From assembly GCF_023078835.1 (NCBI RefSeq), contig NZ_CP090898.1, positions 1,614,045 to 1,678,044 of the forward strand: 64,000 nucleotides of DNA, given 5' to 3'. The notes under the pieces are model-generated. The model was not told the origin of the DNA and made no database searches. It worked only from the letters and a program-made list of their open reading frames with translations. The stretch's first letter is position 1. The number at the start of each line of letters is the position of its first letter. A program made the translations under genes and the position numbers. The stretch is from Synechococcus sp. NB0720_010. Its GTDB lineage: Bacteria; Cyanobacteriota; Cyanobacteriia; PCC-6307; Cyanobiaceae. Positions 1 to 64,000 of the stretch are shown here, in pieces.

Positions 1-1
1 G

Positions 2-70
2 AACCCTGGCGGACAACTCGTGATGACTCCGGAGACCAGCGCCGCTCCAGCCATTCGCGGTCTGTGGTGA
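2..70 (+). CDS. 3' end of an unidentified gene (partial)
   Basis: An open frame runs in from the left edge and ends at a TGA at 68-70, giving 22 residues that end in AAPAIRGLW. It stops one base before the stop codon of the convergent ycf37 gene, which fits the tight tail-to-tail packing elsewhere in this window. Too little is present to name the product. It could also be an open stretch of spacer. Confidence 0.35.
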   Translation, partial: NPGGQLVMTPETSAAPAIRGLW

Positions 71-71
71 T

Positions 72-593
72 CTAGGCGGCCGTGCGCTCCAGCCGCTTGA
101 GCCGACGCTTTGCTGTTTTGTTGGCGGCGTCGAGCTCGAGCACCTTGGCGTAGGTCTCTTTGGCCTCGTCGCTTTTCTGTTGCTTTTCCAGCGCGAAGGC
201 CAGGTTGTTGAGGGCGACGGGGTAGTCCGACTTGGCCCGCAGGGCTGCGCGGTAGTGCTTGATCGCGCCGCTGTAATTGCTTTGGGCCGCCAGGGCAAAG
301 CCCAGGGCGTTTTCGATCAGGGCCTGGGCCTCGCTGGGTTCGCCGCTGGCTCGCTTGGCGGCGAGCTTCAGGTTTTCCGTGGCTTGCCCGTAGAGGCGTT
401 TGCGCAGCTGAACTGAGGCCAATTCGTAGAGGTCGCCGGCACTCTTGTCGCCGGCCTTGGCCTGTGCTTCGAGGCGTGCCAGTGCGGACTCGTCGCGGCG
501 GACCCGCAGGATCTGCCGTGCGACGAGCACCGCTGCGGTGCCCAGCAACAACAAAAGCCCAATCAGGTAGGCCTGTGGGAGTGAAACATCCAT
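72..593 (-). CDS. ycf37: Ycf37-like TPR membrane protein (photosystem I assembly)
   Basis: The 173-residue protein has one N-terminal membrane segment (about residues 7-27) followed by tetratricopeptide-like helices. Residues about 85-165 form at least two clear TPR units (ALGFALAAQSNYSGAIKHY, then ALNNLAFALEKQ). The start MDVSLP, the membrane anchor, the following basic stretch and the overall length match cyanobacterial Ycf37. That protein is the relative of plant Pyg7 and is known to aid assembly and stability of photosystem I at the thylakoid membrane. It lies 42 bases downstream of rplT on the same strand. The family call is from remembered similarity; a generic TPR protein is the alternative. 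Confidence 0.75.
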   Translation of the reverse strand: MDVSLPQAYLIGLLLLLGTAAVLVARQILRVRRDESALARLEAQAKAGDKSAGDLYELASVQLRKRLYGQATENLKLAAKRASGEPSEAQALIENALGFALAAQSNYSGAIKHYRAALRAKSDYPVALNNLAFALEKQQKSDEAKETYAKVLELDAANKTAKRRLKRLERTAA

Positions 594-634
594 TGACCGA
601 CCGGACTGGGCTTAGTTGTGATTGAAGGGGGCGT

Positions 635-982
635 TCAGCTCTTGGCGGCGCCCACGACAGTGGCGAAGCTGGTGGGATCCAGCACGGCCAGCTGGGCCAG
701 CATCTTGCGGTTCAGCTGCACGTCAGCCTTCTTCAGGCCGCCGATCAGACGGCTGTAGCTCAGGCCATTCAGGCGAGCAGCAGCGTTGATACGGGCGATC
801 CAAAGACGACGGAAGTCGCGCTTGCGGCGGCGACGGTCGCGGTAGGCGTTGCAGAGCGCCTTCATCACCCGCTGGTTGGCGGTCCGGAACAGGGTGCCGT
901 TGCCACCACGGAAGCCACGCGCAAGGCGAAGGATCTTGTTGCGGCGTTTACGGGCGACGTTGCCCCTCTTAACGCGGGCCAT
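635..982 (-). CDS. rplT: 50S ribosomal protein L20
   Basis: The 115-residue, strongly basic protein begins [14 protein letters not shown] and carries the L20 core ([20 protein letters not shown]), the usual length for the family. L20 binds 23S rRNA early in large-subunit assembly and in some bacteria represses its own operon. It follows rpmI (L35) by 44 bases on the same strand, the standard rpmI-rplT pair. No infC gene is upstream here, because the next gene beyond rpmI is divergent. Confidence 0.97.
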
Positions 983-1026
983 GAATAGTTCTCAGTGAAT
1001 GTTGAAACTGCTGTGAGGTGAAGCGA

Positions 1027-1224
1027 TCAGCTGTAAGGGAGCATGGCCTTCACGTTGTCCGCATCACGCTCGTCAACCACGGCCATGGTGCCGAGGAAGC
1101 GCTTGCGCTTAGGGCTCTTGTGATCGAGCAGGTGATTGCGGAAAGCGTGCCGGCGCATGAACTTCCCGGTGCCGGTCGCTTTGAACCGCTTGGCGGCTGC
1201 TTTGCGGGTCTTGAGCTTCGGCAT
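1027..1224 (-). CDS. rpmI: 50S ribosomal protein L35
   Basis: The 65-residue basic protein begins [20 protein letters not shown], the hallmark L35 start, and contains the [12 protein letters not shown] motif. It is a small structural component of the 50S subunit. It is the first gene of the leftward pair rpmI-rplT. The divergent SpoIID-like gene starts 92 bases away, so both promoters must lie in 1225-1316. Confidence 0.97.
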
Positions 1225-1316
1225 TGTCTACGCGCTCGTGCACAAACGATGAGAGTAAGACTTCAGAGTGCCTTCCGCCAACTCCCCCTAGGGTTTGGCT
1301 CGGATCCAGTCAGGCG

Positions 1317-2825
1317 ATGCAGCGTTCCTTGATGGCGGTCCTCGCCGCGTCCTGTCTCCTGGCGGGCTGCCAAGGAACGGATGCCCAGGCCCAGGCCCTG
1401 ACCCACCGGCCAGTGCCCGCCCCGCCAAGGGTGGATGGTGCCCAGCCCGTGCTCTGGGTGGCTCTAGCGGACCATCTGGGGGCCGCGCCGCTGCAGCTGG
1501 TGGCGGCTGCTTCTGTGGTGAGGCTCAGCGATGCCTCCGGCTTTCAAGCCAGTGGCCAGCGCCTGTCCTTGCGCTGGAGACCCAAGCCGCTGAGCGAGCC
1601 GCTCACGATTCGCCGGCGGGTGCTGGGGCCGTTCTCCAGCTTTGAGACCGCTGAGCAGGCCGCCCTGGCTTGGCGTCGTCTCGGAGCAAAGGCGGTGGTC
1701 GCCCACCCCGGGGAGTGGGAGGTCTGGGCTGCCCCGGACCAGCCTGTTCCGCCGGCCTACGGCTCCAAGGTTGAAGAGAAGGTTGTCAGTGAGGTCTTGA
1801 CCCTGCAGCTGGAACGGCCCGATGGCTGGAGAGATCTCCAGGGGCCTGTTCGGATTGAAGCCTCCGCTGGCCTGCGCTGGCAGGGCGGGGTCTTCCAGGG
1901 GCCCTTCCGCCTGCAGCCCGACGCCTATGGCAGTTGGACCCTGGTGGAGCAGGTGCCCTTAGAGCGCTATCTCCACGGTGTCGTGCCCCATGAGATCGGT
2001 GCTGGAGCGCCGCCTGCGGCTTTGGCTGCCCAGGCGGTGTTGGCGCGCACTTGGGCTCTGGGCAATCAGCATCGTTTTGCCCTGGATGGCTACCACCTTT
2101 GCTCGGATACCCAGTGCCAGGTCTATAGCGATCCACGCCTGGCCCGCGCTGGGGTGAAGCAGGCCATTCGATCGACCCAGGGCCAGGTGCTGACCTGGCA
2201 GGGGCAACCGATCCATGCCGTGTATCACGCCAGTAACGGAGGAGTCAGTGCAGATGAGGACGAGGCCTGGACCTTGCCCGAACTCGCCTATCTGGAGCCC
2301 GCTTTTGATCGGGCCGGAGGCCCTCCCCAGGGATTGGCTTTGCCCCTGACCCAGCGTCAGCAGGTTCGATCGGTCTTGGCGGCGACAGCGGGTGTCTATG
2401 GCCAGAACCACCCCTACTTCCGCTGGCAGCGCGTCCTCGGGCAGGACACCTTTGCCCGTGCCCTGGGTACGGGAGCGGCCGCCGTTGGATCGCCGGTGAA
2501 GCCGGTTGTTCTGGAGCGGGGCCCGAGTGGTCGCGTGGTGCGGTTGGCCCTCAGGGGGCCCCTGGGAGAAAAGGTGCTGGTGCGGGATGCCATCCGCCGC
2601 ACCCTGCGTGGCTTACCCAGCACCCTTTTTGTGATTGAACCCGCCGGGGCAGGTCTTTGGCGCTTCGAGGGAGGTGGTTTTGGCCATGGCGCTGGTTTGT
2701 CTCAGGCCGGCGCCATCGATTTGGGAGGACGGGGTTGGAGCGTGAAGCAGATCCTTCGTCACTACTACCCGGGAACTGAGTTGGTTCCTCTGCCAGCCAT
2801 CAAGGCTGCGAAGGGGGGCTCTTAG
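1317..2825 (+). CDS. SpoIID/LytB-domain lipoprotein
   Basis: I start the gene at the ATG at 1317 because it opens with a lipoprotein signal (MQRSLMAVLAASCLLAGC, lipobox cysteine at residue 18). An upstream start would bury that signal. The 502-residue product carries the SpoIID domain: a VVPHEIG motif near residue 220 with the glutamate used for catalysis in SpoIID, the CSDTQCQVY motif, and GGGFGHGAGLSQAGA near residue 455. SpoIID enzymes are lytic transglycosylases that cut peptidoglycan. In cyanobacteria, which do not sporulate, they probably remodel the wall, but that role is inferred. The glycosyltransferase downstream begins 24 bases later on the same strand. Confidence 0.88.
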   Translation: MQRSLMAVLAASCLLAGCQGTDAQAQALTHRPVPAPPRVDGAQPVLWVALADHLGAAPLQLVAAASVVRLSDASGFQASGQRLSLRWRPKPLSEPLTIRRRVLGPFSSFETAEQAALAWRRLGAKAVVAHPGEWEVWAAPDQPVPPAYGSKVEEKVVSEVLTLQLERPDGWRDLQGPVRIEASAGLRWQGGVFQGPFRLQPDAYGSWTLVEQVPLERYLHGVVPHEIGAGAPPAALAAQAVLARTWALGNQHRFALDGYHLCSDTQCQVYSDPRLARAGVKQAIRSTQGQVLTWQGQPIHAVYHASNGGVSADEDEAWTLPELAYLEPAFDRAGGPPQGLALPLTQRQQVRSVLAATAGVYGQNHPYFRWQRVLGQDTFARALGTGAAAVGSPVKPVVLERGPSGRVVRLALRGPLGEKVLVRDAIRRTLRGLPSTLFVIEPAGAGLWRFEGGGFGHGAGLSQAGAIDLGGRGWSVKQILRHYYPGTELVPLPAIKAAKGGS

Positions 2826-2849
2826 AGTCCGCACATCCTTGGGATCGCC

Positions 2850-4169
2850 ATGGCCGCTGGGGGCACAGCCACAGGAGCGCGCCGACTGCAGGCCTCCCTC
2901 TTTCTCCTCTGCTGTTGCGGTGCGGCAGCGGTTCCCCATCGTCTGCCTGCCTCCCAGGCCCTCTGGCCTGCCACGGCCCTGACGCTGCTGCTGGGTCTGT
3001 ACGTCCTGCGCGCTGTCTTTCTTCCAGCGCTGAGAGGTGCGAAGGCGGAAGGCCCAGCCGTCTTGGAGGCGTTGCCCGCCGTTGATCTGGTGGTGGCAGC
3101 CCGCGATGAAGAAGCTGTGATTGGTCGCTTGGTGGAGCGACTGGCCGCCCTGAGTTACCCGGCCGATCGCCTCAAGATCTGGATCGTCGATGACGGCAGC
3201 GAAGACCGCACTCCAGAGGTCCTGAGCGAGTACCAGGCCCGTTTCCCTCAGCTCCAGGTCCTGCGCCGTCCCCGCGATGCGGGCGGCGGCAAGTCGGGTG
3301 CTCTGAACGCGGTGCTGCCGAACCTCCAGGGGCGTTGGCTCTTGGTCCTGGATGCCGATGCCCAGTTGCAGCCGGATCTGCTGGAGCGTTTGGTTCGCTT
3401 TGCCGAGCAGGGCGGTTGGTCCGCCGTGCAGCTGCGCAAGTCCGTGGTCAATCCCGACCTCAATTGGTTGACCCGCGCCCAGGCCATGGAGATGGCCCTC
3501 GATGCCGTCATCCAGCAGGGGCGACTGTTTTCTGGCGGTGTTGTTGAGCTTCGCGGCAATGGTCAATTGCTCCAGCGGGAGGCGGTGCTCAGCTGCGAAG
3601 GCTTCAACGAAGCCACCGTCACCGATGACCTCGACTTGAGTTTCCGTCTGCTGGTGCAGCAGCAACCGGTTGCCCTGCTCTGGGATCCCCCGGTGCAAGA
3701 GGAGGCGGTGACCGCCTGGAGTGCCCTCTGGCGCCAGCGGCAACGTTGGGCCGAGGGGGGACTGCAGCGTTTCTTCGATTACTGGCCTCAGCTGACCGGA
3801 AGCGAGGTCTCTGCGGCGCGCAAGCTCGATCTGAGCTGCTTTTTTCTGCTGCAATACGCCCTGCCCGTGATGGCCGCAGCCGATGCCCTCATGGCCCTGA
3901 TCACGCGCACGCCACCGCTGAGTTGGCCCCTGTCCTTTGTGGCCTTTGGCCTCTCGGGCGGAGCGATTTTGGCGGGCTGCTCCCGCCGCTCCGAAGGGCC
4001 GGACCTACCCGCGATGGGCCCGATCAACCTGGCCTGGGGCATTGCCTATCTGGGCCACTGGTTCGTGGTGATTCCGTACACCACCCTCCGGATGGCGCTG
4101 CTACCCAAGCGGCTGGTCTGGGCCAAGACCCTGCATGTAGGGGCTGAGCCTGATCAGGCCGCGGCTTGA
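2850..4169 (+). CDS. Membrane-bound family 2 glycosyltransferase
   Basis: The 439-residue protein has hydrophobic segments at the N terminus (about 15-65) and at the C terminus (about 325-410) around a cytoplasmic GT2 domain. The processive-type motifs are in order: VDDGS near residue 113, DADAQ near 168, TDDLDLSF near 260 and QRQRW near 296, the D/D/D/QxxRW pattern of cellulose- and chitin-synthase relatives. It probably transfers sugars from a nucleotide sugar to an envelope polysaccharide or lipid; the substrate cannot be read from sequence. It overlaps the convergent dnaX gene by 16 bases with no terminator between them. Confidence 0.85.
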   Translation: MAAGGTATGARRLQASLFLLCCCGAAAVPHRLPASQALWPATALTLLLGLYVLRAVFLPALRGAKAEGPAVLEALPAVDLVVAARDEEAVIGRLVERLAALSYPADRLKIWIVDDGSEDRTPEVLSEYQARFPQLQVLRRPRDAGGGKSGALNAVLPNLQGRWLLVLDADAQLQPDLLERLVRFAEQGGWSAVQLRKSVVNPDLNWLTRAQAMEMALDAVIQQGRLFSGGVVELRGNGQLLQREAVLSCEGFNEATVTDDLDLSFRLLVQQQPVALLWDPPVQEEAVTAWSALWRQRQRWAEGGLQRFFDYWPQLTGSEVSAARKLDLSCFFLLQYALPVMAAADALMALITRTPPLSWPLSFVAFGLSGGAILAGCSRRSEGPDLPAMGPINLAWGIAYLGHWFVVIPYTTLRMALLPKRLVWAKTLHVGAEPDQAAA

Positions 4170-5983
4170 TCGTCGCTTAGTTCCGGCAGGGGATCCTGCA
4201 GGTCCACCACTTCGCCGTTGAAGAATTCGGCCAGCCGTTTGGCCTGGTCATCGATCAGCCCATGGGGTTTCCGTTCAGGCGGTGCTGCTGGTGTTGCTGC
4301 CGGTGCTGCTGACGTGGGTGCCGGAGTCGGAGCCTGAGCTGGAGCTGGAGCTGGAGTCTGGGGCTGGGGAGGGTTGGCAGCGGCTGGAGGCTCCTGCGGC
4401 GGCGGTGTCTGCGCTTGAGGCGCGGGCTGTGGCGCAGGCGCGGGAACGGGTGGGGCCGGCGCGACGGGTGCTGCTGGTGCTGCGCCGGCCTCGAGAACCA
4501 CCTGCCTTGGGCTGCCCAGGGCGGAGGCGACGGCTTTCTCCAGCAGGGGTAGGCGGCTCTGGACCATGGCGGTCCAGTTGCCGGCGACCTGGACGACGGC
4601 GCGCTGGCTGTCGAGGCGGGCCAGGGAGGCCTGCTGGGAGAGGAGCATGCGGGTCGAGGGCAGCTCCAGCCCCGCCAGGATCTGCTGCCAGAGGGCGGCC
4701 AGATCCGGGGTCTCCGTGCTAATCGCCGTGACCGGTTCAGGGGCAGGAGCGGCAGCTGGCGGAGCTACGGGCGCAACGACGACGTCTGGGGCCGGTGGCG
4801 CGGGAGCCGGGGCCGCTGGTGTGGGCGTTGCCGCCTGCGGGGTCGGGCGGGGGCTGGTCGTGGGGACACTGGTGGCGACCGCGACGGCGGGTTCAGCCAA
4901 GAGACCCAGGAGAAGCACCTCAAGCCAGAGCCGGGGCTGCACGCTTTGGCGCAGTTGCTGTTCGCTGCCTTTGAGTTGCGCCTGCCAGCGCAGCAGGGTC
5001 GCTTTGCCGATGCTGCGGGCGAGCTCCGGCAGCTCCCCTCGGATTTGGGGCGAGAAGCTCGTGAGCTCCAGGCGATTGGGGGCAACCCCCGCGAGCACCA
5101 GATCCCGCAGCAGGCCGGCCATTCCCTGCAGCACGGCACCGGGTTCGCGGCCGCGCTCGAGCAGGTTGCGGATCGCTTCGATCACCCCCAGAGGCTCAGC
5201 CCCGGCGAGGGCCTGGGCCAGTTGCAGCAGTTCCTGCTCGGGCACGGCCCCCAGCAACTCCCAGACCGCCGTCGGTTCGACCGGCCCAGGTAGCAGGCTC
5301 AGCTGATCCAGCAGGCTTTCGGCATCCCGCAGGCCCCCCTGGGCCCGCTGGGCCACCACATGCAGGGCTTCTGGCGTGATCTGGATGCTCTCTTCCTTGG
5401 CAATCCAGCCCAGGTGCTGCTCGAGGGCATCGAGGGGAATGCGCCGGTAGTCGAAGCGTTGACAGCGGCTGAGGATCGTGGGCAGCACCCGCTGCGGGTC
5501 GGTGGTCGCCAGGACGAAGACCACCCGCGGGGGCGGCTCCTCCAAGGTCTTCAGCAGGGCGTTAAAGGCCGCGGTCGAGAGCATGTGGCACTCGTCGACG
5601 ACGTAGACCTTCCAGCGGGCTTGAACCGGGGCGAATCGAGAGCGTTCAATCAGCTCGCGGATGTTGTCGACCCCGGTGTTGGAGGCGGCGTCGATCTCGA
5701 TGACATCGAGGGCATTGCCGTTGGCAATGGAGGTGCAGAGCTCACAGCTGCCGCAGGGCTCTGGGGTCGGGTGATCCGAGCTAAGGCAGTTGAGAGAGCG
5801 CGCCAGGATGCGGGCGCTGGAGGTTTTCCCTGTCCCTCGGGGCCCACTGAAGAGGTAAGCCGGCGCAATGCGACCGGAGCGCAGGGCATTGCCCAAGGTC
5901 GCGGCGATCGCCTCTTGCCCCACAAGCTGGTCAAACCGCTGCGGGCGGTACTTGTGGTGGAGCGGTTGGTAGGCGGCCGGCAT
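4154..5983 (-). CDS. dnaX: DNA polymerase III gamma/tau subunit
   Basis: The 609-residue protein is the AAA+ clamp-loader motor of the replicative polymerase. It shows a Walker A motif GPRGTGKT (47-54), four zinc-binding cysteines (66, 77, 80, 83), the Walker B segment VYVVDECH (127-134) and an arginine finger in LSRCQRF. From about residue 365 the sequence is rich in proline and alanine, a flexible linker, and it ends in an acidic tail. Some cyanobacterial dnaX genes carry an intein in the ATPase domain; none is present here. It is the last gene of the leftward run from tig, starting 9 bases after the LRAT-type gene. Confidence 0.96.
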   Translation of the reverse strand: MPAAYQPLHHKYRPQRFDQLVGQEAIAATLGNALRSGRIAPAYLFSGPRGTGKTSSARILARSLNCLSSDHPTPEPCGSCELCTSIANGNALDVIEIDAASNTGVDNIRELIERSRFAPVQARWKVYVVDECHMLSTAAFNALLKTLEEPPPRVVFVLATTDPQRVLPTILSRCQRFDYRRIPLDALEQHLGWIAKEESIQITPEALHVVAQRAQGGLRDAESLLDQLSLLPGPVEPTAVWELLGAVPEQELLQLAQALAGAEPLGVIEAIRNLLERGREPGAVLQGMAGLLRDLVLAGVAPNRLELTSFSPQIRGELPELARSIGKATLLRWQAQLKGSEQQLRQSVQPRLWLEVLLLGLLAEPAVAVATSVPTTSPRPTPQAATPTPAAPAPAPPAPDVVVAPVAPPAAAPAPEPVTAISTETPDLAALWQQILAGLELPSTRMLLSQQASLARLDSQRAVVQVAGNWTAMVQSRLPLLEKAVASALGSPRQVVLEAGAAPAAPVAPAPPVPAPAPQPAPQAQTPPPQEPPAAANPPQPQTPAPAPAQAPTPAPTSAAPAATPAAPPERKPHGLIDDQAKRLAEFFNGEVVDLQDPLPELSDDQAAA

Positions 5984-5992
5984 CGCTGGAGG

Positions 5993-6697
5993 CTACTGGC
6001 CCTCGACGCCTCTGTTCGGGTTTGAATCCTGCTGCTGATCTGTCAGGAGGCGCTCGAGCTTGGCTTCCATCTCCTCCACCTCGCTGAGCTGATCCGCCAG
6101 GGTCTGAGCAGCCAGGCGCAGTCGCTGGAATTGGGGTTGCTCAGCTCCGGCCCCCCAGCGCTCTTCGGCGCGGGACAGCTCGGACTCCAGTTTGGTTTGC
6201 AGCTTCAGCCGCAGGGCATCGAGTTGCTCCAGGCTGCGTCTGACGAGTTCGCGTCCCTTCTCCAGCTGGCTCGCCTCCAGGCGTCGCCCCTGACGCAGGA
6301 GCAGCTTCGCGCCGCTCAGGACCGCAGCAGGCATGAACTGGCCCAGGGCGAGGGCCCCCCAGCTGCCGGCCTGGAGGACCTCCTCCACCTGGGCGCTGCG
6401 ATGGCGTCCGGTTTTGCACCAGTGGGCGAAGTGTTCGCAGTTGTTGAAGAGCAGGTTGTAGTTCTGCTCTCCCAGTCGCCCCATGGCTCGGCGCAGGGTT
6501 TGCCCTGCCGGCAAACAGGCCCCCTCGGGGTAGGACACCACCGTTAAGGGCTGGCCGCGGCTGAATGCGTCGAGGGGGCTGCGCAGAATCTGGCGCCCCT
6601 CCAGGTAGTGGGCGACGCTGCCGTCCCCGAGGTCGATGCCGTGGTGATTGAAGAGACCGTGCTGCCGCGGCACCTCAAGGTGATCAGCGGCAGCCAC
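5993..6697 (-). CDS. LRAT/NC-domain protein with C-terminal coiled coil
   Basis: The 234-residue protein starts at GTG 6697. The first 100 residues look like an LRAT-type NlpC/P60-superfamily fold: HHGIDLGDGSVAH (18-30) supplies the histidines and NNCEHF (85-90) the nucleophilic cysteine at 87. Family members are thiol acyltransferases or hydrolases acting on lipids. The second half is helical and charged, probably a coiled coil (about residues 135-225). The gene lies 6 bases after clpX and 9 before dnaX, so it is probably co-transcribed with them. The enzymatic call rests on motifs only and the substrate is unknown. Confidence 0.72.
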   Translation of the reverse strand: MAAADHLEVPRQHGLFNHHGIDLGDGSVAHYLEGRQILRSPLDAFSRGQPLTVVSYPEGACLPAGQTLRRAMGRLGEQNYNLLFNNCEHFAHWCKTGRHRSAQVEEVLQAGSWGALALGQFMPAAVLSGAKLLLRQGRRLEASQLEKGRELVRRSLEQLDALRLKLQTKLESELSRAEERWGAGAEQPQFQRLRLAAQTLADQLSEVEEMEAKLERLLTDQQQDSNPNRGVEGQ

Positions 6698-6703
6698 GGA
6701 GCC

Positions 6704-8059
6704 CTAGGCCGATTCCTGTTGCGCGGACTCGCTGCCCGGAAGAGGGAGGACCTTGGCCTGGGTGCGTTCCTCCACCAGGGCCCGGGTGACCGTGAAGGCC
6801 TTGGTGCTCTTGTCGGACGGCAGCTCGTACATCAGGTCGAGCATCAGTTCCTCGACGATCCCGCGCAACGCCCGGGCGCCGGTCTTGCGGCGGTGGGCCT
6901 CGGCGGCGATGGCTTCAACGGCCCCGGGCTCAAACTCCAGCCGCACGTCGTCCATGCTCAGCAGCGTCTGGAACTGCTTCACCAGGGCGTCGCGGGGCTC
7001 GGTGAGAATCGCCTCGAGTGCGTGGTTGTCGAGGGGCTCGAGCACGGCGTTCACCGGCATGCGGCCGATGAACTCGGGAATCAGGCCGTACTTGACCAGG
7101 TCGTCGGGCTGGAGGTGGCGCAGGACCTGGGCGGCCTGTTGGTCCTTGCTCTGGCGGCCGCGGCGACCGCCTTCGGGGATGAAGCCGATGGCGTTCCGGC
7201 CCATCCGGCGCTGGACCACGTCATCGAGGCCGACGAAGGCACCACCGCAGATGAACAGGATCTGGCTGGTGTCGATCTGAATGCAGTCTTGGTAGGGATG
7301 CTTGCGGCCCCCTTGGGGGGGGACGTTGGCCACGGTGCCCTCCAGCAGTTTCAGCAACGCCTGCTGAACGCCCTCCCCGGAGACATCGCGGGTGATCGAA
7401 GGGTTCTCGCTCTTGCGGGCGATCTTGTCGATCTCGTCGATGTAGATGATTCCGCGCTGGGCCTGGTCAACGTCCAGGTCAGCTTTCTGCAGCAACCGCA
7501 GCAGGATGTTCTCGACGTCCTCCCCGACGTAGCCGGCTTCGGTCAAGGTCGTGGCATCGGCCACGGCGAAGGGCACATCCAGTAACTCGGCCAGGGTCTG
7601 CGCCAGCAGGGTTTTGCCGCAGCCCGTGGGGCCGATCAGGAGGATGTTGCTCTTGTGCAGCTTGGTGGCGGTTTCGTTGCTCTCGCCCTTGCCGTCGCCC
7701 TGCCAGGCCAAGCGCTTGTAGTGGTTGTAGACCGCAACGGAGAGGACCTTCTTGGCTTCCTCCTGCCCCACGACCTGGGCGTCGAGGTGGGCCTTGATGT
7801 CTTGGGGTTTGGGGATTTCGGCCAGCGTCGGAGCAGGCTTGCTGGCTTTTTTGGCGGGAGCTTTGCCCTTGGCTTCCTGGGCTTGGCGGCCAGCGCCGGC
7901 GCCACCATGGCCCTCAACCAGCTCTTCGTCGAGGATCTCGTTGCAGAGATCGATGCATTCGTCGCAGATGTAGACGCCAGGGCCGGCGATCAGTTTGCGC
8001 ACCTGGTCTTGCGACTTCCCGCAGAAAGAGCACTTCAGGTGGGCGTCGAACTTGGCCAT
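6704..8059 (-). CDS. clpX: ATP-dependent Clp protease ATP-binding subunit ClpX
   Basis: ClpX is the AAA+ unfoldase that feeds tagged proteins to ClpP. The 451-residue product has the N-terminal zinc domain (C10, C13, C32, C35), a linker rich in alanine and lysine, Walker A GPTGCGKT near residue 145, Walker [10 protein letters not shown], the [19 protein letters not shown] region and the sensor-2 motif TGARALRGI. It follows clpP by 101 bases on the same strand, the classic tig-clpP-clpX order. Confidence 0.97.
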
Positions 8060-8160
8060 CGGGCAAGGGCTGTGGCGGCGTTGAGCGGGAGGGCTTCGGG
8101 GCGGTGTCCCGAAACTTCAGGATCGGTGCGATCCAGCGCTTCGTCAGCCGTCCTTAAGGA

Positions 8161-8841
8161 TCAAACCGGGGTCGTATCGGTGACGACACGATCGATCAGG
8201 CCGTATTGAACCGCTTCTGCCGGGGAAAGGAAGTAGTCGCGGTCGGTGTCTTCAGCGATTTTCTCCAGGGGTTGGCCGGTGTGTTCGGACATCAGGCCGT
8301 TGAGGGTCTCCTTCAAATAGAGGATTTCCTTGGCCTGGATTTCGATGTCGACAGCCTGTCCCTGGGCTCCGCCAAGGGGTTGGTGGATCATGATCCGCGC
8401 GTTCGGGAGCGCCAGGCGCTTGCCCTTGGTGCCGCCGGAGAGCAGAAAAGCTCCCATGGAGGCGGCCAGGCCGTAGCAGATGGTGACGACGTCGGGCGCG
8501 ACCTGCTGCATGGTGTCGTAGATCGCCAGACCCGCTGTCACTGATCCCCCAGGGGAGTTGACGTAGATCTGAATGTCTTTCTCGGGGTCCTCTGCCTCGA
8601 GAAACAGAAGCTGGGCAACCATGGCGTCGGCCACCTGGTCATCAATGCCGCTGCCCAGAAAGATGATGCGTTCCCGCAGCAGACGGGAATAGATGTCAAA
8701 GGCCCGATCGCCTCGGCCGGATTGCTCAACCACGGTGGGGAGCACACCCGGTGCGGCGGTCGGACCAGTGACGATCGAGGATTGGGGCCCTTGGCCCAGC
8801 CAGCGGTTCTGGATTGGGTGAGGAGTGCTGGCGTTGATCAC
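8161..8841 (-). CDS. clpP: ClpP protease subunit (ClpX-linked type)
   Basis: The 226-residue serine peptidase has the catalytic serine in [10 protein letters not shown] (near 125), histidine in MIHQP (near 150) and aspartate in DTDRDYF (near 199). The oligomer-forming core [18 protein letters not shown] is intact. A non-conserved extension of about 30 residues precedes the mature core. Cyanobacteria carry several ClpP paralogues; the one next to clpX is usually named ClpP2, so that is the probable assignment. It sits 38 bases after tig. Confidence 0.96.
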
Positions 8842-8879
8842 TCGGCCGGACTGGAGTCAGTCCGGCCAATCTATGGGGA

Positions 8880-10328
8880 TCAGGCCTCGGTGGTGGTCGC
8901 CTCGGCGTCGTCGGCCTTGGCTTTTTTCTTCGCAGCCGGCTTGGCTTTGGCCTTGGGCTTCTCCTCGGAGGCCTCAGCCGCCTTCTCCGTGACGGTGGAG
9001 TTGCTCTCGAGCCAGCCCAGGAGCTTCTCGCGCATCAGATCCTCCTGAACCGCTTGGCGCAGACGGTTGGGATCAATCCGGGAGCTGTCGCTGAAGCCCC
9101 GGCTCAGTTCCTTGACCTTGGCGTCGATCTCGCTGGCTTCCAGTTCCAATTTCTCGGCCGCGGCGAGGGCCTTGAGGGCCAGGCTGCGCTTGAGGCGCTC
9201 CTCGGCTTCAGGGCGGGAGCTTTCGCGCAGGCTTTGGATCAGCTGAGGGGTGAAGAGCTTTTTGACGTCCATCCCTTGCTGGGCCAGTTGGCCAGCGGTT
9301 TGCTCCAGGAGGGTGACGATTTCCTCTTGGACGAGGGTCTCGGGCAGTTCCACCTCCAGTTGCTCCACCAGGGCGGCGAGCAGGGCGTCGTGGCGGTTGG
9401 ACTGGTGGCGGCGCTCGGCGTCTTCCTTCAGCCGGGTCTCCAGATCGCTGCGCAGTTCGGCCAGGGTTTCTTTGTCGCTGGCCTGCTGGGCGAAGGCGTC
9501 ATCGAGGGCCGGCAGCTCACGGCTCTTCAGCTCGCTCAGGGTGATGTCGAAGCTGGCTTTGCGGCCGGCTGCATCCTCCTGGGCGTAATCCTCGGGGAAC
9601 TCGCACTTAATGGTTTTGCTGTCGCCAGCCTTCATGCCGATCACCCCTTCCACGAAGCCGGGGATCATGCGGCCCTCTTCCAGTTCCACCTCCATGGCGT
9701 CGCCGCTTCCGCCTTCGATGGCTTCGCCGTTGTCGCTGTAGGTGCCCTTGAAGCTCAGGACCGCCACATCACCGGCGGCCGCGGCGCGGCCTTCGACCGG
9801 CACCAGGGTGGCCATCTGACGGCGGGACTGCTCGATCAGCTCATCGATGCGAGCTGGATCGAAGCTCACGGATTCAGCTTCAGCCTTCAGACCTTTGGTG
9901 CTTTTGAGCTTCGGAGTGGGCTCCACATCCATCTCAAGGGTCAAGGTCAGTTCTTGACCGGGCTCAAAGCGCTCGAGGAGGGACTCGAAGCCACCGTCCA
10001 GGGCGGGTTGGCCGATGGCGGGGATCTCGGCTTGCTTCAGGGCGTCCTTGAAAACGCTGTCGACGAGCGACTCAAGGGCAGTGGCCCGAATCTGCAGGGG
10101 GCCGATTTGCTGCATCAGCACAGCGCGGGGCACCTTGCCCTTGCGGAAGCCGGGGAGTTTCACGCTGCGGCTCAGCTTCTCGACAGCCGCGTTGTGGCTC
10201 CCTTGGGTGCGTTCACCAGGAACGGCGATCTCGATGGCCATTCGGCTGCCGGGACGGGCGCTGGTGCTCAGCTTCAGGTCTGCCTGTTTGGCAGTGGCTT
10301 TACTGGCGGTGCTAGCGGCAGGGCTCAT
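8880..10328 (-). CDS. tig: Trigger factor (ribosome-associated chaperone, PPIase)
   Basis: The 482-residue protein has the ribosome-docking motif GFRKGKVPR near residue 60, a FKBP-like prolyl isomerase domain around 175-260 and a long helical C-terminal chaperone domain. The last 35 residues are a low-complexity lysine/alanine tail of the kind often added in cyanobacterial copies. It holds nascent chains at the ribosome exit. It is the first gene of the leftward run tig-clpP-clpX-LRAT-dnaX, linking folding and proteolysis. Its promoter should lie in 10329-10450. Confidence 0.96.
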
Positions 10329-10758
10329 GGATGTGATCGAAACGGCGGGCCGATGGGTCGGCTGGGGCAGCCCACGATCCTAATTAGTCACCTGTGACGA
10401 GCTCCAACAGGGCTGTACGCCTTCGGCCTTGGCCACGTATTGTTTTGAGCAAGAACCAGTGACCTGAAGAGTTTTGTGGCGGTGTCCCTCGGGACTCCGA
10501 GCAGCTTCTGCAGGTTGTGCATCCGCCTTTACCGGGATGCTCCACCGTTCGTCTTTCTCGGTCTTGGGTTCGTTGATCGCGCTCACCGTTGATTTTTCGC
10601 TCCACCCCTTTTCTCCTTCCACCTCCTTCTGCTGATCGACGCTTCTGATTCAGCCTTTCCCCGTTTCAGCCCTTCTCTCTGTTTGACGGATTCCGCCTCC
10701 GAGTGAGGCCCTGTTCAGATCCCAAGGCATAGAGCTCTCCTTATCCCTTGCACCTCCG
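10329..10758. other. Divergent spacer between tig and asd
   Basis: This 430-base stretch has no convincing gene. Open frames here have poor, arginine/serine-rich translations. Near tig, reading leftward, there is a -10-like TAATTA (about 10379-10386) and just upstream an inverted repeat GTCAC-CT-GTGAC at 10387-10398. The right half (about 10600-10750) is pyrimidine-rich on the plus strand. No Shine-Dalgarno sequence is seen before asd. A non-coding RNA is possible, but I recognise none. Confidence 0.5.
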
Positions 10759-11834
<1,076 letters not shown>

Positions 11835-11838
<4 letters not shown>

Positions 11839-12752
11839 GCAAGGCCTTGACCCCAGGCGCCCACTCCCCTGCCCCCTTTGGTCGTGTGATCACCGCGATG
11901 ATCACCCCCTTCGCGGCCGATGGCTCGGTGGACTTGCCGATGGCGGCCAAGCTGGCGAGCCATCTGGTGGATCACGGTTCCGATGGTCTGGTGATTTGCG
12001 GCACCACCGGCGAGTCCCCCACCCTGAGTTGGGATGAACAGCACCAACTGTTCTCCGCCGTGAAGGAGGCCGTCGGTGCCCGCGCCAAGGTGTTGGCGGG
12101 AACGGGCAGTAATTGCACGGCCGAGGCCGTCGAGGCCATCGGTGAAGCGGCAGCCCTCGGTGCCGATGGCGCCCTGGTCGTTGTGCCTTACTACAACAAG
12201 CCTCCCCAGGAAGGCCTTGAGGCGCATTTCCGGGCCGTGGCCCAGGCGGCGCCCCAGACGCCACTGATGCTCTACAACATTCCTGGCCGCACCGGTTGCA
12301 GCCTCAATCCAGAGACCGCCGCACGGTTGATGGATTGTCCGAACGTGGTCAGCTTCAAGGCCGCGAGCGGCACGACTGAGGAGGTCAGCGCCCTGCGTGC
12401 GGTCTGCGGCGAGCGTCTGGCGATCTACAGCGGTGACGATGCGCTGACGCTGCCGATGATGGCCGTCGGCGCCGTTGGCGTGGTCAGCGTGGCTAGCCAC
12501 ATTGCAGGCGATCAGATCCAGCGCATGGTCCAGGCCTTCCTGGCCGGAGAACTCAGTGCCGCCCTGGCCGTGCATGAGCAACTGCTTCCGCTCTGCAAGG
12601 CCCTCTTCTGCACCACCAATCCCATTCCCGTGAAGGCGGCTTTGGAACTGAGCGGTTGGCCCGTAGGTGCCCCACGTCTTCCTTTGGTTTCTGCATCGAG
12701 CGATGTGCGCGAACAACTCACCTCCGTCCTGGCAGCCCTGCGTCCCACTTGA
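11835..12752 (+). CDS. dapA: 4-hydroxy-tetrahydrodipicolinate synthase
   Basis: The 305-residue aldolase condenses pyruvate with aspartate semialdehyde, the first committed step to diaminopimelate and lysine. Signature pieces are GTTGESPTL near residue 56, YYNKPPQEG, and the Schiff-base lysine in VSFKAASG near 174. Its substrate is the product of the overlapping upstream gene asd. Confidence 0.97.
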
Positions 12753-12837
12753 CGCCAAGGCCGACCTGACCTGTTGCTGAGCAACCCCTTTCTCAACGTT
12801 TGTTCCCCGTGCGGCTGAGCCGCCTCCCCTTTTCTGA

Positions 12838-14838
12838 ATGACTTCTCAAACCCCTGGCCGTAACGGCGCCGCCAAGCAGCCCCACCTGCGGGTGATCCCC
12901 CTCGGTGGCCTCCATGAGATCGGCAAGAACACCTGTGTGTTCGAGTACGGCGACGACATCATGCTCGTGGATGCCGGCCTGGCCTTCCCCAGCGATGGCA
13001 TGCACGGCGTGAACGTCGTGATGCCCGACACCAGCTATCTCAAGGAGAACCAGAAGCGCATCCGCGGCATGATCGTGACCCACGGTCACGAGGACCACAT
13101 CGGTGGTATTTCCCACCACCTCAAGAACTTCAACATCCCGGTGATCTATGGCCCCCGGCTGGCCATGTCGATGCTCCAGGGAAAGATGGAAGAGGCCGGC
13201 GTCACCGACCGCACCACCATTCAGACCGTGGGTCCGCGGGACGTGGTGAAGGTGGGCCAGCACTTCTCGGTGGAGTTCATCCGCAACACCCACTCGATGG
13301 CGGACAGCTTCTCGCTGGCCATCACCACTCCGGTGGGAACGATCATCTTCACGGGTGACTTCAAGTTCGACCACACCCCGGTCGACGGTGAGTATTTCGA
13401 TATGGCCCGCCTCGCCCACCACGGCGAGCAGGGTGTCCTCTGCCTGTTCAGTGACTCCACCAACGCTGAGGTCCCTGGCTTCTGTCCTCCTGAGCGCTCG
13501 GTCTTCCCCGCCCTCGATCGCCATATCGCCCAGGCCGAAGGCCGGGTGATCATCACCACCTTTGCGAGCTCCATCCATCGCGTCGCGATGATCCTCGAGC
13601 TGGCCATGAAGAACGGCCGCAAGGTCGGCCTCTTGGGCCGCTCCATGCTCAACGTGATCGCCAAGGCCCGTGAACTGGGCTACATGCGCGCTCCGGATGA
13701 TCTGTTTGTCCCGATCAAGCAAATCCGTGATCTGCCCGATCGCGAGACCCTGTTGCTGATGACCGGTAGCCAGGGTGAGCCCTTGGCCGCCCTGAGCCGC
13801 ATCTCCCGTGGCGAGCACCCCCAGGTGCAGGTCAAGAGCAGCGACACGATCATCTTCTCCGCCAGCCCGATCCCGGGGAACACCATCTCCGTGGTGAACA
13901 CCATTGACCGGCTGATGATGCTGGGCGCCAAGGTCGTCTACGGCAAGGGCGAGGGCATCCACGTCTCTGGCCACGGTTTCCAGGAGGACCAGAAGCTGAT
14001 GCTGGCCCTCACCCGTCCCAAGTTCTTCGTGCCGGTGCACGGCGAGCACCGCATGCTCGTCTGCCACAGCAAGACCGCCCAGTCCATGGGCGTTCCGGCC
14101 GACAACATGCTGATCATCGACAACGGAGACGTTGTTGAGCTGACGGCCGATTCGATCAAGAAGGGCGAGCCCGTCAAGGCGGGCATCGAACTGCTCGACG
14201 CCTCCCGCAATGGCATCGTCGACGCCCGTGTTCTCAAAGAGCGTCAGCAGCTCGCCGATGACGGCGTCATCACGATGCTCGCCGTGATCAGCACCGACGG
14301 TGTGATGGCGGCGCCTCCGCGGGTCAACCTGCGTGGCGTGGTCACCGCCGCGGATCCCCGCAAGCTCAGCCTCTGGACCGAGCGGGAAATCACCTGGGTG
14401 CTCGAGAACCGCTGGCAGCAACTGTCCCGGAACACCGGTGGCAAGGCTCCCGAAGTGGACTGGATGGGCGTCCAGCGCGAAATCGAAGTGGGTCTGCAGC
14501 GTCGCCTGCGCCGCGAACTACAAGTCGAGCCCCTGATCATCTGCCTGGTGCAGCCCGCCCCTGGTGGCACCCCGGCCTACAAGGGCCGCGCGGATGCAGA
14601 GCCCGACACCCGTCCGGCCCCCCGCGGTCGCCGCGACGGCAACCGTGATGGCAACCGCGACCGGGATCGGGATCGCACGCCCCGCCGTGAACTGGCTCCT
14701 GTCGGTGCTGCCGCCTCCGCCGCTTCGGCTGCGCCTGCGCCTGCGCCGGTGAAGGCTGCTCCTGTTGCGGCTGCTCCCAAGGTCGAGGAACCTGAAATCG
14801 CCGGCCGCACCCGTCGTCGCCGCTCCGCCGCGAGCTGA
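12838..14838 (+). CDS. rnj: Ribonuclease J
   Basis: The 666-residue protein is a metallo-beta-lactamase/beta-CASP nuclease with exo- and endonuclease activity in RNA decay. The metal motif THGHEDHIGG is near residue 80, with further ligands in FTGDFKFD and VPVHGEHRM. Residues about 580-666 form an arginine/aspartate-rich stretch (RDGNRDRDRDR) followed by an alanine/proline-rich segment and a basic end (RTRRRRSAAS). This cyanobacterial-style tail may bind RNA or partners. The gene follows dapA by 85 bases, an arrangement seen in related cyanobacteria. Confidence 0.95.
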   Translation: MTSQTPGRNGAAKQPHLRVIPLGGLHEIGKNTCVFEYGDDIMLVDAGLAFPSDGMHGVNVVMPDTSYLKENQKRIRGMIVTHGHEDHIGGISHHLKNFNIPVIYGPRLAMSMLQGKMEEAGVTDRTTIQTVGPRDVVKVGQHFSVEFIRNTHSMADSFSLAITTPVGTIIFTGDFKFDHTPVDGEYFDMARLAHHGEQGVLCLFSDSTNAEVPGFCPPERSVFPALDRHIAQAEGRVIITTFASSIHRVAMILELAMKNGRKVGLLGRSMLNVIAKARELGYMRAPDDLFVPIKQIRDLPDRETLLLMTGSQGEPLAALSRISRGEHPQVQVKSSDTIIFSASPIPGNTISVVNTIDRLMMLGAKVVYGKGEGIHVSGHGFQEDQKLMLALTRPKFFVPVHGEHRMLVCHSKTAQSMGVPADNMLIIDNGDVVELTADSIKKGEPVKAGIELLDASRNGIVDARVLKERQQLADDGVITMLAVISTDGVMAAPPRVNLRGVVTAADPRKLSLWTEREITWVLENRWQQLSRNTGGKAPEVDWMGVQREIEVGLQRRLRRELQVEPLIICLVQPAPGGTPAYKGRADAEPDTRPAPRGRRDGNRDGNRDRDRDRTPRRELAPVGAAASAASAAPAPAPVKAAPVAAAPKVEEPEIAGRTRRRRSAAS

Positions 14839-14852
14839 CTGCTGCTGCGGCC

Positions 14853-15563
14853 CTAGGGCCGTTTCAGCCTGAAGAACCGCCTCCAGTTGCTCCCCTCATG
14901 GAGGGGCTCCTGGGGGCGGTTTTCGCTGAAGGGCAGCTCCACCACAAGGTTTCCTTGGCTGTAGTCGGGCCACTCACGCTCGGCTGGCGCCGCGTCGTCC
15001 GTTGGCTGAGGCTCAAGCTCAGGTTCATCGGCGAGGACCTCGACGTTGGGTGCGGCATCGCCCCAGGGCGTTGCCGGCGAGCCGTCAATCACCGTCGGCG
15101 TTGCGATGACGGGTGGTGGTCCACTGGCGGGCACCTCAGTCCAGGCCGCCTGCAGGGCGGTGAGGGCCTCCTGGGGTTCGCTCAGTTGGTTGAGCCAGGG
15201 GGTGGCAGGAAGTTCGGGCAGATCCCCAATCGCTTGCTGGGAGCTGGGCTCCTCCTGGGCTGCTGGTTGCAGTTGACAGCGCTGGAGCCCGGCCTGGGCG
15301 AGGTCCACCAGGGTGGAGGGGGCCGTGCTGTCCGCGACAGCTTGGTAGTAGGCCTGCGCGTCCTGGGGCTGCCCCAGTCCGTAGAGGTGAATGTGACCCG
15401 TTAGTAGCTGGAGCCGGCTGAGGGCGGTCTCTGACTCAGGCCCAGAGGCGCTGGCTTGCAGCTCGTGCAGCAAGGCCTCAGCCCCCTGGAGCGCATCGCT
15501 GAAGCGCCCTTCTCCGTACGCCCGTTCGATGGCTGCGTAGCGATCACTGCTTGCGCTGCTCAT
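14853..15563 (-). CDS. Hypothetical protein with helical-repeat N terminus
   Basis: I do not recognise the family. The 236-residue protein has an alanine/leucine-rich helical first half (about 1-110) resembling TPR repeats. An acidic, proline-rich and probably disordered middle (about 115-215) follows, and the C terminus is short, basic and aromatic (NWRRFFRLKRP). No signal peptide or membrane span is seen. Its stop codon lies inside a 14-base perfect palindrome at 14848-14861, which may act as a weak two-way transcription end for it and the convergent rnj gene. It lies 58 bases downstream of tilS on the same strand. Confidence 0.6.
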   Translation of the reverse strand: MSSASSDRYAAIERAYGEGRFSDALQGAEALLHELQASASGPESETALSRLQLLTGHIHLYGLGQPQDAQAYYQAVADSTAPSTLVDLAQAGLQRCQLQPAAQEEPSSQQAIGDLPELPATPWLNQLSEPQEALTALQAAWTEVPASGPPPVIATPTVIDGSPATPWGDAAPNVEVLADEPELEPQPTDDAAPAEREWPDYSQGNLVVELPFSENRPQEPLHEGSNWRRFFRLKRP

Positions 15564-15621
15564 GGCGTTGCGCCGTTCCCGCTCCGGTTTAGGTCGTTTT
15601 GCCAGACCTGGCCGCGCTTCT

Positions 15622-16605
15622 TCAGGGCTCCAACCAGATCAGCTCACGGTCCCAGCGCAGGGAGCGCCCCCTGCTGAGATCCCACTGGCCAGGACCGCAG
15701 TGGGGCGGCAGGCGATGGAGAAGCTGCTCCAACTGTTCCGCGTTGCCCAGGCTGAGGCCCTCGCGGGTCAGCCAGTGGTGCAGCAGCAGCCGTTGATTGC
15801 TGAGGGTCAGGCCGCTGAGGGGGCGTCGCCTTAACGCCGGCTGAGCCTGGGCCGTTTCGGTTTGCAGGCTGCCCAGGGCGAGATCCACCAACTGCTCGCC
15901 GCCGTCCTGCTCTTGGGCCAGCCGTTCGCTCAGTTGGCTGATGCGTTCGCTGGCTCCGGGGTGGAGGGCCTCAAGCACAGGCAGCACCTCGTGGCGGATC
16001 CGATTGCGACTGAAGCGCGGGTCGCTGTTGCTGGGGTCCAGCCAAATCGGCAGGCCCAGCTGCTGGCAGAGCTGGGCGGTGTCACTGCGGGAGAACCCCA
16101 GCAGTGGGCGGACCAGTTCAATCGTGCCGCTGAGCGTGCGCCGTTGCCGGAGGCTGGAGAGCCCGCGGCGATGGCTGCCGCGGGCGAGTTGGAGCAGGAC
16201 CGTCTCGCTGCGGTCGCTGGCGGTGTGTCCGGTGACGACCCTGCGGCAGCCCAGGCGCTGGGCGTGGGTCTGGAGCTGCCCATAGCGCCAGTCGCGGGCT
16301 GAGGCTTCATCCCTCTTTGGACTCTCCCAGTCGTCGACCTGGATCGGCAGGCCCTGGTCCTGGGCCCAGGCCTGGAGTTCGCGGGCTTGCTGCTCGGCTT
16401 CAGGGCGCCAACCGTGGTTGCCATGCCAGAGCTGCAGCTGCCAGTGGTGGAGACGTTTCAGGTCGTTCAGGAGCCCCACCAAGGCCATGGAGTCTTGGCC
16501 ACCGGAGACGGCCAGTAGCAGGGGCTCCCCATCGGGCAGCAGAGCCTGCTGCTGGAGCAGCTGCTGATGCAGGCGCCGATGCAGATCACTCCAGCGTTCA
16601 GCCAT
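15622..16605 (-). CDS. tilS: tRNA(Ile)-lysidine synthetase
   Basis: The 327-residue protein is an N-type ATP pyrophosphatase with the PP-loop SGGQDS at 34-39, followed by HGNHGWR and VTGHTASDRSETVLLQL, typical of TilS. It converts C34 to lysidine in the tRNA that reads AUA, so it is essential. It is shorter than the E. coli enzyme, consistent with the minimal cyanobacterial form lacking the full C-terminal domain. It is divergent from ycf23 across 62 bases. Confidence 0.93.
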   Translation of the reverse strand: MAERWSDLHRRLHQQLLQQQALLPDGEPLLLAVSGGQDSMALVGLLNDLKRLHHWQLQLWHGNHGWRPEAEQQARELQAWAQDQGLPIQVDDWESPKRDEASARDWRYGQLQTHAQRLGCRRVVTGHTASDRSETVLLQLARGSHRRGLSSLRQRRTLSGTIELVRPLLGFSRSDTAQLCQQLGLPIWLDPSNSDPRFSRNRIRHEVLPVLEALHPGASERISQLSERLAQEQDGGEQLVDLALGSLQTETAQAQPALRRRPLSGLTLSNQRLLLHHWLTREGLSLGNAEQLEQLLHRLPPHCGPGQWDLSRGRSLRWDRELIWLEP

Positions 16606-16667
16606 GCCCCCAGCCTGATTCGCCCTGGCTCAGCGTGTGAGAATCGCAAAACTCCATCTGTACTGGC

Positions 16668-17423
16668 ATGTCCCGCCTCGATCGGCTGCCCGCTTCCCTT
16701 CGCATGGCCCTGGCCGAGAAGCGCGCTCTCAAGGTGATTGCTGGCCTCACCAACTTTGACGCCGCCAGCGTCGAGCGCATCAGCCGTGCGGCTGGCCTCG
16801 GTGGTGCGGATCTGATCGACGTGGCCTGTGATGCTGAGCTGGTGCAGCTGGCCGCCTCGGTCTCGGGCCTGCCCATCTGCGTGAGCGCCGTCGATCCTGA
16901 GTTGTTCCCCGCCGCCGTGGCCGCCGGTGCCGCCATGGTCGAGATCGGCAACTACGACGCCTTCTATCCCCTCGGCCGCATCTTTGATGCCGCTGAGGTG
17001 CTCTCCATCACTCGCCGCACCCGCGAGCTGCTGCCCGAGGTGGTGCTGAGCGTGACCGTCCCCCACGTGCTGCCCATCGACCAACAGGAGCAGCTCGCTG
17101 CTGATCTGGTGGCCGCCGGTGCCGACATCATCCAGACCGAAGGTGGCACCAGTGCCAAGCCCTTCAGTGCCGGCAGCCTCGGCCTGATCGAGAAGGCCGC
17201 TCCCACCCTGGCTGCTGCCCACAGCATCAGCCGCGCCGTCTCGGTGCCGGTGCTCTGCGCTTCTGGACTGTCTTCCGTCACCGTGCCGATGGCCATCGCC
17301 TCCGGTGCCGCTGGCGTGGGCGTGGGCTCCGCCGTCAACAAGCTCAACGATCAGCTGGCCATGGTCGCCGTGGTTCGTGGCCTGCGCGAGGCCCTGGGCA
17401 GCGCCGTCAAGGCAGCCGTCTGA
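16668..17423 (+). CDS. ycf23: Ycf23 / DUF561 family protein
   Basis: The 251-residue protein matches the Ycf23/DUF561 family found in cyanobacteria and red-algal plastids. Its glycine/alanine-rich segments (AGLTNFDAASVERIS, GADIIQTEGGTS, ASGAAGVGVGSAVNKL) fit a TIM-barrel, phosphate-binding fold. Its biochemical role is unknown. It is followed by a strong intrinsic terminator, so it is probably a single-gene transcript. Confidence 0.85.
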   Translation: MSRLDRLPASLRMALAEKRALKVIAGLTNFDAASVERISRAAGLGGADLIDVACDAELVQLAASVSGLPICVSAVDPELFPAAVAAGAAMVEIGNYDAFYPLGRIFDAAEVLSITRRTRELLPEVVLSVTVPHVLPIDQQEQLAADLVAAGADIIQTEGGTSAKPFSAGSLGLIEKAAPTLAAAHSISRAVSVPVLCASGLSSVTVPMAIASGAAGVGVGSAVNKLNDQLAMVAVVRGLREALGSAVKAAV

Positions 17424-17452
17424 TCCTCAAGGCATCACCGCTTTGGACGTCA

Positions 17453-17480
17453 CCCATGCCCTCCGGGGCATGGGTTTTTT
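17453..17480 (+). terminator. Intrinsic terminator after ycf23
   Basis: A perfect 9-bp stem CCCATGCCC / GGGCATGGG with loop TCCG is followed by six T residues. It separates ycf23 from uvrB. Confidence 0.93.
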
Positions 17481-17528
17481 GTTGGTTCGGCAGCCACACC
17501 GCCTGGGCGGTTGTCCGAGAATGCCCCG

Positions 17529-19538
17529 ATGCCTAACCCGTTTGAAATCCACGCTCCCTACGAGCCCAAGGGGGATCAGCCCGAGGCGATCAAGGCGTTG
17601 GTGGCTGGCGTGGAATCAGGCGAGCGCTATCAGACCCTGTTGGGTGCGACGGGAACCGGCAAGACCTTCACCATCGCCAATGTGATTGCCAAGACCGGCC
17701 GGCCGGCCTTGGTCTTGGCCCATAACAAAACCCTGGCGGCCCAGCTCTGCAATGAGCTCAGGGAGTTCTTCCCGAAGAACGCCGTTGAGTACTTCATCTC
17801 CTACTACGACTATTACCAGCCGGAGGCCTATGTGCCGGTCTCCGATACCTACATCGCCAAAACAGCCTCGATCAACGAAGAGATCGACATGCTGCGGCAC
17901 TCCGCGACCCGCTCTCTCTTTGAGCGCCGTGATGTGATCGTCGTGGCCTCCATTAGCTGTATCTACGGCCTGGGAATCCCCAGTGAGTACCTCAAGGCCG
18001 CCGTCAAATTTGAGGTGGGCGAGACCCTCAATCTCAGGAGTTCCCTGCGGGACTTGGTCAACAACCAGTACTCCCGCAACGACCTGGAGATCTCCCGTGG
18101 ACGCTTCCGGGTGCGGGGGGACGTGCTGGAGATCGGCCCCGCCTACGAGGACCGCCTGGTGCGGATTGAACTCTTTGGTGATGAAGTCGAGGCCATTCGC
18201 TATGTGGACCCCACTACCGGGGAAATCCTGCAGAGCCTGGAATCGATCAGCATCTATCCGGCCAAGCACTTCGTGACTCCCAAGGAGCGCCTGGAGGATG
18301 CGATCAAGGCCATTCGCTCGGAGCTGCGGGAGCGCCTGGACGTGCTCAACGAGCAGGGGAAATTGTTGGAGGCACAGCGCCTGGAGCAGCGCACCACCTA
18401 CGACCTGGAGATGCTCGAGCAGGTCGGCTACTGCAATGGCGTTGAGAACTATGCGCGCCATCTGGCGGGCCGCGAGGCGGGCACACCGCCGGAGTGCCTG
18501 ATCGACTATTTCCCTGAGGACTGGTTGCTGGTGGTGGATGAGTCCCACGTCACCTGCTCCCAGCTGCAGGCGATGTACAACGGCGACCAAGCGCGCAAGG
18601 GCGTGCTGATTGAGCACGGCTTCCGGCTTCCCAGTGCTGCAGACAACCGTCCGCTCAAGGGGGATGAGTTCTGGGAGAAGGCCCGGCAGAGCATTTTTGT
18701 CAGCGCCACACCCGGGGATTGGGAGCTCAAGCAGAGCGATTCCGAGGTGGTCCAACAGGTGATCCGTCCGACCGGGGTGCTGGATCCCATCGTTGAGGTG
18801 CGTCCCACCGATGGCCAGGTGGATGACCTCTTGGGTGAAATTCGTACCCGTGCCGAGAAGAAGGAGCGGGTCTTGGTCACGACCCTGACCAAGCGGATGG
18901 CGGAAGACCTCACGGACTACCTCGCTGAGAACGGCGTCCGGGTTCGCTATCTCCACTCGGAGATCCACTCGATCGAGCGGATCGAGATCATCCAGGACCT
19001 GCGCAATGGCGAGTACGACGTGCTGGTGGGTGTGAACCTCCTGCGGGAGGGCCTGGATCTGCCCGAGGTCTCCCTGGTGGCGATCCTGGATGCCGACAAG
19101 GAGGGGTTCCTGCGGGCTGAGCGCTCCTTGATTCAGACCATCGGCCGGGCCGCTCGTCACGTGGAGGGGGTAGCCCTGCTCTACGCCGACAACCTGACGG
19201 ATTCGATGGCCAAGGCCATCTCAGAAACCGAGCGCAGACGTGCGATTCAGCAGGCCTACAACGAGAAGCACGGAATCACGCCGACGCCCGCTGGTAAGCG
19301 GGGCGGCAATTCGATCCTGGCCTTCTTGGAGGTTTCCAGGCGCCTGAACGACGAGCAGTTGGAGCAGGCCACCGAGCAGGCCGAGCACAACGATGTCCCG
19401 CTCGATGCCCTGCCGGAGCTGATTCAACAGCTCGAGGACAAGATGAAATCAGCGGCAAAAAATCTTGACTTTGAGGAAGCCGCCAACCTGCGCGATCGCA
19501 TCAAAAGCCTGCGCCAAAAGCTTGTAGGGAAGCCCTAA
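17529..19538 (+). CDS. uvrB: Excinuclease ABC subunit B
   Basis: The 669-residue DNA repair helicase takes over the lesion from UvrA and recruits UvrC. It has Walker A GATGTGKT at 39-46, the damage-probing beta-hairpin [11 protein letters not shown], the helicase motif TIGRAARH and a C-terminal UVR domain that contacts UvrC. I use the ATG at 17529 ([15 protein letters not shown]); a TTG six codons upstream is possible but adds residues outside the family alignment. Confidence 0.97.
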
Positions 19539-19625
19539 GTCAGCGAAAAGCGCGACGCGATCTCAGCTTGATCTTTCCCTTTTCTTCCGACTTCGCCTCT
19601 GGAATCGCGGCTAAAGGTGAGCTAA

Positions 19626-19640
19626 TCGCCGAGGAGGCGA
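19626..19640 (+). promoter_or_regulatory. Hairpin over the sps ribosome-binding site
   Basis: TCGCC at 19626-19630 can pair with GGCGA at 19636-19640 around the loop GAGGA. The Shine-Dalgarno sequence GAGGAGG (19631-19637) is therefore partly paired, immediately before the TTG start of sps at 19642. This is visible structure; any regulatory effect is inference. Confidence 0.4.
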
Positions 19641-19641
19641 A

Positions 19642-21762
19642 TTGGGTTACTACTTGCTCCATCTCCATTTGCATGGCCTGTTCCGCGGCCATGACCTGGA
19701 GCTGGGACGTGATGCAGATACCGGTGGTCAGACCACCTATGTGCTCGAGCTGGCCAGAGGATTAGCTGCTCGCCCGGAGGTCGACCGCGTTGATGTGGTC
19801 ACCCGTTTGATTCAGGACAAGCGGGTTTCCGCTGATTACGCCCAGGCCCATGAACCGCTGGCTGACGGCGCCAGCATCGTTCGCTTCCCCTGCGGACCGC
19901 GGCGCTACCTGCGCAAGGAACTGCTCTGGCCCTATCTCGACGAGATGGCTGATGCGGTCACGGCCCACATTGCGGCCCAGCCGCAGCGTCCGAATTGGAT
20001 CCACGCCCACTACGCCGATGCCGGCTATGTGGGGGCCTTGGTATCCCAAAGGCTTGGGATCCCCTTGGTCTTCACCGGGCACTCCCTGGGCCGCGAGAAG
20101 CAGCGGCGCCTGCTCGAAGGCGGCCTGACCCATGAGCAGATCGAGCAGACCTATGCCATTGGCCGTCGCATTGACGCCGAAGAGCGTGCCTTGGCCCAGG
20201 CGTCCCTGGTGATCACCAGCACCCAGCAGGAAGCCCAGCAGCAGTACGCCCGCTACAACCGCTTTGAGGCGGAGCAGGCCTGTGTCGTGCCCCCTGGGGT
20301 GGACGCCCAGCGCTTCCACCCGGTGGCGATGCCTGGCGAGGCGTCCGATGTGGAGGCCCTGATGGAGCCATTCCTGCGGGAGCCCAACAAGTCACCCCTA
20401 CTCACGATCTGCCGCGCGGTTCGGCGCAAGAACGTCCCGGCTCTGGTGGAGGCCTATGGCCGCTCCGCCCTACTGCAGGAGCGCCACAACCTCGTCCTGG
20501 TGCTGGGTTGCCGTGAGGATCCCCGCTCGCTCGAGAAGCAGCAGCGGGATCAGTTCCAGCAGATTTTTGAGCTGGTGGATCGCTTTGATCTCTACGGCAA
20601 GGTCGCCTATCCCAAGCACCATCGCGGTGAGCAGATCCCTGCGATCTATCGCTGGGCGGCACAGCGCTGCGGGATCTTCGTCAACCCGGCCCTGACGGAG
20701 CCCTTTGGTTTGACCCTGCTGGAGGCGGCGGCCTGCGGGCTGCCCTTGGTCAGCACCGATGACGGGGGGCCGCGGGACATCCTTCAGCGCTGCTCCAACG
20801 GCCAGCTGGCGGATGTGACCGATCTGGATGTGCTGCAGCAAGCCCTGGAAGAGGCGGGTGCGGATCTCGATCGCTGGCGCTCCTGGCGCGACAACGGCAT
20901 CGAGGCCATCAGCCGCAATTTCAGTTGGGATGCCCATGTCTGCAGCTACCTCGGGGAGGGCGACCGTCGTTGCACCCCCGGGGTGGTGGCTGCGTCCCCG
21001 GCCCAACCGGTGAAGGTCGAGGCTCCTCCGGTGCAACGGTTGCTCTTGCTCGATCTCGATGTCTGCCTGCAGTCGGCGCAGCCGGCTGGCCTCGAGGATC
21101 TCCGCCGCCGACTGGCCGCTGATCCCCAGTGCGGCATCGGCATGTTGAGCGGTCGCCACTTCGCTTCAGCGCGGCTGCGCTTTGCCGAATTGCATCTGCC
21201 AGAACCCCAGGTCTGGATCCTGGAGGCCGGGGCGGACCTGCGCTTTGGCGCTGAGGGCCGGCCAGATGTCAGTTGGCATCAGCACATCGCCCAGGGCTGG
21301 CAGCGCAAACGGGTCGAGCAGGTGCTCGAAGGACTCAGCCCCCGCTTGTCGCTGCAGCCGGAGTTGAATCAAGGCAGCTACAAGGTCAGCTACACCCTGG
21401 AGGCGCCCACCGCGGGGGTGCTCGAGATGGTGCGGCAGCGGTTGCGCCAGCACCGGCTGGAGGCCCGAGCCCATCTGTTCCATCATTGGTTCCTGGATGT
21501 GCTGCCGATGCGGGCGTCCAAGGCGGATGCCATTCGACATCTCTGCCTGAACTGGGGCCTACCCCTGGATCAGGTGCTGGTGGTGGCGGCCCAGCAGGGT
21601 GATGCGGAGCTCCTGAACGGCAGCTCGCTTGGCCTGGTGGCCTCCGAGCACGACCACTCCCTGGATCAGCTGCGCCGCCGTCCGAAGGTCTTTTTCGCCT
21701 CCAGGCCTCAGGCCTGGGGCGTGCTGGAGGGTCTAGACCACTACCGCTTCTTGAGCCGCTAG
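19642..21762 (+). CDS. sps: Sucrose-phosphate synthase (two-domain cyanobacterial type)
   Basis: The 706-residue protein joins a GT-B glycosyltransferase domain (about 1-455) to a HAD-type, sucrose-phosphatase-like domain (about 470-706). The first shows HLHLHGLFRG, FTGHSLGREK and the nucleotide-sugar motif TEPFGLTLLEAAACGLP of SPS, which makes sucrose 6-phosphate from UDP-glucose and fructose 6-phosphate. The second looks degenerate: motif I reads DLDVCL instead of DLDxT, and the final motif reads QQGDAELL instead of GDSGND. It is therefore probably structural rather than catalytic. The TTG start at 19642 is chosen from GAGGAGG four bases upstream. Sucrose is a compatible solute in this group. 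Confidence 0.93.
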   Translation: MGYYLLHLHLHGLFRGHDLELGRDADTGGQTTYVLELARGLAARPEVDRVDVVTRLIQDKRVSADYAQAHEPLADGASIVRFPCGPRRYLRKELLWPYLDEMADAVTAHIAAQPQRPNWIHAHYADAGYVGALVSQRLGIPLVFTGHSLGREKQRRLLEGGLTHEQIEQTYAIGRRIDAEERALAQASLVITSTQQEAQQQYARYNRFEAEQACVVPPGVDAQRFHPVAMPGEASDVEALMEPFLREPNKSPLLTICRAVRRKNVPALVEAYGRSALLQERHNLVLVLGCREDPRSLEKQQRDQFQQIFELVDRFDLYGKVAYPKHHRGEQIPAIYRWAAQRCGIFVNPALTEPFGLTLLEAAACGLPLVSTDDGGPRDILQRCSNGQLADVTDLDVLQQALEEAGADLDRWRSWRDNGIEAISRNFSWDAHVCSYLGEGDRRCTPGVVAASPAQPVKVEAPPVQRLLLLDLDVCLQSAQPAGLEDLRRRLAADPQCGIGMLSGRHFASARLRFAELHLPEPQVWILEAGADLRFGAEGRPDVSWHQHIAQGWQRKRVEQVLEGLSPRLSLQPELNQGSYKVSYTLEAPTAGVLEMVRQRLRQHRLEARAHLFHHWFLDVLPMRASKADAIRHLCLNWGLPLDQVLVVAAQQGDAELLNGSSLGLVASEHDHSLDQLRRRPKVFFASRPQAWGVLEGLDHYRFLSR

Positions 21763-22790
21763 GGCAGCAGGGCGTCTGGGTCTTGGCTCAGGTAGCTCTG
21801 GCGATTGGGGTTGCTGTCGGGCATCCAGTAGCTGATCTCCTGGTGCCAGAACGGGACTCCCTCGACCCGGCTGGAGGCCAGTTTGGTGGTGGCCATGGCC
21901 GTGATCAGCTTGCCCATGTCGATTGGGGAGAGGTCCGTTCGCATGTCCTTGCCAGCGATCTCCATCAACTCTGGAAGTCGGGTCGCCATGACTGGGTTGG
22001 CCAGTTTGCGGAAGACCTCCGCCAGCACCAGCTTTTGGCGCTCCATTCGGCCGATGTCACCCAGCTGGTCGTGGCGGAAGCGCAGGAATCCTTCCAGTGC
22101 CTCCCCTTTGAGCAGTTGCCGTCCGGGATAGAGGTCGATGTAGAGGCCTTGGCTGTTGTCGACGTAGGCCATCCGTTTGGGGACGTCGACCTCGACGCCG
22201 CCGATGGCATCCGCCAGTCGCTGAACGGCGTTCAGGTTCAGCACCAGATAGCGGTCGACCTTCGCGGAGAGGAGCTTGCTGAGCTCCGCCTTGACCATCT
22301 CGGGGCCGCCACTGCTGTAGAGGGCGTTGGCCTTCATCACGCCGTAGCGCTCGGAGTCGATGAAGGTGTCCCTGGGGACCTGGGTGAGCTTGGTGCGGCC
22401 CTCGTCGAGATGCATCGTCAGCATCACGTCGGTGTTGGTGCTGACGTCGTCGGTGCCCAGGACGACGATGCGTCGATCGCCCGAGGCCACCGGGGCCACC
22501 AGTGATCCGATCAGCTGTTTGGGCTGATCAAAGGCTCCCATCACCACGGCGGGCAGGCCATGCAGGGCGTAGCCCAGTCCAAGGCCGGCCACGAACAGGG
22601 GCAGGCGGGGGAGCCCCTGCCGGCGCTTGACGGGTTTGGCCGGTGCCGCGGTTGGTCGCCGGCGATCCAGCTGCGTCACGTTGTCGCGGCGGACGCGGCG
22701 CTCAGCAGGTTGGAGATCCGCTTTCCCCCGCCTGGGGTCCCGCTGCGGACTGCGCCCTTGGCGCCGGGGATTGGATTGGGCGGGGGACAT
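21759..22790 (-). CDS. LytR-CpsA-Psr (LCP) family protein
   Basis: The product of 343 residues from ATG 22790 has a basic cytoplasmic head (about 1-58), one membrane segment (about 61-80) and an outside LCP domain with VVLGTDDVSTNTDVML, KLTQVPRDTF and FLRFRHDQLGDIGRMERQ. LCP enzymes transfer lipid-linked glycans to the cell wall. In cyanobacteria the acceptor is unproven. A start seven codons upstream (22811) is possible. Its 3' end overlaps the convergent sps gene by 4 bases. Confidence 0.9.
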   Translation of the reverse strand: MSPAQSNPRRQGRSPQRDPRRGKADLQPAERRVRRDNVTQLDRRRPTAAPAKPVKRRQGLPRLPLFVAGLGLGYALHGLPAVVMGAFDQPKQLIGSLVAPVASGDRRIVVLGTDDVSTNTDVMLTMHLDEGRTKLTQVPRDTFIDSERYGVMKANALYSSGGPEMVKAELSKLLSAKVDRYLVLNLNAVQRLADAIGGVEVDVPKRMAYVDNSQGLYIDLYPGRQLLKGEALEGFLRFRHDQLGDIGRMERQKLVLAEVFRKLANPVMATRLPELMEIAGKDMRTDLSPIDMGKLITAMATTKLASSRVEGVPFWHQEISYWMPDSNPNRQSYLSQDPDALLP

Positions 22791-22853
22791 AAGGCACTCA
22801 GATGAGCGCAAAGTACCTCGCGTTATCCCTTGGAGCTAGAGGGGTTTGGGCCT

Positions 22854-24035
22854 CTAGATCACCTGGATCTTGCCGGCGGCTTGATCGGCTTTTTGCTGTG
22901 CGTCCTTGAGGTCCGCACCGCGGGCCAGGGCTACCCCCATGCGCCGGTAGGGACGGGCGTCGGGTTTGCCAAACAGCAGCACCTGCACATCGGTTTCGGC
23001 CAGGGCCTCGTCCAGACCGCTGAAGGCCACGCTGTCGCTTTGTCGCTCAGCGAGGATCACGCGGCTGGCGGCTGCCCCCTCGGAACGGATCTCAGGGATG
23101 GGCAGCCCAAGGACGGCTCGCAGGTGCAGTTCAAATTCGCTCAGGTTTTGTCCGGCCAGGGTCACCAGGCCGGTGTCGTGGGGGCGGGGCGAGAGCTCGG
23201 AGAAGACCACTTCGCTGCTGCCATCGGGTAGGCGGCAGACGAAAAACTCCACGCCAAAAATGCCAGCGCCCCCGAGGTTGTCGGTGACCTCCCGCGCCAT
23301 GGTCTGGGCGGCGGCCAGTTGCTCCCACTCGAGCTGGGCGGGTTGCCAGCTGCACTGGTAGTCACCCCGCTCTTGGATATGGCCGATGGGCGGGCAGAAC
23401 AGGGTGGGGCCGTTCCACTGCTTCACGGTCAGCAGGGTGATTTCCTGCTCAAAGTGGAGGAACTCCTCGACGATCACCCGGGCGCCGCTGCCCCGGGCTC
23501 CGGCCATGGCGGCCTCCCAGGCGGCGGGAATGCCCTCGGGACCGTCCACCACACTTTGGCCTTTGCCGGAGGAGCTCATCACCGGCTTCACCACCACAGG
23601 CCAACCCAGGGGTGCGGCGGCCTGCGCCAACTCCTCGGCGCTGCTGGCGTAGGCGAACCGGGCCGTGCGTAGCCCCAGTTCCGTCGCGGCGAGGTCGCGG
23701 ATGCGGTCGCGGTTCATGGTCACGGCCGTGGCGCGGGCCGTGGGGATCACGGTGGTGCCCTCGGCCTCCAGCTCCGCCAGGGCGTCCACGGCCAGGGCTT
23801 CGATCTCGGGGATCAGGACATCGGGTTGGTGCTGACGGACCACCGCCTTGAGCGCCTCCGGGTCCGTCATCGGTACGACCTCGGCCACATCGGCAACCTG
23901 CATCGCGGGGGCCCCGGCGTAGCGATCCACTGCGATCACACGGCAACCCAGGCGTTGCGCGGCGATGGCCACCTCTTTGCCCAATTCACCGCTGCCCAAG
24001 AGCATCAGGGTGCGGGGGAAGTTGGAGCTGGCCAT
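22854..24035 (-). CDS. purT: Formate-dependent phosphoribosylglycinamide formyltransferase 2
   Basis: The 393-residue ATP-grasp enzyme adds a formyl group to GAR using formate and ATP in purine synthesis. It has the N-terminal GSGELGKEVAIAAQRLG motif, the glycine-rich loop SSSGKGQSVV and the metal-binding FFVCRLPDGSSEVVFSELSPRPHDTG region. Formate could come from PurU, also encoded in this window (37293-38165). A 7-bp hairpin (22836-22857) covers its stop codon but lacks a T run. Confidence 0.95.
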   Translation of the reverse strand: MASSNFPRTLMLLGSGELGKEVAIAAQRLGCRVIAVDRYAGAPAMQVADVAEVVPMTDPEALKAVVRQHQPDVLIPEIEALAVDALAELEAEGTTVIPTARATAVTMNRDRIRDLAATELGLRTARFAYASSAEELAQAAAPLGWPVVVKPVMSSSGKGQSVVDGPEGIPAAWEAAMAGARGSGARVIVEEFLHFEQEITLLTVKQWNGPTLFCPPIGHIQERGDYQCSWQPAQLEWEQLAAAQTMAREVTDNLGGAGIFGVEFFVCRLPDGSSEVVFSELSPRPHDTGLVTLAGQNLSEFELHLRAVLGLPIPEIRSEGAAASRVILAERQSDSVAFSGLDEALAETDVQVLLFGKPDARPYRRMGVALARGADLKDAQQKADQAAGKIQVI

Positions 24036-24067
24036 GGCCGCCGCGGAGACGAGAGACTTGCGCGATC

Positions 24068-24256
24068 TTGCATCGCCGCGTGCCCGTGCTGTTGTTCGCC
24101 CCGTTTGCTTACGCCACTGCCGGTGATGCAGCGGATGGTCTGCTCAATGGTCTGAGCATTGAGGATCTCCAGCGTTGGACGCTGATCTATCTCGGGATTT
24201 CGGTGCTGGCGTTTGTGCTGGTGTGGCTCATCGGTTACCTGCGCCGCGCGGGCTGA
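24068..24256 (+). CDS. Small membrane protein, unknown function
   Basis: The 62-residue protein has a hydrophobic, signal-like N terminus, a short polar middle (GDAADGLLNGLSIEDLQRW) and a C-terminal membrane helix (about 40-58) ending in a basic YLRRAG. The start could be TTG 24068 or GTG 24080. It is divergent from purT and ends 4 bases from the convergent 24261-24503 gene. No family recognised. Confidence 0.6.
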   Translation: MHRRVPVLLFAPFAYATAGDAADGLLNGLSIEDLQRWTLIYLGISVLAFVLVWLIGYLRRAG

Positions 24257-24260
24257 CCGT

Positions 24261-24503
24261 TCAGTCCAGTTCGATCAGGTTCAACTGCCGCACCGGTGAC
24301 TGTTCATCGATGAAGCCATAGGCGGCAAAGACCCCGGCATCCCTGTGGGTGATGTGTTGGCCATCGCTATGGCGCTCCAGCACAAATCCCTCAGAGGCCA
24401 TCCGACGCATCAGGGCCGCGGCTTCTTCAAAGCGCGAGGCCATCGCCTCGAGGCTGGCGCAGTCGCCTGTCAGTCCTGTTTCCTTCCAGGTGAAGTAAGC
24501 CAT
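24261..24503 (-). CDS. Small hypothetical protein
   Basis: The 80-residue soluble protein MAYFTWKETGLTGDCASLEAM... has a helical charged middle (FEEAAALMRRMASEGFVLER) and a mixed C terminus (VRQLNLIELD). Codon use looks like a real gene. Reading leftward, its upstream region has AT-rich promoter-like sequence (TAATTA at 24516-24521). No family recognised. It is the last ordinary gene before the small-ORF island. Confidence 0.6.
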   Translation of the reverse strand: MAYFTWKETGLTGDCASLEAMASRFEEAAALMRRMASEGFVLERHSDGQHITHRDAGVFAAYGFIDEQSPVRQLNLIELD

Positions 24504-24760
24504 TATTGAAATACTCCGTAATTAGCTCAGTAACTGAAAGGGTTGCGGGGGCTTGGAGTTCCGTAGAGCACAGTTGGTATGCCGTTGGTATTGCGGCGGC
24601 CTGTGGACTTGATACTCACTGCTTCAAACATGGCATGGTCCGATTGCTGTGAAACAGATCGCGGCCGCCTGAAACGGTGCGGCACTTATGCAGTACGTGC
24701 ATAAACAGGTCTGTGTCCCGCGCCTGGGAACCCGTTGCACGGTCATCAGTGGGTATCCAT

Positions 24761-24794
24761 TTCGTACGGAAGTAGCCGCAGTTCAGGTGCACAG
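24761..24794 (+). repeat. 34-base direct repeat, copy 1
   Basis: It begins TTCGTACGGAAGT and ends CAGGTGCACAG. It matches 25982-26015 at 33 of 34 positions. Further similarity continues after an interruption: 24841-24880 resembles 26011-26050 (GCACAGG, AGCCTGAGG, CGGTCC). On the minus strand both copies can encode VHLNCG-x-FRTK, perhaps a relic of a coding sequence. Confidence 0.8.
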
Positions 24795-24883
24795 CGGCAT
24801 CCGAGCGTCCGTTGGTATGGATTGCCGCTGCTGCTGGTATGCACAGGTGAGCTGGAGCCTGAGGCAGGTCCACGGCGGTCCAT

Positions 24884-24906
24884 AAAAAGGGCTGCCAAAG
24901 CAGCCC
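24884..24906 (-). terminator. Leftward intrinsic terminator without an obvious gene
   Basis: On the minus strand GGGCTGC-TTTG-GCAGCCC is followed by TTTTTAT. The stem is perfect over 7 bp. No convincing leftward gene lies upstream of it, so it may end a non-coding or very short coding transcript from the 24907-25340 region. Confidence 0.7.
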
Positions 24907-25272
24907 GAGAACCCATGCGAAGACGCTGGTCTTCTTGGTTCCATCAAGGCTCAGCGAGCTTCAAAGCGCCATAACCAATGCCTAACTCGGGCCAGTTCGC
25001 CGGGTGGCGTCAAGACCAAAGCTCAAAATCGCGCACTTTTTGGATCGGATAGCTGGGGCAGGGATGTAGCTAGGACTGCCAGGTCCGTTGTCGCGCGTTT
25101 TTGGATAGCCGTAGAAACACAGAATTCGTACGTCCCATGAACTGGGCTGGTACTTGCCTCCAGGATCGTCCGAGTGGCTGCGCCACCCCCTTTGCACTCT
25201 TGAGCTGACCACTCGGCAGCCCTTGCAACAGGCTCCGCCCAGGCCTAGACCAGTGATAGCCACGGAGAGGTA

Positions 25273-25425
25273 ATGGACCCGCTCACCGACGGCATCCTGC
25301 TTGCCCTGCTCGTCACGGCCACAGTGGCGGCGGCTCACGAGGCAACGCGTAAGCAGGCTTCATCAGAAGACTCCTGCAAAGTCATCCTCCGCAAGGGGGA
25401 TGACCATCCACTGCGCCACTGCTGA
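25273..25425 (+). CDS. Small protein with hydrophobic N terminus (50 aa)
   Basis: The ATG at 25273 is preceded by GGAGAGG at a short spacing. The 50-residue product starts MDPLTDGILLALLVTATVAA, a likely membrane or export segment, and continues with a polar C-terminal half containing two cysteines and ending LRHC. No family recognised. The good ribosome-binding site and the hydrophobic-then-polar pattern support it over the overlapping minus-strand frame. Confidence 0.45.
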   Translation: MDPLTDGILLALLVTATVAAAHEATRKQASSEDSCKVILRKGDDHPLRHC

Positions 25426-25494
25426 GCACTGCAGAGCCACGCCGAAGCCGTAAGGCGGACATGTCAATATAAAGATTCTCTTAAGGGTCTAGCG

Positions 25495-25644
25495 GTGAGA
25501 AGGGCGGTGCTCCTGGCGTCTTTTCTTGGCTTCGCGCATGGAGTATCTGCGCTGGCATTTCCGTTGATCGTGCCCTCAAGCCTGATGTATAGCGCTGAAC
25601 ATAACTTGCACCGACGAGCGCAAATACTCACGCCAGCCTGGTAG
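25495..25644 (+). CDS. Possible small secreted protein (49 aa)
   Basis: The GTG at 25495 is preceded by AAGGG seven bases upstream and by an AT-rich, -10-like TATAAA near 25468. The 49 residues begin MRRAVLLASFLGFAHGVSALA, a good signal peptide with an A-x-A-like cleavage site, then about 28 mature residues. No homologue recognised. It ends 40 bases before the next small gene on the same strand. Confidence 0.35.
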   Translation: MRRAVLLASFLGFAHGVSALAFPLIVPSSLMYSAEHNLHRRAQILTPAW

Positions 25645-25684
25645 CTGTGACTACATAAAGAGGTGAGAGTGAGCTTCTCTCCTT

Positions 25685-25951
25685 ATGGCTAACAACTCCA
25701 CGCTCCACCAATCCCAAGTCAATCCCTGGGCGATCGGCGGTGTTTTTGTCGGCGTATTTGCCTTGGTCTCGCTGGCTGTTCAATTGGTCGGCACCGGCAT
25801 GAAGACGACTTCAGGTGGGGAATCCACGATCAGAAGAATTGGAAACCTCCCTCCATCAGCTCGGCAGGTCATGCAGTATCCAGCTGGAGTCCCGACAGGT
25901 ATTGGTGGGGGTAACGCTGGTGCATCGACCAATCCAGGTCTTGCTCGCTAA
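25685..25951 (+). CDS. Small single-span membrane protein (88 aa)
   Basis: The 88-residue product has one membrane segment (about 15-37, AIGGVFVGVFALVSLAVQLV) and a polar glycine/proline-rich tail. The segment resembles that of the small protein at 62638-62835: both have P-x-x-I, F-x-G-x-F and SL-x-VQL in the same order. That suggests two members of one family. No Shine-Dalgarno sequence is obvious. Function unknown. Confidence 0.55.
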   Translation: MANNSTLHQSQVNPWAIGGVFVGVFALVSLAVQLVGTGMKTTSGGESTIRRIGNLPPSARQVMQYPAGVPTGIGGGNAGASTNPGLAR

Positions 25952-25981
25952 CCACTCGACCTAGACCAGCGCGTTCATCAC

Positions 25982-26015
25982 TTCGTACGGAAGTCGCCGC
26001 AGTTCAGGTGCACAG
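25982..26015 (+). repeat. 34-base direct repeat, copy 2
   Basis: It is identical to 24761-24794 except for one base (AGTCGCC instead of AGTAGCC). The weaker similarity that follows copy 1 after a gap of about 45 bases follows copy 2 directly, so one copy has lost or gained a block. It lies just downstream of the 25685-25951 gene. Confidence 0.8.
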
Positions 26016-26091
26016 GCGACCTGCAGCCTGAGGTGGGTCACCTGCGGTCCTGAGTCCTGCACAAAACGTTCAGCCGGTTACAAACGGCACA

Positions 26092-26268
26092 TCACCGCTG
26101 AACTGGCTGCCGGATCATCTCCTCACGACCTTCGGGTCGGGCAGAGGGAGATGAGGTGGGGTCGCCAACACCCCCCTTGTCAGCCTTTCCACTGCTGGGT
26201 TGCCTGAGCAGTCGCTGCTGCCACTCAAGCTCCAGCTGGTCCAAGCGGGTGAGCACGGCTGGGTTCAT
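26092..26268 (-). CDS. Possible small protein (58 aa)
   Basis: A leftward frame from ATG 26268 to TGA 26092-26094 gives 58 residues: MNPAVLTRLDQLELEWQQRL, a likely amphipathic helix, then a polar glycine/serine-rich part containing SARPEGREE. The composition looks protein-like, but no clear Shine-Dalgarno sequence precedes it. The RPEGR codons coincide with one arm of the long inverted repeat, so the sequence may be constrained as RNA rather than protein. Confidence 0.35.
   Translation of the reverse strand: MNPAVLTRLDQLELEWQQRLLRQPSSGKADKGGVGDPTSSPSARPEGREEMIRQPVQR
26122..26152. repeat. Inverted repeat arm with UUCG hairpin, arm 1
   Basis: This 31-base arm matches the reverse complement of 26479-26508 with one substitution and one single-base gap. 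Inside it CGACC-TTCG-GGTCG (26126-26139) forms a hairpin with a cUUCGg tetraloop when read on the plus strand. Confidence 0.8.
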
Positions 26269-26294
26269 TGAGAGTCGCCCAGTTACCGACTAAC

Positions 26295-26334
26295 GCTGGC
26301 ACTAGATCTAGTGGTGGTGCGAGCTAATGCCAGC
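26295..26334. repeat. Nested inverted repeats around a 12-base palindrome
   Basis: GCTGGCA (26295-26301) and TGCCAGC (26328-26334) are perfect inverted repeats. Between them lies the perfect palindrome ACTAGATCTAGT (26301-26312). The element is 27 bases upstream of the leftward 58-aa ORF. It could be an operator, an RNA structure or a relic of a mobile element. Confidence 0.6.
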
Positions 26335-26446
26335 AAACGGACACCCCCCTACGGGGCAAGTGGAGTCATTGCTGGTATGTGAAGTAGGCCATGGATCAGG
26401 AGTGCTGACTTGACCGTAGGCGCCCTCGGCAGCTTGCGCCGGGGCA

Positions 26447-26474
26447 ATAAAAAAGGGGGTTGCCACACCCCCTT
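26447..26474 (-). terminator. Leftward intrinsic terminator without an obvious gene
   Basis: On the minus strand an 8-bp stem (AAGGGGGT with ACCCCCTT) is followed by a run of T residues and ATTG. No leftward gene is seen upstream; the closest supported gene on the right (26615-26764) is rightward. It suggests an untranslated leftward transcript containing the UUCG hairpin of 26491-26504. Confidence 0.7.
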
Positions 26475-26478
26475 GAGA

Positions 26479-26508
26479 ATCTCCCTTGCCCGACCCGAAG
26501 GTCGTGGG
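26479..26508. repeat. Inverted repeat arm with UUCG hairpin, arm 2
   Basis: Reverse complement of 26122-26152 (one substitution, one gap). The internal hairpin CGACCCGAAGGTCG (26491-26504) has the UUCG loop on the minus strand, directly upstream of the leftward terminator at 26447-26474. Confidence 0.8.
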
Positions 26509-26614
26509 TGAATGATGCGCTGCCTCAAGGCTTTGAACTGTTGCTCTTGTAACGCTCTGCGCTCTCTGTGGGCTCCCGCTGACAGGGTTGGGTGATCAAA
26601 ACAACCGTTTGGCC

Positions 26615-26764
26615 ATGACTTCAACGGGCCGCGCTGTGCGCTTGATCGTGTTGATCCTGTTGCTGGCCCTTGGGGTGGTGATGTGTACCTGGCTCGGGGA
26701 TGGTCCGCCCCCTGTGAACAACACAGAGACGAATGAAGCAATGCCTGCGCTGCAGGCCCAATAG
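26615..26764 (+). CDS. Small single-span membrane protein (49 aa)
   Basis: From ATG 26615 to TAG 26762-26764 there are 49 residues: a short basic start (MTSTGRAVR), one strong membrane helix (LIVLILLLALGVVMC, about 10-24) and a polar tail with PPPVNNTETNEA. The N-in pattern is typical of real small membrane proteins. Function unknown; no clear Shine-Dalgarno sequence. It is followed by 26881 and 27090 genes on the same strand. Confidence 0.55.
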   Translation: MTSTGRAVRLIVLILLLALGVVMCTWLGDGPPPVNNTETNEAMPALQAQ

Positions 26765-26880
26765 TTCTGATCGCCCTGGACAACCTGGTTGGCTTGCGTA
26801 ACGATTAAGACCGAACTTCTTGGTTTGGCGGCAAAGCAAAGCAATGCCCACTCCAAAGCGTTGGCAAGTGGTTTGAGTTG

Positions 26881-27093
26881 ATGGAGATCCTGATCCATCT
26901 CCCGGCCGTGATGGTCGCTGCTTCGGCGGCTTTCATGGGCTACTCCTATTACTCCGCGGCCGTCCAGCGGGCAGCCAAGCGGGAGCGACTGCGTCAGCCG
27001 GGCTATTCCCAGGTCGTGGGCTTCTCGCCTCGAACCCTGGATCCGCAGCGCTCCGATCTGGAGCAGCCTCGCGATTGGGACGTGGCCGCATGA
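26881..27093 (+). CDS. Small membrane protein, unknown function
   Basis: The 70-residue protein from ATG 26881 has an N-terminal membrane segment (about 4-27, HLPAVMVAASAAFMGYSYY) followed by a basic, polar tail (AAKRERLRQPGYSQVVGFSPR). A TTG directly before the ATG is also possible. Its stop overlaps the start of the next gene by 4 bases (ATGA), so the two are probably translated together. Confidence 0.6.
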   Translation: MEILIHLPAVMVAASAAFMGYSYYSAAVQRAAKRERLRQPGYSQVVGFSPRTLDPQRSDLEQPRDWDVAA

Positions 27094-27320
27094 GTCAGCG
27101 CTGGCCTTGGCTCGTGCTGTTGCTCTTGGGGACCCTTGCTGCCGTGGTGGCCTGGTTCTGGGTGGACCACCGCCAGGTCTGTGCCCGCTGGGCCTCGATG
27201 CAGCTGACAGATGCCGAGGCGATGCAGCAATTGCGCCTGAAGCCTGGCCGCTACAACGCCTATTCCACGGTTCTTGGCTACTGCCGTTACTACCGAGCGG
27301 GCTCAGGCCAGCAGCAGTAA
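27090..27320 (+). CDS. Small membrane-anchored protein, unknown function
   Basis: The 76-residue protein from ATG 27090 has one membrane segment (about 6-28) and an outside-type domain with [20 protein letters not shown] and cysteines in VCARW and GYCRYY that could pair. It overlaps the previous small gene by 4 bases and the convergent mraY gene by 18 bases at its end. No family recognised. Confidence 0.6.
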
Positions 27321-28394
27321 CCCCAGGGCGGCCAGGGCCGCACTGATCAGCCAGAACCCAACGACAACCTGCTGTTCGGCTGCTCCGCCCAGTTCGAAGT
27401 GGTGATGCAAGGGCGCCATGCGGAGGACCCGCCTGCCGACTCCATCGGGGCCTTTGGTGGCTTTGAAGACCCAGACCTGAACGATCACCGAGAGGGACTC
27501 CGCCAGGAAGATTCCCCCCATCAAGAGCAGGGCCCAAAGGCTGTCGCTCAGCAGCGCGACGGCCGCGAGGGCGGCGCCCATCGCCAGGGAGCCGGTGTCT
27601 CCCATGAACACCCGTGCCGGGTGTCGATTGAACAGCAGAAAGCCCAGCCAGCAGCCGGCCATGGCGGCGGAGAAGGCGGCCAGGGCGGGGTCCCCCTGGT
27701 TTCCCCTCAGCATCAGCTGGACCCCCATGCCGCTGAAGACGATGGCTCCGCATCCGGCCGCCAGGCCATCGAGGCCATCGGTGAGGTTGGTGGCGTTGCT
27801 CTCCGCCAGAAAGACAAACAATCCCAGGGGCCAGATCAAGAGGCCCAGCGGCAGGATCCAGCCCAGGGGCAGGGCGATGCTGTCTGTGATCAGTTCATGC
27901 CAAGCGGCCCAAGCGAGGAAGCCGCCGGCACTGAGGGCCTGCAGGAGCAGCTTGCCGCTGGGGGAGAGGCCGGTGTTGTGGCGCTTGGTCAAGCTGCGCC
28001 AGTCATCGAATCCGCCGATGGCCATGTAGGCCAGGGTGATGGCCGCGACTCCGGGTAGGCGCAGGTCGCTGGGGGCAATCAGCCCACCGATCAGGACTCC
28101 GACAGGTACCACCAGCAGTCCACCCATGGTCGGGGTGCCCGCTTTGCTGAGGTGGCTCTGCGGCCCCTCCTGGCGGATGACCTGGCCCAGCTTGAGGTTC
28201 CGCAGGCGCGGCACACCCCAGGCGCAGACCACCGCGCTGATCGCTGCGGCCACGAGCAGGGGCACGGTGAGCTGCGGCGTCCGCGTGAACCAGTCGCAGC
28301 CGGCAGAGACCCCAAGCAGCAATAAGCCCAGCAGCAGCGCCAGTTGGCGGCTGTTGCTGGGCATCGAGGCGATGAGCCTGCTGGTGGAGACCAC
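27303..28394 (-). CDS. mraY: Phospho-MurNAc-pentapeptide transferase MraY
   Basis: The 363-residue, multi-span membrane enzyme makes lipid I from UDP-MurNAc-pentapeptide and undecaprenyl phosphate. It shows the family motifs GTPTMGGLL, the aspartates in [11 protein letters not shown], the [12 protein letters not shown] loop, [11 protein letters not shown] and [13 protein letters not shown] start ten codons downstream (MPSNSRQ) is also possible. It stands alone rather than in a dcw cluster, as is usual in cyanobacteria, and follows the DUF3134 gene by 14 bases. Confidence 0.96.
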
Positions 28395-28408
28395 AGAGGT
28401 GGGGGGAA

Positions 28409-28684
28409 TCAGTCCTCCCAGTTTTCCTCGTTTTGCTCGTCGTCGGCCTTGTAGTCCTCTTTCTCGCCCATCAGTGCGGAGAGTTCTTCTTCTTCCACGG
28501 TGCTGACGTCGCTGGTGGCGGCTTCCTCATCGACCACCAGGCGGCCGCTGGTCTCGAGCCAGCTCAACAGGTCGGGCTCTTCCCGCAGGGGCAGCACCGG
28601 GGCGGGCTCGCTGCGGCCGTAACGGGTCAGCGAGGGGTTAATGCCATCCAGCTGGGAGAGGCTGGTGCTGAGGTTGCTGCTCAT
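28409..28684 (-). CDS. DUF3134 family protein
   Basis: The 91-residue acidic protein has the cyanobacterial DUF3134 core ([19 protein letters not shown], then [12 protein letters not shown]) and an acidic tail ending EENWED. Its function is unknown. It lies 14 bases upstream of mraY on the same strand, so it is probably co-transcribed with it. The divergent small membrane gene starts about 100 bases away. Confidence 0.8.
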
Positions 28685-28786
28685 CGCGTGAGGCCCGTCG
28701 GACGTCGGTGTACAGGTTTGCCGGGTTCGTAGCTACCCAGCTGGCGCCAATCCGCCATCCTATCTGAGACTCTCCCCAAAGCTCTT

Positions 28787-29038
28787 ATGACATGGCGGCT
28801 GTGGCCGGCTTGGGGTGCAGCCCTGGCCATCAGTGCGGGCTTGGTCTGGGCCGGGAAGCGTTGGAGCACGCCCCTGCTGGAGCAGTCCTGGGCCCTCGCG
28901 CGGCCTGAGCTGGCAGCGGTTCTGGCCTTGGCCCTGGTGCTGGTTCCGCCTTTGGGCATGGCCGGTTGGCTGGCCTTCCAGATGATCCGCCACCGCGACA
29001 GTGGAGAATCGATCGATTGCGCGCATGGAGAGCGTTGA
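28787..29038 (+). CDS. Small two-span membrane protein before argG
   Basis: The 83-residue protein has two hydrophobic segments (about 5-24 and 42-68) and ends in a polar tail ([17 protein letters not shown]). Its stop overlaps the argG start in TGATG, which suggests translational coupling with argininosuccinate synthase. No family recognised. Confidence 0.6.
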
Positions 29039-30237
29039 TGGGCCGGGCCAAGAAGGCTGTGCTGGCGTATTCCGGTGGTGTGGATACCAGCGTCTGTATT
29101 CCCTATCTCAAGAACGAGTGGGGCGTGGATGAGGTCATTACCTTCGCTGCGGATCTGGGACAGGGGGATGAGCTTGAGCCCATTCGTCAGAAGGCTCTGG
29201 ACTCCGGTGCTAGCCAGTCGATCGTGGGTGACCTGATCGAGCCGTTCATCCGTGATTTCGCCTTCCCGGCGATCCGGGCCAACGCCCTCTACGAAGGTCG
29301 CTATCCCCTCTCCACGGCCCTGGCGCGTCCTCTGATCGCCCGCCGCCTGGTGGAGATTGCCCGCGAAGTCGGTGCGGATGCCGTGGCCCATGGCTGCACG
29401 GGCAAGGGCAACGACCAGGTGCGCTTCGACGTGGCGATCGGCGCCCTGGCGCCGGATTTGAAGGTCCTGACTCCGGCGCGGGAATGGGGCATGAGCCGTG
29501 AGGAGACGATCGCCTACGGCGAGCGTTGCGGGATCCCTTCCCCGGTGAGCAAGAAGTCGCCCTATTCGATCGACCTCAACCTGCTGGGTCGCTCGATTGA
29601 GGCCGGACCTCTGGAGGATCCCAACGTGGAACCCCCTGAGGAGATCTATGCCCTCACCGTCAGCGTGGAGGCGGCCCCGGAGCAGGCCCAGGTGGTGGAG
29701 ATCGGCTTCGAGAACGGCAATCCCGTCAGCATCGATGGCGAGCGCCTGGATCCCGTCAGCCTGATCCGCCGAGCCAATGCCCTGGCCGGCAGCCACGGCT
29801 ATGGCCGTCTCGACATGATCGAGAACCGCGTGGTGGGGATCAAGAGCCGTGAGATTTACGAAACCCCCGGTTTGCTGCTGCTGATCAAGGCCCACCAGGA
29901 ACTGGAGAGCCTGACCCTGGCGGCGGACGTGCTGCGCAGCAAGCGTCAGCTGGAGCAGCAGTGGGCCGATGTGGTCTACCAAGGCCTTTGGTACGGCCCG
30001 TTGAAGGATGCGCTGGATGGCTTCATCGATCGCACCCAGCGCACCGTCAACGGCACGGTCAAGGTGAAGCTGCACAAGGGCAACGCCACCGTCGTCGGCC
30101 GCAGCAGCGCCAACAGCCTCTACGTGCCTGACATGGCCACCTACGACGCTGGGGATCAGTTCGATCACCGCGCCGCCGAGGGCTTCATCTACGTCTGGGG
30201 TCTGCCGACCCGTCTCTGGGCGAACAGCCAGCGCTAG
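29038..30237 (+). CDS. argG: Argininosuccinate synthase
   Basis: The 399-residue enzyme joins citrulline and aspartate with ATP in arginine synthesis. The N-terminal PP-loop is [11 protein letters not shown], and the conserved citrulline/aspartate-binding segments [14 protein letters not shown] and [17 protein letters not shown] follow. The ATG at 29038 is chosen because it gives the family's usual start ([14 protein letters not shown]); longer frames run back into the upstream gene. Confidence 0.97.
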
Positions 30238-30245
30238 GGCCTGCT

Positions 30246-30554
30246 TCAGGCCGCCACGGACGGGTCCTGGTTCTGGGGCCAGAGCGCCCGCACCCGGGAT
30301 CCCATCCGGGGCTGCGCCGGCTGCAGTGGAAGAACCAGGGGCTCCTCCCGCTGGGAGCCCTGCTGGAGCCGTTCGTTGTCGGCGCTCAAGAGCCGCTGGC
30401 GCTCAAGGATTGGCTCGAGCCGCTGGCTGAACTTCCGCTCAAAAATGCCGGGCAACTCCGCCAGCAGGGCCTCCAGTTCGGCGATCTGCTCCTGTGCGCG
30501 CTCCAGCTCCTGTTGGCTTTTGGCCAAGGCCGCCTGCAGGTCTTGGTGCTCCAA
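30246..30554 (-). CDS. Small coiled-coil protein downstream of rpsF
   Basis: The 102-residue product is mostly one charged heptad-rich helix (QEQIAELEALLAELPGIFERKF, then ERQRLLSADNERLQQG) with a proline-rich, basic C terminus. No family recognised. The start is uncertain. TTG at 30554 has no close ribosome-binding site. An in-frame ATT four codons upstream (30566) lies six bases after AGGAGG, which is part of the 3' arm of the rpsF terminator. Confidence 0.6.
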   Translation of the reverse strand: MEHQDLQAALAKSQQELERAQEQIAELEALLAELPGIFERKFSQRLEPILERQRLLSADNERLQQGSQREEPLVLPLQPAQPRMGSRVRALWPQNQDPSVAA

Positions 30555-30564
30555 CGGCTGGTCA

Positions 30565-30603
30565 ATAAAAAACCTCCTGGAACCTAACCAAGGCTCCAGG
30601 AGG
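30565..30603 (-). terminator. Terminator after rpsF, overlapping the next gene's ribosome-binding site
   Basis: On the minus strand CCTCCTGGA pairs with TCCAGGAGG across a 13-base loop and is followed by TTTTTT. The 3' arm contains a consensus AGGAGG placed before the coiled-coil gene, so the same bases can serve as terminator stem and Shine-Dalgarno sequence. Confidence 0.85.
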
Positions 30604-30630
30604 GAACAAGGGGCGAGATGCCTTTCGAGA

Positions 30631-30999
30631 TCAGGCGTCTGCGGTCTGCAGAGCGGCTTCGTCGCTGGTGGCCTGGGGTGCAGGGCCGCTGCGGGGAGCG
30701 GGCAGGGGGCCGTCCTGCTTGACGGTCAGGTAGCGGATCACGTCTTCGCTCAGGCGCATGGCCTTCTCGAGAGCTGCCACCTGTTGGCCGTCGCCGTTGT
30801 GGGCAAGCTGCACGTAGATGCCTTCCTTGTGCTTGGCAATGGTGTAGGCCAGGCGGCGCTTGCCGCGCATCTGGCAATCCAGAACCTCAGCACCGGCTTC
30901 GGTGACGAGATCGCGGTACTTGGTGATATGGGTTTCCACCTCTTCCTCCGGGATGTCCGGACGAAGGATGTACATCGTTTCGTAGTAGGGCTGCGACAT
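30631..30999 (-). CDS. rpsF: 30S ribosomal protein S6
   Basis: The 122-residue protein begins [21 protein letters not shown] and contains the S6 core ([19 protein letters not shown], then [10 protein letters not shown]). The C-terminal 25 residues are an alanine/proline-rich extension. S6 sits on the platform of the small subunit with S18. It is followed by a strong terminator. Confidence 0.97.
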
Positions 31000-31087
31000 G
31001 GCTTACGCGATCCGACGTGGACGCCGAAAGGGACGGTGGCTGATGGGGTGGGGGTGAGCCCGGTTCATCAGCGGCGGATCGTCCACC

Positions 31088-31549
31088 CTACAGCTGCATG
31101 CGAACCGCTTCAGACAGGCTGGGGATGTCGGCTTCCTTGCCGCGCAGGCACTGGATGATCCCGAACAGCACCAGCACGAGCATCCCCAGGAAGACGGTGT
31201 TGGCGAGGGTCCGCACCGCAAAGTTCCCGCCCAGGGGGGCGAGCAGCAGGTTGAACGCCAGGGACAGCACGATCAGGATGATGTCCAGCAGGATGGCCTG
31301 CAGGGCGTTGAAGCGGATGAAGTAGGGGACCCGCTGGTTGCGCACCACGCCCAGAAAGAGCACCAAAAACAGGATGAACCCGCCGAAGGGAATGGCCTGC
31401 TCGATCAGCACCAGCGGCAGGGCCGGCAGACTCAACCACTGCAGAACAGGAAACAGGCTCGTCAGGGAGCGCCCGAAGGGCAGACCATCGCTCCAGGGCA
31501 GGAGATAGGTCAGCAAGGCCAGAAGCCGCTGCCAACTGGGGATCGTCAT
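31088..31549 (-). CDS. Tic20-family membrane protein
   Basis: The 153-residue protein has four hydrophobic segments and the Tic20 signature VPYFIRFNALQAILLDIIL in the middle. Tic20 is part of the chloroplast protein-import channel; cyanobacterial members are its relatives with unsettled function. It lies 26 bases downstream of aroE on the same strand and 88 bases before rpsF. Confidence 0.88.
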   Translation of the reverse strand: MTIPSWQRLLALLTYLLPWSDGLPFGRSLTSLFPVLQWLSLPALPLVLIEQAIPFGGFILFLVLFLGVVRNQRVPYFIRFNALQAILLDIILIVLSLAFNLLLAPLGGNFAVRTLANTVFLGMLVLVLFGIIQCLRGKEADIPSLSEAVRMQL

Positions 31550-31575
31550 CGCACTCCGTCGCCTTGGGTGTGACG

Positions 31576-32487
31576 TTAGAGCTGGCGCAGGGCGGCCTGG
31601 TGCATGACCTCGATGGGCACCTCGCTCCTGCCGCTCCAGAGGCGCAGGGAGGCGGCCCCCTGCTCCACCAGCATGCGCAGGCCATCCAGGCTGCGGCAGC
31701 CTTTGGCCGTTGCCCGCTGCAGTAGCGCGGTCGGCCGAGGTGTGTAGATCAAGTCGTAGACCCAGGCTTCGGCTGAAAGCGCCGCGAGTTCGCTGTCACT
31801 CAAGGGGCAGGCCTGGGCGGCGGCGGGGTCCGTGGCTGAGGCCATGCCCACGGGCGTGGTGTTCACCAGCAGATCCGCCTGGGCGAGGGTTGCGGCGATT
31901 CCGCTGTCCCAGCTGAGGGTGCTGAGTTGGGGCGCCCAGCTCCGGCAGTCCGCCTGGAAGGCCTCGAGGGCTTCCGGCCGTCGCCCGGCCAGAACGATCT
32001 CGGCAAAGCCCAGCTCCACCAGACCGGCGACGACGGCGCGGGCACTGCCGCCGCAGCCGAGCACCAGCGCCCGCTTGCTGCTCCAGCTGACCTCCCGCAG
32101 CGGCGCGCAGAAGCCTTCCACATCGGTGTTGGTGCCAAGCCAGCCGCCCCCCTGGCGTGGCACCAGGGTGTTCACGGCCCCCAGTCGCTCCGCCAGTGGA
32201 CTGAGTTCGCTGCAGAGCGCCGCGACCGCTTGCTTGTGGGGGATGGTCACGTTCAGGCCGCGGCAGCCCATCGCTTCGAGGGCCTGGATAACGGCGCCCA
32301 GCTCAGCCGTTGGCGCGGGTAGGGCCAGGTAGGCCCAGTCCAGGCCCATGGCCTCGAGTGCCGCGTTGTGCATCACCGGCGAAAGGGAGTGGCGCACCGG
32401 ATCGCCCAGTACCCCCACAAGCGCGGTGCTGCCTTGGATTCGGGCCTCGGCGTTCACGGTGGTTCGGGCACTGTTCGGCAACCACAC
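31576..32487 (-). CDS. aroE: Shikimate dehydrogenase
   Basis: The 303-residue NADPH enzyme reduces 3-dehydroshikimate to shikimate. It shows [14 protein letters not shown] for substrate binding, the catalytic lysine in NVTIPHKQA and the nucleotide loop [13 protein letters not shown]. The first 20 residues are not conserved in the family and the start may lie slightly downstream. It is divergent from dnaK across only 53 bases. DAHP synthase of the same pathway is at 45202. Confidence 0.95.
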
Positions 32488-32540
32488 CTAGCCCCACCCG
32501 GGTGCCGCTGCAGAGGATGTCTGCAGTTCAGAGGTCACCC

Positions 32541-34436
<1,896 letters not shown>

Positions 34437-34462
34437 TTCAGCGCTCACGCCCGTGAGCCAAG

Positions 34463-34490
34463 ACCCCCGGCTTCGGCCGGGGTTTTTTTA
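34463..34490 (+). terminator. Intrinsic terminator after dnaK
   Basis: CCCCGGC-TTCG-GCCGGGG with a cUUCGg loop is followed by seven T residues. Confidence 0.94.
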
Positions 34491-34509
34491 TGTCTCGATG
34501 CCCTGCAGC

Positions 34510-34541
34510 AAAAAGCCCCACTCCAAACGGAGAGGGGCTTT
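34510..34541 (-). terminator. Intrinsic terminator after pstS
   Basis: On the minus strand AGCCCC and GGGGCT close an inner stem (CTCC with GGAG) and are followed by TTTTTGC. It ends the leftward pstS transcript 22 bases after the stop codon. Confidence 0.85.
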
Positions 34542-34562
34542 GGGGATTAGACGCTTCAGGGC

Positions 34563-35558
34563 TTATTCGCCGATGCTGGCGACGGCGGCCCGTGCTTTTT
34601 GGAGCACGTTGGCCGGCAGGCTCACGTAGCCCAGGGCCGGGGCATTGGCCTGAGCTGCATCGCTGAGGGTGTAGTTGAAGGCCTGCTGCAGGCTCTTGAG
34701 CTTGTCGCCGTTACCGCTCTTGTAGAGCAGGATCCAGGTGAAGCTGACGATCGGGTAGCCCGCCTTGGGATTGGGGTTGCTTCCGGTCAGGTTGGGGCCC
34801 AGATCGATACTGCCCAGGGCCTCAGCTGCTGCTTTGGTGGTGGGCTTGGCATAGCTGCCGCCCGCGTTCTGCAGGGCAGCCGCCTGTAGATCACCGCGCA
34901 CATAGGAGCTCTCGACGTAGCCCAGGGCGCCCTTGATCTGCTGCAGGCTGGCGGCCATGCCCTCGTTGCCCTTGGCGCCGAGACCGATGGGCCATTTGAT
35001 CGATTTGCCGGAGCCCGGACCCGAGGCCCAGGCGGGGCTGAAGGCCGAGAGGGACTGCGTGAAGTTGTAGGTCGTCCCGGAACCGTCGGAGCGGTAGACG
35101 ACCTTGATGGCCTGGTCACGGCAACCGAGGTCGCTGTAGTTGGTGATCTTGCCTTCGAAGATCTCCACCAGCTGCTGTTGGGTCAGCTTCAGTTCGCAGC
35201 CGGGGTTGTTGTAGGCCACGGCGATCGCGCCGGCGGTCATGGGGACCTGCACGGCACCGCGCTGGATGCCGGCGGCGTCCTCGTCGCTCAGGGGCTTGTC
35301 GCTGGCGGCAAAGTCAACGGTGGCGGCCTCGAACTGGCGGATGCCGGCGCCCGAACCCACCGACTGGTAATTGACCTTCACCTCGCCCTTGGAGGCCAAG
35401 TCCTGGAACCAGCGCAGGTAAATCGGAGCGGGGAAGGTGGCCCCGGCACCCTGTAGGCGGGCGCTGGACGCACCGCCGCCAGAGCCAGATCCGCCGCAGG
35501 CCGTCAGGGCCAGGACGGCCAGGAGGCCCAGGGGGACCAGGGTGCGGGTGCGAAGCAT
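34563..35558 (-). CDS. pstS: Phosphate ABC transporter substrate-binding protein PstS
   Basis: The 331-residue lipoprotein (signal with lipobox LTAC, then a glycine/serine linker) binds phosphate in the periplasm for the PstCAB importer. Signature pieces are GAGATFPAPIYLRWF, SVGSGAGIRQF and VVYRSDGSGTTYNF, whose serine, aspartate and arginine contact phosphate. The permease genes pstC, pstA and pstB are not in the window, so this is a stand-alone copy. No clear Pho box was seen in the short upstream gap. Confidence 0.95.
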   Translation of the reverse strand: MLRTRTLVPLGLLAVLALTACGGSGSGGGASSARLQGAGATFPAPIYLRWFQDLASKGEVKVNYQSVGSGAGIRQFEAATVDFAASDKPLSDEDAAGIQRGAVQVPMTAGAIAVAYNNPGCELKLTQQQLVEIFEGKITNYSDLGCRDQAIKVVYRSDGSGTTYNFTQSLSAFSPAWASGPGSGKSIKWPIGLGAKGNEGMAASLQQIKGALGYVESSYVRGDLQAAALQNAGGSYAKPTTKAAAEALGSIDLGPNLTGSNPNPKAGYPIVSFTWILLYKSGNGDKLKSLQQAFNYTLSDAAQANAPALGYVSLPANVLQKARAAVASIGE

Positions 35559-35610
35559 CGTCGGCAGATGTCGACAAGAGCCCCAAGGCTAAAGAAGCCC
35601 CTTCCAGTGG

Positions 35611-36645
35611 TCAGCCTTGTTCGATCTGCTCGGCCACCCAGGCCGCCGTGGCCGGAGCCAGCAGGACGCCATTGCGGTAGTGACCGCTCGCGAGGAGCAG
35701 GCCCGGTTCGAGTTGCTCCAGTAGCGGTGCGGGCCGGCCCAGGGGACGGGCCCTCAGCCCCTGCCACTGCCGCAGCACCGTCGCCCGTTGCAGCCAGGCT
35801 GGGGCCTTGCCGTCGAGCTCGCGCAGGGCAAGCAGCTGCTCGGGCTGTCCTTGCCGTTGATCAATTTCCACCGTGGCGCCAAGCCAGAGGCGTCCCTGGG
35901 GCCGCGGCACCAAGTTGATGCCGCTCCAGCTCAGGCTCCCCGGCCAGTTGAGGGGGGCCTGATCACCGTCTGCGAGTTGCAGTTCTAGGGCCTGGCCGAG
36001 CACCGGGTGTTGGGGTCGCTCGTGGCCCAGGGGCTCCAGCAACGCTGAACTGCTCAGGCCGGCACTGAGGACGACCCAGTCGTAGGACCCCTGTCCGCCG
36101 ACGACGCGCCATTGGCCGCTTCCGCTGCGCTCCAGCCCGCGGACCGCCGTCGCCTTGAGCTGGACCCCAAGCCGTGCCCCGTCCTCCTGCAGCGCCCGCA
36201 TGGCTGGGATGGGATCGAGTTGGCCATCCTCCGGGGAGAGAAGTCCCCCGAGGGACGGTTGGGGGATGAGCGGCCTGAGGGTCTCGAGTGCTGCGGGATC
36301 CAGCAGGCGCAGGTCCTGCCGCTGCTCCGCCAGTTGGGCCTGCGCCTCTTGCTCGGCCGCCGTGGTGGCGAGCTGCAGGAGGCCGGGGCGAAAGGGCAGG
36401 ACATGGCCTCGCTGCTGGAGCTCCTCGCGCCACTGCCGCCAGAGGGCGTGGGACTGCTGCCGCAGCCTCCAGCCTCGGCCGCTGCTGCGGCGAAAGACGC
36501 GAGCCATCAACAGCCCCAGGGCCGCGCTGCTGCCGGCGTCTGGGCCTTGGGCTTGCCCCAGCTGGGGGTCAAACAGCGTGACCTGGTGCCCGCTCCGCTG
36601 CAGGTGCCAGGCCACAGAAAAGCCCACCACGCCGGCTCCGATCAC
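35611..36645 (-). CDS. FAD-dependent amino-acid oxidase family protein (ThiO/DadA-like)
   Basis: The 344-residue flavoprotein opens with the FAD-binding motif IGAGVVGFSVAWHLQRSG and has DSGSSAALG-like and GHYRNGVLLAPATA segments typical of the D-amino-acid oxidase/glycine oxidase (DAO) family. ThiO makes the imine for thiamine synthesis, but the substrate here cannot be told from sequence. The start is GTG 36645. The frame stays open upstream, so a few more N-terminal residues are possible. It follows psbQ by 44 bases. Confidence 0.8.
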   Translation of the reverse strand: MIGAGVVGFSVAWHLQRSGHQVTLFDPQLGQAQGPDAGSSAALGLLMARVFRRSSGRGWRLRQQSHALWRQWREELQQRGHVLPFRPGLLQLATTAAEQEAQAQLAEQRQDLRLLDPAALETLRPLIPQPSLGGLLSPEDGQLDPIPAMRALQEDGARLGVQLKATAVRGLERSGSGQWRVVGGQGSYDWVVLSAGLSSSALLEPLGHERPQHPVLGQALELQLADGDQAPLNWPGSLSWSGINLVPRPQGRLWLGATVEIDQRQGQPEQLLALRELDGKAPAWLQRATVLRQWQGLRARPLGRPAPLLEQLEPGLLLASGHYRNGVLLAPATAAWVAEQIEQG

Positions 36646-36689
36646 GCAGATCGAGGAGGGCCGGCTGGTGGGCAGGGGGTTCAGCGGAT

Positions 36690-37175
36690 TCAGATCTGCT
36701 TGAGGTCGGACTGAACCTGCTCAGGAAGGATCTGGGCGTAACGACCGAAACCGCTGGCGACCTTGATGTAGGACTTGCTGAGGTTGTTGGCGTCTTGCAG
36801 ACGGGCGGCTTCGTCGAGGTCGGCCAGGGCGGCCTTCAGATCGGTAGCCAGTTTGGTGGCCTCAGCGCGGTCGCCGGGCAGCAGACGCTGGTTGATGTAG
36901 AGCATCTCGCGGCCCACTTCCTGCATGGGGCCGTGGATCAGGTTGCGGGTGAAGACCCAGTTGCGCTCATTCACCAGGGTGGCGAGCTCAGGCAGACGGT
37001 CGCGCGCTGCCAGGAAGCCTTCGGCCTGGCGCTCGATCACGGTGATGTCGTCAGCACTCAGAGTGGGGGCCTTCGCTTTGGCGCCACCGCAGGCGGTCAG
37101 GCCAAAGCTGATCACCAGAGCGAGGGCCGCCAGGGCCAGTCGCCGCAGGCCGGAATAGAGCGGTTGAGCAGCCAT
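36690..37175 (-). CDS. psbQ: Photosystem II protein PsbQ (cyanobacterial lipoprotein)
   Basis: The 161-residue protein has a lipoprotein signal (LALVISFGLTAC, cysteine near residue 28) and a four-helix-bundle body with NWVFTRNLIHGPMQEVGREM, the PsbQ signature. It is a lumenal subunit that stabilises the oxygen-evolving side of photosystem II. The ATG at 37175 is chosen because it puts the signal peptide at the N terminus; the longer frame upstream reads through the divergent purU region. Confidence 0.93.
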   Translation of the reverse strand: MAAQPLYSGLRRLALAALALVISFGLTACGGAKAKAPTLSADDITVIERQAEGFLAARDRLPELATLVNERNWVFTRNLIHGPMQEVGREMLYINQRLLPGDRAEATKLATDLKAALADLDEAARLQDANNLSKSYIKVASGFGRYAQILPEQVQSDLKQI

Positions 37176-37292
37176 TGTTGCTGAGCTTGATTGCGGGACT
37201 TTACCCAGGGCCACTGGCCTGGGAGCTCTCCATAACGAGCTGCAACGGCTTGAACGGCAGAATTCAGGTCTCCCGGGCTTTGACGCCATTCC

Positions 37293-38165
37293 ATGACGGC
37301 TGCCACCGCCATCCTTCAGATGATTTGCCCCGACCAGCCGGGTCTTGTGCGGGAGCTCTCCGGTTGGGTGGCTGGCAACGGCGGCAACATCGTCCACGCC
37401 GATCACCACAGCGACCAAGGGGCTGGTCTGTTCCTGAGCCGCATCGAGTGGCAGCTCGAGGGGTTCGGCTTGCCCCGGGAAGCGATTGCTCCGGCGGCGG
37501 CCTCCCTGGCGGAGCGCCTTGGTGGTGAACAGAGGGTCACCTTCTCGGATCAGCGCCCGGCTGTGGCGATCTTCGTTAGCAAGCAGGACCACTGTTTCTT
37601 GGATCTGCTCTGGCGTGTGCGCACCGGCGAGTTGCCGATGCGGGTGCCGCTGGTGGTCTCCAACCATCCCGATCTGGGTTCGATCGCCGAGGAGTTCGGC
37701 GCCCAGTTCGCCCATGTGCCGATCAACAACGCCAACCGCCAGGAGGCCGAGGCCCGTCACCTCGAGCTGTTGAAGGAGCACGGCATTGAGTTGGTGATCC
37801 TGGCCAAGTACATGCAGGTGCTGACGCCAGCCTTTTTGGCGGCCTTTGACCCTCCGGATGCCTTCCACCGGGTGATCAACATCCACCATTCCTTCCTGCC
37901 GGCCTTCATGGGGGCGCAGCCCTATCACCGGGCCTGGGAGCGGGGGGTGAAGTTGATCGGGGCCACCGGGCACTACGTGACCGATGAACTCGATGCGGGC
38001 CCGATCATTGCCCAGTCCACCGTCAACGTGAGCCACCGCGATGAGGTGGAGGATCTGATCCGCAAAGGCCGCGATACCGAGCGTCTGGCCTTGGCACGGG
38101 CGGTGCGCTTGCATCTGAAGCGACAGGTGATGGTCTACCGCGGCCGTACGGCGGTGTTCGAATGA
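37293..38165 (+). CDS. purU: Formyltetrahydrofolate deformylase
   Basis: The 290-residue enzyme splits 10-formyltetrahydrofolate into formate and tetrahydrofolate. An N-terminal ACT domain (CPDQPGLVRELSGWVA) precedes a formyltransferase-like domain with INIHHSFLPAF and the catalytic region LIGATGHYVTDELDAGPII. Formate from PurU can feed PurT, also encoded in this window. Its stop overlaps the next gene by 4 bases. Confidence 0.96.
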   Translation: MTAATAILQMICPDQPGLVRELSGWVAGNGGNIVHADHHSDQGAGLFLSRIEWQLEGFGLPREAIAPAAASLAERLGGEQRVTFSDQRPAVAIFVSKQDHCFLDLLWRVRTGELPMRVPLVVSNHPDLGSIAEEFGAQFAHVPINNANRQEAEARHLELLKEHGIELVILAKYMQVLTPAFLAAFDPPDAFHRVINIHHSFLPAFMGAQPYHRAWERGVKLIGATGHYVTDELDAGPIIAQSTVNVSHRDEVEDLIRKGRDTERLALARAVRLHLKRQVMVYRGRTAVFE

Positions 38166-39454
38166 CCCAGCTCTGGCGCAAGCCGCTGCAGGCCGGCTTG
38201 GTGTTGCTCGATGGGGAGCGGCCGGCGGCGGCGACCCTCTGGGGTTGGCGTTGCTTCCAGGTCGCCCTGCTGCTGCTGCCGGCCAGTGCGCTTCTGGCGG
38301 GGTTGCTGCTGTTTGTGGCCTTGATCCTGGGGAGTCGTCAGCCGACCGCCTGGCGGGACGATCGGGTCAATTGGCTGCTGGCTGGCATCGGTCTGTGGAT
38401 GCTCCTGGGCTGCTTCACCGCCTCCAGCGGCTGGCTGGCCTGGGTGGGCCTAGGCAATTGGCTTCCGTTTTTCTGGGCGTTCTGGGCCTATCAGCCCTAT
38501 CTGGCCACGCCCGAGGCCCGGCGCCGGGTGGCCCTCTGGCTGGTGGCCGGCACCGTTCCGGTTCTGGGGACGGGCTTTGGCCAGATGGTGCTTGGCTGGA
38601 GCGGCCCCTATGAACTGTTGGGTGGGGCGATCGTCTGGTGGATCCGCGGTGGGGGCAATCCGCCTGGGCGGCTCTCGGGCCTGTTTGATTACGCCAACAT
38701 CACGGCGGCCTGGCTGGCCTTGAGCTGGCCTTTGGTGCTGGCGGCCTTTCTGCAGCACTGCCGCCGCTGGCGCTCCGGCCCGCTGGCCTTTGGGCTCTGG
38801 GGCATCAGCTTTGCCCTGGTGGTCACCCAGGTGGCCGAGATGCTGGCTACCGATTCCCGCAACGGCTGGGGTGCCCTGGTCCTGGCGGTGTCGATCGTGC
38901 TGGGCCCGGGGCGCTGGATTTGGTTGTTGCCCCTGCTGCTGTTGGCGCTGGTGCCCGTTGCCCTGGCCACCCTGCCGGGGGTGCCGGCGGTGATTCAGGC
39001 CCCCCTGCGGGAGATCGTTCCCCAGTCGATCTGGGGACGCCTGAACGATTTCAATTCCCATGGGGAGCGTCCCCTGGCGCTGACGCGTCTGAGTCAGTGG
39101 GGCACGGCCCTGGGGCTGGTGGGCGAGCGTCCTTGGCTGGGCTGGGGGGCGGCGGCCTTCAGCGTGATCTATCCCCTGCGGACGGGCCATTGGCATGGCC
39201 ATCCCCACAACATCGCCTTGGATCTGGCCCTCAGTCACGGTCTGCCGGTGGCCGTGGGTCTGGTCGGTCTGGTGCTGTGGCTCTTGATCCGCGGCGTGAG
39301 GCTTGGCATGGCCAGTGGCGCGCTGTTTGAGCGGGCCTGGTGGGCCGCGGCGCTGGTGCTGGTGGTGCTCCATGCCACCGACATCCCGATGTACGACAGC
39401 CGCCTGAACATCGCCGGTTGGATCCTGCTGGCGGGTCTGCGCTGCCGGCTCTAG
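38162..39454 (+). CDS. O-antigen ligase/polymerase family membrane protein
   Basis: The 430-residue protein has about ten hydrophobic segments and a hallmark loop ending in HGHPHNIALDLALSHG, typical of the O-antigen ligase (WaaL/Wzy) superfamily. RLSGLFDYANITAAWLALSWPL is also typical of its cyanobacterial members. IctB, once proposed as a bicarbonate transporter, belongs to the same superfamily, so that label is possible. A polysaccharide ligation role is more likely. It overlaps purU by 4 bases upstream and the convergent radical SAM gene by 4 bases. Confidence 0.8.
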   Translation: MTQLWRKPLQAGLVLLDGERPAAATLWGWRCFQVALLLLPASALLAGLLLFVALILGSRQPTAWRDDRVNWLLAGIGLWMLLGCFTASSGWLAWVGLGNWLPFFWAFWAYQPYLATPEARRRVALWLVAGTVPVLGTGFGQMVLGWSGPYELLGGAIVWWIRGGGNPPGRLSGLFDYANITAAWLALSWPLVLAAFLQHCRRWRSGPLAFGLWGISFALVVTQVAEMLATDSRNGWGALVLAVSIVLGPGRWIWLLPLLLLALVPVALATLPGVPAVIQAPLREIVPQSIWGRLNDFNSHGERPLALTRLSQWGTALGLVGERPWLGWGAAAFSVIYPLRTGHWHGHPHNIALDLALSHGLPVAVGLVGLVLWLLIRGVRLGMASGALFERAWWAAALVLVVLHATDIPMYDSRLNIAGWILLAGLRCRL

Positions 39455-41037
39455 GCCAGGGCTTCGTCGTGGTGCTTGCGCAGGGTGGTCTTGGGTAGGG
39501 GACCCTTCAGGTGCTCCCAGGGCAGGACTCGATCGGCGTCCCATGTCCCGTGGATGACCTCCTCCCAGGGGGGCAGGGGCGTCTCGGCTTCGCGGTAGGC
39601 CTGCTTCCAGCCGCCGAGTTTTTCGTGGCGGCCGCGCACCGCGGCGATCACGGGTGCAAGGCGCCGGTCGCTGCGGGAGAGCAGCGCCTGAATCACGCTC
39701 CAGCCGTAGCTCTCGGGGCGCAGGTCGATGCCCTTGGGCTTCAGCCGTTTGGCCAGGAGTTTCAGGCGTTTCTCGGCTTCCGGGCGGACGCCCTGCCACT
39801 GGAAGGGGGTGTGGGCCTTGGGCACAAAGGTGCTGACCCCGAGCGATAGGCGCAAGCCTGGGGTGGCCTTCTTGAGCTGCAGCAGCAGGTCGGCGGTGGC
39901 CTCAACATCGTCCTCAGTTTCCGAAGGCAGGCCGGCCATGCCGTAGAGCTTCAGGCCGCTGAGGCCGCCTTCTTTGGCGTAGCGGGCCGCGGCGTAGATC
40001 TCATCGGTCGCCAGCTTTTTGTTGACCACCTCGCGCATGCGCTCGCTGCCGCTCTCGATGGCGATGGTCAGGGACTTGCTGCCGCGTTTGGCCAGGATCC
40101 GCCCGAGCTCGGGGGTGACGGTGGCGGCCCGCACGGAGCTGACGCTGACCCGGGTGTCGTCAAAGCGGTCCTGATCGAGCCACTGCAGTAGGTCGTCGAA
40201 TTGGGGGTGTTGGGTCACGGAGGCACCCAGTAAGCCCAAGCGTTGGGTGGCCCCCAGGCCCTTTTCCACCGCTGGGATCAGCCCGTCATCGAGGCTCGGC
40301 GTGCGGAAGGGCAGGGTGAGATAGCTAGCCAGGCAGAAGCGGCAGAGCTCCGGGCAGCTGCGCACCACCTCGACCATGTGGATAGAAGGCCAGGCCGCCT
40401 CCGGGGTGATCACCGTGGAGTGACTCAGGGTGTTGCCGCGCCAGGTCTGCTTTTCCACGGTTTCGGGAATGCCGGCCTCGATCGGTTCGATCGCCAGCAG
40501 GTCACCGCCCTCGCCGTAGCGGGGGGCATAGAGCGACGGGACATAGACACCGGGCACGGCCGCCAGGCGCCGCAGCCGCTGCTGGCGCGGGGCGGTTTTG
40601 CAGTCCTGCAGGGCATCGATAAAGGCCGGCAGCAGCTGCTCGCCATCGCCGAGCAGCACCGCATCAAAGAAAGGCGCCAGGGGTTCGGGGTTGGCCGTGA
40701 GCACCGGCCCCCCGCCGAAGACGATCGGGTCGTTGTCGCCCCGTTCGCTTGCCCAGATCGGGATGCGCTGCTGCTCCAGCAGATCCAGCAGCACCGGCCC
40801 GTCGAGTTCCCAACTCAGGGACAGGCCAAAGAGGTCGCAGTGGCGGTGTTGCGGATCGCCCTGGTCGGTGAACAGCCGCCGCACATCCACATCGGTGCGC
40901 TGGGCCAAGGTCGCCCAGACCACCTGGTAGCCCAGGCTCGTGATCCCCACGGTGTAGGTGCTGGGGAAGGCCAACACGGCCCGAAGGGCACCCTGCTGCG
41001 CAGCAGCTGGCTCAAACAGCAGGGTTTCTTGGTTCAA
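39451..41037 (-). CDS. B12-binding-domain radical SAM protein
   Basis: The 528-residue protein has an N-terminal region resembling a cobalamin-binding domain (about 15-160) followed by a radical SAM domain. The [4Fe-4S] motif is SCPELCRFC (C-x3-C-x2-C) near residue 232, with SVSSVRAATVTPELG and IAIESGSERMREVVNKK downstream. It belongs to a widespread uncharacterised group related to MiaB-like methyl/methylthio transferases. The substrate is unknown. It overlaps the ClC gene by 4 bases on the same strand and is probably co-transcribed with it. Confidence 0.87.
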   Translation of the reverse strand: MNQETLLFEPAAAQQGALRAVLAFPSTYTVGITSLGYQVVWATLAQRTDVDVRRLFTDQGDPQHRHCDLFGLSLSWELDGPVLLDLLEQQRIPIWASERGDNDPIVFGGGPVLTANPEPLAPFFDAVLLGDGEQLLPAFIDALQDCKTAPRQQRLRRLAAVPGVYVPSLYAPRYGEGGDLLAIEPIEAGIPETVEKQTWRGNTLSHSTVITPEAAWPSIHMVEVVRSCPELCRFCLASYLTLPFRTPSLDDGLIPAVEKGLGATQRLGLLGASVTQHPQFDDLLQWLDQDRFDDTRVSVSSVRAATVTPELGRILAKRGSKSLTIAIESGSERMREVVNKKLATDEIYAAARYAKEGGLSGLKLYGMAGLPSETEDDVEATADLLLQLKKATPGLRLSLGVSTFVPKAHTPFQWQGVRPEAEKRLKLLAKRLKPKGIDLRPESYGWSVIQALLSRSDRRLAPVIAAVRGRHEKLGGWKQAYREAETPLPPWEEVIHGTWDADRVLPWEHLKGPLPKTTLRKHHDEALA

Positions 41038-42443
41038 AGGTCCCGCGGGCTGAGCGGCGTGCCCGGCAGCTTCATCTCCCCTTGAGTGCTGGTGGCACTG
41101 CTTTGAAGGGCCAGCTGGCGTTGGTAGATCGAGTGCTCGTGGGTGATGCGGGAGACCACGAAGCTCACCACGGCGCAGACGAACAGGGGCTTAAGGATCA
41201 GCAGGTCCTTGGTCAGGGCAAAGACCAGGAAGACGGCAGTGATCGGTGTGCGGGAGCAGGCGGCGATGAAGGCCGCCATTCCGGCGAAGACGTAGGTGCT
41301 TGGGGCATGGCCGGAGAGGTGCTCGGCAATGCCTGCGGCGGTCAGCCCCAGGGCGCTGCCCAGGGTGAGCATCGGTGCAAACAGGCCGCCTGGGGCGCCG
41401 GTGGCGGCGGCCAGGCCGGTGGCGAAAAACAGCAGCGTGAAGATGCCTACGGCCTTGTTGATCTCGACGTGGCCGTCGACGATCGTGTGCTGCAGGCCCG
41501 CGTTGTTGCGGAACTCAGCCGGCAGGGCGGCATAGAGGCAGCCCAGGGCGATGCCGCCCAGCAGCATCCGCACCACAATCTTTCCGGAGAAGAACCGCTG
41601 CCCCAGGGACTGCATCTTCACCACGTAGCGGGTGTAGAGCTCCGCCAGCAGGCCCACCACAATCCCCAGGGCCACCAGATAGATCAGGTCCTTGGGCAGG
41701 AACTGAATATCCAGGTTGTACTCGCTGCTGATCTGGAAGCCCTTCTGGCCGATGCCCGCGCTTTGCTGCCCAAAGCCAGCCAGGCCCATGACGTCGGCCC
41801 AGAAGCTGCCGGCGAAGGCCGTGCCGAGCACCAGCAGCAGCAGGATCGGACCGGATTTACGCAGCAGCTCCTCAATCGCATAGAAGAAGCCCCCTAGGGG
41901 GGCATGGAAGACCGCAGCGATGCCTGCGCCGCCGCCGGCCGCCACGATCACCCGCAGCAGTGAGGGCGGGGCTTTGAACCAGCGGGCCATCTGCCAGCCC
42001 ACGGAACTGCCCATCTGAACCGCCGGACCCTCCGGCCCGAGCGGGAAGCCGCTGCCAATGGCCAGGATCCCCGCCAGCAATTTGACGATGGCCACCTGCA
42101 GGTTCATCGGCAGGCTCTGGCGCGAGAGGAAGCGCATCACCTGCGGGATCCCCGAGCCCGCCGCCGTTGGCGCCAGGGTGCTGATCAGCACCGCCGAGAG
42201 CAGGCCGCCAATCCCTCCCATCAAGGGCAGGACCAGCCAAGGGCTGGCGGTTTGCAGAAGCCCCAGGCGCCAACTGCCCAGCCAGCCCACGCCGGTTTTG
42301 AACAGCAGGCCGGCGGCCGCAGCCCCCAGGCCGGTGACGATCAGGGTGAGGACGACGGCCGGCCAGCGCTGCTGGACCATCCGCTCCAGGTTGCGGCTGG
42401 TCCTCCAGGACTGCAGTTCCAGCTTCAGGCCATTGGTCTGCAA
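41034..42443 (-). CDS. ClC-family chloride channel/transporter
   Basis: The 469-residue membrane protein has the ClC selectivity motifs GSGIPQ near residue 95, G-x-EGP (GPEGPAVQMGSS, holding the gating glutamate) and GGLFAPMLTLGSALG. The gating glutamate is compatible with a proton/chloride exchanger, but the family also includes channels. It lies 5 bases after acnB on the same strand. Confidence 0.92.
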   Translation of the reverse strand: MQTNGLKLELQSWRTSRNLERMVQQRWPAVVLTLIVTGLGAAAAGLLFKTGVGWLGSWRLGLLQTASPWLVLPLMGGIGGLLSAVLISTLAPTAAGSGIPQVMRFLSRQSLPMNLQVAIVKLLAGILAIGSGFPLGPEGPAVQMGSSVGWQMARWFKAPPSLLRVIVAAGGGAGIAAVFHAPLGGFFYAIEELLRKSGPILLLLVLGTAFAGSFWADVMGLAGFGQQSAGIGQKGFQISSEYNLDIQFLPKDLIYLVALGIVVGLLAELYTRYVVKMQSLGQRFFSGKIVVRMLLGGIALGCLYAALPAEFRNNAGLQHTIVDGHVEINKAVGIFTLLFFATGLAAATGAPGGLFAPMLTLGSALGLTAAGIAEHLSGHAPSTYVFAGMAAFIAACSRTPITAVFLVFALTKDLLILKPLFVCAVVSFVVSRITHEHSIYQRQLALQSSATSTQGEMKLPGTPLSPRDL

Positions 42444-42448
42444 GACGC

Positions 42449-45064
42449 TTAGACCCCTGCCAGGACCTTCGCCTCGTCGTCACTGCTGACCACGCGACCG
42501 CTGTCCTCAAATCCCTCGATCTGATCGAAGTTCAGGTAGCGGTAGAGCTCAGCGCCTTTGGGATCGATCTTGGCGGCTGCAATTGCCAGGTACTGCTCCT
42601 TGCTGGGGAGCCGGCCCAGCTGGGCGCAGACCGCAGCCAGCTCGGCGCTGCCCAGATACACCTGGGCGCCATTGCCCAAGCGGTTGTTGAAGTTGCGGGT
42701 GCTGGTGGAGAACACCGTGGTGTTGTCCTCCACCCGCGCCTGGTTGCCCATGCAGAGGGAGCAACCGGGCATCTCCATGCGGGAGCCGGCCTTCTCGAAG
42801 ATGGCGTAGTAGCCCTCCTGCTTGAGCATCTCCTCATCCATCCGGGTGGGTGGGCAGACCCAGAGGCGAGCCGTGTTCTCCCCTTGTCCCTCCAGGACGG
42901 TGGCGGCGGCGCGGTAGTGGCCGATGTTGGTCATGCAGGAGCCGATGAACACCTCATCGATCTGACTCCCGGCCACATCCGAGAGGGTTTTGACGTTGTC
43001 GGGGTCGTTCGGGCAGGCCAGGATCGGCTCGGTGATCTCATCGAGGTTGATTTCGATCACCGCGGCGTACTCAGCGTTGGCGTCGGCTTCCATCAGAATG
43101 GGATTGGCCAGCCAGTCCTCCATGGCCTTGATCCGGCGGGCCAGGGTGCGGGCATCGCTGTAGCCCCGCGCGATCATGTTCTTGAGCAGCGCCACGTTGC
43201 TGCGCAGGTACTCGCTGACGGTCTCCACAGAGAGCTTGATGGTGCTGCCGGCGCAGGAGCGCTCGGCGGTGGCATCGGTCAGCTCGAAGGCTTGCTCCAG
43301 CTTCAGGTCGGGCAGGCCCTCGATCTCCATGATTCGGCCGCTGAAGATGTTCTTCTTGCCGGCCTTCTCCACCGTCAGCAGCCCCTGCTGGATCGCCACG
43401 TAGGGAATGGCATTCACCACATCCCGCAGGGTGACGCCGGGCTGCAGGGAGCCGGAGAACTTCACCAGCACCGACTCGGGCATGTCCAGGGGCATCGCAC
43501 CGATGGCGGCGGCGAAGGCCACCAGGCCCGAGCCGGCGGGGAAGGAGATGCCCAGGGGGAAGCGGGTGTGGCTGTCACCGCCGGTGCCCACGGTGTCGGG
43601 CAGCAGCATCCGGTTCAGCCAGCTGTGGATGATGCCGTCGCCGGGGCGCAGGGCTACGCCGCCGCGGGAGCTAATGAAGTCGGGCAGCTCGGCGTGGGTC
43701 TTGAGGTCCACCGGCTTGGGGTAGGCCGCGGTGTGGCAGAAGCTCTGCATCACCAGATCGGCGGAGAAGCCCAGGCAGGCCAGCTCCTTCATCTCATCGC
43801 GGGTCATCGGCCCGGTGGTGTCCTGGGAGCCGACCGTGGTCATCAGCGGCTCACAGCTGGTGCCGGGGCGCACGCCCGGCAGGCCGCAGGCCTTGCCCAC
43901 CATTTTTTGGGCCAGGGTGAAGCCCTTGCCGGTGTCGGCGGGGGCACTGGGCCGGATGAAGAGGTCGCTGGCGGGCAGGCCCAGTTGGGCGCGCACCTTG
44001 TCGGTCAAGGCACGGCCGATCATCAGGGGGATGCGGCCGCCTGCACGCACCTCATCGGTGATCGTGCTGGGCTTGAGCTCAAAGCGGGCCACCACGTCAC
44101 CGGCATTGGCCTCGCCCGCTGCCCGCTCGATCGTGCCGGCGTAGGGGCGAATGGTGATGACATCGCCGGAGTTCAGGGCGGTGACATCGCACTCAATCGG
44201 CAGGGCGCCGGAGTCCTCAGCCGTGTTGAAAAAGATCGGCGCGATCTTGCCGCCGAGCACCACGCCGCCACTGCGCTTGTTGGGCACGTGGGGGATGTCG
44301 GTACCGGTGTGCCAGAGCACCGAGTTGATGGCGGATTTACGGGAGCTGCCGGTGCCGACCACGTCGCCGACGTAGGCCACGGGATGGCCCTTTTTCTTGA
44401 GCTCGGCGATCAGATCCAGGCCGCCGGGCATCCGGGTCTCGAGCATCGCCGTGGCGTGCAGCGGGATGTCCGGACGGGTGGTGGCGTGGGTTGCCGGGGA
44501 GAGGTCATCGGTGTTGGTCTCGCCTTCCACCTTGAAGACCGTGACGGTGATCTCCGCCGGCAGCTCGGGCTTGGCGGTGAACCACTCGGCATTGGCCCAG
44601 CTATCGATGACCCGTTTGGCCTGGGTGTTGCTGGCGGCCAGCTCCAGGACATCGTTGTAGGCGTCGTAGACCAGCAGGGTGCGGCAGAGCCCAGTCGCGG
44701 CGGCGTCAGCGATGGCTGCGTCCGCGTGGGAGAGCAGCTCGATCAGGGCGCCGACGTTGTAGCCGCCGATCATGGTGGCCAGCAGCTTCACCGCTTCCAC
44801 GGGAGCGACCAGGGGGCTGGTGGTTCTGCCCTGGGCCACGGCACTGAGCCAGTCCGCTTTGACGTAGGCCGCCTCATCCACGCCGGGGGGGATGCGCTCC
44901 GAGAGCAGATGCAGCAGGAACTCCTCTTCCCCGGAGGGGGGTGCCTGCAGCAGTTCAGTCAGGGCCTGGGTTTCGGCGGCTGTCAGCGGCAGGGCGGGGA
45001 CCCCTTGGGCTTCTCGCTCCGCAGCGGCGGCGCGGTAGTCGGCAAGGAAGCTGCTGGCGGACAT
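42449..45064 (-). CDS. acnB: Bifunctional aconitate hydratase 2 / 2-methylisocitrate dehydratase
   Basis: The 871-residue AcnB-type enzyme has an N-terminal helical domain, then the swivel domain ([19 protein letters not shown]), then the catalytic core. Iron-sulphur ligands are in GSCMTNIGH and [12 protein letters not shown]. It isomerises citrate to isocitrate and connects to 2-oxoglutarate, the nitrogen-status signal sensed by NtcA. The ATG at 45064 gives the expected [14 protein letters not shown] start; the frame continues upstream into the divergent promoter region. Confidence 0.96.
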
Positions 45065-45201
45065 CGGCGCTGGAACCCCAGGGGGCCTCGATCGGTGGAC
45101 GTCCGACCATTGTTCTTTGCCGCCGGTCCCCCCCGTTGTGACGAACGATGCGACTGGGCTTTTAGGGTGGGTTGCTCCGAGCCCCTGGGATGGTTGCCGG
45201 C

Positions 45202-46275
45202 ATGATTCCCACCTCTGATCTCCACGTGGTGGAAACCCGGCCCCTGGTGGCGCCCACCCTGCTGCACGGGGAGCTGCCACTGAGCGAGACCGCTGGGCGC
45301 ACCGTGCGCGAGGCCCGCGAGCGCATCAAGGCCATCCTTCGGGGTGACGACCAGCGTTTGCTGGTGATCGTTGGACCCTGCTCGGTCCATGACGTGGAGG
45401 CGGCCCAGGAATACGCCGCCGCCATCGCTGAAGAACACAAACGTCACCGTGACCAGCTTGAGGTGGTCATGCGGGTCTATTTCGAGAAGCCCCGCACCAC
45501 CGTCGGCTGGAAGGGGTTGATCAATGACCCGCATCTGGACGGCAGCTACGACATCAACACCGGTCTGCGCCTGGCCCGCGGCCTGCTGCTGCATCTGGCC
45601 GACATGGGGCTACCGGCTGCCACGGAGCTGTTGGACCCTGTCGTTCCCCAGTACATCGCTGATCTGATCAGCTGGACGGCCATCGGCGCCCGCACCACCG
45701 AAAGCCAGACCCACCGGGAAATGGCCTCTGGGCTGTCCATGCCCATCGGTTTCAAGAACGGCACCGACGGCAGCGCCATCACCGCCATCAATGCGATGGA
45801 GGCGGCAGCACGCCCCCACCATTTCCTGGGCATTAATAAGGATGGCCAAGCGGCCATCGTCACCACCACCGGTAACCCCGATGGGCACCTGGTGCTGCGG
45901 GGCGGCAAGCAGGGCACCAACTACCACCGAGAGGCGATTGAAGAAGCCTCGGCTGCTCTGGTGAAAGACGGACTGCCGGCTCGGGTGATGGTGGATTGCA
46001 GCCACGGCAACTCCAATAAGGACTACCGCCGTCAAGGCGAGGTGGCGGCGCAGGTGGCTGAGCAACTGCGGGCGGGCTCCCGCGATGTCATGGGCGTGAT
46101 GATCGAGAGCCATTTGGTGGCTGGTAATCAGAAGATCAGCCCCGATCGCTCGGCCCTCACCTATGGCCAGAGCATCACCGACGCCTGCATCGATCTGCAG
46201 ACGACCCGTGAGGTGCTGGCGAGCTTGGCTGATGCGGTTGCGGCGGCCCAGAGCGCTTCTGCCGTCGCGGTTTAA
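45202..46275 (+). CDS. aroF: 3-deoxy-7-phosphoheptulonate (DAHP) synthase, AroFGH type
   Basis: The product of 357 residues from ATG 45202 catalyses the first step of the shikimate pathway (PEP plus erythrose 4-phosphate). It shows [36 protein letters not shown] and [10 protein letters not shown], typical of the type I alpha enzymes AroF, AroG and AroH. The feedback effector cannot be read with certainty. An ATG at 45190 is an alternative start. It is divergent from acnB and followed by the CIRCE element. Confidence 0.94.
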
Positions 46276-46293
46276 GCGAAGCGTTTTGCTCAA

Positions 46294-46320
46294 TTAGCAC
46301 TCGAAGATCGAGAGTGCTAA
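46294..46320 (+). promoter_or_regulatory. CIRCE operator (HrcA binding site)
   Basis: TTAGCACTC, nine spacer bases, then GAGTGCTAA: an exact match to the consensus CIRCE inverted repeat. HrcA binds it and represses until heat stress. In cyanobacteria it is known mainly in front of groESL and groEL2. Here it precedes the uncharacterised gene at 46420, with a promoter-like TTTAAA at 46346-46351. Confidence 0.95.
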
Positions 46321-46419
46321 TTGCCTTCGGTGCTCAATAGTGTGGTTTAAAACTGTTGGCAGTGAGCAGAATCTTCTGCCTGTCCAATTACCTTGTCTGC
46401 AACTGAAAGGGGGCTGCCT

Positions 46420-46755
46420 ATGGCCTATCTGCTGCAGTTTTTTGGTCTGTCTGATCCGTTGCAGCTGTTTTACCTGCAGCAAAGTTCCGTGGATGGTGCC
46501 GGTCCGGTGTTCACGGGCTTTCGCCCGGTTCAGCTGGATGCCTTGATGGCCTGGGCCCTGGAGACTGCCAGTTGCCGCCAGTGGGATCCAGAGCGGACCC
46601 AGCGCAGTGTGATCAACGCTTGGATGGAGCGCGCTGAGGCGATCCGCCAGTGGCAGTTGTGTTTGCGCAGTGAACCCGGAGAGACCCAGTTGGTCACCGG
46701 CCTTGGCACCCAACGGGACTGGGAGCAGCGCTGTGAGGCGATGCTCAGGGCATAG
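46420..46755 (+). CDS. CIRCE-controlled small protein of unknown function
   Basis: The 111-residue protein from ATG 46420 (AAGGGGG six bases upstream) begins MAYLLQFFGLSDPLQLFYLQ. It continues with a tryptophan-rich helical part (LDALMAWALETASCRQWDP, AWMERAEAIRQWQLCL). No signal peptide or membrane span is convincing. I do not recognise the family. A consensus CIRCE operator lies 99 bases upstream, so expression is probably heat-inducible through HrcA. It may assist or extend the chaperone response. Its end overlaps the convergent phytol kinase-like gene by 11 bases. Confidence 0.75.
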   Translation: MAYLLQFFGLSDPLQLFYLQQSSVDGAGPVFTGFRPVQLDALMAWALETASCRQWDPERTQRSVINAWMERAEAIRQWQLCLRSEPGETQLVTGLGTQRDWEQRCEAMLRA

Positions 46756-47413
46756 CGAGTTGCCAGAGATAAGCGGTGGCTAATGGCACGCTCAGGTTGT
46801 CGAGGCCAAAGCCACTCAGTTGCTCGAGCCCCGTGGCGGCGATCGCGATGGCAGCCGCAGCCACCAAGCTGGGTGCGGCTGCACCCGTTCCCTGGGCGAC
46901 TCCGATCAACAGGGCCAGGACCAGCCAGCTGGTGAGGGCCATGGTCGCGGTGCCCGCCAGGGATTTGGTTTGCCCGAAGATCTGCCAACGCGCTGACTGG
47001 ATCTGGGGGCCCACCAGCCCCGCGAGTCCATCGCCGCAGGCCATTACCAGAACGCCTGCGGCCACGGGTAGCGGTTGCTGGGGCCAGAACAGGGCCAGGA
47101 GAATCGTGATCGAGGCGCCGTAGGCAATCGTCCCGTAGCTGTGGCGTCCGACGTCCTCGACGGCAGGCAGCAGGCGGAAGCGGTGGTTCAGGGCGGTGCC
47201 CAGCGTGACCAGGGCCGCGGCGCCCAGGGCCAGGCCTCGCGGAATCGCAAAGGCCCAAGCCAGGAGTACGACCGCGCCCGTACCGATGTGGACGACCTTG
47301 CGGCTCCACTCCTTCTGTTGCGGCCAGCGCCGGCGTACTGCCAGGGCCGTCAGCAGCACAGCAGCAAGCCAGGCCAAGACAGCGGCCACGCCCAGGAGCT
47401 GTTGCGTGACCAC
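46745..47413 (-). CDS. Phytol/dolichol kinase-like membrane protein
   Basis: The 222-residue protein has about six hydrophobic segments and the motifs SRKVVHIGTGAVV and GDGLAGLVG of the CTP-dependent prenol kinase family (SEC59/VTE5). In cyanobacteria and plants VTE5-type enzymes phosphorylate phytol released from chlorophyll, feeding tocopherol synthesis or chlorophyll recycling. The exact substrate here is inferred. It lies 19 bases downstream of the sigma factor gene on the same strand. Confidence 0.82.
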   Translation of the reverse strand: MVTQQLLGVAAVLAWLAAVLLTALAVRRRWPQQKEWSRKVVHIGTGAVVLLAWAFAIPRGLALGAAALVTLGTALNHRFRLLPAVEDVGRHSYGTIAYGASITILLALFWPQQPLPVAAGVLVMACGDGLAGLVGPQIQSARWQIFGQTKSLAGTATMALTSWLVLALLIGVAQGTGAAAPSLVAAAAIAIAATGLEQLSGFGLDNLSVPLATAYLWQLAMP

Positions 47414-47432
47414 AGAACTCAGGCGATACGGC

Positions 47433-48398
47433 TCAAGCAGCCTGCTGGTAGTTGGTCATCAGGCGCAGCTTGAGAATCGCTTTCGATTCCAACTGACGCA
47501 CCCGTTCGCGGGAGACGTTGATCTGGCGTCCGATTTCCGCCAGGGTCAGGGGCTCTTGGCCGGCGAGTCCAAAGCGCAGTTCGATGATCTTGCGCTCGCG
47601 CTCATTGAGCTGGGAGAGCCAGGTGCCCAGGTGCTCCTTCTGCAGGTTGCGATCCATGGAATCCATGGACTCGTTGCTGTTGGGATCCGCGATCAGCTCG
47701 CCGAGGGTGCTCCGGTCATCGTCGCCCCGGGCATGGGCATCGAGGGAGGCGCAGGGGGCGCTTTGGGTGATCAGCTCTTCCAGTTCTTCCGGCTGCATGC
47801 CCATGGCATGGGCCAGCTCCAGGCGGTTGGGTTGGCGGCCAAAGCGATGGGAGAGCTCGCGGGTGATGCGACGCATCTTCGAGAGCTTCTCGCTCACGTG
47901 AATCGGCAAGCGAATCGTGCGGGCGCTGTTGTCGATGGCCCGGGTCATGCCCTGGCGAATCCACCAGTAGGCATAGGTCGAGAACTTGTAGCCCATGGCG
48001 GGGTCGAACTTGTCGACGGCTCGCTCCAGACCAATCGCGCCCTCTTGGACCAGGTCAAGCAGTTCCAGGCCTTGGTTCTGATATTTCTTGGCGACGCTGA
48101 CGACGAGCCGCAGGTTGGCGGCCATCATTCGATCCCGGGCGCGGGTGCCCATCCGGATCTGATGTTTTTGGCGGGCGGTGAGTTCGGCGGCGGGGAGCTC
48201 CTGCAGACGCTTCATCGCCTGCACATGGTGAGCCAACTCAATCTCTTCGGCGGGAGTGAGGAGGGGTACCCGGCCGATATTGCTCAGGTACCAGCCGATC
48301 GAGTCAGCACTAAGGCGACCTCCCTGCCGGGACGCGGCGGATCGAGCCGTTGATTTGTTGCTCGAAGAGCCTGAAGCAGCGGGCTTGTTTGCAGGCAT
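47433..48398 (-). CDS. RpoD/SigA-family RNA polymerase sigma factor (group 2 type)
   Basis: The 321-residue sigma-70 protein has region 1.2 (DSIGWYLSNIGRVPLLTPAEE), regions 2.1-2.4 (LVQEGAIGLERAVDKFDP, FSTYAYWWIRQGMTRAI), region 3 and region 4.2 (TLAEIGRQINVSRERVRQLE). It lacks the long N-terminal region of the primary sigma factor, so it is probably an alternative, stress- or growth-phase-related factor. Cyanobacteria have several such paralogues and I cannot assign a letter name. Confidence 0.93.
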   Translation of the reverse strand: MPANKPAASGSSSNKSTARSAASRQGGRLSADSIGWYLSNIGRVPLLTPAEEIELAHHVQAMKRLQELPAAELTARQKHQIRMGTRARDRMMAANLRLVVSVAKKYQNQGLELLDLVQEGAIGLERAVDKFDPAMGYKFSTYAYWWIRQGMTRAIDNSARTIRLPIHVSEKLSKMRRITRELSHRFGRQPNRLELAHAMGMQPEELEELITQSAPCASLDAHARGDDDRSTLGELIADPNSNESMDSMDRNLQKEHLGTWLSQLNERERKIIELRFGLAGQEPLTLAEIGRQINVSRERVRQLESKAILKLRLMTNYQQAA

Positions 48399-48591
48399 GG
48401 CAGCAGATGCGCAGGCTTCGGAGGTTGCTTTGGGCGGTTGGTTGTCTCTGCAGGGTTGCAGAACTGAACTAAAGGCCGCAAAACGAATTGATTTGGCCGG
48501 AATGTAGCACTCCTGGCCACTGCGAGATGTCAGGAATTGGAAGACTTACTAAGGCCTTTTCGTTCGTTTTTCTTTCTGTTTGTAGCCCTCG

Positions 48592-50736
48592 CTACGCGCC
48601 CGCCTCGACAGGGATCAGGCCCTTTCTCCAGCCATCGATCAAGTTGGCTTGCACGGCGATGTTGTCCTCTTCGGGAATGCGGCGGCTGAAGCTGCCATCG
48701 CTCTGCATGTCCCAGGCGGTGCAGTTGTCATTGAGATAGCTGTCGATCAGCCGTGTCAGCCGTTCGTGTAGATCGGGATCTTCGACGGGGACCACCGCTT
48801 CGACGCGCCGGTCGAGATTGCGACCCATCCAGTCGGCACTGCCGATATACGTCTCGTGATCACCGCCGTTCTCGAACCAGAACAGACGGGAGTGCTCCAG
48901 GAAGCGACCAATGACGCTGCTCACCCGAATGTTGTCGCTGACACCGACCAGCCCCGGTCGCAGGCTGCACATGCCGCGCACCACGAGGTCGATCTGAACA
49001 CCCGCTTGGGAGGCCTCGTAGAGCAGGGCGATGATGCGCGGGTCCACCAGGGCGTTCATCTTGGCCTTGATGGCGGCCGGCTGACCGGCCTTGGCGTGCT
49101 CGATCTCCCGTTGGATGAGCTCTTGCATCCGGCGGCGCAGGCTCACGGGCGCCACCAGGAGGCGCCGGAAGTCCTGTTGCTTGGAGAAGCCCGTCAGGTA
49201 GTTGAACAGCTCGGCCAGGTCCTGCCCCAGTTCCGGCCGGGCGGAGAGCAGACCCAGGTCCGTGTAGAGGGCTGCGGTTTTGGAGTTGTAGTTGCCCGTG
49301 CCGATGTGGCAGTAGCTGCGCAGCAGATCCTTTTCCTTGCGCACCACCAGCGTGATCTTGGTGTGGGTTTTCAGGCCGATCACCCCGTAGACCACGTGGA
49401 CGCCTGAGCGCTCCAGTTGGCGGGCCCACTGAATGTTGTTGTCCTCGTCGAAGCGTGCCTTGAGCTCGACCAGCACCATCACTTGCTTGCCGTTCTCTGA
49501 GGCGCGAATCAGGGCCGCAATGATCGGGGAGTCTTTCGAGACCCGATAGAGGGTCATCTTGATGGCCAGCACCGAGGGGTCATCGGCGGCCTGATTGATG
49601 AACTCCTCGACAGAGGTGGAAAAGAGGTCAAACGGGTGGTGCAGGAGCACATCACCGCGGCGCAGCACCGAGAAGATGCTGGTGAATTCCTCGGCCTTAA
49701 TCGAGCCGTCCTCCAGCAGGCTCTTCTGAGCCCGAGCCAACTTGGCGTGGGTGCGGCCCCGGTGCGGGGCATCCTTCAAAGCCGGCAGGGGAATGGCCAG
49801 CAGGCACATCAGGTCATCGAGGCCCAGCGGACCGCCGATTCGATAGAGATCCTCCGGTTCAACGCCGGTGCCCTCCAGGAGCAGTTCCACCACGGCATCC
49901 GGCATCTCATCGGCGACCTCCAGGCGCACCACCTCCCCGCCCATGCGTCGTTTGCGCAGGCCCTGCTGGAGGGCCTCCATCAAGTCGTCGGCTTCCAGGT
50001 CCCGCAGCTCCAGGTCCGCATCCCGGGTGACGCGGAAGAAGTAGTGCCCCTCCACCTCCATCCCTGGGAAGAGCAGCTGCAGGTTGAAGGCCACCACCTG
50101 CTCCAGGGGGACGGCGGTGAAGACCGGTTGCGGTTCGGTCGTGCTGAGCTCGGCCGGCAGTTCGACAAACCGCGGCAGGTTCTTTTGCGGGACCTTGACC
50201 CGGGCAAATTGTTGAACGCCGCTGTCTGGATCGCGGATCAGGGCCGCGATGTTCAAGCTCAGGTTGCTGATGAAGGGGAAGGGGTGAGCCGGGTCCACCG
50301 CCAGGGGGGTGAGCACCGGGAAGATGGCGCGCTGGAAGTAGTCGTTGACCCAGGCCTTCTGCTTCTTGTTCAGCCTGCGGTAGTCCAGGAGGTGCACGCC
50401 GACTTCGGCCAGCTGGTGCTTCAGGTAGTGGCGGTAGTGGGCCTGTTGTTGCTGCAGCAGCGGTGCGAGTTCCTTGCGCACCAGGGCCAGCTGTTGGGTG
50501 GGAGTCAGTCCGTCGTCGCTCAGGGTCTGAACGCCCGCTTCCACCTGTGACTTCAGTGAAGCCACACGGACCATGAAAAATTCGTCGAGGTTATTGCTGA
50601 AGATCGCGCTGAATTTGGCCTGCTCCAGCAGCGGCGTGTGCTCGCTCAGGGCCTGGGCCAGCACCCTCTGGTTGAAGGCAATCCAGCTGAGCTCCCGATT
50701 GATGTAGAGCTCCGGAGCAACCACTGGATCAGCCAT
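48592..50736 (-). CDS. ppk1: Polyphosphate kinase 1
   Basis: The 714-residue enzyme polymerises the terminal phosphate of ATP into polyphosphate. It begins with the PPK1 N-terminal domain (YINRELSWIAFNQRVL), has LLHHPFDLFSTSVEEFI, the phospho-histidine site in SYCHIGTGNYNSKTA, and the second HKD-like region GSADWMGRNLDRRVE. It gives the cell a phosphate store, complementing PstS encoded in this window. A 193-base spacer with no visible gene separates it from the sigma factor. Confidence 0.96.
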   Translation of the reverse strand: MADPVVAPELYINRELSWIAFNQRVLAQALSEHTPLLEQAKFSAIFSNNLDEFFMVRVASLKSQVEAGVQTLSDDGLTPTQQLALVRKELAPLLQQQQAHYRHYLKHQLAEVGVHLLDYRRLNKKQKAWVNDYFQRAIFPVLTPLAVDPAHPFPFISNLSLNIAALIRDPDSGVQQFARVKVPQKNLPRFVELPAELSTTEPQPVFTAVPLEQVVAFNLQLLFPGMEVEGHYFFRVTRDADLELRDLEADDLMEALQQGLRKRRMGGEVVRLEVADEMPDAVVELLLEGTGVEPEDLYRIGGPLGLDDLMCLLAIPLPALKDAPHRGRTHAKLARAQKSLLEDGSIKAEEFTSIFSVLRRGDVLLHHPFDLFSTSVEEFINQAADDPSVLAIKMTLYRVSKDSPIIAALIRASENGKQVMVLVELKARFDEDNNIQWARQLERSGVHVVYGVIGLKTHTKITLVVRKEKDLLRSYCHIGTGNYNSKTAALYTDLGLLSARPELGQDLAELFNYLTGFSKQQDFRRLLVAPVSLRRRMQELIQREIEHAKAGQPAAIKAKMNALVDPRIIALLYEASQAGVQIDLVVRGMCSLRPGLVGVSDNIRVSSVIGRFLEHSRLFWFENGGDHETYIGSADWMGRNLDRRVEAVVPVEDPDLHERLTRLIDSYLNDNCTAWDMQSDGSFSRRIPEEDNIAVQANLIDGWRKGLIPVEAGA

Positions 50737-50784
50737 GGATGACCCATCACTTTCTGCTGATCAACGTAGCAATCAGAAGGGATC

Positions 50785-52026
50785 TCAGGCGTGTTGCTCG
50801 CGACGCGGCAGGCCTCCAGCCACCAGGGCTGCGACCCCCGCGAGCACCGTGATGCCCAGCCAGAAGGGACTGCGTTGTCCCACCACGTCGTAGGCCAGGC
50901 CGGCGAGGGGAGGGCCGATAAAACTGCCCAGGCTCTGGAGGCCCTGAAGGCTTCCCAGGGCTGCCCCCTGGCCGGAGTCATCCAGGCGCCTGGAGACCAG
51001 GGCCCGCAGGCAGGGGGTCACCAGGCCGGTACCGAGGGCCAGGATCGCAACGGCGGGGAAGACGACACGGGTGGCGTTCTCGGCGGTCGCCATCGGCACC
51101 AGTAGGCAGCCGGCGATCACGAAGCCCAAGCCAGCCAGGGTCAGTCGCCATTCGCCAAAGCGTTTCACCAGAGGTCCGATCAAGCCCCCCTGGACGACCG
51201 TCGCCACGATGCCGACCACCAAGAAGGCATTAGCGGCTAAGCCCGGTCCCCAATCAAAGGCCTGTTTGAAATAGAGGACCAGCACGGCTGTGAAGCCGTT
51301 GAAGGCGAGAAAAAAGAGAAAGAACGCCCCACACAAGCGGCGCACCTGGGGGTTGGTGAACACCTTCTGCAGGGCGATCAAGGGATTGAGGTCCCGTTTG
51401 CGTGGCATCGCCAGCCGCGCCTCGGGCGGGTGGGTTTCTGGCAAGAGCAGCAGCACCAGCACCAGGTTGATCAGGGCGAAGGCCGCGGCGGCCCACACCG
51501 GCAGGGTGACGTTGGTCTGGGAGAGCAGGCCGCCAAAGGCGGGGCCCAGGATGAAGCCCAGGCCGAAGGCCACGCCAATCAGGCCAAAAGCCTTGGCACG
51601 GTTTTCTGGGGTCGAGATATCCGCGAGCACTGCCCCGGCCGTGGCGGCGGTACCGCCGCTCACCCCATCAATGAGTCGGGCGGTAAACAGCAGGATCAGG
51701 GGAAGGCTCGTCCCGGCGGCCCAGGGAATGGCCTGCCAATCAATGCTGACCGTGATCGCAAAGAGACTCAAGCCGAGCACCGAGCCCGCCACACAAATGC
51801 CGATGACGGGTTTGCGGCCAAAGCGATCGCTCAGGGAGCCAATCAGGGGGGTGACGGCGAATTGGGCGATCGCGTAACTCCCGGCCAGCAGTCCCAGGGT
51901 GCGGCCGTTGTCCGTGAAGCTCGCCAGCAGGAAGGGCAGCAAGGGGAAAACAATGCTTTCCCCGAGCCGATCGTTCAGCAGTGTGAGGAACGCGCAGAGA
52001 GAGGTGGAGGGCCGTTTCCAGCTCAC
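50785..52026 (-). CDS. MFS exporter, TetA/DHA1-like
   Basis: The 413-residue protein has about twelve hydrophobic segments and the MFS loop motif GSLSDRFGRKPVIG between helices 2 and 3. It also has the exporter-type motif C region GFILGPAFGGLLSQ in helix 5. It resembles tetracycline/multidrug proton antiporters; the substrate is unknown and resistance should not be assumed. It ends 48 bases upstream of ppk1 on the same strand. Confidence 0.87.
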   Translation of the reverse strand: MSWKRPSTSLCAFLTLLNDRLGESIVFPLLPFLLASFTDNGRTLGLLAGSYAIAQFAVTPLIGSLSDRFGRKPVIGICVAGSVLGLSLFAITVSIDWQAIPWAAGTSLPLILLFTARLIDGVSGGTAATAGAVLADISTPENRAKAFGLIGVAFGLGFILGPAFGGLLSQTNVTLPVWAAAAFALINLVLVLLLLPETHPPEARLAMPRKRDLNPLIALQKVFTNPQVRRLCGAFFLFFLAFNGFTAVLVLYFKQAFDWGPGLAANAFLVVGIVATVVQGGLIGPLVKRFGEWRLTLAGLGFVIAGCLLVPMATAENATRVVFPAVAILALGTGLVTPCLRALVSRRLDDSGQGAALGSLQGLQSLGSFIGPPLAGLAYDVVGQRSPFWLGITVLAGVAALVAGGLPRREQHA

Positions 52027-52347
52027 AGGGCTGTCCCCAGTGTTTGCCTCACCTTCCCATGAAGGCTTGAACGCTCCTTAGTGGATCCGTCGGATCAGCT
52101 TCAGGATGAACTGACGCAGGGAAAAGGACTGTGCGGATCGGGGGTACTGGCGCTGCGGTGAACTCATCACCAGGCCACACACCATCGAAAAGGATCCAGT
52201 CCCGCCTTTGACAAGCATGAGATGAACCGCTTGGTGGGCGAAAGATATGCCCCCTGTCTCGATTGCGCTCGTCAGAAGTGAACGTTTTTAGGTTTTGGAT
52301 TCGCTCCGGGCAGGATGCATCGTGATGGTTCGCGCGATCGATTCACG
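52027..52347. other. Divergent spacer between the MFS exporter and moaC
   Basis: This 321-base stretch shows no convincing gene. A leftward 35-codon frame (52078-52185) encodes a basic peptide ending SLRQFILKLIRRIH but has no ribosome-binding site. No NtcA-type GTA-N8-TAC site was found here. It must hold the promoters of both flanking genes. Confidence 0.4.
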
Positions 52348-52833
52348 GTGAGTTCCACTCCTTCTGGTCTGAGTCACCTCAATGCCAGCGGGGAGGCCCA
52401 CATGGTGGATGTGGGTGGCCGCGCCGTGAGTGATCGTGTGGCCGTTGCGGAGGGGTTTATTCAGCTCTCGGCGGAGGCTCTGGCCCTGGTGGTGGAGGGG
52501 CGTGCGGCCAAAGGGGATGTTCTGGCCGTTGCTCGGGTCGCGGCGATTCAGGGGGCGAAGCGGACCTGGGAACTCATTCCCCTGTGCCATCCCCTGCCCT
52601 TAAGCGGGGTCTCCGTGGCGATTGAGCCGGTGGCGGATGGGTTGCGCATCGAGGCCTCGGCCCGTACCACCGGTGTGACCGGTGTGGAGATGGAAGCGCT
52701 GACCGCCGTGCAGGTGGGCCTGCTCACCCTCTACGACATGGTTAAAGCGGTCGATCCCGCCATGACGATTGGCCCCGTGCGCCTCCTGAGCAAGACCGGC
52801 GGGCGGCGTGGCGATTGGCAGCGTGATGACTGA
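52348..52833 (+). CDS. moaC: Cyclic pyranopterin monophosphate synthase MoaC
   Basis: The protein is 161 residues from GTG 52348, the usual family length; an ATG at 52315 would add 11 unconserved residues. It acts with MoaA to turn GTP into the first molybdenum cofactor intermediate. [29 protein letters not shown] and the catalytic VKAVD segment are present. Its end overlaps the moeA start by 8 bases, so the pair is coupled. Confidence 0.95.
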
Positions 52834-54061
52834 GCCCTATCCCCGCGAAGGGCTTCCCCTGGATCAGGCCCGGGCGCTGGTCTTGGAGGCGCTGCAACCC
52901 TTGGGGCTCTCGGAGTCCTTGCCCCTGGCGGACTGTCTGGGCCGCACACTGGCGGAAACGCTTCATGCGGCGGAAGCCGTGCCAGGTTTCCGCGCTTCGA
53001 TCATGGATGGCTATGCCATCGCCGGCTCTGAGCCGCCTGAGCCGGGGGACTCCTGGCAGCTGATGGGACGCTCCGCCGCGGGGGCACCGTTTCGCGAGAG
53101 CCTGCAGCCGGGACAGGCCGTGCGTGTCCTGACGGGGGCTGTCGTCCCTGAGGGAAGCGGTTGGGTGTTGCCCCAGGAATTGGTGGAGGCCTGTGATGGC
53201 CAGCTCCGTTTGCAGAAAGCCTGCGGGGTCAACTCCTGGATCCGCGCCATGGATGAAGAGGCGGCCGCGGGCGGGGTCTTGGCCCAGGCCGGGGATCGCT
53301 TGGGTGTAGCGGAGTTGGCGCGCCTGGCCAGTTGTGGCGTTCAGCAGTGCCGGGTTTGGTCACGGCCGCGCGTGGGTCTGCTGATTAGTGGCGATGAGTT
53401 ACTTCCCCCCGGTGAGCCCCGGCAGTTGGGGGAGATCTGGGAGAGCAACTCGACGTTGCTTTGCGCCCTCTTGCAACGCCTGGGCTACGGGGTTGCCGTG
53501 CAGAGGGTGGTTGGCGACCAGCCCGAGCCGTTGCGTCAGGCCCTGCTCGAGCTGGCGGCGAACGCTGATGTGGTGGTGAGCACCGGCGGCGTGTCTGCGG
53601 GGGATACCGATTGGATCCGGCCCTTGGTGGCGGAACTGGGGGAGGTGCGGTTCTGGAAGTTGTTCCTCAAACCCGGTCGTCCCTTGGCCTGGGGAACGGT
53701 GGCTGGGAGGCCCTTCTTCGGCCTGCCGGGCAATCCCGTGGCCGCCGCCGTGACGGCCCTGCAGTTGCTCTGGCCGGCGCTGCAACGGCTGGAGGGGGCT
53801 GAGGTTGCGCTGCTGCCGCGTCTGCGGGTTCAGTTGGAGCAGCCCCTGCGGCGCGGTTCGGGGCGCCCCGAATTGGCCCGGGCGTCCTTGGTGGTGGCCG
53901 ATGACGGTCGCTTGTTGGCCCGGGTCGCGGGGTCCCAGGCGTCCTCCCGGATTGGCTCCCTGGCGCAGGCGGATTTGCTCTTGGAGATTCCCGCGGAGCT
54001 GGGGAGCTTGGAGGCGGGTGCGGAGCTCTGGGCCCAGCTCCTGCGGCTGCCGATTTTTTGA
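52826..54061 (+). CDS. moeA: Molybdopterin molybdenumtransferase MoeA
   Basis: The product of 411 residues from ATG 52826 inserts molybdenum into adenylylated molybdopterin. It has SIMDGYAIA near residue 60, the [10 protein letters not shown] motif, [14 protein letters not shown] and [11 protein letters not shown], covering all the expected domains. It supplies the cofactor needed by NarB further right. It overlaps moaC by 8 bases. Confidence 0.95.
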
Positions 54062-54065
54062 AGCC

Positions 54066-54539
54066 CTAGAGCGGGGTGTTGCCCTCGATCCACTGGCTGG
54101 ATCCATCGGCGCTCCATTCCCGCTTCCAAAAGGGGGCGTTGTGCTTGAGCTCCTCGAGCAGCTCTTGGCAGCAGCGTTGGGCTGGCCCGCGTCGGTCGGC
54201 CAAGACCGCGACACAGACGATGGCGTCGTTCACCGCGATGCGGCCGACGCGGTGTTCGATCAGGCAGGCCAAGGCGCCATGGCGCTTGCCGACGGATTCG
54301 GCAATGCGTTGGAGTTCCGCCTCGGTCATCCCGGGGTAGTGCTCAAGTTCGAGGGCGATAACGGCACTGGCGCTGCTGCCATTGGCGTTGCCGGCGCGCA
54401 CCCGGCCGATGAACGAACTGCAGGCCGCTGCCCGTTGCAGGCCCGCCTCGAGCAGCTGTTGTTCCCACTGCTGTAGGGAGACCAGTGGCTCAAACCGCTC
54501 TGGGTGCAGTCGAATCTGAATCGCGATGGGCTGCTCCAT
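54066..54539 (-). CDS. moaE: Molybdopterin synthase catalytic subunit MoaE
   Basis: The product of 157 residues from ATG 54539 converts cyclic pyranopterin to molybdopterin using sulphur carried by MoaD. ALELEHYPGMTEAEL, HRVGRIAVNDAIV and the lysine-containing PFWKREWS segment are typical. It overlaps the stop codon of moaD by one base. A much longer frame upstream exists but is a shadow of moaD. Confidence 0.95.
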   Translation of the reverse strand: MEQPIAIQIRLHPERFEPLVSLQQWEQQLLEAGLQRAAACSSFIGRVRAGNANGSSASAVIALELEHYPGMTEAELQRIAESVGKRHGALACLIEHRVGRIAVNDAIVCVAVLADRRGPAQRCCQELLEELKHNAPFWKREWSADGSSQWIEGNTPL

Positions 54540-54787
54540 TAGCCCCCCGAGATCGGTGGCAGAAAGGCCAACTCGTCTCCGTTCTGTAGAGGCGTCTCGG
54601 CGCTGGCAAAGCGTTGATTGATGGCCACCCGGACCGCGTCCATGGCCCCGGGCAACTCCAGCGTCCGCCAGAGCTCTTCGGCGGTGGTGGGCTGCTCGAG
54701 CGGCCATTGACGCTCCGCCCAACCCGCCTGCTCCCGCAGGCTGGCGAACAGGCGGATGCGAATCGAGCCGGGTGCGCTGGAGCCCAT
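54539..54787 (-). CDS. moaD: Molybdopterin synthase sulphur carrier MoaD
   Basis: The 82-residue ubiquitin-like protein ends in the essential Gly-Gly (FLPPISGG), which is thiocarboxylated to deliver sulphur. IRIRLFASLREQAG at the start and NGDELAFLPP at the end are family-typical. It is directly followed by moaE, whose product is its partner. Confidence 0.93.
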   Translation of the reverse strand: MGSSAPGSIRIRLFASLREQAGWAERQWPLEQPTTAEELWRTLELPGAMDAVRVAINQRFASAETPLQNGDELAFLPPISGG

Positions 54788-54840
54788 GGCTCAAACGCTA
54801 CCCAGCGGCCCATCGGGGTTTGGCAGCATCAAGGGACCCC

Positions 54841-55356
54841 TTGATCCCGCGCGTGGGCCTTTCGATTGCGCTGCTGACCGTCTCCGATACGCGGACCCTG
54901 GCCGAGGATCGCTCTGGCGATGCCCTGCAGCAGCGGCTGGAGGCGGCGGGCCATGTTCTGCAGGAGCGTCGCCTGGTGCCGGACAACCGCTACCGCATCC
55001 GCGCCGAACTCAGCCGTTGGATCGCCGATGAGGCGGTGCAGGTGGTGATCACCAGTGGCGGGACCGGTTTGACCGGGCGGGACGGGACTCCGGAGGCCGT
55101 GGAGCCCTTGCTCGATAAACGCATTGAGGGGTTTGGCGAGCTCTTTCGGGTGCTGTCGTTTGAAACCATCGGCACCAGCAGTCTCCAGAGCCGCTGTTTG
55201 GCGGGTGTGGCTAATGGCACGGTCGTGTTTGTTCTGCCGGGTTCCCTGGATGCGGTGGAAACGGCTTGGGATCGCCTGATCTCCGCTCAGTTGGATGCGG
55301 CGACCCGTCCGTGCAACTTGGTGCAGTTGCTGCCGCGCCTGACCGAGGCCCCATGA
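54841..55356 (+). CDS. moaB: Molybdopterin adenylyltransferase family protein MoaB
   Basis: The protein is 171 residues from TTG 54841, with AAGGGA a few bases upstream; GTG 54853 is an alternative. It shows ALLTVSDTRTLAEDRSGD, VVITSGGTGLTGRDGTPE and VFVLPGSLDAVETAWD, typical of the MogA/MoaB fold that adenylylates molybdopterin before metal insertion. Its stop overlaps the TSUP start by 4 bases. Confidence 0.93.
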   Translation: MIPRVGLSIALLTVSDTRTLAEDRSGDALQQRLEAAGHVLQERRLVPDNRYRIRAELSRWIADEAVQVVITSGGTGLTGRDGTPEAVEPLLDKRIEGFGELFRVLSFETIGTSSLQSRCLAGVANGTVVFVLPGSLDAVETAWDRLISAQLDAATRPCNLVQLLPRLTEAP

Positions 55357-56126
55357 CTGCGCTGGAGCCCGGGCTGCTCTTAGCCCTGGGGCTCATCGCC
55401 TTTTTGTATGCCTGCGTTGGCCATGCGGGCGCCTCTGGCTACATCGCCAGCCTGGCCCTCTTCGCCGTGCCGCTGGAGTGGATTCGGCCGATGGCTTTGG
55501 TGATGAATCTGGTGGTGGCGAGCCTGGCCAGTTGGCGTTTTTACCGCGATGGCCACCTGCCGGTTGTCGTCCAGCGCCGTTTCCTGCTGCCCCTGCTCTC
55601 CTGTTCGATTCCCGCGGCGCTGCTGGGTGGGAGTTGGCAGCTCCCGAGCGATGGCTTGAGCCTGTTCTTGGCCGTGGTGTTGCTCTTTTCGGCCCTGCGG
55701 CTTTGGCGGCCGAAGGCGGGGCCTGGGGCGGCGGCCTTGGCCCTGCCTCCACTCCCATGGGTCTTGTTCACCGGAGCCCTGCTGGGTCTGTTGGCTGGTT
55801 TGAGTGGAACCGGGGGAGGGATCTTCTTGACTCCCCTCGTGCTGCTGGCGGGTTGGCTTCCCATCCGTCTGGCGGCCGGAGTCTCAGCGGCCTTTATCTG
55901 GTGCAACTCCCTGGCGGGTTTCAGTGGTTGGCTGCTGAGCTACGGCACTTCTGCTTTGCCACCCATGCCAGTTCTGCTGGCCCCGTTGCCCCTGGTGGCC
56001 TTGGCAGGAGCGTTGGGGAGCTGGTGCGGCAGCCGGCGGTTTCAAGAGGTCTGGATTCGTCGATTGCTGGCGTTGGTGCTGCTGTTGGCCAGCCTCAAGT
56101 TGTCGGGTCTGTTGGCTTGGTTTTAG
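55353..56126 (+). CDS. TSUP (TauE/SafE) family membrane permease
   Basis: The product of 257 residues from ATG 55353 has seven to eight hydrophobic segments and two TSUP-type repeats (VGHAGASGYIASLALF and GLSGTGGGIFLTPLVLLAG). Relatives carry sulphite, sulphoacetate or other small anions; the substrate cannot be read here. It overlaps moaB by 4 bases and so looks translationally coupled to cofactor synthesis, which suggests an anion linked to molybdenum or nitrate use. It overlaps convergent moaA by 4 bases. Confidence 0.87.
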   Translation: MTALEPGLLLALGLIAFLYACVGHAGASGYIASLALFAVPLEWIRPMALVMNLVVASLASWRFYRDGHLPVVVQRRFLLPLLSCSIPAALLGGSWQLPSDGLSLFLAVVLLFSALRLWRPKAGPGAAALALPPLPWVLFTGALLGLLAGLSGTGGGIFLTPLVLLAGWLPIRLAAGVSAAFIWCNSLAGFSGWLLSYGTSALPPMPVLLAPLPLVALAGALGSWCGSRRFQEVWIRRLLALVLLLASLKLSGLLAWF

Positions 56127-57151
56127 CCCCCCAGATAGGCCATCTCCGCTTTGGGCTGCGCCAGGCGCGAGGCACGTTCTTCGCTGTAGCGATCTCGGCG
56201 GTGGCTCCAGAGCTGGCCGATCGCTTGGCGAAGGCTTTCCGGGGTCTGTAGCCAAGGCTTGAGGTCTTGGCCCTGCGAGGCAAACAGGCAGGTGTAGGCC
56301 ATGCCATTGGCTGTGACCCGTAGCCGGTTGCAGTCGCCGCAGAACGGTTGCGTGATGGAGGCCACGACGGCAACGGCCCCGCGGCCATCCCGGTAACGCC
56401 AGCGGCTGGCGGTGCCATGGGTAGGGCGTCCCAGGGGCTCCAGGGGCCATCGGCTGCCCAGGCGCTCGATCATTTCGGCAGCGGGCACGACCTGCTCGGG
56501 GGACCAGCCGTTGCGGTTGCCCACATCCATGGTTTCGATCAGCCGCAACTCCAGGCCCTGGTCGCGGGCGAGGGCGGCGAGAGGTAGCAATTGATCGTCG
56601 TTGCGTCCCCGCTGGATCACGCTGTTGAGCTTCAGCGCGCCAACGGCGGGATCAAATCCAGCGGCCTTGGCCGCGGCGATGGCCGCCAAGACCTGCTGCA
56701 GGAGCTGTGCTCCCTGGTGCGGCCGGCCGCTCATCTCCCCGACACGCTCAGGCGCGACGGCATCAAGGCTGATGGTGATGCGCTGCAACCCTGCTCGCCG
56801 CAGCCGCTGGGCTCGCTCAGGGCTGAGCAGCAGGCCATTGGTCGTTAAAGCGGTGTCGCTCAAGTCCCGCAGGGGGCTGTTGGTGTGCCTTCGCGCGAGG
56901 CCGATGGCCTCCAGTAATTCCTCCAGATCAGGTGTCAGCAGCGGTTCCCCACCGGTTAGGCGCAGGCTGCTGACCCCCAGGCTGCAGGCCGCTTCGATCA
57001 CCCGCAGACGCTGCTCCGTTGTCAGTCGGTCTGGTGCTTCTTCCCCGTCCGGTTGGCAGTAGGGGCAAGCCAAGTTGCAGCGCGCTGTCAAAGAGAGCCG
57101 CAGGACCCCAAGGGGACGCTGGAGTTGATCGGTGGCCGGTCCTGGGCTCAT
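56123..57151 (-). CDS. moaA: GTP 3',8-cyclase MoaA
   Basis: The product of 342 residues from ATG 57151 is the radical SAM enzyme that starts molybdenum cofactor synthesis from GTP. The SAM cluster motif is RCNLACPYCQPDG; the second cluster uses CGDCNRLRVTANG and a further cysteine in AYTCLF. It ends in YLGG, matching the catalytic Gly-Gly tail. Its start overlaps the stop of mobA by 4 bases. Confidence 0.96.
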   Translation of the reverse strand: MSPGPATDQLQRPLGVLRLSLTARCNLACPYCQPDGEEAPDRLTTEQRLRVIEAACSLGVSSLRLTGGEPLLTPDLEELLEAIGLARRHTNSPLRDLSDTALTTNGLLLSPERAQRLRRAGLQRITISLDAVAPERVGEMSGRPHQGAQLLQQVLAAIAAAKAAGFDPAVGALKLNSVIQRGRNDDQLLPLAALARDQGLELRLIETMDVGNRNGWSPEQVVPAAEMIERLGSRWPLEPLGRPTHGTASRWRYRDGRGAVAVVASITQPFCGDCNRLRVTANGMAYTCLFASQGQDLKPWLQTPESLRQAIGQLWSHRRDRYSEERASRLAQPKAEMAYLGG

Positions 57152-57735
57152 GGCATCAGCCTGGCGCGCTCCGCAGGCGTGTTCGCATTGAGGAGTTGTT
57201 GGGCAGGAAGCACCACAGCTTGATGGGGGATGGTGGCGAGCCACCCCTGCCAGCGCCGCTCCCCCGCCTCTAGCGCCTGGGCGAGGGTGCTGCGCTGCTT
57301 GGCTCCACCCGGGTAGATCCCCAGCAGGGGCTGCAGCTGTTGGCCGTCATGGGCCACCGCAGCCTGGCCTGGCGCGAGCTCCCACTGGGTGATCAGCGAC
57401 TCCAGCGTCTCTTGGCTCAGGCGGGGCATGTCCACCGGAGCGATCAGCACAGCGCTGTCGCCTGTGCTGGAAAGCACCTGTGCAAGGGCCCTGAGGGGGC
57501 CTTGGGCAGGCGGGGGCTCCAGGGTGAGGTGGACCCGCTCGAGCCCGGCCACCAATGCCGCATGGCTTGGGTGTTGGCTGCAAACCGCGACCGATTCACA
57601 GACTCGACTGAGGAGCTCCGCAGTGCGTGAAAGCCAGCTCCCGCCATCGGGGTGGGGGAGTGCTGCCTTGTCTTGGCCCATGCGCCGGCTCGCACCGCCG
57701 CAGAGCACGGCGCCATGGATCCGCACTGGAGTCAT
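57148..57735 (-). CDS. mobA: Molybdenum cofactor guanylyltransferase MobA
   Basis: The 195-residue enzyme attaches GMP to the molybdenum cofactor to form the bis-MGD used by NarB. The nucleotide-binding motif LCGGASRRMGQDKA (11-24) and PVDMPRLS are clear. It leads the leftward mobA-moaA pair and is divergent from nrtP over 267 bases containing NtcA-type sites. Confidence 0.94.
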   Translation of the reverse strand: MTPVRIHGAVLCGGASRRMGQDKAALPHPDGGSWLSRTAELLSRVCESVAVCSQHPSHAALVAGLERVHLTLEPPPAQGPLRALAQVLSSTGDSAVLIAPVDMPRLSQETLESLITQWELAPGQAAVAHDGQQLQPLLGIYPGGAKQRSTLAQALEAGERRWQGWLATIPHQAVVLPAQQLLNANTPAERARLMP

Positions 57736-57881
57736 GCCTGCACGATGTAGCGCTGGGAACCGCTCTTAATGTCGCTGTTGCTACCAAACAAATCCCTGGG
57801 CCTTGTTGCTCGGACAGGTGATAAGCCTGGTTGATTGCATTGATTAGCCCGCGTCCGGTCCGGGGCCTGGATTGATCTTTG

Positions 57882-57895
57882 GTAGCTGTCGTTAC
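57882..57895 (+). promoter_or_regulatory. NtcA-type site upstream of nrtP
   Basis: GTA-GCTGTCGT-TAC matches the NtcA consensus GTA-N8-TAC exactly. TCCAAT at 57919-57924, one base off TANNNT, lies 23 bases downstream, the spacing of NtcA-activated promoters. It is 107 bases before the nrtP start. Confidence 0.8.
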
Positions 57896-58002
57896 CCGTT
57901 GGGGTGGCTCTCGGGTGGTCCAATTCCGTCAGCGCTTGATGCGCGATTCCCCCGGTCGCTGCTTTTTGAAGGCCTGGGCTTACTCCACTGTCCCTGTCCT
58001 CC

Positions 58003-59556
58003 ATGCTTGGCGATCTTTGGTCGCTCCAGGGGAGATATCGCACTCTTCATCTCACCTGGTTCGCCTTCTTCCTGACGTTTGTCGTCTGGTTCAACCTGGC
58101 TCCACTGGCTACAACGGTTAAGGCTGATCTTGGCCTCGACCTTGGTCAAATCCGTACCGTTGCGATCTGCAACGTTGCCCTCACAATTCCTGCTCGCGTG
58201 CTCATCGGCATGCTGCTGGATAAGTTCGGTCCCCGTAAGACCTACTCGGCGATTCTTGTCTTCTCGGTGATCCCCTGCCTGCTGTTTGCATCAGCGCAGG
58301 ACTTCAATCAGCTGGTGGTTGCTCGCCTGCTGCTCTCCATCGTTGGTGCCGGCTTTGTGATCGGTATCCGCATGGTGGCCGAATGGTTCCCGCCCAAGGA
58401 AATCGGCCTGGCGGAAGGGATCTACGGCGGTTGGGGCAACTTTGGCTCGGCCTTCTCTGCGCTGACTCTTGTCGCCCTGGCTGGCTTCCTGTCCTTCTCA
58501 GGTGGCTTCGAGCTGCCCACCGGCGCAATCTTGAATTGGCGTGGTGCGATTGCTCTGACCGGCATTATTTCGGCCGTCTATGGGGTGATCTACTTCTTTA
58601 GCGTCACTGATACTCCCCCCGGTAAGGCCTACCAAAAGCCGGCCAAGTCTGCTGGTCTTGAGGTGACTTCCATGCGGGATTTCTGGGGCCTGCTGGGCAT
58701 GAATGTTCCCTTTGCGGCCATTCTCTGCGTGCTCTGCTGGCGCCTGCAAAAAGTTGGCTTCCTGAACGCCGGCACCTATCCCCTGGCGCTCCTGGCAGTT
58801 CTGGTTTGGTTCGGCTTCCAGACCTGGGGCATTATTCGCACCAACCGCGATCTGATCAACGGCGTTAGGCAATATCCCAAGGAAGATCGCTACGAGTTCA
58901 AGCAGGTCGCCATTCTGGAGCTCACCTACATCGTGAACTTCGGATCTGAGTTGGCGGTTGTCTCCATGCTGCCGACCTTCTTTGAGACCACGTTTGATCT
59001 GCCGAAGGCAACAGCCGGCATCCTGGCGTCCTGTTTTGCCTTTGTGAACTTGGTGGCTCGTCCCGGTGGCGGTCTGATTTCCGACAAGCTCGGCAGCCGC
59101 AAAAACACCATGGCCTTCCTGACCGGCGGCTTGGGCATTGGTTACTTGATCATGAGCATGATCAAGCCCGGCGCGTTCTCCGGCTCCCTGGGCATCACCG
59201 TCGCGGTGTTGATCACGATGCTGGCCTCGTTCTTCGTTCAGGCCGGTGAAGGTGCGACCTTCGCGATGGTGCCGCTGGTCAAGAAGCGTGTGACGGGGCA
59301 GATCGCAGGTCTTGTGGGCGCCTACGGCAACGTTGGTGCGGTTGCTTACCTGACGATCTTCAGCCTGCTGCCGATGTGGATGGGTGGTGGCAAAGATCCC
59401 TCTGCGGAGATCATTGCCTCCTCCAACAGCGCCTTCTTCCAAATCCTCGGTACTGCGGGATTGATCGTCGCTTTCCTCTGCTTCTTCTTCCTGAAAGAGC
59501 CCAAGGGCTCCTTCGCTGAAGAGCATGCGGACGAGAAGGCTCTCGTCAACGCCTAA
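58003..59556 (+). CDS. nrtP: Nitrate/nitrite permease NrtP (MFS, NNP family)
   Basis: The 517-residue transporter imports nitrate. It has about twelve membrane segments and the two glycine-rich nitrate signatures GGWGNFGSAF and GAYGNVGAVAY, plus the MFS loop GMLLDKFGPRKTY. Marine-type cyanobacteria use this single permease instead of the ABC system nrtABCD. It is preceded by an NtcA-type promoter and followed by a terminator before narB. Confidence 0.96.
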   Translation: MLGDLWSLQGRYRTLHLTWFAFFLTFVVWFNLAPLATTVKADLGLDLGQIRTVAICNVALTIPARVLIGMLLDKFGPRKTYSAILVFSVIPCLLFASAQDFNQLVVARLLLSIVGAGFVIGIRMVAEWFPPKEIGLAEGIYGGWGNFGSAFSALTLVALAGFLSFSGGFELPTGAILNWRGAIALTGIISAVYGVIYFFSVTDTPPGKAYQKPAKSAGLEVTSMRDFWGLLGMNVPFAAILCVLCWRLQKVGFLNAGTYPLALLAVLVWFGFQTWGIIRTNRDLINGVRQYPKEDRYEFKQVAILELTYIVNFGSELAVVSMLPTFFETTFDLPKATAGILASCFAFVNLVARPGGGLISDKLGSRKNTMAFLTGGLGIGYLIMSMIKPGAFSGSLGITVAVLITMLASFFVQAGEGATFAMVPLVKKRVTGQIAGLVGAYGNVGAVAYLTIFSLLPMWMGGGKDPSAEIIASSNSAFFQILGTAGLIVAFLCFFFLKEPKGSFAEEHADEKALVNA

Positions 59557-59581
59557 TCCTCCCCGTCGCTGGGGTTCTCAG

Positions 59582-59610
59582 GGGGCGGCCATCACGAGCC
59601 GCCCCTTTTT
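59582..59610 (+). terminator. Intrinsic terminator between nrtP and narB
   Basis: GGGGCGGC pairs with GCCGCCCC (8 bp, 8-base loop) followed by TTTTT. It is 27 bases before the narB start, so narB must use its own start site or read-through. Confidence 0.9.
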
Positions 59611-59636
59611 CTTTCGACCTTGTTTCGTTCCTGGTC

Positions 59637-61868
59637 ATGGCCCAGTCCGCTTCCGGCAACGTGCGTAGCCAATGCCCCTATTGCGGTGTTGGTTGTGGGC
59701 TTGAGCTGATTCCGCCGGCTTTGCCCGGTCAGGCGGTCAAGCGCGACGCCGAGGGCAATCCGATCTGGACCGCGCGGGGCGATCGCCAGCACCCCTCAAG
59801 CCTGGGCCAGGTCTGCATCAAGGGTGCGACTGTCGGCGAGACCTTGGACCGTGGGCGTCTCCGGGAGCCGCTCTATCGCTCCAGCCTGGACGACCCGTTT
59901 CAACCCATCCGGTGGGAGCAGGCCATGGACCTGCTGGTGGGCCGGATCCGCAGCACCTTGGCCACCAAGGGGGCTGACGCCATTGCCATGTACGGCTCTG
60001 GCCAGTTCCACACCGAGGACTATTACCTGGCCCAGAAGTTGTTGAAGGGTGCGTTGGGCACCAACAACTTCGATGCCAATTCCCGGCTTTGCATGAGCTC
60101 CGCGGTGGCGGGCTATACCCGCAGCCTCGGCTCCGATGGCCCCCCTGCCTGTTACGAGGATCTGGACCACTGCTCGGTGGCTTTCCTGATTGGAACCAAC
60201 ACCGCGGAGTGCCACCCGGTCCTGTTCCAGCGTCTGTTGAAGCGCAAAAAACGCAATCCAGGCAGCGTCACGATCGTGGTGGTCGATCCCCGCTCAACGG
60301 ACACCGCCAAGGCCGCTGACATTCATCTGCCCATCGCCCCGGGCACTGATCTGGCGCTCCTCCACGGTCTGGCCCATCTGGTGCTGCGGGAGAACGGTCA
60401 AGACCCGGCGTTCATCGACGACCACACCGAGAACTACGACGCTTTTTTTGATGTCGCGGCCCGTTGGACGCCCCGAAAGGTCGCCCGCTTTTGCAACATC
60501 CCTGAAAAACGGCTGCGGGAGGTGGCGGAGCTGTTTCACCGGCGTGAGCGGGTCCTCAGTCTCTGGTCGATGGGGGTCAATCAGCGGCGCGAGGGCACCG
60601 CGGTGGTCGGCGGCCTGATCAACCTTCACCTGCTCACCGGTCAGATCGGCAAAGAGGGAGCGGGACCCTTTTCATTGACGGGGCAGCCCAACGCCATGGG
60701 TGGCCGGGAGGCCGGGGGCCTGTCCCATCTGTTGCCGGGGTACCGCCTGGTGACCAACGCCGAACACCGTCAGGAGGTTGAGCAGGCCTGGGGACTCCCC
60801 GCCGGCAGCATCGCGGCGACGCCGGGCTTGGCGGCCTGGCAGCAGGTGGAGGCCATGGAGCGCGGCGAGCTGGATCTCTGGTGGGTGGCCGCCACGAATC
60901 CCCTGGTGAGCCTGCCGGACCTCGATCGCGTCAAAGCTGCGATGCGGCGCTGCCCTCTGGTGGTGGTGAGCGATGCCTACGCCGACACGGAAACGGCTCA
61001 CTACGCCCACCTGGTCTTGCCGGCGGCCCAGTGGAGCGAGAAGGCCGGTGCGATGACCAATTCCGAGCGCAGGGTCACCTATTGCCCGGCCTATCGCCCT
61101 CGCCACGGCGAGAGCCGGCCCGACTGGGAGGTGTTCGCGGAGGTGGGTCGGCGCCTGGGCTTTGAGGAGCAGTTCAGCTACGACTCCGCGGCTGAGGTGT
61201 ACGCGGAATTCAGTCAGCTCACGGCCGGGCGTCTCTGTGATGTCTCTGGCTTGAGTCATGCCCTGTTGGAGGAGGCCGGCCCCCAGCAGTGGCCCTTCCC
61301 GGCGGGCAGTTCAGCCACCACCGAGGCCAAGCGGCTCTACAGCGACCATCAATTCGCGACACCCTCGGGACGTGCTCGCTTCTGCATCGACCAACCCCTG
61401 GGATTAGCGGAACCTCCCTGCGAGACCTATCCACTGGTGCTCACCGTGGGCCGGTATCTCGGTCAATGGCACACCATGACCCGCACGGGAAAGGTCGATC
61501 GGCTGCAGACCATGCATCCCGAACCGCTGCTTGAGATTCACCCCCAAGATGCCCTTGAGCTCAAGCTGCGGGATGGGGAGTTGGCGGCTGTGAGTTCACG
61601 CCGCGGACATATCACCGCCAACGTCAAAGTCACCGATCGCATCCGCCGGGGGTCGGTGTTTCTTCCGATGCATTGGGGGTTTACCCAGGAGAAGGCCTGC
61701 GAGGCCAATACCTTGATGCACGATCAGGCCTGCCCCGTCTCCAAGCAGCCTGAACTCAAGGCCTGCGCGGTCATCGTTGCCCCGGCGGTGTCGGTGGTCA
61801 AACCGGTGGAGCAGGAGGCGGGGCGCCTGGAGGCCCTGCGGCGCTGGTTCAGCCCAGCACTTCGCTAA
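59637..61868 (+). CDS. narB: Ferredoxin-dependent assimilatory nitrate reductase
   Basis: The 743-residue molybdoenzyme reduces nitrate to nitrite. One [4Fe-4S] cluster is held by C13, C16, C20 and C60, and the molybdenum ligand is C152 in SRLCMSSAV. The bis-MGD-binding segments are intact to the end (PMHWGFTQEKACEANTLMHD). The moa and mob genes to the left supply its cofactor. It overlaps the convergent narM gene by 20 bases. Confidence 0.97.
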   Translation: MAQSASGNVRSQCPYCGVGCGLELIPPALPGQAVKRDAEGNPIWTARGDRQHPSSLGQVCIKGATVGETLDRGRLREPLYRSSLDDPFQPIRWEQAMDLLVGRIRSTLATKGADAIAMYGSGQFHTEDYYLAQKLLKGALGTNNFDANSRLCMSSAVAGYTRSLGSDGPPACYEDLDHCSVAFLIGTNTAECHPVLFQRLLKRKKRNPGSVTIVVVDPRSTDTAKAADIHLPIAPGTDLALLHGLAHLVLRENGQDPAFIDDHTENYDAFFDVAARWTPRKVARFCNIPEKRLREVAELFHRRERVLSLWSMGVNQRREGTAVVGGLINLHLLTGQIGKEGAGPFSLTGQPNAMGGREAGGLSHLLPGYRLVTNAEHRQEVEQAWGLPAGSIAATPGLAAWQQVEAMERGELDLWWVAATNPLVSLPDLDRVKAAMRRCPLVVVSDAYADTETAHYAHLVLPAAQWSEKAGAMTNSERRVTYCPAYRPRHGESRPDWEVFAEVGRRLGFEEQFSYDSAAEVYAEFSQLTAGRLCDVSGLSHALLEEAGPQQWPFPAGSSATTEAKRLYSDHQFATPSGRARFCIDQPLGLAEPPCETYPLVLTVGRYLGQWHTMTRTGKVDRLQTMHPEPLLEIHPQDALELKLRDGELAAVSSRRGHITANVKVTDRIRRGSVFLPMHWGFTQEKACEANTLMHDQACPVSKQPELKACAVIVAPAVSVVKPVEQEAGRLEALRRWFSPALR

Positions 61869-62316
61869 AGGCGGCCTCCAAGTTGTGGTGGTCATGCCCT
61901 GGCCTGGCCAGCTTGCACAGGGCAAACCGCTCTAATTCGTTGAGCGCGACCCATTGCTCTGTTTGCAGGGGGATGCCGCGGAGTTGCGCGGCCTCGATCA
62001 AGACCTCGGGAATCTGCTGCGGGTTTTGCCAGGGCTCGCCGCTGGCGATCGGCAGCGTTTTGGCCTGACCGTCGGCCATGGCCTCCGTGCGACTCAAGAG
62101 GTGCTCCCCCAGTTGCTCAAGCGCGTCTTGGGTGTCGAGCCAGTCGACAAGTGTTTGCCGCTCGTCTTGGTTGAGGGCGAGCCAATGGTTGAGCTTGAGC
62201 TTGATGCCGCAGAGGTCCAGCTTGCGGCGCACGCAGAGGGGAATGCAGCGCCAGTTGCCGATGAAATCGCTTTCAAAGTCAAAGCAATGGCTTGCTGAGG
62301 GGGCCTCAGTTGTCAC
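61849..62316 (-). CDS. narM: Nitrate reductase-associated protein NarM
   Basis: The protein matches the nitrate-reductase-associated family: CFDFESDFIGNWRCIPLCVR, LCGIKLKLNHWLAL and a helical C terminus. NarM was shown in another Synechococcus to be needed for active NarB. I start it at GTG 62316, giving 155 residues, close to the known length. A TTG at 62391 would add 25 unconserved residues and neither start has a good ribosome-binding site. It is tail to tail with narB. Confidence 0.88.
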   Translation of the reverse strand: MTTEAPSASHCFDFESDFIGNWRCIPLCVRRKLDLCGIKLKLNHWLALNQDERQTLVDWLDTQDALEQLGEHLLSRTEAMADGQAKTLPIASGEPWQNPQQIPEVLIEAAQLRGIPLQTEQWVALNELERFALCKLARPGHDHHNLEAAFSEVLG

Positions 62317-62448
62317 GGCCAGACGTCGTTCTGGTAGTGATTTTGACGCTTCTGAGGATTGCTTGCTCCCGGCGGATGGGTTTGGTGTCAACGGCGGCCA
62401 AATCGGTGCGTTGGTCTCTTCAAACTCCCTTCAATTCTTCCGTTCACC

Positions 62449-62610
62449 ATGCGTTTGGCCGTTGCTCTTGGGGTTCTGCTGGGCAGTTCCCACGGCTGGG
62501 TGAGCAGCGATCGACTTCTGGCAGGCGCGGCCGCCTGGTCCATGGCGCCGGCAGCGTCCACAACGTTTTGGACCGGTTCGGCTGGCGAGGGTTGGCTGAC
62601 GTCTCCATAG
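62449..62610 (+). CDS. Small exported protein (53 aa)
   Basis: From ATG 62449 the 53 residues begin with a signal-like MRLAVALGVLLGSSHG, then a short polar/alanine-rich part ending GEGWLTSP. The ATG follows an in-frame region with poor coding character, so the longer frame is not used. It lies between narM and another small gene. Function unknown. Confidence 0.45.
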   Translation: MRLAVALGVLLGSSHGWVSSDRLLAGAAAWSMAPAASTTFWTGSAGEGWLTSP

Positions 62611-62637
62611 TGGATGGGTTAAATCCCCCATGCCGTC

Positions 62638-62835
62638 ATGGCAACCAAAACTGGAGTTGCGGTTCAGGGCCGCCATCCCCTGACGATCGCCACAGGTTTC
62701 ATTGGAGCCTTTGTTGTCGCCTCCTTGGGCGTCCAACTCATCCGTAGTGCCTCCATCTCGGCTTCCGCTCCCGCGTCGGTGCAGCCCGTGATTGCTGGCC
62801 AAGCGGCGATGTGGCAGGTGCTGGGCGAGCGCTGA
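62638..62835 (+). CDS. Small single-span membrane protein (65 aa)
   Basis: The 65-residue protein has one membrane segment (about 16-35, IATGFIGAFVVASLGVQLI) and a short polar tail. Its segment shares P-x-x-I, F-x-G-x-F and SL-x-VQL with the 88-aa protein at 25685-25951, so the two may be paralogues. It sits 28 bases after the previous small gene. No clear ribosome-binding site; function unknown. Confidence 0.55.
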   Translation: MATKTGVAVQGRHPLTIATGFIGAFVVASLGVQLIRSASISASAPASVQPVIAGQAAMWQVLGER

Positions 62836-62845
62836 TTGGTTGCTC

Positions 62846-63934
62846 TCAGCCCATCTCCTGGCGCAGACGCTGGAGGTGGGCCATCACCACCCCCGAGCTC
62901 AGAAGATCCCGGCAGCGCTCGAGGCCGTCGGTGAGGTTCGCCTCCAGTCCGGCCTGCCAGAGGTAGGTGCCGGCATTCCAGATCAAGGCGGTCGCCAGTT
63001 CCCCTTGCCCGCCGAGGGCGGCGGCCGCTTGGTTCCCCCAGGTCTCCAGCCCGTCCCAAAGCGGGTCGGCTCCGTAGCAACCGTTGTCGCGGGGGTGGAG
63101 AATCTGGCGCCCGTCCTCCTCTCGGGTTGGACGACCCGTCACGCAGGCCCGACTGATCGGCAGATCGGTGCTTCCCTCGAGGCCTTTGACGGTCAGCACG
63201 TTGGTTTCCCCCGCTAAGTCCAGTGCCTTCCAGGCCCGCGCTTCGGTTGGCGGGTGGACAAAGCCACTGACCAGCAGGTGCTCGCCCTGGTGCGCAGTCC
63301 AGAGCAACTCGAGGCTGGCCAGCGGTGGCCGCTTGCCGAGATCCTCGCGGTAAGGGATCAGGGTTTCGGCATCCGGGAGGTGGTCCGGTTGATGGACCAA
63401 CGCCAGATTGCAAGCGTTGAGCTTGGCCTGGACCCACTCGACGCTTCGGCCGGCGAGCTGCAGGCCCAAGCAGGCGAACAGCTCCTGGGCCGTGATCCCG
63501 TATTTCACGGGGATGCGGCCGGCCCCTTGCAGCACCACGGGGAGTCCGGCACTCGAGAGCACCAGGGCGGTGAGGGGGTAGATCGGAGCGGTGCGTGTGC
63601 GCCCGTCAAAGGGCATGCCGAAGCTGATGGCTGGCTTGCCGGTTGTCAGCTGCGGGCCCCGCTTTCGGTACACATCCAGCATCCCGGTGAGCTCCTGAGG
63701 TTCAGGCCGGCGGATGCGGTGGGCGATCAGGAAGGCGCCGATTTGGGCCGGGCTAGCGGCCCCATCGAGCATCAGTTCGAGGGCGTGGGCGGCTTCTTCG
63801 CGCGTCAGTCCACTACTGGTGTGCTCGCCACTGCCGACTTTTCGGAGATAGGCCTTGAACAGCTCACGGCCATTCGGTGGGCCGTCGGTTGGGGGAGCGG
63901 CGTAGGTCAAGCCGACAGAAGAGCTTGTTCTCAC
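62846..63934 (-). CDS. TrpD2-like (anthranilate phosphoribosyltransferase family) protein
   Basis: The protein is 362 residues from GTG 63934, chosen because GGAG lies six bases upstream. It has the helical N-terminal domain and alpha/beta domain of the nucleoside phosphorylase/TrpD fold (AHALELMLDGAASPAQIGAFLIAHRI). The GTGGD phosphate-binding motif of true TrpD is replaced by FGMPFDGRTRTAP (about 105-117), as in the TrpD2/YbiB group, known to bind nucleic acids rather than make tryptophan. TTG 63982 and TTG 63910 are alternative starts. A perfect NtcA-type site overlaps the 63982 start. Confidence 0.78.
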   Translation of the reverse strand: MRTSSSVGLTYAAPPTDGPPNGRELFKAYLRKVGSGEHTSSGLTREEAAHALELMLDGAASPAQIGAFLIAHRIRRPEPQELTGMLDVYRKRGPQLTTGKPAISFGMPFDGRTRTAPIYPLTALVLSSAGLPVVLQGAGRIPVKYGITAQELFACLGLQLAGRSVEWVQAKLNACNLALVHQPDHLPDAETLIPYREDLGKRPPLASLELLWTAHQGEHLLVSGFVHPPTEARAWKALDLAGETNVLTVKGLEGSTDLPISRACVTGRPTREEDGRQILHPRDNGCYGADPLWDGLETWGNQAAAALGGQGELATALIWNAGTYLWQAGLEANLTDGLERCRDLLSSGVVMAHLQRLRQEMG

Positions 63935-63965
63935 TGGATTCTCCGTGCCGACAAGGCCCGATCTG

Positions 63966-63979
63966 GTAGCAGCCGCTAC
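63966..63979. promoter_or_regulatory. NtcA-type site at the right edge
   Basis: GTA-GCAGCCGC-TAC is an exact GTA-N8-TAC match on both strands. Leftward, GAGAAT (one base off TANNNT) lies 22 bases downstream, before the TrpD2-like gene. Rightward it could serve a gene beyond the window. Confidence 0.7.
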
Positions 63980-64000
63980 CAAGTTGTTTCAGGCTCGGTA

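Follow-up and report, generated by a model that had tools for sequence, protein, structure and literature searches.

A predicted HrcA operator precedes the gene for a small protein of no known family in Synechococcus and its relatives

INTRODUCTION

An HrcA regulon typically has few members, for the most part core chaperones. In cyanobacteria the genes described as being under the control of HrcA or of CIRCE are groESL and groEL2, according to the passages on this subject in three papers (PMC2758279, PMC5381637, PMC8400943). The established HrcA cycle is set out in a section of a review (PMC7760821), which also records, for Synechocystis, a microarray hint that HrcA might affect some genes lacking a CIRCE. 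The transcription start of groES in Synechocystis was mapped inside the CIRCE, in the passage of PMC2662882 that deals with it.

Outside the cyanobacteria, the sections of PMC7448276 concerned with M. tuberculosis name ruc and three Hsp60/Hsp10 genes as direct targets of repression by HrcA. Ruc (Rv0991c), the function of which was formerly unknown, proved to be a redox-regulated chaperone; it is the sole non-chaperonin target of HrcA there, and its promoter also has two inputs, HrcA and SigH. An uncharacterised heat-induced protein of Synechocystis PCC 6803, Slr1674, is described in the relevant part of PMC2865547 as induced 14- to 19-fold after 10–20 min of heat, and the slr1674 mutant as having lost most of its basal PSII thermotolerance.

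The locus considered here lies in a stretch of 64,000 nucleotides, referred to as the window, from Synechococcus sp. NB0720_010, a small freshwater-type cyanobacterium. It resembles the known cyanobacterial HrcA/CIRCE regulon in having the same operator letters, an HrcA encoded in the genome and a comparable distance from CIRCE to the start codon (99 nt as against 88 nt for groESL). It differs in that the predicted target encodes no chaperonin and belongs to no known family, in an extra dyad that groESL lacks, and in that groEL2 has no CIRCE in this genome. As a small protein and a predicted non-chaperonin target of HrcA, the product is like Ruc. However, the named mutants in PMC7448276 place cysteines of Ruc at positions 8, 11, 29 and 32, whereas the window protein has no CxxC. 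It was rejected as a Ruc on the cysteine pairs C8/C11 and C29/C32, the two proteins being set apart by description. By analogy it may work like Ruc, without being Ruc.

RESULTS

CIRCE and the gene behind it

The inverted repeat TTAGCACTC-GAAGATCGA-GAGTGCTAA at 46294–46320 matches the CIRCE consensus with no mismatches, as an earlier note on this DNA had claimed. Allowing up to three mismatches, it is the only CIRCE in the window, and none was found in 100 shuffles. At the same threshold the whole genome (2,410,448 bases in one contig) contains one other CIRCE site, which lies between an atpD-like gene and groES-groEL (gene names assigned by eye), making two in all. The gene for the 111-aa protein occupies 46420–46755 on the + strand and begins with ATG, and the distance of 99 bases given in the note was right. 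An alternative TTG start would give a 120-aa reading; the alignments of homologues begin at the ATG. The good ribosome-binding site that had been ascribed to the gene is recognisable by eye as AAAGGGGG at 46406–46413 (+). Upstream, a DAHP-synthase-like gene at 45172–46275 (+), named by eye without a family search, has its stop 18 nt ahead of CIRCE.

HrcA is encoded elsewhere in the genome (PF01628 match at 1843805–1844422, E 2.3e-27, above the cut-off). The dnaK gene inside the window, at about 32541 (+), has no CIRCE at up to three mismatches, which agrees with the note. The predicted CIRCE regulon of this genome consists of groESL and the 111-aa gene. The note had given control of mainly groESL and groEL2 as background, and the literature cited above agrees with it; groEL2 of this genome (889195–890697) is free of CIRCE, both in its 4.5-kb locus and in the genome-wide search at up to three mismatches, and is in this respect unlike the groEL2 described in other cyanobacteria.

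The gene is present in 19/25 genomes of the genus and in 122/300 genomes of a family sample. An order sample, which shares genomes with the family sample, contained the protein in 83/200 genomes, every match being in the window's own family. Named relatives with the gene (73 loci) include Vulcanococcus, Cyanobium, Synechococcus WH 5701 and Aphanothece, names that point to the Cyanobiaceae as the family concerned. Comparison with the nearest relative, 94% identical, gave pS 0.446 and pN 0.037, so the reading frame 46420–46755 is under purifying selection; over pairs of ten genus members the median pN/pS was 0.29. The variable part of the protein family is a loop after residue 24, where four loci (L016, L017, L168 from GreenBA-s and L172 from Vulcanococcus limneticus LL) carry a 22-residue insert rich in Pro, Ala and Gly. 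A close relative (G017, loci L018 and L022) has an 82-aa version in which approximately residues 62–88 are missing in frame and a perfect CIRCE is kept. The contig CALPNT020000223.1 (L167), titled as a Bifidobacterium breve MAG, carries the cyanobacterial gene without CIRCE and is probably from a mislabelled or contaminated bin.

Conservation of the operator in the family

A site was called CIRCE-like if, within 260 nt, it had at most four mismatches to the strict consensus and at least 7/9 arm pairs, or at most one mismatch to YTRGCACTC-N9-GAGTGCYAR. Such a site precedes the gene in 110 of the 122 family genomes, 85–118 nt from the start codon; it is missing in 10, and in the other 2 the contigs were too short to judge. 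The question whether related homologues lack CIRCE, on which the note had staked its claim, is thus answered mostly in the negative. In a set of named public genomes, which overlaps largely with the 122 and from which one partial-match locus was left out, the site was present at 66/72 loci, absent at 5 and on too short a contig at 1. In this set the CIRCE of Vulcanococcus limneticus LL is fully paired, and that of Synechococcus sp. WH 5701 has one broken arm pair.

Both arms agree with the strict consensus in only 17 of the 110 sites. All nine arm pairs are formed in 67, eight in 30 and seven or fewer in 13, so that at least one pair is broken in 43. The fully paired sites fall into four matched forms, TTGGCACTC/GAGTGCCAA (n = 23), TTAGCACTC/GAGTGCTAA (n = 17), TCAGCACTC/GAGTGCTGA (n = 16) and CTGGCACTC/GAGTGCCAG (n = 11). 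Matched changes in the two arms are expected of a symmetric protein-binding site. The losses of CIRCE are mostly clustered: it is missing in 5/5 genomes of genus g17, 1/1 of g23, 1/3 of g32, 1/2 of g31 and 2/34 of g6. Two of these CIRCE-less cases are unusual in other ways, G265 (g6) having a stop within the gene and G103 (g31) being a partial match.

Co-occurrence of the gene with HrcA

Co-occurrence was examined in 121 family genomes of at least 95% completeness. HrcA was found in 98 of these, G132 by a fragment match only, and the protein in 62, all 62 of which have HrcA. None of the 23 genomes lacking HrcA has the protein. With the search pattern used, two CIRCEs were found in 50 of the protein-positive genomes and one in the remaining 12; by the wider criterion, 9 of these 12 have a CIRCE-like site at the gene and 3 have none. 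Two CIRCEs were found in none of the 59 protein-negative genomes. Among the matches listed in the family search, 30 CIRCE loci comprise 23 before groES-groEL and 7 before the 111-aa protein gene.

The HrcA-negative genomes, 1.6–2.0 Mb in size, come from just five genera (g4, g9, g13, g28 and g38), and the joint loss therefore does not represent many independent events. In these small genomes HrcA, the gene and nearly all CIRCEs are absent together. Two genomes, G067 and G106, retain one CIRCE without a detectable HrcA.

Distant homologues in the class

A profile built from 70 family members matched in 71/242 class genomes, of which 65 lie outside the family, with a best E of 1.5e-17 among these. 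Each genome had a single match, which almost always covered the full length. When distant members were included in the profile, 45/146 genomes of a phylum sample matched, all within the class. Class members in the alignment are 21–30% identical to the window protein. The upstream regions of 84 distant loci were searched, made up of 64 of the 65 outside the family, excluding the split match G339, and of 20 more that represent part, not all, of the phylum-sample matches.

CIRCE with up to three mismatches was present within 350 nt at 24 of the 84 loci, in 11 families, including 11/11 loci of family f32. With 60 shuffled dyad patterns the mean was 0.03 loci and the maximum 2, and the histogram has two humps. 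No CIRCE at this threshold was found at the other 60 loci, among them 13/14 in f24 and 10/12 in f15. Taken with the 10 of 122 relatives that lack it, this indicates that control by HrcA is not essential to the gene. Twenty class genomes were searched for CIRCE, and the first locus listed for each precedes groES or groEL. In 12 of these genomes the distant homologue has a CIRCE with up to two mismatches; there are exactly three such sites in 11 of the 12 and four in one.

A tree of 107 proteins was based on few columns, left 54/104 inner branches open and gave two long-branch warnings. The presence of CIRCE changes 11 times on it and gain cannot be told from loss there, so that either ancestral control followed by losses or repeated gain may hold. 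The note's proposal that the gene is a new member of the HrcA regulon is supported by the CIRCE-like sites at 110/122 family homologues and at 24/84 distant ones, the latter adding 11 further families.

A second dyad and the predicted promoter

Between CIRCE and the gene lies a second dyad, TGTTC-N5-GAACA, a possible activator site, which with up to two mismatches is found in 100 of the 110 family leaders; about 4 would be expected from mononucleotide shuffles. It begins 20 or 21 nt past CIRCE in 59 of these 100, and in 79 the first TAnnnT follows at exactly 20 nt. The copy in the window, at 46354–46368 (+), is degenerate (two mismatches) and starts 33 nt after CIRCE. Twenty nt past it is TACCTT at 46389–46394 (+), 68 nt downstream of CIRCE, the predicted −10 box, placed from the sequence. 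Transcription would then start near 46401, with the dyad centred about 40 nt ahead of the implied start, a position that would suit an activator site, and with CIRCE near −94. A distance of about 94 nt between CIRCE and the predicted start sets the gene apart from groES of Synechocystis, which has its start within CIRCE (PMC2662882, passage as above). The conserved dyad, 20 nt from a TAnnnT box, suggests that the promoter has two inputs.

When at most one mismatch was allowed, neither the 24 groESL upstream regions nor the 24 CIRCE-bearing distant homologues contained the dyad. It was present in 2 of the 84 distant homologues, L257 and L304, both without CIRCE. Searches of ten genomes at one mismatch gave 10–21 sites per genome against 1–4 for the control. 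Near one further perfect site (L339) no heat-shock gene was recognised by eye.

The protein

The window protein belongs to a cyanobacterial family, as judged from its homologues, profile scans and purifying selection, that has no Pfam or NCBIfam model. With E up to 10 it had no match in Pfam, and scans of it together with 12 or 27 relatives against Pfam and NCBIfam gave scattered weak matches, each in one to three members. One of these, to the type IV CRISPR protein Csf3 (TIGR03116), scored 17.5 bits against a cut-off of 140, recurred at any level in 1/27 relatives and was taken as chance. GroES (Cpn10) was rejected, there being no Pfam match in the window protein (E up to 10) or the 27 relatives (E up to 1), as was a small heat-shock protein of the HSP20 type, there being no match to the alpha-crystallin domain in Pfam for the same proteins. 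Sequence searches of the PDB gave as best match a 113-residue HTH-type protein (E 0.023 over 61 residues), which was not convincing, and with a smaller alignment a designed protein (E 0.27).

Structure prediction gave a poor model for the window protein (pLDDT 60.8, pTM 0.49). For homologue L145, which is 64% identical and has no variable loop, the model is fair (pLDDT 74.3, pTM 0.70) and has the order strand-strand-helix-helix-helix-strand-helix. Compared with solved structures, this model gave nothing below E 2.9 with Foldseek in the PDB and reached a Z of at most 3.2 (rmsd 5.4) with VIA-align 2, neither comparison yielding a convincing match. The invariant residues across a class set of 27 proteins are three Trp, a Leu-Asp pair and one Gly. 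The DAHP-synthase-like neighbour was considered as a functional partner and dropped, as neighbours differ in other families. By eye, L262 (f32) and L272 (f19) have a transporter-like divergent neighbour in common.

DISCUSSION

The genome comparisons establish, at the level of sequence, the operator itself, its conservation before the same gene, in most cases with matching arms, and the joint occurrence of the operator with the gene and HrcA. We consider it highly probable that the 27-bp inverted repeat functions as an operator for HrcA and that the 111-aa gene forms, beside groESL, a second transcription unit of the HrcA regulon; control of the gene by HrcA is very likely. Given that the gene appears to have the same switch as the chaperonin genes, and that this switch is retained before it in most relatives, the protein is very probably an undescribed part of the heat-stress machinery.

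From the HrcA cycle (PMC7760821, the section cited above) the gene should be expressed when GroEL is overloaded. In the unstressed cell GroEL would keep HrcA active, and HrcA bound to CIRCE would repress the gene. Under heat or another protein-folding stress unfolded proteins would occupy GroEL and HrcA would fail, upon which the product would be made alongside GroES/GroEL. The likely promoter of the family, downstream of CIRCE, would comprise the dyad TGTTC-N5-GAACA, 20 nt and TAnnnT. HrcA would act from about −94, either by blocking an activator at the dyad or by blocking read-in transcription from the upstream gene. HrcA at this distance, together with an activator at the dyad, would make a promoter with two inputs.

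Four other explanations must be weighed against this one. The repeat lies 18 nt past the DAHP-synthase-like stop codon and folds as RNA into a 12-bp hairpin, and so it could be the stem-loop end of that gene, a terminator or 3′ stabiliser, instead of an HrcA operator. However, the letters recognised by HrcA are conserved beyond mere pairing, no run of T follows the repeat, and a second CIRCE is found in 0/59 relatives without the small gene. Elsewhere CIRCE lies behind a different gene (L358) or between divergent genes (L352 and L363), yet still before the 111-aa homologue. We regard the stem-loop explanation as very unlikely. That this CIRCE arose by chance or is a relict, and has no function, is harder still to believe, even though some relatives have kept the gene after losing CIRCE, because the site is conserved across many genera with matched arm forms and recurs in 11 further families.

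Transcription might begin within CIRCE or directly ahead of it, in the manner of groES, with the dyad and TAnnnT box forming a second, HrcA-independent promoter. The mapping of the groES start to the CIRCE loop in Synechocystis (PMC2662882, same passage), the AT-rich TAATAC-like box seen by eye upstream of CIRCE in several f32 homologues and the similarity to groESL in the distance from CIRCE to ATG all point this way. The window itself, however, has no good −35/−10 pair by eye directly before CIRCE, and the dyad-20 nt-TAnnnT arrangement is retained in 79/100 dyad-bearing leaders; a start at CIRCE, about 46303, is a real possibility but, on balance, not the one we would choose. It could also be argued that an activator at the second dyad is the main driver of the gene, that CIRCE only fine-tunes it and that heat is not the main signal. 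The dyad is indeed far more frequent in the family leaders than expected (100/110 against about 4, at up to two mismatches) and, at up to one mismatch, is absent from the 24 groESL upstream regions. Nevertheless, at up to one mismatch it is absent from all 24 CIRCE-bearing distant homologues, L257 and L304 have the dyad but no CIRCE, the copy in the window is degenerate and the dyad has no known binding protein, all of which makes a leading role for such an activator rather unlikely.

Returning to HrcA control from CIRCE, the predicted co-regulation with groESL leads us to suggest a role for the protein beside the chaperonin. That it is a small stress protein working with the chaperonin or on its substrates, in line with the GroEL-linked helper proposed in the note, can be put forward tentatively, the odds being somewhat against it. 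A fuller proposal is more doubtful: the protein would be a small partner of the chaperonin, a substrate adaptor or holder, that came under HrcA control early in the history of the class; its gene would be the sole CIRCE unit besides groESL in small Synechococcus/Cyanobium-like cells; and its promoter would have two inputs, with HrcA acting from far upstream.

With HrcA regulons as small and as rich in core chaperones as they are, a conserved extra member points to a missing part of the chaperonin system. A gene under predicted CIRCE control across the class, and absent from 23/23 HrcA-less genomes of the family, provides a testable setting for a protein family of unknown role. It also raises the question of why Synechococcus/Cyanobium-like cells keep the gene while the lineages with the smallest genomes have lost HrcA, the gene and nearly all CIRCEs. 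Among the open-access papers searched, none was seen to describe a small cyanobacterial gene of this type under the control of CIRCE; an earlier listing, for instance in RegPrecise or in subscription papers, is possible. The chaperone passages of a paper on stress transcriptomes of WH7803 (PMC7393227) do not mention hrcA.

Slr1674, heat-induced as the window protein is predicted to be, was considered from its description as a possible member of the same protein family. The slr1674 gene adjoins hypA1 in Synechocystis. In two genomes of family f31 the gene of the present protein family adjoins, by eye, a galE-like gene.
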